Source: Bdellovibrionales bacterium (GTDB lineage Bacteria > Bdellovibrionota > FAC87 > UBA2466 > JACKAF01). From it: a stretch of DNA of 38,215 nucleotides. The stretch spans positions 1 to 38,215 of the forward strand of contig JAGQZV010000010.1 of NCBI GenBank assembly GCA_020435295.1, written 5' to 3'. How positions within the stretch are numbered: position 1 is the stretch's first letter; the number at the start of each line of letters is the position of its first letter. The position numbers and the translations under genes are program-made. Shown here one piece after another: positions 1-38,215 of this stretch. The notes below the pieces were generated by a model that worked only from the letters and a program-made list of their open reading frames with translations, was not told the origin of the DNA and did no database searches.

Positions 1-783
1 AAAGAAAAGTTAACCCTCAAGGACCTTATTGCGCGTCAGTCAATTACCCCCGCCGCTGCAAGGTTCATTGATGTTTGTATATATCTTAAAAAGAACATCA
101 TGATTTCAGGCGGTACTGGTTGCGGTAAAACGACCATTTTGAATATTCTAGGCGGGAGAGTTCCGGCCGGGGAACGTATGGTTATCCTGGAAGACTCCTC
201 GGAATTGAAGATCGACAACGACCATGTAGTTTATTTCGAAGCGCGGCCTGCGGATGAATACGGCAAAGGACTGGTCACGCTTCGGGATTTGGTAAAATCA
301 TCCTTGCGTCTACGGCCAGACCGCGTAGTTGTCGGAGAGGTGCGTGGGGGCGAGGCTCTGGATCTTCTGAACTCCATGAATACCGGACACTCGGGTTCCA
401 TGGGGACCGTCCATTCCAACAGCCCGAAGGAGTGCCTCACGCGCTTGGAGACGTTGGCGTTGATGAATGACGTGGAAGTGCCTGTCACCGCCATCCGCGC
501 CCAAGTTGCTAGCGCCATCAACATCGTTATTCAGCTGTCTCGGCTTTCTGATGGGTCCCGCAAAACCACTCACATTACGGAGTGTACGGGAATGGACTTA
601 AACGGAAATTACACGGTGAACCCGATCTTTCTTTTTACACAGACCGGCAGGAAAGAAGACGGTACAGTTCTTGGTTCTCTAGAGCCGACAGGAAATCTTC
701 CAACATTCATGCGGGAGATAGAGGTCAATCAACTTCCATTCAGCCGAGAGATCTTGCTTCGTGGCAAGAAATCGGCTGCCTAG
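1..783 (+). CDS. cpaF: CpaF/TadA-type secretion ATPase, 3' part (truncated by window start)
   Basis: The frame is open from base 1, so the gene starts outside the window; 260 C-terminal residues are visible. A Walker A motif GGTGCGKT lies at visible residues 37-44, followed by the Asp and His box regions and a Walker B-like stretch (VVVGEVRGGEALDLLNSM) and GTVHSNSP, which are typical of the CpaF/VirB11/PilB secretion ATPase superfamily. CpaF proteins are cytoplasmic hexamers that power Tad (Flp) pilus assembly or related type II/IV secretion. No other tad genes are in the window, so the exact machine is unknown. The stop codon TAG (781-783) overlaps the stop of the convergent plsB gene in a shared CTAG. 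Family call is firm; the CpaF versus generic secretion-ATPase choice is slightly less so. Confidence 0.92.
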   Translation, partial: KEKLTLKDLIARQSITPAAARFIDVCIYLKKNIMISGGTGCGKTTILNILGGRVPAGERMVILEDSSELKIDNDHVVYFEARPADEYGKGLVTLRDLVKSSLRLRPDRVVVGEVRGGEALDLLNSMNTGHSGSMGTVHSNSPKECLTRLETLALMNDVEVPVTAIRAQVASAINIVIQLSRLSDGSRKTTHITECTGMDLNGNYTVNPIFLFTQTGRKEDGTVLGSLEPTGNLPTFMREIEVNQLPFSREILLRGKKSAA

Positions 784-3371
784 GGCGACAGCTCGTGGCC
801 ACTAGGCCCATCGGTATGTCCGATTTCACCGAAATCAAACACGCGCTGCGGTTCCGAATCGATCAGATCTAGATACCCTGAAAGGGTATCGCGAAGCGAC
901 GCAATATTCTCGTCATACGCTCCGATGCTAAACTTCGTTCGAACGTCCGTTTTTTCCGCGTGTATGAATCCATAGTTTTCCAACATTTGAATTGCAGTCG
1001 AGAAATTTTGAATGGAAATCGATTCCGCAAACCGCAGTTCGCGACGCTCTCTCAATGAGATGGCATAACGGGTAATGCTCTGGATGAGGGCCTTCTTCTC
1101 AAAAGTGCCCGATCCGATTTCTTTTATGGCATCCAAAGCAACAAGATAACTTTCTAGTAAATATCCCGGGCTAGCAGTGTAAACCGTCATGTCCTGAAGT
1201 TTTTCGAACGTGGAAGCGATTGCAGAAAACCTGGTCCCATTTCCCTCGTTTTTGGGTAGAAAATATTCGAGCAAGTGAGCGATCTCCTCTCGAAACTCCA
1301 GAGTTGGATTGAAAAAGAAATCAAATTTTAGGAGGTTTCGGAGCTCAACGGCATAGTCCAGGAGTTGTTCCTCGTTGTATTCCTTGTGCCGGGACGCCAT
1401 CTTCATCGCGGCTAACAATGCGATACCAGGTAGGACAAGAGCGTGTATAGCGTTGTTCTTGTAATAGTTAAGTAGCGTTCTCTTTGGCTCTTCGCAGAAA
1501 TAGAGACGCGGTACTGTATCTTCTGCGCTCCCGATCACACCCCGGCGTTTTTGGGTTCGAACGATTTGTTCGATTGCCCGCTTTACTTCCGAGTCTCTGG
1601 CAACTGTCATGGGGATAGTAGCCCAGAGAAGGTAGCTAGATACCATCGAGGAGAGCCGCAGGATATCTTCCAGAGAAAGAGTGGAAACTCCGTGATTTAG
1701 CAAGATTGTAGAAACGATCGCCTTTGGGGTAATTGGGGTTACGTCGCAGATTGACTTAGAAACGCGGAAAGCAGTTTTTTGCAGCATTAACGTCTGGGTT
1801 TCGCCCCGTTCCGTGGAGAGATCGCTAATTTCCTTCACTGAGAGAAAGGGAGCGAAACGTAAATAGACCCGCCCCATCTTTCGTTTGACCACCCTACGAG
1901 ATTTAAAGAGAGCAGCCGTCGACTCCTCCGTTTTTTTCTTTCCACCCAGCTCCTGGGAGTACGTTCCTTCCTCAGGGACTTCATCGTAGGTAATTGAAAC
2001 GGGAATCAACGCGATGTCTTCAACAATGTGATTCTGGAAGCGCTCCAGGACTGTCTTGAGTATTCCAAACGCGGGAGGGAGCATTTTCCCCGATCGGCTA
2101 CGTGTTCCCTCGATGAAAAACTTGAAGGGGGTTCGGTTCTTAAGAATGTATTCAATGTATTTTTTTAGGCACAGTCCGTACAGCTCATCTCCTCGAAAGG
2201 ATCGGCGGATGAAAAACGCGCCGGCGGACCGTAGGATGGTGCCCACCGGCCAGAACGATAGGTTTACCCCCGCTGCGATGTGCGGGGTAACGATATCGTT
2301 GTCAAACAACACATATGGCATCACAAGGTAATCAAAGTGGCTACGGTGGCAGGGTATAAAAACCACCGCGCGCTTGCGCATTACTTCCCGTACTACTTCT
2401 ATCTCTTCGGCTGAGTAGATGACCCCATCAAACACCTTAGTAAATAGCCACCGCAAAAAAACATACAAGACTTCGACGGTGCGTACTTTGTAGTTTGCGA
2501 CGATTTCCGTAAGATCTTTGTACGCTCGCTGCATTACTTTTTTTGGATCGATGCCCTCGACTTTAGAGAGCCGGTCAATGGTTGCCTTTATTTCGGGGTC
2601 GCGCAGAATTGACTCCTTGACCAGGTTGGGCGAGTCGTAACGAGGGCCTAGAATTATTCGCATCTCTTGTTGCGTCAAAACGAGGATTTTTCTGCGTGTG
2701 GCCTTCGCAACGCGAATGGCTTCCGATGCTTCAAGCATCTCGGTTGTATCAGTAGCCGAAGAGTGCATGTCGAGTGGATCCAGGGCGCGAACGGTGGAGT
2801 CGCGCCGCTGGCGAAGTAGGTAGTAGGTTTTGCCTAGGAGATTTGGTCTGGAGCTGAGGCCCAAAAGGTATTCGAAGGGCCTTCGCTTTGCGCCACGCAC
2901 GTACTTTCGCCAAAGTATAAGTACTGGCACCAGATGGAAGCTTGTCAACGTACCTGTTGGCGCCAACTCTTTGTAAATGCCGGCAAGCACATTCTCCGAT
3001 GGCGTCGGATCAAACGGGCGCTTGGGTTCTCGGGAGGGGCAAAATAGTAGGCGCGGTCCCGTTTCCGAAGAGAGGAACAAATCGGAATACTTCTTGTGCC
3101 GGAAAAGAATCTGAAGAAAGTAGAGCGGCTTGGAAAATAGCAGTATCCTCTTGCGGTTCGCAACCAGTACCGCTCCCAAATTGTGCTGCCGGCTCCAGCT
3201 GGAGAGAATAAGCCATTCCACAATACCGCCGTGAGTGAGGCAAAAAGTTAGGCGGCCGCTTGTAGCCATGTGCTTGAGCGCATCAGCGGGCAAGTCAAAA
3301 TCGAATCGGACAAATACACGCTCCGCGACCCATTGCCAGGCCCGGTCTATCCACTGGTAAATCGTATTCAA
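780..3371 (-). CDS. plsB: glycerol-3-phosphate 1-O-acyltransferase PlsB
   Basis: 863 residues, close to the roughly 800 of enterobacterial PlsB. It transfers an acyl group to sn-glycerol-3-phosphate at the inner membrane, the first step of phospholipid synthesis. All four acyltransferase blocks are visible: HRSHFD (342-347, catalytic His/Asp), GAFFIRR (384-390), FIEGTRSRSGK (419-429) and ALIPVSITYDE (454-464). The long N- and C-terminal extensions are as in PlsB rather than the short PlsC/PlsY enzymes. The first in-frame start is a TTG at 3371 with no clear Shine-Dalgarno; an in-frame TAG five codons upstream blocks extension, so the true start is uncertain (the next ATG is residue 35). A C8/G8 tract sits 18 bases upstream. 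The gene converges on cpaF. Confidence 0.93.
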   Translation of the reverse strand: MNTIYQWIDRAWQWVAERVFVRFDFDLPADALKHMATSGRLTFCLTHGGIVEWLILSSWSRQHNLGAVLVANRKRILLFSKPLYFLQILFRHKKYSDLFLSSETGPRLLFCPSREPKRPFDPTPSENVLAGIYKELAPTGTLTSFHLVPVLILWRKYVRGAKRRPFEYLLGLSSRPNLLGKTYYLLRQRRDSTVRALDPLDMHSSATDTTEMLEASEAIRVAKATRRKILVLTQQEMRIILGPRYDSPNLVKESILRDPEIKATIDRLSKVEGIDPKKVMQRAYKDLTEIVANYKVRTVEVLYVFLRWLFTKVFDGVIYSAEEIEVVREVMRKRAVVFIPCHRSHFDYLVMPYVLFDNDIVTPHIAAGVNLSFWPVGTILRSAGAFFIRRSFRGDELYGLCLKKYIEYILKNRTPFKFFIEGTRSRSGKMLPPAFGILKTVLERFQNHIVEDIALIPVSITYDEVPEEGTYSQELGGKKKTEESTAALFKSRRVVKRKMGRVYLRFAPFLSVKEISDLSTERGETQTLMLQKTAFRVSKSICDVTPITPKAIVSTILLNHGVSTLSLEDILRLSSMVSSYLLWATIPMTVARDSEVKRAIEQIVRTQKRRGVIGSAEDTVPRLYFCEEPKRTLLNYYKNNAIHALVLPGIALLAAMKMASRHKEYNEEQLLDYAVELRNLLKFDFFFNPTLEFREEIAHLLEYFLPKNEGNGTRFSAIASTFEKLQDMTVYTASPGYLLESYLVALDAIKEIGSGTFEKKALIQSITRYAISLRERRELRFAESISIQNFSTAIQMLENYGFIHAEKTDVRTKFSIGAYDENIASLRDTLSGYLDLIDSEPQRVFDFGEIGHTDGPSGHELSP

Positions 3372-3389
3372 AACACTACAGAACTACGT

Positions 3390-3397
3390 GGGGGGGG
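3390..3397. repeat. G8/C8 homopolymer upstream of plsB
   Basis: Eight consecutive G on the plus strand (C8 on the plsB sense strand), about 18 bases upstream of the TTG start and followed by A6. It is outside the reading frame, so length change would affect leader or promoter spacing rather than the protein. Confidence 0.6.
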
Positions 3398-3460
3398 AAA
3401 AAATGGCAATAGCTACGCTGCTACTTTCGAGTTTCCACCTTAAAACTAGCCACACATCAT

Positions 3461-3491
3461 AAAAAAACCCCGGCCTTTGTCGCCGGGGTTT
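3461..3491 (-). terminator. rho-independent terminator
   Basis: A perfect 10-bp GC-rich stem (3465-3474 pairing with 3482-3491) with a 7-base loop. On the minus strand the stem is followed by a run of U (A7 at 3461-3467 on the plus strand, overlapping the stem base). On the plus strand no U tract follows, so it acts on minus-strand transcripts, either the short transcript at 3461-3626 or read-through from the GYF_2 gene. Confidence 0.85.
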
Positions 3492-3626
3492 CTAAATTGG
3501 AAGAAGGGACCCTTTAAATAGTGGTGGTGCTTTCGGCAAGAGGTCCCTTCCATATCACTCCACTTACGTTCCACTCAGCAAGAAAACTTTTTTCTTATTA
3601 GGCCAACCAGACCTTTGGACTTTGCG
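3461..3626 (-). ncRNA. candidate small RNA (or tiny mRNA)
   Basis: No known RNA family was recognised. What is seen: a plausible minus-strand promoter (TTTACA at 3655-3660, 16-base spacer, TATTAT at 3633-3638) predicts a start near 3626. A 9-bp perfect stem (3503-3511 with 3542-3550) encloses a 30-base loop, and the transcript would end at the strong terminator at 3461-3491, giving about 165 nt. A 35-codon ORF (ATG at 3553, stop 3446-3448, GGAG just upstream) lies in it but runs through the terminator, so translation to its stop is unlikely if the terminator works. I looked for SRP RNA, tmRNA, RNase P and GEMM-type riboswitch signatures and saw none. Confidence 0.35.
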
Positions 3627-3898
3627 CATCGTATAATAACTTCAGCTTGGGCAATGTAAAGAGCAAAGATTGGGCCAGACGCACTCGTTTGGTGGGAAAA
3701 ATAAGTGGTTGAAAATATGTACCTAAAATGAGTCTCCACCGGAGACGCAGCAGACGCGTCGACCGTTGTTTAGTCGGATACACGGCGTGGCGGGCGTGAA
3801 GACAGTTTCGATACGCGCGTACTTACGAGGAAAACAGCGAATTGTTCAGATTATGGCGATCGTGAAGCATTCCGTGAGAATACCGGACTCAAGTTGTC
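3627..3898. other. non-coding stretch downstream of the GYF_2 gene
   Basis: About 270 bases with only short overlapping open frames lacking ribosome sites or recognisable products. Apart from the candidate promoter at 3633-3660 I see nothing I can assign. Confidence 0.5.
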
Positions 3899-5389
3899 CT
3901 ATTGTTTGGTTAGCGACTCGTGCAGCGATATCTTTGGGAAGCGGTTTAGATGGATGGATTCAAGAAAATCGAGCATCGCCCCTGGCGTGATGACGTCGTT
4001 GAGTATCTTGCGTTTCTGGCTGAGTGCCCACCGGCGACGCTCCGACGTCAGATTTGTGTCCACCAAATACCAGCGATCGGTCACCGCCCAGAAAGTGAGG
4101 GTAATATTTTTTAGGCGATCCCGACCCAGCAGCACGTCGCCGGAATACGTGGCTACAACCCGGTATTTTCCCTGTTTGTTCTTCTCCAGTTTTACCTCAG
4201 GGGTGCCTGCGAGCGTAATGTCGGGGAAATCAGCGTCCAGAAGGTTGGTGATACCTTCACTGAAGTGGAAGGACAGGCGATCAAACATGATCTTCAGTTT
4301 TTCCTCTGTCGACTTCAGGTAATAGCCAAATGGGTGTGCGCGGTTTGGAAACTCTCGAGCCAGTAATTGAATTCTTCCCCCTGCCTTTTCGCGCGACTCC
4401 GCGCCATTCAAGGGACCAAGCAAGAGATTGATATTGCGTACTAGGCTATCAAAGCGGGCATCATTGTCTTTGGATGTCTCATACGCGGTAAACAAAGCTG
4501 TCTCCGCTCGCTGGTAATTGGGTGGATCGTAAAGGTAGAAATCGGCTGCTTTGAGCGGTTTCTTGGCCTTCATAAGCAAGTTTCCAGCGTCTACGTAACG
4601 GCGGTTGCGGCGATAGTAGTCGATGGCTGCCTCCAATGCCTCGGTGCCGGCTGCGTCAGAGGAATCTTCTTCAACAATTTTTTCGAGGCGAGGCAATGTA
4701 TCACTCGGTTTGATAATGAGTTCACTTAAGGCTTGGCGTACCTGCTGGGCGCGGGTGAGTCGCACGCGCAGGCCTTGTTTGGTGCTCTTTACGATACTCT
4801 GTTCGACGGAAGAAAATTTCACCTGCCAGTAGAAAATGCCAAAGCCAAGTGACGCGCAAAACGCGACAAAAAGCAGGGTCAGCCCCAGGCGAGTGGTCAT
4901 GAATGCCGGCCGGGAAAAGACCGCCTCTTTTCCCTTAAAGACGGTTTCTACTTTTTGCCCCGGCGCCACAAATGTAGAGGTGGAGCTTACGTCCAGGCCA
5001 GAGGGACCGGTCGCTCGAACCGGGCGGCCCGACCGGTCACTCGCTGGAGCCTCGGGTTGGTGACTTTCGTAGCCTTCGTCTTCGGGGGTGGATAGGGCAG
5101 AAACTCCACCCGGCATGGAGGGGGTGGCCGCCGGTGGTTGTGCTGCAACCTGAGCGATCGAGGGCGGAGGAGGGGCCGCGCTCCCTCCCGCGCCTCCCAG
5201 CGCTGAAGCAAAGGCGGGAATGGAGTGGATTGCGGTCCACGCAGAGAGGCCCTCGTGCCACACGAGTGCATCGTCCGGAATGGTCTGGCTTTGAATCTTT
5301 TCGATGATATCGGCTTCGCTGTACGGCCCGGTCTGATCGCCGTCGATGCCAAGGTAGTACTGTGGGGATTCTTGGGCTACTTGGCTCAT
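3899..5389 (-). CDS. GYF_2-domain membrane protein of unknown function
   Basis: 496 residues. Residues 11-63 form a GYF_2 (DUF4339) domain: a YYLGIDGDQTGPYS start, an acidic helix, and the closing DALVWHEGLSAWTAI. GYF domains bind proline-rich peptides, and a Pro/Ala/Ser-rich linker (about 65-135) follows in the same chain. A single membrane helix spans about 168-189. The 300-residue remainder, probably periplasmic, has helical, possibly repeat-like character (residues about 200-330) and a C-terminal segment rich in beta strands; I do not recognise it. An extended -10 element (TGC TATAAT) lies only nine bases before the ATG, so the mRNA may be almost leaderless. It follows the RelA/SpoT-like gene on the same strand across a 79-base gap. 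The GYF_2 call is firm, the function unknown. Confidence 0.85.
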   Translation of the reverse strand: MSQVAQESPQYYLGIDGDQTGPYSEADIIEKIQSQTIPDDALVWHEGLSAWTAIHSIPAFASALGGAGGSAAPPPPSIAQVAAQPPAATPSMPGGVSALSTPEDEGYESHQPEAPASDRSGRPVRATGPSGLDVSSTSTFVAPGQKVETVFKGKEAVFSRPAFMTTRLGLTLLFVAFCASLGFGIFYWQVKFSSVEQSIVKSTKQGLRVRLTRAQQVRQALSELIIKPSDTLPRLEKIVEEDSSDAAGTEALEAAIDYYRRNRRYVDAGNLLMKAKKPLKAADFYLYDPPNYQRAETALFTAYETSKDNDARFDSLVRNINLLLGPLNGAESREKAGGRIQLLAREFPNRAHPFGYYLKSTEEKLKIMFDRLSFHFSEGITNLLDADFPDITLAGTPEVKLEKNKQGKYRVVATYSGDVLLGRDRLKNITLTFWAVTDRWYLVDTNLTSERRRWALSQKRKILNDVITPGAMLDFLESIHLNRFPKISLHESLTKQ

Positions 5390-5395
5390 TATCCC

Positions 5396-5407
5396 TACAT
5401 TATAGCA
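5396..5407 (-). promoter_or_regulatory. extended -10 promoter, near-leaderless start
   Basis: On the minus strand TGC precedes a consensus TATAAT (5399-5404), an extended -10. No good -35 hexamer is present. The ATG of the GYF_2 gene starts nine bases after the hexamer, so the expected transcript start falls within about three bases of the start codon. Confidence 0.55.
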
Positions 5408-5468
5408 AACCCCTTACTCCGGGCGTGAGCCACTGTAGATAAGTATTCGAAATTAGAAAGAAATATGC

Positions 5469-6749
5469 CTAGAGTCTGCCGCGGCCGAAGACGCGATTGC
5501 GGGCTACCTCAAGCTGCTTCTTGCGGTACTCTTCGTGGTTGCTCTTGCCGAAAATGCTGTCGGCGTAGGACTTCACGTCCATGATTTGGATTTCGTATGG
5601 AAAGAAGATGTACTCGTGGGAGGGGACGGGTTGAGGGTAAATTTCGCTAAAAATCTGCGAGCCCCCCGGTACATGCTCGAGTTGCTCTTTGGTTAAGCTG
5701 TAGGCCTGGTAAAGCGCATTGGGGACTTTAACCAGTTCGCGGCACGTGAACTGAATGGCTCGGTAGTGCTCGCTGGTTTGCGGGTTGAGCAAACTGCCGT
5801 GCTTTCGTTTGAGCGCGATCCGCCGTTCCATTCGACGAACATACTTCGAGATATCGAAACGCTCTTTGTTTGCCCCTTTCTTGATGACCGCAATGATCCG
5901 TTCCGTTTCGGTTTTTAATTTTTCAACGTCAATCAACCAGTTTCGCGATCGCGACGGGCGAACACTTGGCGTGCTGATTATGTTCTTGTTTATCATCAGG
6001 CGGACGGCCCTCATGGCGTCAAACTTTGTTTCCGTAACCAAGCGGAATCCAATCCGGTCGTAGATGACTTCTACCGTACTCTCGGCTTTGTGAAGCATCT
6101 TGATGATCTCTCGCTCCCGGTCTTTCCGATCTTTCTTCTTAAAGAAGAGTAGTTTAATGCCGCCGCCTTCTTCCTTCTTTCCCAGGTAAATGGATCCCGT
6201 GGAACTGTCGACGTAAAGGTGGTCATCCAAGCGGCCTAGGATCTGGTTCTGGGCATGGGCGAAATAGCGGAGTCTAGGATCGTGGGCAAGATGAATGAGG
6301 ACGTGCGCTACCCGTAGGATTGCGCAGGCCCATAACTGATCCGGGTTATCTTTTGACGACGCCAGCAGAAGTAGCCTTCGCACATCTTTCATCGCCTCTC
6401 GCGTACGCAGGTGCTCGGGGACTTTTGGGTACTCGGCATCCTGCAGGGTTTTCTCTATGAATTGGACGGCGTCTTCTACATATTTCCAGATAAGTTCGAT
6501 ATCTTTGGGATCGCTAGGATTGTAGCCGTACGCTTGGATGAAACTGGTCGCGCTTTCCATGGTTTTCACTTCCAAGTTTGGGACGTCTAGAATGGAGACG
6601 CCATCCAGGATGACCGGCAGCAGCTGCCACGGGAAACGATATTCTTTGGTGGTTAACGGCATGTGGCCCAGACTACACAACAGCTCTTTGAAGGGACAGT
6701 CTTCAATTCCCCAGCGGCGAAAAACTATGGCCGTCCTTTGCGTAAGCAT
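5469..6749 (-). CDS. divergent RelA/SpoT-synthetase-like protein of unknown function
   Basis: 426 residues. I see no close named homologue; it resembles an uncharacterised delta-proteobacterial family (possibly the TIGR04552 model, from memory and unchecked). The C-terminal half follows the order of motifs of the RelA/SpoT synthetase fold: a basic stretch then IIKMLHKA (about 202-222), VEVIYDRIGFRLV (226-238, like EIYDLLAIRVL), HYRAIQFT (328-335, like MYQSLHTT), PYEIQIMD (384-391, like EVQIRT) and NHEEYRKK (404-411, like AHWAYK). D231, Y329 and E386 fall at positions equivalent to the catalytic Asp, the guanine-stacking Tyr and the catalytic Glu of Rel enzymes, while the His of the YQSLH motif is Gln333. 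About 75 residues are inserted before the Tyr motif. The N-terminal 200 residues are unassigned, with no HD hydrolase motif. Function as an alarmone or other pyrophosphokinase is inference. Confidence 0.7.
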   Translation of the reverse strand: MLTQRTAIVFRRWGIEDCPFKELLCSLGHMPLTTKEYRFPWQLLPVILDGVSILDVPNLEVKTMESATSFIQAYGYNPSDPKDIELIWKYVEDAVQFIEKTLQDAEYPKVPEHLRTREAMKDVRRLLLLASSKDNPDQLWACAILRVAHVLIHLAHDPRLRYFAHAQNQILGRLDDHLYVDSSTGSIYLGKKEEGGGIKLLFFKKKDRKDREREIIKMLHKAESTVEVIYDRIGFRLVTETKFDAMRAVRLMINKNIISTPSVRPSRSRNWLIDVEKLKTETERIIAVIKKGANKERFDISKYVRRMERRIALKRKHGSLLNPQTSEHYRAIQFTCRELVKVPNALYQAYSLTKEQLEHVPGGSQIFSEIYPQPVPSHEYIFFPYEIQIMDVKSYADSIFGKSNHEEYRKKQLEVARNRVFGRGRL

Positions 6750-6785
6750 AACCCATTGAAAATAAATGACTTTATTCTTTGTCGA

Positions 6786-6814
6786 TTGCGGAAAAATCCG
6801 TTTTGCGCTAGCTT
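6786..6814 (+). promoter_or_regulatory. possible htrA promoter
   Basis: TTGCGG (6786-6791), 17-base spacer, TAGCTT (6809-6814), in the 109-base gap between the divergent RelA/SpoT-like and htrA genes. The match is moderate. Confidence 0.3.
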
Positions 6815-6858
6815 AGCGGCACTTTTTTTAACCCTCTAAATAGATCATAAGGTGAACG

Positions 6859-7872
6859 ATGAAGTTCCATACGCGATGGATGGGTGGGGTATTGGCGATC
6901 TGGGTGCTTGCGCTTCCCGTGGCGTACTCGGATGAAGTGCCAGGTCTCGCCAGCAAGCCGCTCGCGGACGTCATCCAGGAAGTGATCGGATCGGTCGCCC
7001 GCGTAAATCCGGTGGATGGAGATTTGGCCGGGAAAAAGAGCTCCGTTGGGTCTGGTTTGCTCATCCATAATGACGGGTACGTTTTGACAAACATCCACGT
7101 GATTGGAAACGCCACGAAAGTGAGGATCAAATTTCCCGGGAAGCGCGGAGTAGAAACATCCGAAATTTTTCGCGATGAGCGTACCGACGTTGCCGTCATG
7201 AAGTTGAAGCCCGAAGCTGTTAACGGAATTCGGGTTATCGAACTGAATAGCGCGGAAGATATTCGCCTTGGTACTGAGGTTTTTGCAATTGGTGTGCCGT
7301 TTGGATTCGATAGCACTGTGTCCAGAGGGATCGTAAGCGGGAAAGAGCGTTATCTGGATGTGAAACCGTATGTAAATTACCTTCAAACTGATGCAGCTAT
7401 TAATCCCGGCAATAGCGGTGGTCCACTGTTGTGCTGTGCTGATGGCAAGTGCATCGGAGTAGTGAACGCGATCCACACCAACTCCGGTTCCAATATCGGG
7501 CTTGGGTTTGTCATCTCCGGTGAGCAGGCCAAATTCGTCGTCGACCAGCTGATCAAGAATGGAAAAGTTATTCGAGGCTATATGGGAGCGGCCTTTGGTG
7601 AGCTGACCGAAGAAGAATTCGATGCACTTGACGTTGATAACGGCGTCAAAGTAACGCGTTTGGTGGATGGTGAAACTCCCGCCCGACTGGCAGGGCTAAA
7701 AGTGGGAGATGTCGTATTGAGGTACCAGGGAAAACCGGTAACATCCGTGAACATGCTAATACAACGAATTTCGAGTACCCCTCTTAAGAGTAAAATTGAG
7801 ATGGTGGTATTTCGTGATAGCGAAGAAATTACCCTCTTAGTTGAGATCCAACAACATCCCGAGAAGAAATAG
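6859..7872 (+). CDS. HtrA/DegP-family trypsin-like serine protease with one PDZ domain
   Basis: 337 residues with an N-terminal signal peptide or anchor (hydrophobic about 9-23, AYS-DE). Chymotrypsin-fold S1C protease: His80 (TNIHVIG), Asp110 (RTDVAVMKL) and Ser186 (NPGNSGGPLL) form the catalytic triad. One PDZ domain occupies about 240-330 (GVKVTRLVDGETPARLAGLKVGDVVLRYQGKPV). HtrA proteases degrade or refold damaged envelope proteins in the periplasm. With one PDZ domain and this length it is closer to DegS/HtrA than to two-PDZ DegP. Three Cys at 192, 193 and 198, just after the active serine, are unusual. A good ribosome site (AAGGTG) precedes the ATG. The last 44 bases overlap the convergent hydrolase gene. 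Confidence 0.95.
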   Translation: MKFHTRWMGGVLAIWVLALPVAYSDEVPGLASKPLADVIQEVIGSVARVNPVDGDLAGKKSSVGSGLLIHNDGYVLTNIHVIGNATKVRIKFPGKRGVETSEIFRDERTDVAVMKLKPEAVNGIRVIELNSAEDIRLGTEVFAIGVPFGFDSTVSRGIVSGKERYLDVKPYVNYLQTDAAINPGNSGGPLLCCADGKCIGVVNAIHTNSGSNIGLGFVISGEQAKFVVDQLIKNGKVIRGYMGAAFGELTEEEFDALDVDNGVKVTRLVDGETPARLAGLKVGDVVLRYQGKPVTSVNMLIQRISSTPLKSKIEMVVFRDSEEITLLVEIQQHPEKK

Positions 7873-9052
7873 CTTCCGGATTTTCCTGTATCGGTGCTTC
7901 CCCACTAGCCAGTCGCTCGCGGACTGTATCTTCCAGCTGCTTGGCTAACGCCGAAAGACTTACGTCGTGTCCGGCGTTCGTAAGAATAGCAAAGCCCAAG
8001 CCCTCTTCAGGATATAGATTCAAGCGAGATCTCGCTTTCTCTTGGGAGCCGTTGTGCGAGACTTTCTTGTGCCCATCTACTGTAGTGTAGACATTCCAAC
8101 CAACGCCGTAACTAATGCGGTTTCCGTTGTTAAGTTTCGTTCTCGTCCACAGTTCAGTTTTTTCAGCCGGTGTGAGCAAGTCCTCTCCCATGACCGCTAC
8201 GGCGTAGCGGCTGAGATCTTCTATGGTTGAAATGAATCCTCCGGCAGCGAGTTTCCAGGAAACGTCGTTGTCGGCGTCTAGGACAAAATTGGTACCGACT
8301 GCAATGTAGCCCTCTGCGCGGTGGGGTGCCATGTCCCACAGGGTATCAGGACGTAGCGTAGTGAGCTTGGCGGGGCTCGCGATCCAGTGTTGCGTGAGGT
8401 TCGCAAAGCTTTCGCCAAGTATTTTTTCCAAGACTACCCCCGCCAGATTAAAGCTGGGGCTTGAGTAGCGGTAGGAATCTCCCGGAAAAGAAACCAACGG
8501 GTTCCCAACCCAATACTTGAGCGCCCATTCCATTCCGGTGTTGGCAAGTGGGTTGTTGGTAAGTTGATAGGGCGGTGTGGGGGAACTCTTGCCGTTGGAA
8601 TAGTGTTGCATTCCGCCGGTATGGCTGAGCAGCTGGCGGAGCGTAACATGGGTGGAAGGGGGCAAAACCACTGGGTTCCCGTGGTCCATGTATGTTGAAG
8701 GCAGGATGTAATCTGGGTAATAGGTGCGAATATCAGCATCTAGATCGAGATAGCCCCTTTGGTGTGCTTTTACGGCGAGGATACCCACGAGTGTTTTGGA
8801 GATTGAGGCCCACCTGAATCTGGTTAGGTTCGGATCAACGTCCCGTCGCAAAGCGATGTGTTCTTTCCCATAGCCTTTAAGGTAGGCAATTTTATTGCCG
8901 TGTAGAATGCCTAGTCCCAGCCCGGGAATTTTGCTGACGTTCATGTGGGCGGTTACGATTTGATCGATCTGGACATCTTGGGCGTACAGCTGCGGAGTCA
9001 GTACGAGGAGTGCAACGAGAAGAAACTTGATTTGATTTTGGCTTCGCCCCAT
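7829..9052 (-). CDS. secreted serine hydrolase of the beta-lactamase/PBP (class C, EstB-like) family
   Basis: 407 residues from the ATG at 9052. This start is preferred over the ATG at 9079 because a good promoter (-10 at 9078-9083) overlaps the upstream ATG and because the shorter form begins with a clean signal peptide (hydrophobic run ending LYAQD). Active-site motifs of the serine beta-lactamase fold: SISK (SxxK, nucleophile and Lys), a YSS in place of the usual YSN, and HNG (HxG) near the C terminus. Family members are carboxypeptidases, esterases and beta-lactamase relatives acting in the periplasm or outside the cell; the substrate cannot be read from sequence. Its 3' end overlaps htrA by 44 bases in convergent orientation. 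Confidence 0.9.
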   Translation of the reverse strand: MGRSQNQIKFLLVALLVLTPQLYAQDVQIDQIVTAHMNVSKIPGLGLGILHGNKIAYLKGYGKEHIALRRDVDPNLTRFRWASISKTLVGILAVKAHQRGYLDLDADIRTYYPDYILPSTYMDHGNPVVLPPSTHVTLRQLLSHTGGMQHYSNGKSSPTPPYQLTNNPLANTGMEWALKYWVGNPLVSFPGDSYRYSSPSFNLAGVVLEKILGESFANLTQHWIASPAKLTTLRPDTLWDMAPHRAEGYIAVGTNFVLDADNDVSWKLAAGGFISTIEDLSRYAVAVMGEDLLTPAEKTELWTRTKLNNGNRISYGVGWNVYTTVDGHKKVSHNGSQEKARSRLNLYPEEGLGFAILTNAGHDVSLSALAKQLEDTVRERLASGEAPIQENPEAISSRDVVGSQLRG

Positions 9053-9077
9053 GCGCCGATCCGTGGAAGTTAGGACC

Positions 9078-9105
9078 ATAGTATGCCCAACCAGTGCAAT
9101 TGCAA
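9078..9105 (-). promoter_or_regulatory. promoter of the serine hydrolase gene
   Basis: On the minus strand TTGCAA (9100-9105), 16-base spacer, TACTAT (9078-9083). The expected start near 9071 gives a leader of about 18 bases to the ATG at 9052, which helps fix that start. Confidence 0.6.
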
Positions 9106-9229
9106 GATGGGATCCATAGTCCCGCGCACACGGAGCGGCGTGTTAAGTGTGTTTTTTACCGGCTGCTGGTGTCAAAAAGAAGTATTGAGTGTTAAATGTC
9201 GCTTAGAAAGGCATGATGGGTATGTGAAA

Positions 9230-9583
9230 ATGGAACAGAAAAAATACAACCGAATCGCAGCGAGTCTCTTAAAAAAAGACGACAACGTGGGCGCCGGAAA
9301 GATGTTTGGTAAAGAGTGTTTGAAATTTAAAGGTAAAGCCTTTGCTGCATTTCACCAGAAAAAGATGGTCTTTAAAATTGCTGGCAAGGCTCACGAAACG
9401 GCGATGGGGCTCAAAGGTTCAAAGCTTTGGGATCCATCAGGCAAGAAAAGACCCATGAAAGAATGGGTGCAAGTACCAGTCGCACATGAAAAGGATTGGC
9501 CCAAATTAGCAGGCCTGGCCTTGGAGTACGTTAAGAACAGCCGTACGGTTCCGGAGACGCCTCGTGAAAGCAAGAAACTGTGA
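9230..9583 (+). CDS. small TfoX-N/YjbR-like domain protein
   Basis: 117 residues. The pattern VGAGKMFGKECLKFKGKAFAAFHQKKMVFKI, then AGKAHE..., then LWDPSGKKRPMKEWVQVP, resembles the TfoX N-terminal domain/MmcQ-YjbR fold, a small cytoplasmic alpha-beta domain; in TfoX it is tied to competence regulation, but stand-alone copies have no settled function. The open frame runs upstream to 9083, but that part is low-quality coding sequence overlapping the divergent promoter. ATG 9230 is chosen; GTG 9224 is an alternative with AAAGG further upstream. The C terminus is basic and polar. Good confidence that it is a gene, moderate for the family. Confidence 0.75.
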   Translation: MEQKKYNRIAASLLKKDDNVGAGKMFGKECLKFKGKAFAAFHQKKMVFKIAGKAHETAMGLKGSKLWDPSGKKRPMKEWVQVPVAHEKDWPKLAGLALEYVKNSRTVPETPRESKKL

Positions 9584-9632
9584 ATGTTGTTACCTATTGG
9601 AAATCGCGACAAAAAAAGTAACGCTGAACGTA

Positions 9633-9661
9633 TTGTTGCGGTAGATTCGGATTGCTACAAT
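9633..9661 (+). promoter_or_regulatory. promoter with near-leaderless start of the downstream glycosyltransferase
   Basis: TTGTTG (9633-9638), 17-base spacer, TACAAT (9656-9661). The ATG at 9671 begins nine bases after the -10, so the transcript would have almost no leader, and no Shine-Dalgarno is present. Confidence 0.5.
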
Positions 9662-9670
9662 CTTGGGTAC

Positions 9671-10510
9671 ATGAATTTAAAGCGCACACTCACGTTCTGT
9701 ATCCATACACGGAATCGTTTTTGGCAGCTTTCGAAGACTCTTCCGAAAAATTTGGGCGACAACCACCGGGATCGGCAGCAAGTAAATTTTGTACTGGTGG
9801 ATTTTGAAAGTAGCGACCAGACGGTGACGTGGGTCACGCAAAGTTTTCCAGAATACCTAGCGAGCGGTTTTCTGAGTCTCTTCCGCGCCCCAGCCCTTGA
9901 GCCATATCAAAGATCTCTTGCCAAGAACACGTCGCTTTCGCAAGGGACGGGTGACATCTTAACCAACTTGGATAGCGACAATTTCACAGGGCCGCGCGGA
10001 GGCCTCCACGTGCTAAATGTGTTTCGTTCTCATACCGGCCCTATCGTGTATCACCAATGTTCAAGGGCAGGAAATGGATCTACTGGCAGGATTTCCACGC
10101 TACGTGAACACTTCTATGGAGTGGGGGGATATGACGAGCGATTTCAGCCCTATGGGTACGAGGACCACGATTTTATTCGTAGGGTAGTAGCAAAATATGG
10201 TGCACTCGTTGTCCCACAGAAAATTTCTCGCACGCGTCGTATTTGGAATGCGGTGCGATGGAAGGGCATCTTTGCCAACCGCTTCAATAGGGCCGTGCCA
10301 AACGAACGACCAGCGAACGACGATGATCTTGCGCCAGACTGGGAAGAAATGAACGCCGCTAATCATTTGCTTTCTATTCAAAACCTCCGTGCGGGAAAAC
10401 TTGTTGCAAACTCCGGTAACGTGGGGGCACCGAAGGTCTGGAAGTATACAGATGGCGAATTTGTTGAGCAGGTGCACGTAACCGAGCGAACCCCGGCTGT
10501 TGTCGGCTAA
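9671..10510 (+). CDS. GT-A fold glycosyltransferase, galactosyltransferase-like
   Basis: 279 residues from the ATG at 9671; the open frame starts at 9584, but residues before MNLKRTLTFCIHTRNR look non-coding and a promoter lies in front of 9671. It begins like a family 2-type nucleotide-sugar transferase (TFCIHTRNRFWQL), has a DxD metal-binding motif at 101-103 (LTNLDSDNF), and then GVGGYDERFQPYGYEDHDF (150-168), which matches the acceptor-side block of GT7/GT27 C-terminal domains (GGxDExFxxxGxEDxDF). It has no membrane helix, so it is probably a cytoplasmic enzyme adding a sugar to a surface polysaccharide or glycoprotein; donor and acceptor are unknown. It converges on a second small glycosyltransferase with one base between the stop codons. 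Confidence 0.8.
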   Translation: MNLKRTLTFCIHTRNRFWQLSKTLPKNLGDNHRDRQQVNFVLVDFESSDQTVTWVTQSFPEYLASGFLSLFRAPALEPYQRSLAKNTSLSQGTGDILTNLDSDNFTGPRGGLHVLNVFRSHTGPIVYHQCSRAGNGSTGRISTLREHFYGVGGYDERFQPYGYEDHDFIRRVVAKYGALVVPQKISRTRRIWNAVRWKGIFANRFNRAVPNERPANDDDLAPDWEEMNAANHLLSIQNLRAGKLVANSGNVGAPKVWKYTDGEFVEQVHVTERTPAVVG

Positions 10511-10511
10511 G

Positions 10512-11216
10512 CTATTTGTGGGGATGAGTCACCGCCGGCCAGAAGTGTCTCACCAATAACTGGTAGTTGGATAACAAATCTCGAAAAGAATACCATCGGC
10601 GTTCCTTCCAATAGGAAGCCACCTCAGGGTGATCCACAATGCGAATGTTTAGTTCGCGGCAAACCCATCCGATGGTCCAATCGTGACTAGTTAGTCCGCT
10701 TTTGGCCCGCAGTTCCTGCTTCGTTCCAGGATCCGCCCACGCAAGTATTGGTGGCTTAAGTCTGGGATCTAGGAAGAGTCGCGAAGCGTGCATCATGGAC
10801 GCGGCAGCGTGGTTGATGATGGTACACCCTCCTTGGATGGAGACGAGGTCGGGAGTACTACCCGCGAGTTGACGGGTTCCCATAACAAGAGGCTCCCGAG
10901 TTTTAGGTAGATACCAGAATCGTCTTTCAACGCGAGTGTCAGCATCTATTTTGATCAAAAAGTCCGAGGGCTGCGCAAGATAGTGATCGAGTAGGCGGTG
11001 AACGACTTCGCCTCCCCTTTCTACTCCGAAGAGGCGCTCCCCATAATAACACTCACCCCCGAACTGGTTTGCGATTTGTTCGATTTCTGGGTTGGGATCT
11101 CCGTCCGAAATAAGGAAAAGGCGCGATTTGGGATAGTGTCGACGAAGCGCGGTGAGACAAGTAGGCAGCTGCTGTTGGTCCTTATAAACCTGAATGTGCC
11201 AAGTGATATTAGTCAC
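10512..11216 (-). CDS. small GT-A glycosyltransferase-like protein
   Basis: 234 residues. N terminus WHIQVYKDQQQLPTCLTALRRHYP and LFLISDGD resemble the nucleotide-binding half of family 2 transferases, and IKIDADTRV (DxD at 91-93) the metal and donor site; a region with SIQGGCTIINHAAA and a TSHDWTIGWVCRELNI segment follow. It is shorter than typical GT2 enzymes and lacks membrane helices. The start codon is GTG at 11216, overlapping the TGA of the upstream secreted-protein gene by four bases, so the two are translationally coupled. Family call is moderately sure; specificity unknown. Confidence 0.7.
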   Translation of the reverse strand: MTNITWHIQVYKDQQQLPTCLTALRRHYPKSRLFLISDGDPNPEIEQIANQFGGECYYGERLFGVERGGEVVHRLLDHYLAQPSDFLIKIDADTRVERRFWYLPKTREPLVMGTRQLAGSTPDLVSIQGGCTIINHAAASMMHASRLFLDPRLKPPILAWADPGTKQELRAKSGLTSHDWTIGWVCRELNIRIVDHPEVASYWKERRWYSFRDLLSNYQLLVRHFWPAVTHPHK

Positions 11217-11572
11217 GGGAACAGAAGTTCTAGCTTTTCTTTTCCGCTACTTTCCATTCGGAAACACACATTCAAACCGTGTTGGTTCTTAGAAAAAGTT
11301 TCGAAGGCCTCTTGAGCAAATCCTCTATTGGAGATTAAGGCGAGCTCTTTTGTTACGTTGACTTGCGCCGACACTTTTCCGTGCACATACAGGGTGTACG
11401 AATATTCGAGGGTGGAGTCGGAGAGGGTGTAGTCTGTTAATTCACTAAAATAGCCGCGAAACTGCTGACTACCGTAAGCCGTTTCGAGATTTCCTAGGCA
11501 TGAGTTCAGGTCGAAACCCCAAGAGAGAGTGGAGCAAAATAGAAGTAGGACGGCTAAATGGATTCGGTGCAC
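11213..11572 (-). CDS. small secreted protein of unknown function
   Basis: 119 residues starting with a signal peptide (hydrophobic 6-15, cleavage after SWG). The mature part is about 100 residues with two Cys (in LNSCLGNLE and LNVCFRMES), which could form one disulfide linking its ends. Not recognised. The start is GTG at 11572 with a strong GGGGGA ribosome site six bases upstream; an in-frame TGA just before it excludes a longer form. It overlaps the glycosyltransferase gene downstream by four bases, so the two are probably made together. Confidence 0.7.
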   Translation of the reverse strand: MHRIHLAVLLLFCSTLSWGFDLNSCLGNLETAYGSQQFRGYFSELTDYTLSDSTLEYSYTLYVHGKVSAQVNVTKELALISNRGFAQEAFETFSKNQHGLNVCFRMESSGKEKLELLFP

Positions 11573-11783
11573 GTATCATCCCCCAGTTAAGTGGAGAAGC
11601 TAACGTAAAGGCGGAGAGGCCGTCACGCCGACCTGCATCGGAGACGGAGGGATCTGCAGACCACATCTCGTCGCAAAACGATTTAACTAGGTCTTCGAGT
11701 GCAAGCTGGGCCGGAGTCCGCTAAACTTGAAACATCAGGGTCGACGATGTGGCGATGAGGGCTTTTTTGGGAATGGGGGAAAG

Positions 11784-12575
11784 ATGCGTGCAACAAATCA
11801 ATCTGGGGTAACCCTGCTTGAACTTCTGATCGCAGGGGTCATTGCGGGAATTCTTTTTGTCGCCTACCAGTATTTCACGGGGCCAAGTTCAGTGGGCATT
11901 AGCGGCGAATCTATGCAAGTGGGTGAGGCCACCTATTCCCCAGTTGTCGGCCAAAACCAGGAGGTTCTCCGTCAATGGGCGCGGCTCGGGCGGACCGGGT
12001 CTCGCTCGCCAGCCAATATTTTGCAGCTCAAAGAAGAAATTGCGCAAGCAGTCGGCATCAAACCGGAACACGTTGTGTTGTATGTCAATTCGAACGGGAG
12101 TGCTATTGCGGCGGGCGGCCTTTTCGTTGGAGAAAAAAATATTGTCCTCAAACCCAAAGCGATCTTAACGCGGACGGGCGAGTGGATCAAAATCCCCGCG
12201 GTAGAGTATAAGAAATCGGACAGCGCTCCGCCCACCTACTTCAACAATGTCACTTTTCTGGGAGTCTGGAACCACCAGGGAACTGAAAGAGTGGTGCTGA
12301 TCCGAAGAGACGATACCGGGGGGATGTTTAAAGGGAAGAAGTTTCCGTATTCCTATGTGCATCATTTTGCTGTGGATGGAGTGGACTGGGAGTCGCAGCT
12401 GACCCTTGGGAAAACGCTGAAGGGTTGGAATACCCTCCGAGGTACCGTGCGAAGTGATGCGGGGGAATCCCTGGAGCTCGTTGCCCACGTGATGCCCGTG
12501 GAGCTGACGGAGTATGGGCGTACCCCGCCTACTTCTACGATTGGTGGTGAAAGCATGATTACCTACGCACCCTGA
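11784..12575 (+). CDS. type IV prepilin-like protein (pseudopilin)
   Basis: 263 residues from the ATG at 11784, which has a GGGGGA ribosome site directly upstream; the frame is open back to 11727 but without a site. The N terminus MRATNQSGVTLLELLIAG is a prepilin peptidase motif: cleavage after Gly8, a hydrophobic residue at +1, Glu at +5 of the mature chain, then a continuous hydrophobic helix to about residue 31. The remaining 230 residues are unlike major pilins and probably form a periplasmic head. It could be a minor pilin or a secretion pseudopilin. Its neighbours do not tell which machine it serves. The stop codon is followed at once by the tRNA-Ser repeat block. Confidence 0.75.
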   Translation: MRATNQSGVTLLELLIAGVIAGILFVAYQYFTGPSSVGISGESMQVGEATYSPVVGQNQEVLRQWARLGRTGSRSPANILQLKEEIAQAVGIKPEHVVLYVNSNGSAIAAGGLFVGEKNIVLKPKAILTRTGEWIKIPAVEYKKSDSAPPTYFNNVTFLGVWNHQGTERVVLIRRDDTGGMFKGKKFPYSYVHHFAVDGVDWESQLTLGKTLKGWNTLRGTVRSDAGESLELVAHVMPVELTEYGRTPPTSTIGGESMITYAP

Positions 12576-12576
12576 T

Positions 12577-12672
12577 GGGAGGGATTCGACAAACACCGGA
12601 GAGGGAGGGATTCGACCTCGAAGCCGTAGCGGAGAGAACGAATCACCAAACACCGGAGAGGGAGGGATTCGA
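12577..12672. repeat. repeats of the tRNA-Ser 3' end
   Basis: A 26-base sequence occurs exactly twice, at 12590-12615 and at 12647-12672. The second copy contains the last 18 bases of the tRNA gene plus 8 bases of downstream flank; the first copy is 57 bases downstream of it in the tRNA sense. A further 13-base copy (12577-12589) abuts the first copy in tandem. The spacer 12616-12646 is unrelated. This resembles the tandem tRNA-tail repeats behind tyrT in Escherichia coli, or the traces left by element integration at a tRNA 3' end. Confidence 0.85.
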
Positions 12673-12740
12673 ACCCCCGGTCCCCTTGCGGGGACAACGG
12701 TTTTCAAGACCGCCGCTTTCAACCACTCAGCCACCTCTCC
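12654..12740 (-). tRNA. tRNA-Ser (anticodon UGA)
   Basis: A complete class II tRNA on the minus strand. The acceptor arms GGAGAGG and CCTCTCC pair perfectly (12734-12740 with 12655-12661). A D arm with TGAGTGGTTGAAAG, an anticodon loop carrying TGA (12704-12706), a long variable arm (GTCCCCGCAAGGGGAC) and a T arm with GGGTTCGAATCCC follow. G at 12654 is the discriminator expected for serine. No CCA is encoded; GTG follows instead. A promoter precedes it at 12752-12780. Confidence 0.97.
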
Positions 12741-12751
12741 AAAGGGCCCCC

Positions 12752-12780
12752 AAAATAACCCTTGGCGCCCTAAACTACAA
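12752..12780 (-). promoter_or_regulatory. promoter of tRNA-Ser
   Basis: On the minus strand TTGTAG (12775-12780), 17-base spacer, TATTTT (12752-12757), followed by a G/C-rich run before the tRNA start, as in stringently controlled stable-RNA promoters. The -35 overlaps the stop codon of the upstream barrel-protein gene. Confidence 0.5.
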
Positions 12781-13440
12781 TTCGAAACGCAGTCCTGCTC
12801 GGTAGGCGTCGTGTGAGAGGTTGGGTGATCCGGCAGGGCCAATCGATCGGCTCTGCGTGTATTCCACCACGAGATACGTGGAATTTATTCCCACACTGCG
12901 ATCTAGCTTTCGACTCGCCTCGGGATCGATTTTGCTCAAACAGATTTCTAGTCCCAGGGAGAGGTCTCGACCATAGTACGCTCGTGTTCCTGGTACTTCC
13001 GCCCCGGTCTCCGAGGTTTGCCTCACCCACAAAACGCTGGCGCCCGCCTTCACATACGGTACGAGTACTTGCTGGTGAACGTACTCGGCGCGGTAACTCA
13101 AAAAGCCTTCGAGGGGGAGTACATTTAACGATGCGTAGCGGTTCCCGCTTAGTGGGACGTTGCTAAGGCCGAAAACGCCAGCTGTAGCGAACCCGATCCC
13201 GAGTTTGCCCAAGCTCTTAACTGGCAGCCACTCGAAGGCGACGTGTACGGCGTGGCCTAATTGCGAGTTAGTATCTGCGTCCGTAAACGCGTAGTTTCTA
13301 TAGTCGACTGCCGAATAGTGGATATCCAGGCCGAAATTCAGGGGCGACTCCATCATGGTCGCGGTTTCTGTGGTGAAACCCCATAGTTGTAGTGAAAAAA
13401 AAGTGCCGCAAATGCCCAAAAGAGCTTTCCATTTGTTCAT
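12775..13440 (-). CDS. outer-membrane beta-barrel-like protein
   Basis: 221 residues with a signal peptide (hydrophobic 6-20, cleavage after LWG). The mature chain alternates polar and hydrophobic residues with aromatic girdles (for example LNFGLDIHYSAVDY, HAVHVAFEWLPV, LEGFLSYRAEYV, VPYVKAGASVLWV, TYLVVEYTQS) and ends in AGLRFEL, a pattern expected of an 8-10 strand outer-membrane barrel. No named family recognised. It lies directly upstream of the tRNA-Ser gene on the same strand, and no terminator separates them, so read-through into the tRNA is possible. Confidence 0.7.
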   Translation of the reverse strand: MNKWKALLGICGTFFSLQLWGFTTETATMMESPLNFGLDIHYSAVDYRNYAFTDADTNSQLGHAVHVAFEWLPVKSLGKLGIGFATAGVFGLSNVPLSGNRYASLNVLPLEGFLSYRAEYVHQQVLVPYVKAGASVLWVRQTSETGAEVPGTRAYYGRDLSLGLEICLSKIDPEASRKLDRSVGINSTYLVVEYTQSRSIGPAGSPNLSHDAYRAGLRFEL

Positions 13441-13575
13441 GAAAATAGTCTAGCTTAGGCCCAAAAGCCTTTCATGGCGCGCCAGGGTAAAGCTTTGAGA
13501 TACCGAAAGGAAATTTGCGGTAGGGTGGGAATATGGTAAAAAGAAGCCCGTTTTAATAGGCGTGGAGACTAAACG

Positions 13576-14259
13576 ATGTCAGTTTTGTTGACCCTTTTTG
13601 GGGCGGTAGTGGGCACGGCGACCGTGCTTTTTGGATTTTATGCGCTGGTCTTGGGGGTCCTAAGTGTGCGCGCCCGCGCTGCCAGGCCGAAATTTGGGAT
13701 TGCGGCAACGGGAGATAAGGGTCAATTCGCCTTTTGGTTTAGTTGGGACCCCGCTGTCTACGCCATCGAGGCGTACCGTATGACGGTAAATGTACTTTCC
13801 CCCAGCGCCGTTCAGAAAGAAATGCGGTTTACAGTAACAATGGATCCTCCGGCAAAGGCACCGTTTTGGCAGCCTGTAATTCTGCCGCAGGGATTTAGGG
13901 AGATGTTGGCCGACGACTCCATCAAATCACGCGAGGCTTTGATTACTGTCAGCCTGCGCACTACTGACGAGCTCTGTTTACATAAAACCTTTTACGTTGG
14001 TTCGTTTAGAAAACTTTTGGCGTCCAAGCCTGGCAAAGCAGCGGGCTTGAGTAAGCTGGAACCAGCCGAACAGGATGCTCCCTCGGTCAGCTCGCTCGAC
14101 TACTCGGAACTTGTAGTGCGGAAGGACAAACTGAAAAACCTAATCGCCCAGGCCAAAGCGAAGGCCGCAGCCAAGAAGCCCGCGGAGCCCAAAAAGGAAG
14201 CTCCTAAGCCCGCGCCGGCCGCTGAGGACAAGCCGGGTGTGGCGGAAGGTAAAGTCTGA
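13576..14259 (+). CDS. membrane-anchored protein of unknown function with Ala/Lys/Pro-rich tail
   Basis: 227 residues. A single membrane helix spans about 5-29 (LTLFGAVVGTATVLFGFYAL), followed by a basic RARAARPK, suggesting the rest faces the cytoplasm. Residues 36-160 form a compact, strand-rich domain that I do not recognise; from about 190 the chain is a Lys/Ala/Pro/Glu-rich low-complexity tail. GGAG precedes the ATG by nine bases. Its stop overlaps the start of the DUF1844 gene by one base (TGATG), so the two are coupled and probably act together. Confidence 0.75.
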   Translation: MSVLLTLFGAVVGTATVLFGFYALVLGVLSVRARAARPKFGIAATGDKGQFAFWFSWDPAVYAIEAYRMTVNVLSPSAVQKEMRFTVTMDPPAKAPFWQPVILPQGFREMLADDSIKSREALITVSLRTTDELCLHKTFYVGSFRKLLASKPGKAAGLSKLEPAEQDAPSVSSLDYSELVVRKDKLKNLIAQAKAKAAAKKPAEPKKEAPKPAPAAEDKPGVAEGKV

Positions 14260-14648
14260 TGGGTACCGAAGACGAGGAAATCAAGGTTATTGATCGGCGG
14301 TTTTCGTCGAAGGATGCGAAAAACGAGACTAAAGAATCAGAAGGCGAAGGCTTTGTGATGAAAGAGTCGGGAGAGCCCGCATCTTCTAGCCATGTTAGGG
14401 AAGTTGATTTTTCTACCTTCGTATTTTCTCTAGCAACCGGTGCTTTGATTAATTTGGGGTTGTCGCCGGATCCCATTACGAAGAAAACCCAAAAGGATGT
14501 GAATCTCGCCAAACAGGACATAGACATTTTGGCGATGCTCATGGAAAAAACACGCGGAAATCTTAACAATGAAGAAGCGGAACTTCTTACTAGTTTGCTA
14601 ACCGAAGTTCGTTTGCGCTACGTCGAAGCTACTAAGTCTAAAAGCTGA
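14259..14648 (+). CDS. DUF1844 family protein
   Basis: 129 residues. The C-terminal 80 residues (VDFSTFVFSLATGALINLGLSPDP, then NLAKQDIDILAMLMEKTRGNL, then EEAELLTSLLTEVRLRYVEA) match DUF1844, a short helical family common in delta-proteobacteria and often coded near tRNA-modification or membrane genes; its function is unknown. The N-terminal 45 residues are charged and probably disordered. Translationally coupled to the upstream membrane protein; overlaps the convergent gene downstream by 11 bases. Confidence 0.85.
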   Translation: MGTEDEEIKVIDRRFSSKDAKNETKESEGEGFVMKESGEPASSSHVREVDFSTFVFSLATGALINLGLSPDPITKKTQKDVNLAKQDIDILAMLMEKTRGNLNNEEAELLTSLLTEVRLRYVEATKSKS

Positions 14649-15510
14649 GCCCGATGTCCATCAAGAAGGACGGGAGTACTGTAGGAATAGTGAGCGATGC
14701 GAGACTCTGCGGTGTTGTATAGAAGCCTTGTGCCCCGACGCCAATGCCAAAATTCAATCCCCAACTCCACCGCCATCGGTGCCCGAAGTAGAGCATTCCC
14801 GAAAATCCTACAATTGCTTCAGAGATTGAACCCTGCTGAGCTCGGAGATCGTACGCAGCCACTCCTAGTTCAACGTACCACCCAGTGAAAGGTGCTGCCG
14901 AATACCAGTTAAACGAAAGAACGCCTCCTGGGCCGATGAACTGCCCGTTTTGCGTTGGCAGAGTCATGTGAGTGACTCCCAAACCAAGTGCAAAGTGTTG
15001 AGTCAGAGCCTGTTGAAAATGAAAAAATGGGAAGACGAGATTTAGTCCTATTGTGGCAGCATTGAGTGGGTAGATGTCGTCTCGCAAGAGCTCATAGTGA
15101 TTAAGTTCAGGTTTTGCTTCTGCGACAGTCTTGATCGGGGCCTGCGGAGTTGACGCGGGCGCTCGTTGCCAATTCTTTGCGCTCACCAAGGCTCCAATCG
15201 CAATGGGGACGCGGCGAAAGCGGACGCTAACAAACGTCCCCTCCTTGCCCTCGTTTACCTGCGGGCGGGTGGGGCGCGTAGCGTGCGTGTCGATCTCCAG
15301 TTTGGCATAGCGCGCCAGAACTTCCGTAATCCTTCCGCAAGCAACAGGGTTGTCCGCTGTCCCGACGCAGGCACTTTCTCCGCGCAACCAACGTTTTGCC
15401 CCGTCGTGAGAAACGTACACCCACGCGAAGTCCGGTCCGAGCTCTATGACGCGACTAGCCATTGCTGGCACCGCACAAAAAACCGACAGAATTAAAACAA
15501 ACGAGCGCAT
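14638..15510 (-). CDS. secreted outer-membrane protein, paralogue of the next upstream gene
   Basis: 290 residues with a signal peptide (1-18, AMA-SR). An N-terminal domain of about 110 residues contains two Cys (SACVG and VACGR) and resembles a small strand-rich domain with a role in surface contact. The C-terminal part reads as a barrel and ends in a terminal Phe (SFLMDIGLSF), a typical signal for outer-membrane insertion. It aligns by eye with the neighbouring gene: GHRWRWSWGLNFGIG here and GWRWRFGSGFNFALA there, plus LPSFLMDIG and LPVAIADIG at the ends, and both have the Cys pair. The 3' end overlaps the DUF1844 gene by 11 bases. No named family recognised. Confidence 0.72.
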   Translation of the reverse strand: MRSFVLILSVFCAVPAMASRVIELGPDFAWVYVSHDGAKRWLRGESACVGTADNPVACGRITEVLARYAKLEIDTHATRPTRPQVNEGKEGTFVSVRFRRVPIAIGALVSAKNWQRAPASTPQAPIKTVAEAKPELNHYELLRDDIYPLNAATIGLNLVFPFFHFQQALTQHFALGLGVTHMTLPTQNGQFIGPGGVLSFNWYSAAPFTGWYVELGVAAYDLRAQQGSISEAIVGFSGMLYFGHRWRWSWGLNFGIGVGAQGFYTTPQSLASLTIPTVLPSFLMDIGLSF

Positions 15511-15561
15511 GCTTTCAGAGTCTCAGTTCTCTTATCGAAAGATTTGAATAAAAAGATGAGC

Positions 15562-16335
15562 TTAGAAGACCCAGCCGATATCAGCGATCGCGACGGGCAG
15601 AACTCCGGAAAATCCCAAGTCCAAAGTATCGAGCTGGTTGAAGAGGAACCATTGCACGCCCCCAGCCAGCGCGAAGTTGAACCCACTTCCAAAACGCCAA
15701 CGCCAGCCAAGAGTGGTGTGTGCGATGGGACTGGTTTTCCTCTCCGTGCTCGCCCCCACGTTGCCGCGGTACAGACTTAAACCCGCGCCGACTTGTGCCC
15801 AAAACCCGCTATAGAGGTAACTGCCGTAGTAGTTAAGACCCAAATAAATCGCAAACCCGTCCAGTTGTCCGAGCGCCGTACGTTGGCGGAAAATCAATGT
15901 GGGCATGATGCTCATAGAGAAATTTGGCAAGATGGACTGCTGGATGTTTAGCCCAAGCCCCTGCCAATGCGATGAGATAGTAAGATCCGCCAAGTTGAAC
16001 CACTCGTGCGGGTTCGCCTCAGTCCGGATGAAAAACCGCTGCTCCTCTGATGCGGTTGGAGTTTCTCGAAACTCAACCAAAGAACCCTTTTTAATCTGAC
16101 TCTTGCGGGAATCGATGCGGCCAAATGCTGCCCGATCTTTTGTTTTGACCACTTTGCCACAGGCCACTTCGTCTTCATCTTGGATGATGCAGAAGTTTTC
16201 GTTTACCGCCCAACTTCGATCGTCTCCATTACTTATGGCAATCATTTTCTGGCTGGAGGTGACAAGCATTACGGTGCTTGCATGCGCTCTGGCACCGGCT
16301 ATTAGTAAAATGGACACTAACAGTAGCTTGGGCAT
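15562..16335 (-). CDS. secreted outer-membrane protein, paralogue of the next downstream gene
   Basis: 257 residues with a signal peptide (1-19, AHA-ST). It has the same layout as the neighbour: an N-terminal domain with two Cys (ENFCIIQ and VACGK), then a barrel-like region with aromatic belts (GFAIYLGLNYYGSYLYSGFWAQVGAGLSLY) and a C-terminal Phe (ADIGWVF). The pair lies head to tail 51 bases apart, consistent with tandem duplication followed by clear divergence. Function unknown; surface or envelope role inferred from the signal peptide and C-terminal Phe. Confidence 0.72.
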   Translation of the reverse strand: MPKLLLVSILLIAGARAHASTVMLVTSSQKMIAISNGDDRSWAVNENFCIIQDEDEVACGKVVKTKDRAAFGRIDSRKSQIKKGSLVEFRETPTASEEQRFFIRTEANPHEWFNLADLTISSHWQGLGLNIQQSILPNFSMSIMPTLIFRQRTALGQLDGFAIYLGLNYYGSYLYSGFWAQVGAGLSLYRGNVGASTERKTSPIAHTTLGWRWRFGSGFNFALAGGVQWFLFNQLDTLDLGFSGVLPVAIADIGWVF

Positions 16336-16413
16336 AAAAAGTACGATAAAAACGAATCTCTGTTAAACGTTAACACTGGCCGGTTTTTGCGGCAACTGAT
16401 GCTTGGGGTTGTG

Positions 16414-17391
16414 ATGGAACGAGTCATTGATCTGATCAAGTCGTCAAAAAGCCCCCTAATTACGACACACCATCACCCGGACGGCGATGGCTTAGGATCA
16501 CAGGTTGCTTTGTACTCGGGATTGAAGCAGCTAGGCAAAAGAGCCCTGGCGATGAACGCAGATGCCGTTCCACCCAAGTTCAAATTTTTGGATCCGTCGT
16601 ACTCTATTCAATGCTACCGATCGCCCGCGGACGTTAAAGGCGTGGACCTTGTGCTAGTTGCGGATACCGGAGACTGGCGAATGCTTGGAAGCTTTGCCGA
16701 ACCGCTGCAAAGGATTGGTTGTCCCGTCATTTTCTTGGACCACCACCCACCGGTACAAAAAGCGAGTTCAGCGATTCATTGGGTGGACGTAAATTGCCAG
16801 GCGACCGGGGAATTGGTCTTTTCTCTACTAAGTTCGTTGGGGGTTCGTCTGGATCCGACGATGGCTACAGCCATCTACGCCGCCATGATTACGGATGCAA
16901 GTGCTTTTAGGTTTAGAGGGACTACCGAAGGGTTTCACAAGACATTGGGTGAAATCCTCGAAATCAACGTTGATGTAGAGAATGTCTACCAGCATCTGTA
17001 TGCCCAAGACAGTGTGGCGAAGGTGAGGCTGTTTGGCCATGTCCTTCGGGAGGTGGAGCTCCTCGAACAACAACAGGTCGCTGTACTGACGATCCCTGCC
17101 GCGTTGCGAGAAGAAATTGGGGCTACGATAGAGGACACACACTCTTTTGTGGAGCACCTTACGTTGATGAAAGGGGTGCGTGTTGGTGTCCTGTTCCGCG
17201 AAGATCCGGGCGGCCTTGTGAAGGTCAGCTTGCGAAGTGTTGATGTTTCCGTCCTGGCGCTCGCAGAGCAGTTTGATGGGGGAGGGCATCCGTTTGCGGC
17301 CGGCATGCTCGTCCCGGGAACGCTGGACCACGTTAAACGCGATGTGCTCAATGCCGTTCGCCAGTGTTTGAAAGACGGGGCGAATTGCTGA
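16414..17391 (+). CDS. nrnA: DHH-family phosphoesterase, NrnA-like nanoRNase/pAp phosphatase
   Basis: 325 residues from the ATG at 16414, chosen because TTGGGG lies just upstream; the frame is open back to 16387. DHH motifs: HHHPDGDGLGS (19-29), VADTGD (82-87), LDHH (108-111) and MITDAS (158-163), all metal-binding. The C-terminal DHHA1 domain ends with the substrate-binding GGGHPFAAG. NrnA degrades 2-5 nt RNA and dephosphorylates pAp; members of this family also cleave linear pGpG or cyclic dinucleotides. The gene is 71 bases ahead of nagZ, which has its own promoter. High confidence in the family, moderate in exact substrate. Confidence 0.9.
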   Translation: MERVIDLIKSSKSPLITTHHHPDGDGLGSQVALYSGLKQLGKRALAMNADAVPPKFKFLDPSYSIQCYRSPADVKGVDLVLVADTGDWRMLGSFAEPLQRIGCPVIFLDHHPPVQKASSAIHWVDVNCQATGELVFSLLSSLGVRLDPTMATAIYAAMITDASAFRFRGTTEGFHKTLGEILEINVDVENVYQHLYAQDSVAKVRLFGHVLREVELLEQQQVAVLTIPAALREEIGATIEDTHSFVEHLTLMKGVRVGVLFREDPGGLVKVSLRSVDVSVLALAEQFDGGGHPFAAGMLVPGTLDHVKRDVLNAVRQCLKDGANC

Positions 17392-17404
17392 CGCTGCTTG
17401 GCGC

Positions 17405-17433
17405 TTGCCAGCCGTGTAAGCCGCTCCTATACT
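17405..17433 (+). promoter_or_regulatory. nagZ promoter
   Basis: TTGCCA (17405-17410), 17-base spacer, TATACT (17428-17433), one of the best sigma-70-type matches in the window. The expected start near 17440 leaves a leader of about 22 bases before the ATG at 17462. Confidence 0.7.
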
Positions 17434-17461
17434 AACTAAGCGTTTTGCGACTGGTACGTAA

Positions 17462-18589
17462 ATGGCCTCCATAAAAGAAGTTAAGAAATTAGTTGGGCAG
17501 CTCTTTGTAGTGGGTTTTGACGGGTATTCGGTCCCCACCGACTTTGCTGAATTCATCAAATCCTACAACCTTGGTGGCGTGATCTACTTTAAGAAGAATG
17601 TCCAGTCGCCGGGCCAGTTGGCCGAGCTTAGCAATGAGCTCCAGTTCACCTACCGCCAACCGGAGGCACCGCCTCTTTTTATCTCGATCGATCACGAAGG
17701 CGGTAAGGTAAATCGTCTAGTAAAACCCTTTACGAAGTTTCCGGGGAACGATCACCTCGGCGAGCTGGGATCGCCTAAGATTGGGTACGATTTTGGTGCG
17801 ATTCTCGCTAGGGAGCTTAAAGCCGTTGGGGTAAACGTAAACTTTGCGCCGGTAGTGGATGTTTACACGAATCTGGAAAATACGGTTATTAAGAGTCGTT
17901 CGTTTTCGAGCGATCCGGAAGTGTGTGCCAAGCTTGGTTCGGCGGTAGCGCGTGGGATTCAACGAAATGGTGTGATGGCGGTGGCCAAACATTTTCCGGG
18001 TCATGGCGACGTTAAAGAAGATTCTCACTTCAAGCTTCCTCGCTGTGACAAAAGTGTGCAGGAGCTCGAAGCTTGCGAGTGGATCCCGTTCCGTCGGGCC
18101 ATCCGCGGGCGTATAGACGGTGTAATGACTGCGCACATACTGAATAAAGCGCTGGATGCAGAGTTTCCAGCCACACTTTCGGAAAAAACCATCCAAACCT
18201 ACCTCAGAGATTCGATGAGGTTTAGCCGCGTCGTTTTTTCTGATGATATGGAAATGAAGGCCATTGCTTCGGAGTACACGGTTGAGCAAGCAGCAGTGTT
18301 AGCGGTAAATGCCGGCTGCGATTGCCTGATTTACAAAGGGACGACCATTCCGATCGAAGCGGTGGAGGCGGTCATCAAGGCAGTAGAGGAAAAGGCCATC
18401 CCGCTGGCAAAGATTCAAGAATCCGTTAAGCGGATTGAGGCCGCAAAGAAGTTATATTGCGATGTGCGTAGACCTGTCGATGTTACGAAGGTCAGTCAGC
18501 AGATCGGTTTGCCAGATCATTTCAGACTGGCCGACATCATCACAAAAAAAGAAATTCCAGACTCCTACACCAGTACCGCAAACGTTTAG
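17462..18589 (+). CDS. nagZ: beta-N-acetylhexosaminidase NagZ (GH3)
   Basis: 375 residues, a single GH3 N-terminal domain as in NagZ. It removes N-acetylglucosamine from muropeptides in peptidoglycan recycling. Visible: the barrel start GGVIYFKKN, SIDHEGGKVNRL (75-86), the conserved KHFPGHGDVKEDSH (176-189), in which Asp187-x-His189 is the family's acid/base dyad, and FSDDMEMKAI (259-268) with the likely nucleophile Asp261. There is no signal peptide, so it is probably cytoplasmic. The C-terminal tail is longer than in some NagZ proteins. Convergent with the kinase gene, two bases apart, with no obvious terminator. Confidence 0.93.
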   Translation: MASIKEVKKLVGQLFVVGFDGYSVPTDFAEFIKSYNLGGVIYFKKNVQSPGQLAELSNELQFTYRQPEAPPLFISIDHEGGKVNRLVKPFTKFPGNDHLGELGSPKIGYDFGAILARELKAVGVNVNFAPVVDVYTNLENTVIKSRSFSSDPEVCAKLGSAVARGIQRNGVMAVAKHFPGHGDVKEDSHFKLPRCDKSVQELEACEWIPFRRAIRGRIDGVMTAHILNKALDAEFPATLSEKTIQTYLRDSMRFSRVVFSDDMEMKAIASEYTVEQAAVLAVNAGCDCLIYKGTTIPIEAVEAVIKAVEEKAIPLAKIQESVKRIEAAKKLYCDVRRPVDVTKVSQQIGLPDHFRLADIITKKEIPDSYTSTANV

Positions 18590-18591
18590 AG

Positions 18592-19230
18592 CTAGCAGGT
18601 GGTGAAAAGTTCGGGTTGTTCTAAAGAGCTCTCGATACTTTCGCAGATGTATTCCAGATCTTCACCCTTGTGCTTCCAGTCCAGGCCGTCGGCCTCAACC
18701 GTGAGCACTTTCCCTATCTTGTAGTTGGAAATCCACTCGTCATAGCGCTCGTTCAGGCGGGCTAAGTAGTCGTCGGAAATATCCTGCTCGTAATGGCGTC
18801 CACGCTCCCGGATTCTTTCCTTTAGTCCATCCACGGATCGGTGTACGTAGACGACCAGATCGGGCGGTGTCAAAAACTGAACCATGTTTTCGTAAAGCTG
18901 CAGGTAGTTTTGGTAGTCTCGGGTAGACATGTTTTCAGAGTCAAACAACGTTCGCGCGAAGATGTGGACATCCTCATAGATAGAGCGATCCTGAATCGCC
19001 GAAGAAGAGCTGCGGGTGATTTCCTGGTGCGCTTGAAAGCGCTTGGAAAGGAAAAATATTTGTAGCTGAAGCGACCAGCGTCGCATATCGCTGTAAAAGT
19101 CGGCCAGATAGGGGTTGTCGTTGACAACCTCGTAATAGGGCTGCCATTGGTAGCGTGCTGAAAGTAGTTTCGTAAGGGTGGTTTTCCCCGAACCAATATT
19201 TCCTGCAATGGCAATGAATCTTTTTGACAT
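18592..19230 (-). CDS. deoxynucleoside kinase (dGK/dAK/dCK family)
   Basis: 212 residues, the usual size. P-loop GNIGSGKTT at 10-18, the catalytic acidic residue in YYEVVNDNP (Glu34), an (E/D)RS motif QDRSIYED at 80-87, and a lid RIRERGRHYEQDIS at 138-151. These enzymes phosphorylate deoxyribonucleosides for salvage of DNA precursors in the cytoplasm, which would suit a lifestyle with access to degraded host or prey DNA, though that is inference. Base specificity cannot be read from the sequence. Divergent from the amino-acid dehydrogenase gene. Confidence 0.9.
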   Translation of the reverse strand: MSKRFIAIAGNIGSGKTTLTKLLSARYQWQPYYEVVNDNPYLADFYSDMRRWSLQLQIFFLSKRFQAHQEITRSSSSAIQDRSIYEDVHIFARTLFDSENMSTRDYQNYLQLYENMVQFLTPPDLVVYVHRSVDGLKERIRERGRHYEQDISDDYLARLNERYDEWISNYKIGKVLTVEADGLDWKHKGEDLEYICESIESSLEQPELFTTC

Positions 19231-19389
19231 GTTTCCGTATTACCCCAAGCCGAACTCAAAACTTTTACTTCGGAAGAGAGGGGATCGTCAACTCTTTGGG
19301 GGCTTGGGCCGTACGGCGCACCTGACATTGCAATTTGGAGGGTACTTCCTGTAGTCTAGGCCCCCAGCATGTGTCCCACAGGCTGGGAC

Positions 19390-19397
19390 GGGGGGGG
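19390..19397. repeat. G8 tract overlapping the ribosome-binding site of the dehydrogenase gene
   Basis: Eight consecutive G run into GAGTAAG and end ten bases before the ATG at 19407. Length variation would alter Shine-Dalgarno strength and spacing. Two mutually exclusive short hairpins (CCCAGC 19363-19368 with GCTGGG 19382-19387, and GTCCCA 19373-19378 with TGGGAC 19384-19389) lie just upstream. Confidence 0.55.
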
Positions 19398-19406
19398 AGT
19401 AAGTTT

Positions 19407-20450
19407 ATGAGTTTGAAAATAGAAGAAATTAAGATCGACGGGTATGAGCGGGTTGTCTACGCTCAAGTTCCAGAAGTTGGGCTATCGGCGATTGTCGCCA
19501 TCCATAACACCAACCTTGGGCCCGCTTGTGGCGGCATCCGACTCCTTCCGTACGCGAGTAAAGAAGAGGCGCTTCGTGATGTTCTGCGCCTTTCCAAAGG
19601 GATGTCCTATAAATCCGCATTGGCGGGCGTCTGCTTTGGTGGTGGAAAAAGTGTCATCATCCAGGATCCCAGTAAGAAAGATCCGGCTCTTTTCCAGGCT
19701 TTTGGGGAGTTCGTGGCCTCGTTTGGCGGAAAGTACATCGCTGCGAAGGACATGAACACAACCAGCGAGGATCTGTTAGAGGTGAAGAAAAAGACCCATC
19801 ACGTATTGGGTATCGACGGTATGGAGAAGTCCAGCGGAGACCCGTCGCCGGTCACCGCCCGCGGGGTGTACCGGGCTCTGGAAGCCACGGTGGAGTTTCT
19901 AAACGGGTCGCGCTCACTTTCTGGGGTGCGTGTCGCGATCCAGGGCTTGGGCCACGTTGGCTACTCGCTCGCCGAGCGGGTCAAAGAAGGTGGTGGAGAA
20001 ATCTGGGTAACGGACGTGGAAGCCCGCCGAGTTGAAAAAGCCGTTGCCGAACTTGGGGCGCACCCCGTCTCGAAAGATGGCATTTACGATGTTGAATGCG
20101 ACATCTTCGCCCCTTGCGCCATTGGAGCCATTCTGAACGCCGGGACTGTCGAACGGCTGCGCTGCCGCGCAGTTGTCGGGGCAGCGAATAACCAGCTGGC
20201 CACGCCGGAAGACGGTTTGCGGCTCCATGAGCGCGGCATCGTGTACGCTCCGGACTATGCCGTGAATTCGGGCGGTATCATTAACGTGTATCAGGAATTC
20301 GAGGGCTATGATTCCGCCAAAGCTTTGGATAAAGCGGATCACATTTACGACACCGTCGCTGAAATCTTACGTCGGGCCAAGGACCAAGGGATAGCGCCGT
20401 TTATCGTCGCGGATCAATTGGCCGAGGAACGTCTCTATGGCGTCCACTGA
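19407..20450 (+). CDS. Leu/Phe/Val/Glu-type NAD(P)-dependent amino-acid dehydrogenase
   Basis: 347 residues from the ATG at 19407, which has a strong purine-rich ribosome site; the frame is open from 19335 but without one. It catalyses reversible oxidative deamination of an amino acid to the 2-oxo acid. Motifs: GPACGGIRLLPY (38-49), YKSALAGVCFGGGKSVI (68-84) with the substrate-binding Lys69 and catalytic Lys81, AAKDMNTTS (112-120) with the conserved Asp, and the Rossmann loop IQGLGHVGYSLAE. Its length is that of leucine dehydrogenase rather than of hexameric glutamate dehydrogenase (about 420). It overlaps the start of kdd by 14 bases, so the two dehydrogenases are coupled. Confidence 0.92.
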   Translation: MSLKIEEIKIDGYERVVYAQVPEVGLSAIVAIHNTNLGPACGGIRLLPYASKEEALRDVLRLSKGMSYKSALAGVCFGGGKSVIIQDPSKKDPALFQAFGEFVASFGGKYIAAKDMNTTSEDLLEVKKKTHHVLGIDGMEKSSGDPSPVTARGVYRALEATVEFLNGSRSLSGVRVAIQGLGHVGYSLAERVKEGGGEIWVTDVEARRVEKAVAELGAHPVSKDGIYDVECDIFAPCAIGAILNAGTVERLRCRAVVGAANNQLATPEDGLRLHERGIVYAPDYAVNSGGIINVYQEFEGYDSAKALDKADHIYDTVAEILRRAKDQGIAPFIVADQLAEERLYGVH

Positions 20451-21495
20451 GAGAGAGAAGGCCGGACACCGTCTGGGCATCCACCGCGTATTGGAAGGGG
20501 GAAGCGTGCTTCCCCAGTCCGCTACACGCCTCGACAATGCGTTGCCGATCTATTCCAATGAAGTGCTCATTTCGGTAAAGCGACTGAACATTGATGCCGC
20601 AAGCTTTGTTCAAATGGAGTCCGATTTTGGTGGCGACCCAAAGGCCATTTCCGACCAAATAGCAAAGAATTGTCAGCAGCAGGGAAAGCAACAGAATCCC
20701 GTTACCGGCTCCGGGGGAATGCTCCTCGGCGAAGTGGTGCAGGTGGGTTCGACATACAACGGTGTTTTTGGCGCGCGCGTAGGGCAGCACGTCGCTACCT
20801 TGGTTTCCCTTACCTGTACCCCTCTCCGGCTGGACCGGATCCTCAGCATCGATCTGAAAACCCACCAAGTAGATGTGGAGGGATACGCCATTCTCTTCGA
20901 ATCCGGTATCGCTGCTGAAATGCCAAAGGATTTGCCCGAGACGGTATCACTTGCTGTCCTAGATGTGGCGGGAGCCCCGGCATGGTGCCGTGCTCTGGCC
21001 GAGCCCAACCAAACCGTAGTCGTGTTCGGTGCGGGGGGAAAGGCAGGATTGCTTTGTTGTGTTGCGGCGCGGGATCAGGTGGGGAAAAACGGCAAAGTGA
21101 TCGGGATTGAGCCTAACGCGAGTGCCGCCGAACGCCTGCAGTCTCTCAACGTGTGTGACGCAGTGCTAGAGGTGGATGCGGGAGACAACCTAAGCGTGCT
21201 CTCTCGCCTTGAAGCGGCTACCCATGGTAAAATGGGAGATGTAGTCATCAACGTTGTTTCCGCTCCTAACACAGAAATCAGTTCCATTTTGGCCGCACGA
21301 CCTGACGGAAAGGTTGTGTTTTTTGGGATGGCCACGGGATTTTCCAAAGCAGCGTTAGGGGCAGAGAGCGTTGGGAGCAGCGTCCAGATGATTATCGGCA
21401 ACGGCTACTACCCTGGTCATGCGGATTATGCGCTCAACTTGCTTCGGAAACACTCAAACTTGAAAAAGCTTTTCTGCGAACGATACCAGGCCTAG
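20437..21495 (+). CDS. kdd: L-erythro-3,5-diaminohexanoate dehydrogenase
   Basis: 352 residues. It resembles Kdd of the anaerobic lysine degradation pathway, a medium-chain-dehydrogenase-like enzyme oxidising 3,5-diaminohexanoate to 5-amino-3-oxohexanoate with NAD. Visible: the family-specific N-terminal part with IYSNEVLISVKRLNIDAASF, QNPVTGSGGMLLGEV and GxxV segments, a coenzyme loop VVFGAGGKAGLLC, and an ending with HADYALNLLRKH. The GAGGAA ribosome site lies within the upstream dehydrogenase gene. The partner enzymes expected for the pathway (lysine 2,3-aminomutase kamA, kamDE, kce, kal) are not in the window. Family call good; true substrate in this organism unverified. Confidence 0.82.
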   Translation: MASTEREKAGHRLGIHRVLEGGSVLPQSATRLDNALPIYSNEVLISVKRLNIDAASFVQMESDFGGDPKAISDQIAKNCQQQGKQQNPVTGSGGMLLGEVVQVGSTYNGVFGARVGQHVATLVSLTCTPLRLDRILSIDLKTHQVDVEGYAILFESGIAAEMPKDLPETVSLAVLDVAGAPAWCRALAEPNQTVVVFGAGGKAGLLCCVAARDQVGKNGKVIGIEPNASAAERLQSLNVCDAVLEVDAGDNLSVLSRLEAATHGKMGDVVINVVSAPNTEISSILAARPDGKVVFFGMATGFSKAALGAESVGSSVQMIIGNGYYPGHADYALNLLRKHSNLKKLFCERYQA

Positions 21496-21528
21496 GTACG
21501 TCGGATCTAAAACTTAAAAAGGAAATTT

Positions 21529-22620
21529 ATGAAAGTCCCTTTGTGTAGGATCGTCACGCTTGGAGAGTTTACGCCTTGGGGAACCCACTTTATCGAGGTC
21601 CTGGAAAAAGAGAATGTGGTTGAGATTTCCCAAGCCGAAAGTTTGAAATACTTGCTCGACAACGACATCTCGGGTGCCTCGCAGATTGTGTTCTTAGAAA
21701 ATGGACCCGAAGGCCGTCAGTATGTGACTGAGTTGCGGGCGAGCGGGCGAAAGTTTTACGTGGTTTTAATCGGAAAATTGCTTACCAAAGAAGACTACTC
21801 GTTTGCGATGCACAACCGAGTTTTTCGAGTATTTGAAAATATTACGCCTGAAACCCCCGAGGTACTTGCCGAAATTAAGCACCTTGCCGACACGGTGGAT
21901 CGAGAAAAGAAATTCGAACTCCTTGTACGCTCGTTAAAATCTGTGCTTTTACAGGCCGAAGGGGATGTTGCGGATTCGGTCATGAGCGAACTGAAAACCG
22001 CAGTGGGGAAACTGGGAACGACGGTGGCTTTTAACGAGTATACGTCGCCCTCTGGTGAAAAGACCCACCACCACGATAAATTGATGTTCCACCAATCCGA
22101 GGATTTACCGGATGTTCTAGAAACAATTGACAGTCTCGAACGCACGGGAGTGCTCTATGTAAAGGGCCCGCTACCGGCCGAAGAGGGTCAGATCAACTTC
22201 CTGCAGGGAAAAATTGTAAGCGCTTCGACGGGTGTTGTGCACGGACTCAAAGCCATCTATCGAATGTTCTTGTGGGATAGTCCCCAATTTCTGTTTACAA
22301 GAAGAGATCCCGAGGAGATGACCTTTGATGATCCCATCAACGTGAGCATGAAACACATCAATGTTGAGGGCGCTGCCCACCGTCGCCGCTACGAAAAGGT
22401 TCGGCAAGAGCTGCCGCCGAACCGCATCGTCCTGGAGCTGGATCCCGGTTTTTTGCACCCTGGGGTGTCTCTGCCGAAAGAAGATTTCTACACCCTAGCG
22501 AGTGTGGTCGAGTTTGGTAAAGTCTCGCAAATATTGGATTATAATCCGCTGCCGGACGCGGTCCTCTTTGAGTCCTTAATCCAACTGCGCAAGCTCAACA
22601 TGCTTAGAATTCTCGGCTAG
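21529..22620 (+). CDS. PATAN/DUF4388 signalling-type protein
   Basis: 363 residues. The N-terminal 115 residues have a receiver-like alternation of strands and helices (RIVTLGEF, IVFLENGPEG, YVVLIGKLL) but no convincing phospho-acceptor Asp pattern, so it may be a degenerate receiver. A helical linker with charged residues follows, and residues about 190-300 resemble the DUF4388/PATAN domain (ERTGVLYVKG, GQINFLQGKIVSASTG, GLKAIYRMFLWDSPQFLFTRRD), a small strand-rich domain of delta-proteobacterial signalling proteins with gliding or regulatory roles. AAAAGGAA precedes the ATG. Function unknown. Confidence 0.72.
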   Translation: MKVPLCRIVTLGEFTPWGTHFIEVLEKENVVEISQAESLKYLLDNDISGASQIVFLENGPEGRQYVTELRASGRKFYVVLIGKLLTKEDYSFAMHNRVFRVFENITPETPEVLAEIKHLADTVDREKKFELLVRSLKSVLLQAEGDVADSVMSELKTAVGKLGTTVAFNEYTSPSGEKTHHHDKLMFHQSEDLPDVLETIDSLERTGVLYVKGPLPAEEGQINFLQGKIVSASTGVVHGLKAIYRMFLWDSPQFLFTRRDPEEMTFDDPINVSMKHINVEGAAHRRRYEKVRQELPPNRIVLELDPGFLHPGVSLPKEDFYTLASVVEFGKVSQILDYNPLPDAVLFESLIQLRKLNMLRILG

Positions 22621-22665
22621 CCTTTCTTCTTTTCGTCCGCCCCAATCTACGCTAAAACCGCCGCC

Positions 22666-23430
22666 ATGCGTTCATTTTTCGGCCTCCGCGGCGCCATGAA
22701 AAAAGCGGGCAAAACCCGCGAGGATCTTGCCTACGAGGTGCTTCCTAAGTTCCTTCTGGAAATCATCAATCGCTATCTGCGCGTAAAAACGGTTGGCGTC
22801 CGCCACATTCCAAAAAGGGGTCCAGTTATCGTCATCAGCAACCACAGTGGCTACATGGGATTTGACGCGCTGATGCTGGGCCACCAGATCTATAGTTACA
22901 CCAAGCGAATCCCGCGCATTATCGCGCACAAGATGTGGTTTGTGCGTCCGGAGATTTCCGTGCGGGCGAAAAGGATGGGAATGGTCCCGGCAACCTTCGC
23001 CAACGGGCTGGAGATCCTTAAGGATTCAACCTGTCTGTTGCTCTTCCCGGAAGGAGAGGAAGGCAACTTCAAGCCTACGCGTTACCGTTATCGCCTCCGC
23101 CGCTTTCGCCGAGGGTTTGTGCGGCTGGCTCTGAAAACCGGCGCGCCCATCGTCCCCGCGATTGTGATCGGAGCGGAGGAGACCCACATCACTCTTTCCC
23201 AGCTTCGTTGGGCAAAGGAGGTCATTGGTATTATCGTCCCCATCCCTCTAAATGTGATTCCATTGCCCGTTAAGTGGAAGATCAAATTCCTCAAACCTAT
23301 TCGACTAAAAGCAGAACCCGAGAAGGCGGACGACATTCAGTACGTGACCCATCTGTCACGTGAGATCCGCATTCAAATGCAAAAGGCCATCCACGCCGAA
23401 CTAAAAAGCCGGAAAACCCTTTTTTTGTAG
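22666..23430 (+). CDS. lysophospholipid acyltransferase family protein, MGAT-like
   Basis: 254 residues. The acyltransferase motif is SNHSGYMGFD (59-67): His60 and Asp67 are separated by six residues, not four as in PlsC, which is the spacing of the MGAT-like branch common in actinobacteria and myxobacteria. The second block is LLLFPEGEEGNFKP (124-137), and a basic RYRYRLRRFRRGF follows. These enzymes acylate a glycerol- or sugar-linked lipid at the membrane; the acceptor is unknown. No membrane helix is obvious. It has no clear ribosome site, and the start at 22666 is the first ATG. Confidence 0.85.
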   Translation: MRSFFGLRGAMKKAGKTREDLAYEVLPKFLLEIINRYLRVKTVGVRHIPKRGPVIVISNHSGYMGFDALMLGHQIYSYTKRIPRIIAHKMWFVRPEISVRAKRMGMVPATFANGLEILKDSTCLLLFPEGEEGNFKPTRYRYRLRRFRRGFVRLALKTGAPIVPAIVIGAEETHITLSQLRWAKEVIGIIVPIPLNVIPLPVKWKIKFLKPIRLKAEPEKADDIQYVTHLSREIRIQMQKAIHAELKSRKTLFL

Positions 23431-23510
23431 TTTCTGTCCAATTTTCGAACTCCCCCGTATCGGATTCTAGGCGGCCTGCCTGGCACGCTATTCGCAACTA
23501 GTACGCAGCG

Positions 23511-24968
23511 ATGGTAGCAAAGACTTTCGGGAGCGTGTTGCACGGGATTGACGGGGAAGTGGTGGAAGTGGAATCCGTCCGGTTCAACTCTCGGCCGGAG
23601 ATTCAAATCACCGGCTTGGCTGGGAATGTTGTCCGTGAGAGTCGCGATAGGATCCGCGCGTGTTTGAGAGGGCTTGGAATTGACACGCCCTCTGCCAAAT
23701 TGGTTGTTCACCTAGTTCCGGCCACGCAGAAAAAAGAAGGGAGCCAACTGGATTTGGCCATCGCGGTGGCCATTCTGGCTGTGGAGGGGATTGTATCTGC
23801 CGCTAGGATAGAGAAGGCCGGCTTTCTTGGGGAACTAAGATTGACTGGCGAGGTGGTTGCGATCCCTCGCGCGATTGCGATGATGCAGTCTTTAGTATCT
23901 CTTGAGAAACTGGAAAGAGTTTTTGTACCCACGGGAAACAAGTGGGACGCGTCACTCTTAAGATGTTCGAAACTAGAGTTAGTGGATTCGTTGCAAACAC
24001 TATTGGCCAAGCTCACTCAAAACGAATGGCCGGACTCACCGGCACCACTCTTGCCGCTGTCGGATCCTCCAGCGCCCCTTGCCAAACCGATGCTGGACTA
24101 CGTTCGGGGGCAGGCCACCGCCAAACGGGCACTCCAAGTGGCTTTGGCGGGAAGGCACCACTTGTTGTTGTCGGGAACGCCCGGTGTTGGCAAGAGTCTG
24201 TTATCTCAAAGCGCTCCTTCTCTTTTACCCTCCATGAGTGATCTAGAGAGAATTGAAATTAGCAAGATCCATGGCCGGCGAGCGGCGACAGGAGGAAGAC
24301 CCTTTCGTGCGCCCCACCATAGCGTCTCTGCTAGTGCGTTACTGGGAGGGGGCTCAGGGGAAATTCGAATGGGGGAAGTGACTCTCGCTCATCGCGGCGT
24401 ACTGTTTTTGGACGAGTTTCCGGAGTACAGGCGGGATGCGATAGAGGGTTTGCGCGAACCACTGCAAGAAGGTGTCGTGCGTGTGAGTCGGGTGGGATCT
24501 ACTCTTAAACTCCCCGCGCGCTTTCTGCTTGTGGCCGCCATGAATCCGTGTGGATGTGGTTACCTTTTGAGTCGCCAATACCCGTGTCGTTGCCCACCAG
24601 ATAAGGTTGCAGCCTATCGACGGCGGCTCTCGGGGCCCATTATGGATCGCATTGATCTTGCCGTGATGATGCCAGGGATGGAAGTGCGAGAGGGCATTTC
24701 ACACGAACAAGCCAAGTCTTCAATTGAAAGGGTTTGGAACATTCAACAGGCTCGTTCTATTGAAGCACTCGAGCTGAGAGGGAGAACCCAGCATTGGTTC
24801 GACGGCCTATGCAGTCGCGAATTTCTGAGTTATCGGGCGCGGGAAAAACTTTTGCGGGTGGCACGTACCATCGCTGATTTGGAGGATCGGCCGGCAATTG
24901 AGCAGCAAGATCTGATTGAGGCGTGGGCACTGCGCTGTGATGCGAAACAGCTTGTATCGGTTTCTTAG
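23511..24968 (+). CDS. comM: ComM/YifB family AAA+ helicase (magnesium-chelatase-like)
   Basis: 485 residues, slightly shorter than the usual 500-510. An N-terminal Lon-protease-like (ChlI) domain occupies residues 1-170 (SGVEVESVRFNSRPEIQITGLAG style, then KKEGSQLDLAIAVAIL). The AAA+ domain has Walker A GTPGVGKS (222-229), Walker B GVLFLDEF (296-303), then a Cys-rich AMNPCGCGYL...YPCRCPP block, followed by a C-terminal Mg-chelatase lid. In ComM-type proteins it is a hexameric helicase that promotes branch migration during natural transformation. It overlaps comF by 29 bases, and both belong to the competence set. Confidence 0.92.
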   Translation: MVAKTFGSVLHGIDGEVVEVESVRFNSRPEIQITGLAGNVVRESRDRIRACLRGLGIDTPSAKLVVHLVPATQKKEGSQLDLAIAVAILAVEGIVSAARIEKAGFLGELRLTGEVVAIPRAIAMMQSLVSLEKLERVFVPTGNKWDASLLRCSKLELVDSLQTLLAKLTQNEWPDSPAPLLPLSDPPAPLAKPMLDYVRGQATAKRALQVALAGRHHLLLSGTPGVGKSLLSQSAPSLLPSMSDLERIEISKIHGRRAATGGRPFRAPHHSVSASALLGGGSGEIRMGEVTLAHRGVLFLDEFPEYRRDAIEGLREPLQEGVVRVSRVGSTLKLPARFLLVAAMNPCGCGYLLSRQYPCRCPPDKVAAYRRRLSGPIMDRIDLAVMMPGMEVREGISHEQAKSSIERVWNIQQARSIEALELRGRTQHWFDGLCSREFLSYRAREKLLRVARTIADLEDRPAIEQQDLIEAWALRCDAKQLVSVS

Positions 24969-25671
24969 AGATCTCTTCGCGACGATCTTTCAAACCTCGT
25001 GTTTTTTTTGTCGCTGCCGGGAAATAGAAGGACCAGCCTGTGCGCGTTGTCTGAGAAGTTTTCTGGTCCAGATAAAAGATACGCGATTTATCCTACCCAA
25101 TAGGACGGCTGTCGAATGTCACTTTTGGCTCTCACCCCGAATGCTTGAGTATTTGCACGAGGCTAAGTTTGCTCGCAATTCTAGTTTTTTTTCTGCCCTA
25201 GAACCGCACTTGCAATTGGACCTGCTGACTTCGTCTGATACGTGGTTGGTACCAGTGCCGGTACATTGGAATACGTTGTGGGATCGCGGCTTTAATCAAA
25301 GTGAAATCCTAGCGGGACGCCTGGGTGCACTCTTTGGTCTGCCGGTTCGCCCCGCCCTTCGAAAGGTGCGAGAGAGCGTCCCGCAAGCCGTACTGACCAA
25401 AGAAGAACGCTCCCGCAATCTAGAGAAAATTTTTGTGTGGAGCGAGACCGTCAAACCCAAAGCTGTGTTACTTATAGATGACGTGTGCACAACGGGGGCA
25501 ACGCTCAAAGCATGTGCGGATGTAGTCCGTGCGGCCGGCGTTGTCCGGGTCTCGGGTTGGACTTTTTGGCGTACCCCGCCTGCAGGGGTGTTTGGGAGCG
25601 GCTCTCCCCAACGAAAGTCGGGGGGAAAGGATCCATTGGAACGTCATCCAATGGGCCCGGATCTAATGTAA
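24940..25671 (+). CDS. comF: ComF family phosphoribosyltransferase-like protein
   Basis: 243 residues from the ATG at 24940; an alternative TTG start at 24916 lies deeper in comM. The N terminus has a zinc-ribbon-like Cys set (CFFCRCREIEGPACARC, residues 21-37), and the PRPP-binding loop VLLIDDVCTTGATLK (176-190) is intact, as is the PVPVHWNTLWDRGFNQS block. In naturally transformable bacteria ComF is needed for single-stranded DNA uptake. The last ~30 residues go beyond the usual ComF end and lie opposite the C-terminal tail of the convergent histidine kinase over 167 bases. It overlaps comM by 29 bases. Confidence 0.9.
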   Translation: MRNSLYRFLRDLFATIFQTSCFFCRCREIEGPACARCLRSFLVQIKDTRFILPNRTAVECHFWLSPRMLEYLHEAKFARNSSFFSALEPHLQLDLLTSSDTWLVPVPVHWNTLWDRGFNQSEILAGRLGALFGLPVRPALRKVRESVPQAVLTKEERSRNLEKIFVWSETVKPKAVLLIDDVCTTGATLKACADVVRAAGVVRVSGWTFWRTPPAGVFGSGSPQRKSGGKDPLERHPMGPDLM

Positions 25672-26764
25672 GGCGAAACGTGCTCCCCTTCGTCGGACTG
25701 GAAGCCACCAGAATCAAATTTCCGCCTAGCGCCTCGGCCACTTTCTGCGAAAGTACTAGGCCCAATCCCGAGCCGCCGTAGCGGCGAGCGGTAGAACTAT
25801 CTGCTTGTGTGAAGGGGCGAAACAGACGTCGGACTTGCTCTTCGTTGAGTCCGCAGCCCGTGTCTTTTACGTCTATCACCAGTTCGCGGCGTGGGCTGTC
25901 CAGCCAGCTTTCCACGTACACAGTAACCAGAATCTCCCCTTCTTCGGTAAATTTCAGCGCGTTACCGACAATGTTTAGCAGAACTTGTTTCAGGCGAATC
26001 GGATCCGTGCTGATGATTCTTGGTACGAGGCCTTGGTAGGCCAGACGGAGGTTCACCGCCGGGCGATCGAAGCGTTGCCTTAAGAGCGAAAAACTTTCTG
26101 CTATGGTTTCACTAAGGAGAATGCGCGACTGTTCGACTTCGAGTACGCCGCTCTCCACCTTGGTCAGGTCGAGAATGTCGTCTACCAGACGCAGAAGGTG
26201 CTGACCGTTCTTGCGAATCCTGGACATGAAATCTTTGAAATCGCGGTGACTGACTTCCATCGTCTCCAGGATCTCTGCAAATCCAAGTATCGCGGTCAGA
26301 GGCGTGCGAATCTCGTGGCTCATGTTTGCCAAGAAAACGCTCTTCGCTCGACTAGCGCGTTGAGACTCCAGAACGGCTCGTTCCAGGCGTTCGGCGGCTT
26401 GTTTCTGGGCGCTAACATCTCGTATGGCAACAACACGTACCCGCTGACCCTTGTACGAGATATTTCGGCCGTTGGCTTCCGAGCTGAACAGAGACCCATC
26501 TTTGCGCATGGACGTGAGTTCAAACGGGGTTTCGTCTCTCTGCTCAATATGCTGGATGGTCTCTTTGAGCGATTCGGGTGCGACGAATTGTGAAACGTGC
26601 ATCCCTTTCATGTCATCAATTTCGTAACCAAAAAGTCTTGCGGCGCGTTGGTTGGCCTCGAGAATGGTACCACGTTGATGGATAACGATGGCCTCGGAGG
26701 TGGCTTCAGAAAATTTCCGGAAAAGGTCTTCGCTCTCCCTTAAGCGTTGCTCGTTTTCCATCAT
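25505..26764 (-). CDS. PAS-domain sensor histidine kinase, no receiver
   Basis: 419 residues from the ATG at 26764. The frame is open to 27049, but the upstream part overlaps the lipoprotein gene and is low-quality; AGAGAG precedes this ATG. A PAS domain (15-115) is followed by HisKA with the phospho-accepting His150 (NMSHEIRTPL), then HATPase_c: N-box VGNALKF (266-272), G1 DTGCGL (301-306), G2 GGSGLGL (330-336). There is no signal peptide or membrane helix, so it is a cytoplasmic sensor. Residues 369-419 extend past the kinase domain and are read antisense to comF. No response regulator gene is near, so its partner is elsewhere. It follows the cupredoxin lipoprotein gene by 74 bases. Confidence 0.92.
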   Translation of the reverse strand: MMENEQRLRESEDLFRKFSEATSEAIVIHQRGTILEANQRAARLFGYEIDDMKGMHVSQFVAPESLKETIQHIEQRDETPFELTSMRKDGSLFSSEANGRNISYKGQRVRVVAIRDVSAQKQAAERLERAVLESQRASRAKSVFLANMSHEIRTPLTAILGFAEILETMEVSHRDFKDFMSRIRKNGQHLLRLVDDILDLTKVESGVLEVEQSRILLSETIAESFSLLRQRFDRPAVNLRLAYQGLVPRIISTDPIRLKQVLLNIVGNALKFTEEGEILVTVYVESWLDSPRRELVIDVKDTGCGLNEEQVRRLFRPFTQADSSTARRYGGSGLGLVLSQKVAEALGGNLILVASSPTKGSTFRLTLDPGPLDDVPMDPFPPTFVGESRSQTPLQAGYAKKSNPRPGQRRPHGLHPHML

Positions 26765-26838
26765 ACTCTCTAGCCATAACACGGTGCAGCAGCGGAGGGA
26801 ATCGGGGAGATCTGTTGAATTTCGATAGTTTACCGAAA

Positions 26839-27561
26839 TTACTGCTGGTAATCGTACACAAAAGCGGGGCCGGTGGCCGCCACGTCGATGGGCGCTCGGC
26901 GTTCTCCGAGCTTTTCGTGCCACAGCACCAGCGTATACTCGCCGGAAGGAACGTCGGGAATGGTAAAGGAACCTTCGGCATCGGTGACAGCGAAGAAAGA
27001 ATGGTTCACAACTCCCACGTAGCCAGCCATCCAGCCGTGCACGTCGCACTTGAACTTTATGATCTCAGGTTTGGTGAAGCTCTTGTCGACAGTTTGACCG
27101 CGAGTTGCCATGCCGAGATTAAAACCGGAATTTGTTTTGGCCTGGGCATTTACGTTGTGCAGAGTGGAGTCACTATTCTTAATGCGTAGTGTTTGTCCGA
27201 CCTGAACACCAACTACATGCGGTATGTAGCGGCACCCTGCCTGATCAAAATCTACAGGTTCAGTAGACGGTGACGCTTTGAAGTTCCCCTCGACGTATAC
27301 GAAAACGTTTGCAAGCCCTTTGTCCTCGCCGACTAGAAGGGTCTCTGTAGTGGCGGGGTTAGCCTTGTTTTGAGCGTTGCAGATAGGATCCGCTGCCATC
27401 TTGACGGGTTTTGGCTCTGCCGCTTTTCCGGAGTAAGTGATCTTTCCTTGAACGAGGGCAGGGGGGCCGTCGGCCACGGCGGCGCTGGTATCGACGTTTT
27501 CCTTCTTGGTACATGAAACAAAAATGACGGGAAGAGCCAAAAGAACACAGCGAAATTTCAC
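26839..27561 (-). CDS. lipoprotein with cupredoxin-like domain and carboxypeptidase-regulatory-like domain
   Basis: 240 residues from a GTG at 27561 with a perfect GGAGGA ribosome site; the frame is open to 27630 but without one. A lipoprotein signal ends at Cys17 (IFVSC). The middle has type 1 copper-like ligands His135 (STLHNVN), Cys172, His175 and Met178 (CDVHGWM), preceded by the QVGQTLRIKNSDSTLHN plastocyanin-like strand. From about residue 185 a beta-sandwich of the carboxypeptidase-regulatory type (GSFTIPDVPSGEYTLVLWHEKLG) follows. The protein is lipid-anchored at the envelope and may bind copper; the electron or metal role is inferred. It is likely cotranscribed with the histidine kinase downstream. 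Confidence 0.85.
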   Translation of the reverse strand: MKFRCVLLALPVIFVSCTKKENVDTSAAVADGPPALVQGKITYSGKAAEPKPVKMAADPICNAQNKANPATTETLLVGEDKGLANVFVYVEGNFKASPSTEPVDFDQAGCRYIPHVVGVQVGQTLRIKNSDSTLHNVNAQAKTNSGFNLGMATRGQTVDKSFTKPEIIKFKCDVHGWMAGYVGVVNHSFFAVTDAEGSFTIPDVPSGEYTLVLWHEKLGERRAPIDVAATGPAFVYDYQQ

Positions 27562-27613
27562 GGGATCCTCCGAAAAGTGGAACGCAGAGTTCCTATTGTA
27601 CAATTGGATCCCC

Positions 27614-27652
27614 AAAAAAGAAACGGGCACTCCCCGCTAGGAGGAGTGCCCG
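27614..27652 (-). terminator. rho-independent terminator of the subtilase gene
   Basis: A perfect 10-bp stem (27624-27633 with 27643-27652) and 9-base loop, followed on the minus strand by TTTCTTTTTT. It sits 20 bases past the subtilase stop. Confidence 0.9.
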
Positions 27653-27671
27653 AATATTCATTTGCAGAGTC

Positions 27672-29231
27672 TTACTTGGTGGGTTTGCTGAAATGTGCGT
27701 TGGCGTAGTCGACTGCTGCGACCGCGTCTACACGTCCGGCTCCACACTTATTATCGAATTTGGACTCTGCATTCACCTCTACCGCGCTCATCATGAGCGT
27801 TTCGGTGACTTGCTCGACCGTGAGATCGGGTCGGGCCGAGAGCAACAGCGTAGCGACGCCCGCAACGTTCGGCGTTGCGGATGAAGTACCGCCAAAGCTG
27901 TTGGTGTACCCCTCACCAAATTGGCTGGTGCTCGGCACTTCGCTTGGTCCGCATACTTCGGGCTTGGTTAGGCCCATCTTAACCCCGTTTTCGTACGCGT
28001 AGTCTCCGTAGCCTTCAATGCCTTCCCAAGTTACCGGGCCGGTGCTGGAGTATGAGCGCAACTTGTCGTCCTCGTCCGTGGCGCCGATGGTGATCATGGC
28101 AGACAGCCCGCCGACGAGTTTCTGCAGCGGGTGGAGCCACGCCGGTGGGTTAGTGGCGGGGGCACCGATGTTTTTCGGTGTGTTGCCAGAGCCCAAATTA
28201 CCGGCAGAGTTGATGTGGACGATTCCGGCTTGCAGAATGACTTCGCTCGCGCGGCGCCATTTGTTGTAAGTCGGATTGGAGTAGTACTTGGCGCTAAGAG
28301 ACATGCTGATCACGCGTACCTTGCTGATGACTGCGTACTGCATGCCTTCCCACGTATTGGATTCGAAAATCGAAGTACCACTGCCGCAGCAAGATTTGAT
28401 ACCGACGATGGTAGCTTTGGGTGCGACACCCGTTTGGATTCCCTTGCTGCCGTTGCCCGCAACAATACCCGCGACTTTGGACCCGTGGCCACCGTCGTCG
28501 GAAATGTCGCTGTTTTTTGCCTCGAAGTTGAAGCCCATCAGATCATCGATGAATCCGTTTCCATCATCGTCAATTCCATTCGTGGACTTGTCTCTTCCTT
28601 CATCATCCAAGCCGGATTCTCCCGGGTTTTTCCACATCTGTGGCGCCAAATCCGGGTGAGTGAAGTTGATACCGGTGTCGATGATAGCCACTCTAATCCC
28701 CTGGCCTTGGACTTGTTTTTCCCATAATTCCGGCGCACGAACCTTCTCTACACCCCAGGAAATCTGATTTTCTCCCTCGGGATCCACAAAAAGAGAACCA
28801 TTGCTCTCTCCCAGCTTGTCTAGTGCTTTCGGAGCGTGCAAGGAGATGCGCTCGATTCCGTTCATAGCCATGATTTCTTGAAGTACTTTGCCGGGTGCAC
28901 GTACTCTTAGCGAGTTCGTGATCCAAATCGGCGTGACTTCTTCTACTCCCTCAGCGGTATCCTTAAGGTAAGTACGAAGTCTCTGGGATTTTTCGTTTGT
29001 GAATGCTTTGAGCTTTTCGACCATGTAGTCGATGCGAGCTTCACGACTATCAAACTTGGCCGGAAGCGTTTTGAGGTCGTATTGACCATCCAAGTGAATG
29101 ATTACGGTCGACACTTCATTGGATTCCATGTCGTCCAGAACGTCTTGATCAACTTTTGCCGTAGCGTAAATCTCTGTTGTCAAAAGACAAGCGAATAGAG
29201 CTCCCCCTAGGAGCCAAAGTCTTGTTCCCAT
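27672..29231 (-). CDS. secreted S8 subtilisin-like serine protease
   Basis: 519 residues with a signal peptide (1-24, YATAKV). An inhibitor-I9-like propeptide occupies about 35-135. The catalytic triad is Asp185 (IIDTGINFTHPDL), His249 (GGHGSKVAGIVAG) and Ser450 (GGTSSATP), with the oxyanion Asn345 (SAGN). An acidic, glycine-rich loop (NGIDDDGNGFIDD, 218-230) between Asp and His looks like a calcium-binding insertion and is typical of delta-proteobacterial subtilases. It is probably exported to the periplasm or outside the cell; the substrate is unknown. GGGGGA precedes the ATG, and a strong terminator follows the gene. It lies downstream of lon on the same strand, separated by lon's own terminator. 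Confidence 0.95.
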   Translation of the reverse strand: MGTRLWLLGGALFACLLTTEIYATAKVDQDVLDDMESNEVSTVIIHLDGQYDLKTLPAKFDSREARIDYMVEKLKAFTNEKSQRLRTYLKDTAEGVEEVTPIWITNSLRVRAPGKVLQEIMAMNGIERISLHAPKALDKLGESNGSLFVDPEGENQISWGVEKVRAPELWEKQVQGQGIRVAIIDTGINFTHPDLAPQMWKNPGESGLDDEGRDKSTNGIDDDGNGFIDDLMGFNFEAKNSDISDDGGHGSKVAGIVAGNGSKGIQTGVAPKATIVGIKSCCGSGTSIFESNTWEGMQYAVISKVRVISMSLSAKYYSNPTYNKWRRASEVILQAGIVHINSAGNLGSGNTPKNIGAPATNPPAWLHPLQKLVGGLSAMITIGATDEDDKLRSYSSTGPVTWEGIEGYGDYAYENGVKMGLTKPEVCGPSEVPSTSQFGEGYTNSFGGTSSATPNVAGVATLLLSARPDLTVEQVTETLMMSAVEVNAESKFDNKCGAGRVDAVAAVDYANAHFSKPTK

Positions 29232-29292
29232 CTAGATCCCCCAACCCATGTAGTAAAGTTCAAGCTAACGTTCCGCGAGAGACTACAGAGTT

Positions 29293-29321
29293 AAAAAAAA
29301 GAGGAGATCCTTCAAGGATCT
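29293..29321 (-). terminator. probable lon terminator
   Basis: A 6-bp stem AGATCC/GGATCT (29305-29310 with 29316-29321) and 5-base loop, about 115 bases past the lon stop. On the minus strand U8 follows after four bases; on the plus strand U5 follows directly, so it could act in both directions. Confidence 0.6.
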
Positions 29322-29436
29322 TTTTGGTTAGAGGAAACAAATGAAACACAAGTGTTAACAGCTTGCCATATGGCGCAGTGAGCCACCACGGCGGAATACG
29401 CACGAAATGTGCGTCCCCTGTTAACAGAGGATCTCG

Positions 29437-31896
29437 TTACGCGATGTGGTAGGACTTGGCCGAGCGTGGAGTGGTGGCGGGTACCGCCTGACCATCCAGG
29501 TCCGTATCGCTCAGCTGTTTCGACCATTCCGCAGGTTCATGGACGAGTGCGGCTTTGAGGACGTCACCCAGCTCTTTGGCGAAGACAAACTTTACCTTTT
29601 TCCGCATCTCTTTCGGAATATCATCTAGGTCCTTCTGGTTGCGGTACGGAAGAATCAAAGTTTTGATGCCTTGCCGCATCGCCGCAAGCACTTTCTCCTT
29701 GATACCGCCGACCGGTAGCACCTTTCCGCGCAGCGTGACTTCGCCAGTCATTGCCACGTCTTTGCGAACCGGGTTGCCGGTGAGCAAAGAAATGATGGCG
29801 GTCGTTAGGGTTACACCCGCCGAGGGACCATCCTTCGGAGTTGCTCCTTGGGGCACATGGACGTGGATTTCGTAGCGTGCGAAGTCTTTGTCCAAAATCC
29901 CAAATAGAGCTGAGTTCGTGCGGACGAAGCTTAGAGCCGCCTGAGCGGACTCTTTCATCACGTCTCCTAAGGAGCCTGTGAGGATGAGGCCGCCGCCGTT
30001 CTTTCGCATCTTGGTCACTTCGATATTGAGAATTTCTCCGCCGAATTGTGTCCAAGCAAGCCCCGTGGCGACGCCAATTTCGTCCATGTCACGTTCTTCT
30101 TCACGCAAGTATTTGGGAGGACCCAGATACTTGGGAATATCTTTGGGCGAAATCTCGGTGACAGGCCGCTTTCCGTCTTTTGCACTGGCAATCTTGCGGG
30201 CCACCTTACGGCAAATGGCAGCAATATGGCGCTCAAGGTTGCGAAGCCCAGCTTCTTGTGTGTATTGCTCGATGACTCGTGCAAGGGCTGCGTCAGGAAG
30301 TTGTAGGTCACCAGGCTTCAGGCCGTTCTCTTCAGCTTGTTTTTCGACCAGGAACTGTTTGGTGATCTTCAGCTTTTCTTCCTGGCTATAACCGGAGAGC
30401 TGGATCACTTCCATACGGTCGCGTAAAGCAGACGGTACCGGATCGATCAAGTTCGCCGTCGCGATAAACATAACGTGCGACAGATCGAAAGGCAGATTGA
30501 GATAGTGGTCGCGGAAGCTGAAGTTCTGTTCCGGATCTAGCACTTCCAAAAGTGCCGAGGCCGGGTCGCCGCGGAAATCAGCACCTAACTTGTCGATCTC
30601 GTCCAGCATGAATATCGGGTTTGCCGATCCGGCCTGCTTCAATCCCTGGATAATTCGGCCGGGTAGGGCGCCTACGTAGGTACGGCGGTGGCCGCGGATA
30701 TCGGCTTCGTCCCGGATCCCGCCAAGGGAGATACGGATAAACTTGCGGCCCATCGCACGCGCGATCGACTTGCCCAAGCTGGTCTTACCGACGCCAGGAG
30801 GGCCTACGAAGCAAAGTATGGGGCCCTTCATGTTGGGTTTTAGCTTGCGTACTGCAAGGAATTCGAGGATGCGTTCTTTGATCTTCTTAAGATCAAAATG
30901 ATCTTCATCCAAAATCTTCTGTGCCTCATCCAGATCCAAAGTGTCATGAGTAAAGACGCCCCATGGAATCTCGATTAGCCAATCGAGATAGGTGCGAACG
31001 ATAGTGGCTTCACTCGCGTCCTGGTGCATGCGTTCCAAACGCCCGAGTTGTTTGAGCGCTTCTTCGCGTACTTCATCGGGCATCTTGCTGTTTTCAACTT
31101 TGTTGCGAAGCTCCTGGATTTCCTCGGTCTTGGACTCTGTGTCACCTAGTTCGTTCTTGATGGCACGAATCTGTTCGCGAAGGAAGTACTCGCGCTGACT
31201 CTTGGTCATTTCGTCGCGAGCATTGGATCGGATCCTGGCCTGCATTGCCAGGACTTCTAGTTCCTTCACCAAGATTTCGTGGATTTTCTTTAGTCGATCC
31301 GCCGGATCAAAGAGCTCAAGGATTTCCTGGGCTTCATTTACCTTGAGACCAAGGTTGGAAGCGATCAAGTCCGCCAAGCGACCGGCGTCGTTGATATCGT
31401 CCACAACCATAAGAATATCCGGAGAGAGCATGCGGCCAAGTGAGATCACTTTTTCCAGCTGCTCTTTTACAGTGCGCATCAACGCCTCGACTTCCACAGT
31501 CTCGCGCGTGATCACCGGTTCTTGGATCTGCTTGATGCGAACGTTAAAAAACGGTTTTTCTTGTGGGTAACTGAGAATGGTTCCTTTGGTTAGCCCTTGG
31601 ACCAAGATCTTGATGCGGCCATCCGGGAGACGGCGCATGCGCATGATCATGGCAACCGTTCCAACGGGATAGATAGTGTCAGGACTTGGGTTTTCATCCG
31701 TGATTTCTTTCTGAGCGGCCAAGAAAATGAGGCGGTCCTTGCTCAGCGCTTCGTTCACGGCCTTGATTGACGGCTCCCTACCGACAAACAGAGGGAGAAT
31801 CATGTATGGGTAAACGACCACATCACGGATGGGCAATAAAGGCAGCTCTTCCGGGATTATGGGCTCTTCGTTGTTTTCAGAGAATTCTGTCGACAT
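29437..31896 (-). CDS. lon: ATP-dependent protease Lon
   Basis: 819 residues, full length. A LAN substrate-binding domain (about 18-215) is followed by a helical linker, AAA+ with Walker A GPPGVGKT (365-372) and Walker B FMLDEIDKL, and the protease domain with the Ser692-Lys735 dyad (DGPSAGVTL and GGIKEKVLA; the 43-residue gap equals that in the Escherichia coli enzyme). Lon degrades misfolded and short-lived regulatory proteins in the cytoplasm. AAAGGG precedes the ATG. I did not find a convincing heat-shock promoter in the leader. The C-terminal 30 residues after the last helix are variable. Confidence 0.97.
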   Translation of the reverse strand: MSTEFSENNEEPIIPEELPLLPIRDVVVYPYMILPLFVGREPSIKAVNEALSKDRLIFLAAQKEITDENPSPDTIYPVGTVAMIMRMRRLPDGRIKILVQGLTKGTILSYPQEKPFFNVRIKQIQEPVITRETVEVEALMRTVKEQLEKVISLGRMLSPDILMVVDDINDAGRLADLIASNLGLKVNEAQEILELFDPADRLKKIHEILVKELEVLAMQARIRSNARDEMTKSQREYFLREQIRAIKNELGDTESKTEEIQELRNKVENSKMPDEVREEALKQLGRLERMHQDASEATIVRTYLDWLIEIPWGVFTHDTLDLDEAQKILDEDHFDLKKIKERILEFLAVRKLKPNMKGPILCFVGPPGVGKTSLGKSIARAMGRKFIRISLGGIRDEADIRGHRRTYVGALPGRIIQGLKQAGSANPIFMLDEIDKLGADFRGDPASALLEVLDPEQNFSFRDHYLNLPFDLSHVMFIATANLIDPVPSALRDRMEVIQLSGYSQEEKLKITKQFLVEKQAEENGLKPGDLQLPDAALARVIEQYTQEAGLRNLERHIAAICRKVARKIASAKDGKRPVTEISPKDIPKYLGPPKYLREEERDMDEIGVATGLAWTQFGGEILNIEVTKMRKNGGGLILTGSLGDVMKESAQAALSFVRTNSALFGILDKDFARYEIHVHVPQGATPKDGPSAGVTLTTAIISLLTGNPVRKDVAMTGEVTLRGKVLPVGGIKEKVLAAMRQGIKTLILPYRNQKDLDDIPKEMRKKVKFVFAKELGDVLKAALVHEPAEWSKQLSDTDLDGQAVPATTPRSAKSYHIA

Positions 31897-32053
31897 CCGC
31901 GACCCTTTGAAAGGTTGTTAAGTGGAACCACTTATTTTTTCGGCCTTTTGCGGATGGCACTTAAGCGGGAATTAAAGGAGTTTTGAATGCAGTGAATTAA
32001 TAAGGAGAGCGCAAACGGTCCGCTAATCAATTGTTATTATTGTGTTTTGTTAA

Positions 32054-32416
32054 CTAGGCGTAGATTTTTTCGTCGCGCTCTTCCGCTTCCTTGCATTGGA
32101 TGCAGAGTGTCGCCACTGGCCGGGCTTCTAGGCGCTTAATTTCTATGGGCTCTTCACAGGAGTCGCAGATGCCGAACGTCCCAGACTCAATCTTGGCTAG
32201 CGCGGTTTCAATCTTTTGAAGCAAAGAACGTTCGCGGTCTCTAAGGCGAAGCGTCATGCTTTGGTTTAGTTCTGAGGATGCGAGATCGACTTCGTCTGGT
32301 AGGTCGTCCGGGCTCAGCGTCATTTCCGCATCGATCACATGTTCGGAGTGATTCAGAATACGGGATTTTTCTTCCAACAATCTTTCGCCAAACCGCTTAA
32401 GGTCCTTCTTGTTCAT
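32054..32416 (-). CDS. dksA: TraR/DksA-family zinc-finger transcription factor
   Basis: 120 residues, shorter than the 151 of Escherichia coli DksA. A coiled-coil tip motif DxxDxA is present as DEVDLA (41-46), and a C4 zinc finger has Cys84, Cys87, Cys105 and Cys108 (ICDSCEEP and LCIQCKE). Such proteins enter the RNA polymerase secondary channel and, with ppGpp, adjust rRNA and stress promoters. AGGAG stands nine bases before the ATG and can pair with an upstream CTCCTT. With a RelA/SpoT-like gene also in this window, a link to alarmone signalling is plausible but untested. Confidence 0.88.
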   Translation of the reverse strand: MNKKDLKRFGERLLEEKSRILNHSEHVIDAEMTLSPDDLPDEVDLASSELNQSMTLRLRDRERSLLQKIETALAKIESGTFGICDSCEEPIEIKRLEARPVATLCIQCKEAEERDEKIYA

Positions 32417-32425
32417 ACGCTACAG

Positions 32426-32442
32426 CTCCTTTTGCCAAGGAG
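32426..32442 (-). promoter_or_regulatory. hairpin hiding the dksA ribosome-binding site
   Basis: In the minus-strand leader CTCCTT (from 32437-32442) can pair with AAGGAG (from 32426-32431), which is the Shine-Dalgarno of the DksA gene. The loop is five bases (GGCAA). This could give translational control, for example by temperature, but a 6-bp stem can be chance. Confidence 0.35.
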
Positions 32443-32599
32443 GATCGGTGCGCATAGCTGCCAACAAGTACAGAAGTACAGCTCACACGTGTCACACAGC
32501 TGCTATATGCCGATCGATTCCTATTGCTGGGAAATTTAATAACGGTAAATCTCCCCAATTTTAGCACAAGGGGCGCGTGACGAGATGACCCGCTGCGCC

Positions 32600-34063
32600 C
32601 TATTGAGAAACGATTCGGCCGCGGTTTTCGATTTTGAGTATTGGGAGGGTGCGTTGAGCGATGCGGGTGTCATCAAAGGACACATTTCCAAGAACGGTGG
32701 GCATGTCTTTGAGCTGCGCGAGTGTTTGCGCCAAATCAGTTCGGTTGTACGATTCCGTGCGCGCAATGGCGTGCCCCAAGAGCTCCATTGCTTCGTAGGC
32801 TTGCGCTGCAAGCAAATCCGCAGCGTTGCCGTAGGTTTTTTCGAAATCCTCTAAGAAGCGGGCCTGTCGCGTGTTTTGAGTGCCCGGCTGAATGCCGCCC
32901 GGAAAGATGGCTCCTTCCACCCACTTGCCGCCACGGCTATATAAAAGAGGATTGTTCCACTCTGAAGTTCCCAGAAGCGGAACACCGATGACATCGAGGT
33001 ACGCTAAACTTGGCGCAATTTGGGCGGCCGTCTTCGGATCCGCGGGGATGAAGATGGCGTCAAAATCAATGATAGGACGCAAGGTCATTGTAATTTTGCG
33101 CCGTCGACCCGCATTTTCTTGGTCTTCAAAGGCCTTCATGGCTTCGTGTTCAGGTTTGCGTAATTCTGGTCGATCTAATCCGACCATCGATCGAATATAC
33201 CCTTGGAAGTCCGTTTCGTTTGGAGGGTAAGTTTCGTACGCAACGATCTTGCCACCATTATTTTCGGCAAGGGTCCAAAACTGTTGCGCCATGTCCCGGC
33301 CAAAACTATCGTTGGGAGAGAGGATAGCAAACCGTCGGAACTCCCCTCGTTCAAAACAATACCGGACCAGGTTCTCCAACTGGACGCGGGCAACGAGTCC
33401 ATTTTGAAATAGGTGCCTGCCGCGAGCGGATAAACCCTCTTTAAGCGTGAGCAGCATGTCTACTACGCCAAGCTTCTCGGCGCGTTGCGCGACGGCGACA
33501 GACTCCTTCCAACTAATAGGACCTATGATCGCGAATACTTTCTTTTTGTAGACGAGTTCGTCTACGGCGCTGGCGGCATTAAGAGGATTGCTGCCAGTAT
33601 CTTGAATAAAAATCTTAAATGCCAACCGGTGCTCGTCTTTCAAATTCTTTGTGGCAAGAAGAATGGCATCCAGCGCACGCTTTCCAAAGGGTGCCCAGCG
33701 TCCCGTGAGGGGTAGCACGACGCCGATGTGGCTTTGATCGGCCGTGGAACCCGCTGAACCGCTCTGAAAACTTCCCGCATCTTCGTCCGAAACAGGTGCG
33801 CCTCCTTTGGCCACTGCACTTCCACCAAGGCCTTCGAGGCGTTCGGTGATATGGGCCCGAGTCGTCGGCTCGCTGACGGCGGCGAGCAGCTTCTCCAGTT
33901 CTGTGCGCGACTCAATCCGCTCTAGCAGCCTGTCGATCCGGGACTGGATCTTCGATCGGTGACCGTCCCCGATGGGAAGCTGTGCTTGTGCAGCGTACGC
34001 AACGATGGCTCCGGAGTAGTTTCGAATACCCGTCGCGGCCAGCGCAGTAAGGCGGTAAATCAT
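32600..34063 (-). CDS. LpoA-like periplasmic-binding domain protein, likely 3' part of a gene split by an amber codon
   Basis: 487 residues from the ATG at 34063. From about residue 110 it is a type 1 periplasmic-binding (Peripla_BP_6-like) fold: IGVVLPLTGRWAPFGKRALDAILL, VFAIIGPISWKESVAVAQ, AILSPNDSFGRDMAQQFW, DAIFIPADPKTAAQIAPSL. This domain plus upstream TPR repeats is the plan of LpoA, the outer-membrane lipoprotein activator of penicillin-binding protein 1A. As annotated it lacks a signal peptide, which such a domain needs, and the only ribosome-like AAGGAG is 14 bases from the ATG. Without the TAG at 34088-34090 the frame joins the upstream TPR lipoprotein exactly, eight codons before this ATG. 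It is probably one gene with a nonsense codon or a sequence error. Confidence 0.8.
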   Translation of the reverse strand: MIYRLTALAATGIRNYSGAIVAYAAQAQLPIGDGHRSKIQSRIDRLLERIESRTELEKLLAAVSEPTTRAHITERLEGLGGSAVAKGGAPVSDEDAGSFQSGSAGSTADQSHIGVVLPLTGRWAPFGKRALDAILLATKNLKDEHRLAFKIFIQDTGSNPLNAASAVDELVYKKKVFAIIGPISWKESVAVAQRAEKLGVVDMLLTLKEGLSARGRHLFQNGLVARVQLENLVRYCFERGEFRRFAILSPNDSFGRDMAQQFWTLAENNGGKIVAYETYPPNETDFQGYIRSMVGLDRPELRKPEHEAMKAFEDQENAGRRRKITMTLRPIIDFDAIFIPADPKTAAQIAPSLAYLDVIGVPLLGTSEWNNPLLYSRGGKWVEGAIFPGGIQPGTQNTRQARFLEDFEKTYGNAADLLAAQAYEAMELLGHAIARTESYNRTDLAQTLAQLKDMPTVLGNVSFDDTRIAQRTLPILKIENRGRIVSQ

Positions 34064-34087
34064 GGAAGCGCGCGCGGCTCCTTGCGC

Positions 34088-34540
34088 CTAGATTTCGCCG
34101 GGTTCCAGGTGCGCTAGCGTTTCATAGGCGACTTCGTAGTTGCGCTGTTGAAACTCTGACGCCGCGAGATTGTAGGTGGCATCAAAACTCAGGTCCGTAC
34201 GCGGGAACTTTTCGAGCAAGTACTTAAACTCTGACGACGCTTTTCGATACTGTCCGAGTGTGTAGTAAATCGTGCCAAGGCGATACGTTGAAATAAGGTG
34301 AACGCGACTTCGCGGGTTTTTGCTTCGTGCAACGTTGTAGAGGTTGGCGGCCTGATCGTATCGCTTGAACGAGTAGGCTTGTTCAGCTTGGAAAAACATC
34401 TGCCAATCGGCCGTCTTCTTTCCGGTCGTTGGAATACCAGACGGCTGTAGTGTTTCGATAGGTTCAGATTGGATTTGGCTGGGAGCGCACGATACCAAGA
34501 CCAGCAAAAGACTCAGGGAAAATAAAATCGCTCTTATCAT
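34088..34540 (-). CDS. TPR lipoprotein, likely 5' part of the LpoA-like gene
   Basis: 150 residues ending at a TAG. A lipoprotein signal (lipobox LVSC, Cys18) anchors it to a membrane, probably the outer one. Two to three TPR-like helical hairpins follow ([69 protein letters not shown]). This is the N-terminal half of LpoA-type proteins. After the TAG the same frame continues without a gap into the next gene, and the continuation (IYRLTALAATGIRNYSGAIVAY) itself looks like a further TPR helix pair, strong evidence that the two were a single reading frame. ATG overlaps the dnaJ stop by four bases (ATGA). Confidence 0.8.
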
Positions 34541-35634
34541 TTGAATAAGTCTTTAAAACTTTCCAAGAAAGACGAAATTCCCGGGTGGCTGTTGGGACTT
34601 CCTTCTTCCTCAAATTGACGCAAAAGCTCTTTTTGCTTTGCGGAAAGTCGAGTCGGGACTTCCACAATCAATTTAACATATTGGTCCCCGAAACCATTGC
34701 CATTCAGTCGGGCCACCCCTTTTGACTTCAATTTAACGACCTTACCAGACTGAGTTCCCGCTGCAATCTTCAGTTTCGTTACACCCTGCAAGGTAGGGAC
34801 TTCCGCTTCGCCGCCCAGCGCCGCGAGTGCGAACGAGATGGGCATTTCAAGCGTGATGTGCTCCGCTTCCCGCCGGAAAAGTGGGTGCTCTTGGACTGCG
34901 ATAACGACATAGAGATCTCCGGGTGGACCACCAGGCTCCGCCATTTCTCCCTCGCCGCGGATGCGCAGGCGCTGATCGGAGTCGATGCCAGCCGGAACTT
35001 TCACGGTCACTCGGTGGGCTTTTTTCTTGCGCCCTTTGCCTCGACAATCCGGGCAGCGGTCGCGGATGTACTTTCCGCTGCCGCCGCACTCACTGCAAGT
35101 CCGGGTAAGGGTGAAAAAGCCTTGGTTCAAGCGCATCTGCCCCGAGCCGTTGCAGCCCCGGCAGGTCTGAGGCTGGGTTCCGGCTTTAGCCCCGGAGCCG
35201 GAACAGGTGTCACAGGCCACTTCTTTTTCAAACTGGATGGCTCGCTCGGTGCCGAACGCGGCCTCTTCAAAAGTGATCTCTAGTGTGTAGCGTAGATCGA
35301 CCCCAGCAGCGGGACCGCGTCTTGCTCCGCTAAAGATGTCTCCGAAAATATTGTCGAAAATATCAGTGAAGTTTCCGCCAAAGCCTTGTTCAAACCCAAA
35401 GCCGCTGGCACCACCGAGTCCGGCATGCCCAAATCTGTCGTAAGTGGCGCGTTTATTCGGATCGCTCAGAACTTGGTAGGCTTCATTCACCTGTTTGAAT
35501 TTTTCTTCCGCCTCTTTGTCGCCAGGGTTGCGATCTGGATGGAATTTGATCGCTTGTCGGCGAAACGCTTTTTTGATCTCGTCGTCCGTCGCGGAACGAC
35601 TGAGCTCCAGCGTTTCGTAGTAATCTGGCTTCAT
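34537..35634 (-). CDS. dnaJ: chaperone DnaJ
   Basis: 365 residues, type I DnaJ. The J domain (1-70) holds the HPD motif that stimulates DnaK ATPase (FHPDRNPG, 31-38), then a Gly/Phe-rich region, then four CxxCxGxG zinc repeats ([32 protein letters not shown]) and the two substrate-binding C-terminal domains. Cytoplasmic co-chaperone of DnaK. The start is five bases past the grpE stop; the stop overlaps the LpoA-like gene by four bases. dnaK itself is not in this window. Confidence 0.97.
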
Positions 35635-35639
35635 GCTGG

Positions 35640-36215
35640 CTATTCTTTCTCTTCAAAATTCGGATCGGCTTTACCGACGATAACTTTTGCGGGTTTGAGC
35701 AGTCGGCCATGGAGCCGGCACCCTTTTTGTACAACAGATAACACTTTGTTTGCCTTGTCCTCTGAAGTGGCCTGTTGGGAGATGGCCTCGTGCCAGGCGG
35801 GGTTGAAGGCGTCGCCTTCAGTTCCAATCATTTCTACGCCGAAGCGCGAAAGGATCTGCAACAGCTCACGGTGGGTCATCTCGACTCCCTCCGCGAAAGT
35901 TTTTACGTCTTTATTACCGTCTTTGAGTGCCGCACCGTGAGCCAGTGCGCGTTCAAAGAGATCGATTACAAAAAGCAGTTCGCCGATGATTTTCTCGTTC
36001 GAGAACCGAATCGCACGATCCTGTTCGCGCTCCATCCGTTTCTTGTAGTTCTCGAACTCTGCCCTCAAATAAAGCAACTCCTCGGCAAGCGCGCTCCCGC
36101 CCCCCTCGGTGGCGGGTTCGGGTGCCGTAGCGGCTTCTTTGGGCGCCGCCTTGTCGGCGGGCTCGGCATTCTGATCCACAAGGGTCTCCTGGCTCTTTTC
36201 ATCTTCTGGCATCAT
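35640..36215 (-). CDS. grpE: nucleotide exchange factor GrpE
   Basis: 191 residues. An acidic, Ala/Pro-rich disordered N-terminal tail (1-45) is followed by the long dimerising helix ([26 protein letters not shown]) and the C-terminal beta domain ([42 protein letters not shown]). It exchanges ADP for ATP on DnaK. AAGGA precedes the ATG. The start overlaps the trmJ stop by four bases, and dnaJ follows, giving a tightly packed operon. Confidence 0.96.
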
Positions 36216-37054
36216 GCATCCTTCATTATAGGTATTGTTGGCGAGAGTTCCACCTCCCGCTTGTACCGACCCTTATATTGGATGTCTTCGCGATTGAGGT
36301 TACGCGAGATTTGATCCATTAGGCCGTGCAGCGTCTGTGCCTCCGGGACGTGTGGCGGGAGGCTGGAGAGAATCGTTTCCAGTTTGGCGCGCATCTTGTG
36401 CGGATCGGCCGGCAGAACAAAGCCGCAATCCTCAGCAATTTGAAGCAAATGGGCGATTAGGCGGTCCCGTTGCCCAATCTTGGGAGCCGAAAACTCGGCG
36501 GGCCGGGCTAGCAATTGTCGGTTTGTTTCGTACAAGAACACCAAGATGGCCTGGGCGAGGTTCAGGCTCCGGTAGTGCTCTACGGACGGGATGGTCACTA
36601 CCCAGTCGCAGAGTGCTAGATCGGAGTTATCCAGCCCAGACCCTTCTGAGCCAAAAACGAGAACGAGGTTTTGACAGCTTTGGTCGCGCAACCGAGCAAC
36701 CGCCCGTTCCATGGCGCTATCGACCCATAATGGGTGGGGCCGTTTACTCGAGCCAATGCGCGCGGTGGCGGCAAGCGTGAGACGCCGTGGGACGCGTGCC
36801 AGTGCTGAGCCCAAGTCTTCGCAAAACTGCACGCCGGCGAGATCCGCCTTGGCGTGCATGGCGAACTTCTCTGCCTCCCCCGTTAAAAAGGCTTCATTTT
36901 GTCCTACAACGAAAACGTGACCCCGGATGCCCATGTTGGCCCGCGCGCGCAGCGCGGCACCGAGATTTCCTGGCTCCTCGGGCCGAACCAGGACCAAGTG
37001 AATTTGATTTCGGAGAAACTCACAGGGACTGTGGAAAACCTTATACGGATTCAT
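36212..37054 (-). CDS. trmJ: tRNA/rRNA 2'-O-methyltransferase of the SpoU/TrmJ type
   Basis: 280 residues. SPOUT family motif 1 PGNLGAALRARANMG (28-42), motif 2 VFGSEGSGL (133-141) and motif 3 PSVEHYRSLNLAQA (156-169) form the S-adenosylmethionine-binding knot. TrmJ-type enzymes methylate the 2'-OH of residue 32 in tRNA anticodon loops; the length and TrmJ-like C terminus favour this, but another SpoU substrate is possible. It opens the chaperone operon, overlapping grpE by four bases. No strong ribosome site is present before the ATG. Two candidate promoters and a DnaA-box palindrome lie upstream. Confidence 0.88.
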   Translation of the reverse strand: MNPYKVFHSPCEFLRNQIHLVLVRPEEPGNLGAALRARANMGIRGHVFVVGQNEAFLTGEAEKFAMHAKADLAGVQFCEDLGSALARVPRRLTLAATARIGSSKRPHPLWVDSAMERAVARLRDQSCQNLVLVFGSEGSGLDNSDLALCDWVVTIPSVEHYRSLNLAQAILVFLYETNRQLLARPAEFSAPKIGQRDRLIAHLLQIAEDCGFVLPADPHKMRAKLETILSSLPPHVPEAQTLHGLMDQISRNLNREDIQYKGRYKREVELSPTIPIMKDA

Positions 37055-37108
37055 TGCGTTTTGTCAGACACTCAAAAAAAGGCGCACACCGCCGTTTAGC
37101 CAGTAACT

Positions 37109-37137
37109 CTAATACCTTATTCTCAGACAGAATCCAA
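37109..37137 (-). promoter_or_regulatory. candidate promoter P1 of trmJ-grpE-dnaJ
   Basis: On the minus strand TTGGAT (37132-37137), 17-base spacer, TATTAG (37109-37114). The expected start near 37102 gives a leader of about 48 bases. Confidence 0.45.
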
Positions 37138-37181
37138 GACGGCCCACCGCCGAAGTCGCACGGGGCCAAGAGAGTAGCGAC

Positions 37182-37206
37182 AGTTATCCACAGCCTGTGG
37201 ATAACT
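37182..37206. promoter_or_regulatory. perfect inverted pair of DnaA boxes
   Basis: TTATCCACA (37184-37192) and its inverse TGTGGATAA (37196-37204) are separated by GCC, and the symmetry extends two bases each side, giving 11-base arms. Both match the DnaA-box consensus TTATNCACA. It lies between mutS and trmJ, about 45 bases upstream of the P1 -35 and 60-90 bases downstream of P2. In RNA it would also form a stable hairpin. Confidence 0.7.
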
Positions 37207-37275
37207 CACTTGAAGACGCGCCAGATTGTAGGGGCTATCAGGTATCTGATGAAACCCATGACAAGTATCCGAAAG

Positions 37276-37304
37276 TTTTTATTTTTTGAGTCCTTCAATG
37301 TCAA
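37276..37304 (-). promoter_or_regulatory. candidate promoter P2 of trmJ-grpE-dnaJ
   Basis: On the minus strand a perfect TTGACA (37299-37304), 17-base spacer, TAAAAA (37276-37281). It lies just past the mutS stop. A transcript from here would carry the DnaA-box palindrome in its leader. Confidence 0.5.
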
Positions 37305-37362
37305 GACTCAGAATTTACATTTTCTTTATTCCGCTATTGGCGCGGGTTTCAAAGGATTTGTC

Positions 37363-38215
37363 CTACTCAAAAAAGGTCATCTGGTTTTGGTGCATTTGTA
37401 ACGCATGGCTCCGATTTCGAGTGTTTCGCTGGGATTGTGACTCGAGGTGTCCAAGAATGTCCCGCGCGCGGACCAAGACGGGTTGTGGAAGACTGGCTAA
37501 CGCGGCGACTTCAATTCCGTAGCTACGGTTGCAGATTCCAGGCGCGAGTTTATGGAGGAAGACTATCTCTCCTTCCCACTTTTCTACGAGCACGTTCATG
37601 TTTTTTATTCCAGGCGCGTGCTGTTCGAGCGAAGTGACTTCGTGGAAGTGGGTCGCAAAGAGCGTTTTGGCGCGCACTTCATTGTGCATGAATTCGATAA
37701 GCGACCAGGCGAGGGAGAGCCCATCGTAGGTACTCGTTCCTCGCCCGATTTCATCCACAAGGATCAAGCTATTTTCGGTTGCTTGGCGCAGGATGCGGGC
37801 CATTTCAGTCATCTCCACCATGAACGTCGATCGCCCGCCCGCCAGATCGTCGGAACTTCCAATGCGCGTATAGACGGCGTCCACCAATGGTAGATGAGTC
37901 TTCTTAGCTGGAATAAAACTTCCCGCTTGCGCCATGACGCTAATCAGGGCCACTTGTCTCATGATGGTCGATTTCCCCGACATATTCGGGCCGGTTAGGA
38001 TGAGGGTCCTCGCCGACTCATTGAACTCCACCGTGTTGGGGACAAATTTTCCTTTTTCGAGAAGAGTTTCTACGACAGGGTGTCGCCCCTCATCTATTTT
38101 CAAATCCCATCCCTCGTGCAGCGAGGGACGTGTCCAATCGTGCACCTTCGCTGCGGTGGCAAAGCCGAGAACGACGTCGAGTGTTGCCAGTTGGTGAGCG
38201 TTTTCCAGTAGCGTT
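37363..38215 (-). CDS. mutS: DNA mismatch repair protein MutS, C-terminal part (cut by window end)
   Basis: The frame is open to the end of the window, so the 5' part lies outside; about 283 residues are visible. Domain V ATPase: Walker A GPNMSGKST, the signature region with AGGRSTFMVEMTEMA, Walker B LILVDEIGRGTSTYDG and THFHEVTSLE. This domain drives conformational change of MutS dimers on mismatched DNA. The segment after the ATPase ends SHALQMHQNQMTFFE, shorter than the C-terminal tetramerisation tail of enterobacterial MutS. The GTG at 38145 is internal and not the start. The gene lies upstream of the trmJ-grpE-dnaJ operon on the same strand. Confidence 0.96.
   Translation of the reverse strand, partial: TLLENAHQLATLDVVLGFATAAKVHDWTRPSLHEGWDLKIDEGRHPVVETLLEKGKFVPNTVEFNESARTLILTGPNMSGKSTIMRQVALISVMAQAGSFIPAKKTHLPLVDAVYTRIGSSDDLAGGRSTFMVEMTEMARILRQATENSLILVDEIGRGTSTYDGLSLAWSLIEFMHNEVRAKTLFATHFHEVTSLEQHAPGIKNMNVLVEKWEGEIVFLHKLAPGICNRSYGIEVAALASLPQPVLVRARDILGHLESQSQRNTRNRSHALQMHQNQMTFFE

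Follow-up and report, generated by a model that had tools for sequence, protein, structure and literature searches.

TIGR04552-family proteins are remote relatives of the RelA/SpoT synthetases that stand beside canonical Rel in Bdellovibrionota

Is a minus-strand gene of a Bdellovibrionales bacterium, in which motifs of the (p)ppGpp synthetases can be picked out by eye, a true member of the RelA/SpoT group, and if so what kind of reaction might its product perform? The gene lies in contig JAGQZV010000010.1, of which we analyzed the stretch of 38,215 nucleotides that we call the window. The window ORF list gives it 426 codons from an ATG at 6749 (5469–6749). The true start is probably at 6662, because relatives begin at the equivalent of Met30, which leaves a protein of 397 amino acids; the relatives open with MDATQNFxFPW, compared with MPLTTKEYRFPW in the window protein. 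We number residues from Met30, and adding 29 gives the numbering of the first-pass annotation (D202 = D231, Y300 = Y329, E357 = E386). The features discussed below are summarized in Table 1.

Table 1. Positions in the window of the TIGR04552-family gene, its putative functional elements and its downstream neighbors
Feature	Position	Strand	Basis
TIGR04552-family RelA/SpoT-like protein, 397 aa (probable start)	5469..6662	-	NCBIfam match; start from relatives; annotated ORF runs to ATG 6749, 426 aa
N-terminal helical domain, residues 1-167 from Met30	6162..6662	-	Model of the domain alone, fold search, conservation
RelA/SpoT synthetase-like domain, residues 168-397	5472..6161	-	Pfam, AF2 model, Foldseek, Rel-derived HMM
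Putative donor (ATP triphosphate) basic motif and KM-helix, residues 177-192: K177, K180, K188, K192	6087..6134	-	Mapped to FaRel2 K66/S70/K74 (PMC11782079)
YDRIGFR: putative Mg-binding Asp D202 (= D231), Gly at D+3, Arg at D+5	6042..6062	-	FaRel2 D90/G93/R95 (PMC11782079), Rel-derived HMM
Insert 1, residues 242-292, predicted acceptor (G-loop) region between conserved RSRN and NPxxS	5787..5939	-	Alignment, model, spacing
NPQTSEHYRAIQFTCR: putative acceptor-stacking Tyr Y300 (= Y329); Gln at the usual His; invariant N293, F305, R308	5739..5786	-	Alignment
Insert 2, residues 316-348, between Tyr strand and Glu strand	5619..5717	-	Alignment, model, spacing
PYEIQIMD: putative catalytic Glu E357 (= E386); Q359, D362 invariant	5577..5600	-	FaRel2 E145/Q147 (PMC11782079), Rel-derived HMM
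C-terminal helix GxxxHxxYxxxQ...R, counterpart of Rel GIAAHWxYK	5493..5549	-	Alignment, Rel-derived HMM
Downstream GYF_2-domain gene, 79 bp after the family gene	3899..5389	-	Adjacency conserved in 14 loci of the set
Next downstream gene, glycerol-3-phosphate acyltransferase-like (GPAT-like)	780..3371	-	Kept in 13 loci

The window protein matches NCBIfam TIGR04562 (E = 3.6e-93, 312.6 bits against a cut-off of 140) and TIGR04552 (E = 2.8e-92, 309.8 bits against a cut-off of 125) over nearly its whole length. Both models are named just 'TIGR04552 family protein', and in the library used they carry neither an assigned function nor a RelA/SpoT annotation. The Pfam RelA_SpoT model (PF04607) gives the window protein alone 10.2 bits and E = 0.93, below the gathering cut-off of 27 bits, and the link to RelA/SpoT therefore rests on the family. 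An alignment of 68 members was the basis of the Pfam counts, the conservation counts and the AlphaFold2 input. RelA_SpoT matches 59 of these members (E ≤ 0.1, best 1.1e-8), and any other family matches at most two. Whole-genome searches with PF04607 recover the TIGR04552 genes of two relatives at the same coordinates, one (G035) at 27.1 bits, over the curated cut-off, and the other in G034. An HMM made from canonical Rel domains matched members in two colinear pieces, KM-helix/Asp and Glu/C-helix, with E-values down to 5.6e-6 in the set of 68; the best sequence of the shuffled control had E = 0.15. The HMM-HMM comparison proposed in the first-pass annotation gave a weak result. Hhalign against Bdellovibrionota Rel, either full-length or domain, aligned the Asp motif but nothing else; a shallow set of Rel sequences and an alignment interrupted by the inserts are the probable causes. 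A search of the PDB by sequence gave no useful match for either the single sequence or the profile.

The AlphaFold2 model of the window protein is confident (pLDDT 91.5, pTM 0.85), and the predicted fold is that of the synthetases. On comparing the model with the PDB using Foldseek, ranks 1 to 44 are all RelA/SpoT-type synthetases (RelP, RelQ, Rel, RelA, SpoT, CapRel and related proteins), with the first unrelated structure at rank 45. The top match is RelP with a probability of 1.00. The best E-value is 1.7e-3 and the rmsd is high at about 11 Å, as expected if inserts break the alignment, and the list of matches is uniform. An unrelated fold would have spoken against the original assignment; none appears before rank 45. 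The weak single-sequence scores might suggest that the order of the motifs is a chance resemblance in a protein unrelated to RelA/SpoT, but the family-level HMM matches, the shuffled control and the fold search make this exceedingly improbable. All the motifs quoted at first pass are found in the order given there, and the synthetase-like interpretation placed on them is supported both by family-level sequence homology and by the fold search. The TIGR04552 family is thus a real, if remote, relative of the (p)ppGpp-making RelA/SpoT synthetases.

This link between TIGR04552 and the alarmone synthetases is made here. Within the open-access literature searched, which is a part of the whole, we found no paper tying the two together. 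The identifier TIGR04552 occurs there in a single paper (PMC9888234), where it carries no functional link, and TIGR04562 in none. Bdellovibrio is not mentioned in the main text of Atkinson 2011 (PMC3153485).

No Pfam match to an HD, TGS or ACT domain was found in the window protein, in agreement with the first-pass annotation. Residues 1–167 modelled alone form a helical domain (pLDDT 84.7) in which S23, Y45, G46, P82, H124 and Q140 are invariant. The conserved H120, H124 and D128 were suggestive of an HD hydrolase, but a search of the PDB with this domain alone gave no HD match, and nothing better than E = 1.4. The combination of HD hydrolase with TGS/ACT that defines the long RSH proteins is therefore not seen, either by Pfam or as an HD-like fold in the N-terminal domain.

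The active site can be read by comparison with FaRel2. In that enzyme the ATP donor is contacted by R64, K66, S70, K74 and R77 (triphosphate), D90 (Mg), and G93, R95, E145 and Q147 (adenosine), and Y128 is the acceptor-base residue (PMC11782079). We mapped these onto the family by motif and spacing, supported by the Rel-derived HMM. By spacing the FaRel2 sites would fall on K180 (209 in the first-pass numbering), S/R184 (213), K188 (217), D202 (231), G205 (234), R207 (236), E357 (386), Q359 (388) and Y300 (329). K180, K188, D202, G205, E357 and Q359 are invariant in 68 of 68 members, drawn from several phyla. Six of the nine mapped positions are thus found within the 23 columns, out of 397, that do not vary (P = 1.4e-6). 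The remaining three positions have Tyr in 63 members and Phe in five, Arg in 64 and Lys in four, and Ser in 56 and Arg in 12. The last of these is donor-site position 184, which is Arg in every one of the 12 aligned sequences from the window's own order and Ser in the 56 others. The suggestion that D231, Y329 and E386 occupy key catalytic positions is well borne out by the alignment, in which they would correspond to the Mg-binding Asp (68/68), the acceptor-stacking Tyr (Y in 63, F in five) and the catalytic Glu (68/68) of Rel and SAS proteins. In the 68-member alignment the putative Mg-site Asp, catalytic Glu, donor Lys and acceptor Tyr occur in order.

The protein might instead have lost catalysis and use the old active site to bind nucleotides or (p)ppGpp, as a sensor or scaffold. 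Replacement of the donor Ser by Arg in the window's order, of the motif His by Gln, and of Tyr by Phe in five members would all be consistent with this. Pseudoenzymes usually lose their metal ligands, however. Here these are kept, and across the 68 sequences, which come from several phyla, the D, E, Q, G and donor lysines do not vary. We therefore regard a dead sensor as unlikely. Since the donor-site residues are invariant across phyla, the inactive sensor entertained at first pass appears less likely than an active enzyme.

The acceptor side has changed more. The motif His is indeed Gln in the window protein, as first noted, and the family has Q in 59 members, H in seven and K in two. An insert of about 75 residues had also been proposed. 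The extra residues are present, but as two segments of about 50 and about 44 residues rather than one. The median spacing from D to Y is 95 residues in the family compared with 44 in Rel, and that from Y to E is 60 residues compared with 15–16. The first segment is in the acceptor loop, where it is flanked by the conserved RSRN and NPxxS, and the second separates the Tyr and Glu strands. The G-loop of the Rel/SAS proteins, PGRFKDYIAxPKxNxYQSLH in Rel, is not preserved at the site of the first segment. Given the invariant donor residues, and the extra residues in the acceptor loop and between the Tyr and Glu strands, it appears that the ATP-side (donor) half of the active site is kept and the acceptor half is rebuilt. 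From the model and the alignment, the two added segments would rebuild the acceptor pocket, and the acceptor is therefore probably handled otherwise than in Rel. This bears on a second alternative, an ordinary (p)ppGpp synthetase that supports Rel under certain stresses, with GDP or GTP still as the acceptor and with inserts that are no more than regulatory additions. It would have the same fold and donor site, the acceptor-stacking Tyr is found in 63 of 68 members, and in the RSH superfamily small alarmone synthetases commonly occur alongside Rel (PMC3153485). Yet the acceptor-loop residues of Rel are lost, with some 50 residues placed inside the loop, and His has become Gln, so that we find this alternative possible but doubtful.

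The family is close to universal in its phylum. Of the 241 Bdellovibrionota genomes that are at least 90% complete, 225 carry TIGR04552, almost always in single copy. The 16 genomes that lack it are enriched in small ones, with 11 of 16 at ≤2.2 Mb compared with 8 of 225 (Fisher P = 9e-11, calculated over related genomes that are not independent), and it is missing mainly from genomes of 1.2–2.2 Mb. A scan of 84,980 species gave 349 TIGR04552 loci. Most of the 80 loci that were kept are from Bdellovibrionota, and some belong to records titled Myxococcales, Eremiobacterota and Sericytochromatia/Cyanobacteria; the phylum group labels on the tree are old submitter titles. TIGR04552 is absent from 14 well-known control genomes.

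The lack of a PF04607 match in the window's own genome suggested that TIGR04552 might replace Rel. This is ruled out by a remnant of the canonical Rel gene, the last 259 codons of which are found at the start of contig C8 (1–780, 57% identity), cut by the contig end. A PF04607 match is present in all relatives that carry TIGR04552, and in 8 of 8 genomes checked elsewhere, one of which (G255) has only a divergent one. Because Rel or a PF04607 match coexists with it in these genomes, TIGR04552 is a second RelA/SpoT-like protein beside canonical Rel, and not a replacement. As a separate observation, genome G032 encodes a second RelA_SpoT protein of 453 amino acids (L121:849–2210, minus strand; E = 2.4e-7) with a signal-peptide-like N terminus. 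This is possibly an alarmone synthetase that is exported, of the kind described in PMC12691689.

In the window's order the family gene is followed by the GYF_2-domain gene on the same strand, with which it is likely co-transcribed, and then by the GPAT-like gene. Many other Bdellovibrionota have it next to a divergently oriented pgpA-recA-recX block. Oligoflexia-type members (L063:9217–10485 and relatives) have a different neighbor in about 20 loci, a gene of about 400 amino acids with a weakly FAD-enzyme-like N terminus, followed by one for an Fe-S protein. In several loci it starts within the last TIGR04552 codons, and it is a possible functional partner. The DksA-type gene remarked on at first pass is present in the window (32054–32416), but lies 25 kb from the family gene and is not adjacent, and was set aside.

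Among recurrent neighbors, no recurrent small or antitoxin-like partner gene was seen (ORFs of at least 70 amino acids), and a PADLOC defense search gave no match. A plasmid search gave no match either. A phage origin was considered and rejected, since an IMG/VR scan was negative and the sole INPHARED match looks bacterial by its flanks. That record ('Microcystis phage MaAM05', MW495066.1, locus L119, 123414–124631) has the TIGR04552 gene flanked by secDF, glyS, gatD, mtgA and acpS, and looks like a mislabelled bacterial contig. These results are relevant to the idea that the protein is a toxic SAS of a toxin-antitoxin, defense or secreted system, for which the ToxSASs, of the same fold and with altered acceptors (tRNA, ADP/ATP), provide precedent (PMC11782079, PMC11559606). 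Such systems have an adjacent or fused antitoxin and a sporadic, mobile distribution, and we found neither. The gene is a near-universal single-copy core gene with stable neighbors (recX-recA-pgpA, GYF, GPAT). The stable housekeeping context, together with the lack of a partner, of a PADLOC match and of plasmid or viral relatives in these searches, argues against a toxin or defense role, which we judge to be very improbable.

On the basis of homology, fold, residue conservation, distribution and gene context, we think it rather probable that the protein is an active, housekeeping, ATP-dependent pyrophosphokinase of RelA/SpoT fold with a non-standard or extended acceptor site. The catalysis, ATP donor, altered acceptor and regulation in this reading would be as follows. 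ATP would occupy the conserved donor site, with basic K/R residues and the KM helix holding the triphosphate. D231 and E386 (D202 and E357) would hold Mg, and G234, R236, E386 and Q388 (G205, R207, E357 and Q359) the adenosine. The beta,gamma-pyrophosphate would then be transferred to the 3'-OH of the ribose in an acceptor that stacks on Y329 (Y300). This acceptor might be a nucleotide, guanine or adenine, bound in another pose than in Rel, or something larger, for example the end of an RNA. A role as regulator or ligand sensor would be likely for the helical domain at the N terminus. Since more than one acceptor would fit, this pyrophosphokinase overlaps with the ordinary (p)ppGpp synthetase discussed above. 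Against it we count the change of the donor-site Ser to Arg in the window's own order and of the motif His to Gln in most members, as well as the sub-threshold Pfam score of the window protein, the Foldseek E-value of 1.7e-3 with high rmsd, and the weak profile–profile comparison. More tentatively, TIGR04552 could be a core pyrophosphokinase of Bdellovibrionota whose pyrophosphorylated product differs from (p)ppGpp and serves in normal physiology, as a signal or as a modification of RNA, and not as a toxin.

A physiological hint comes from Bdellovibrio sp. NC01 evolved on Pseudomonas prey. One of the four high-frequency mutations in line B is a one-base deletion in the TIGR04552 gene DOE51_RS08710, at a frequency >75%, and according to the authors the evolved populations survive starvation better (PMC9888234). 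This suggests that the gene is dispensable in the NC01–Pseudomonas co-culture, and the RelA/SpoT link may offer a reading of the frameshift in starvation-adapted NC01. The best-studied bacterial predators belong to the Bdellovibrionota, a group whose starvation signaling has been read from the standard Rel gene. If our reading is correct, a near-universal second protein of RelA/SpoT fold would be an overlooked signaling or RNA-modifying enzyme. It provides a functional hypothesis for a family that, across hundreds of species, bears no annotation beyond 'TIGR04552 family protein'.

How then does the protein compare with known systems? TIGR04552/TIGR04562 is its own family, matched over the full length with E about 1e-93. 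With the synthetase domain of RelP/RelQ and Rel/RelA/SpoT (PF04607) it shares the predicted fold, the donor-site Lys, Mg-site Asp, adenosine-site Gly/Arg/Glu/Gln, acceptor Tyr and C-terminal helix. It differs in having two acceptor-side inserts, no Rel-type G-loop, Gln for His and an extra N-terminal helical domain, and in scoring below the Pfam cut-off. Like the long RSH proteins (Rel, RelA, SpoT) it has an N-terminal helical domain ahead of the synthetase domain, but it is without HD hydrolase, TGS and ACT, and these genomes have a separate canonical Rel. The ToxSAS proteins (FaRel2, PhRel, CapRel, Tas1/Apk) have the same fold and donor site and set a precedent for altered acceptors, whereas TIGR04552, with no antitoxin or immunity partner seen, is a core, stably kept chromosomal gene.
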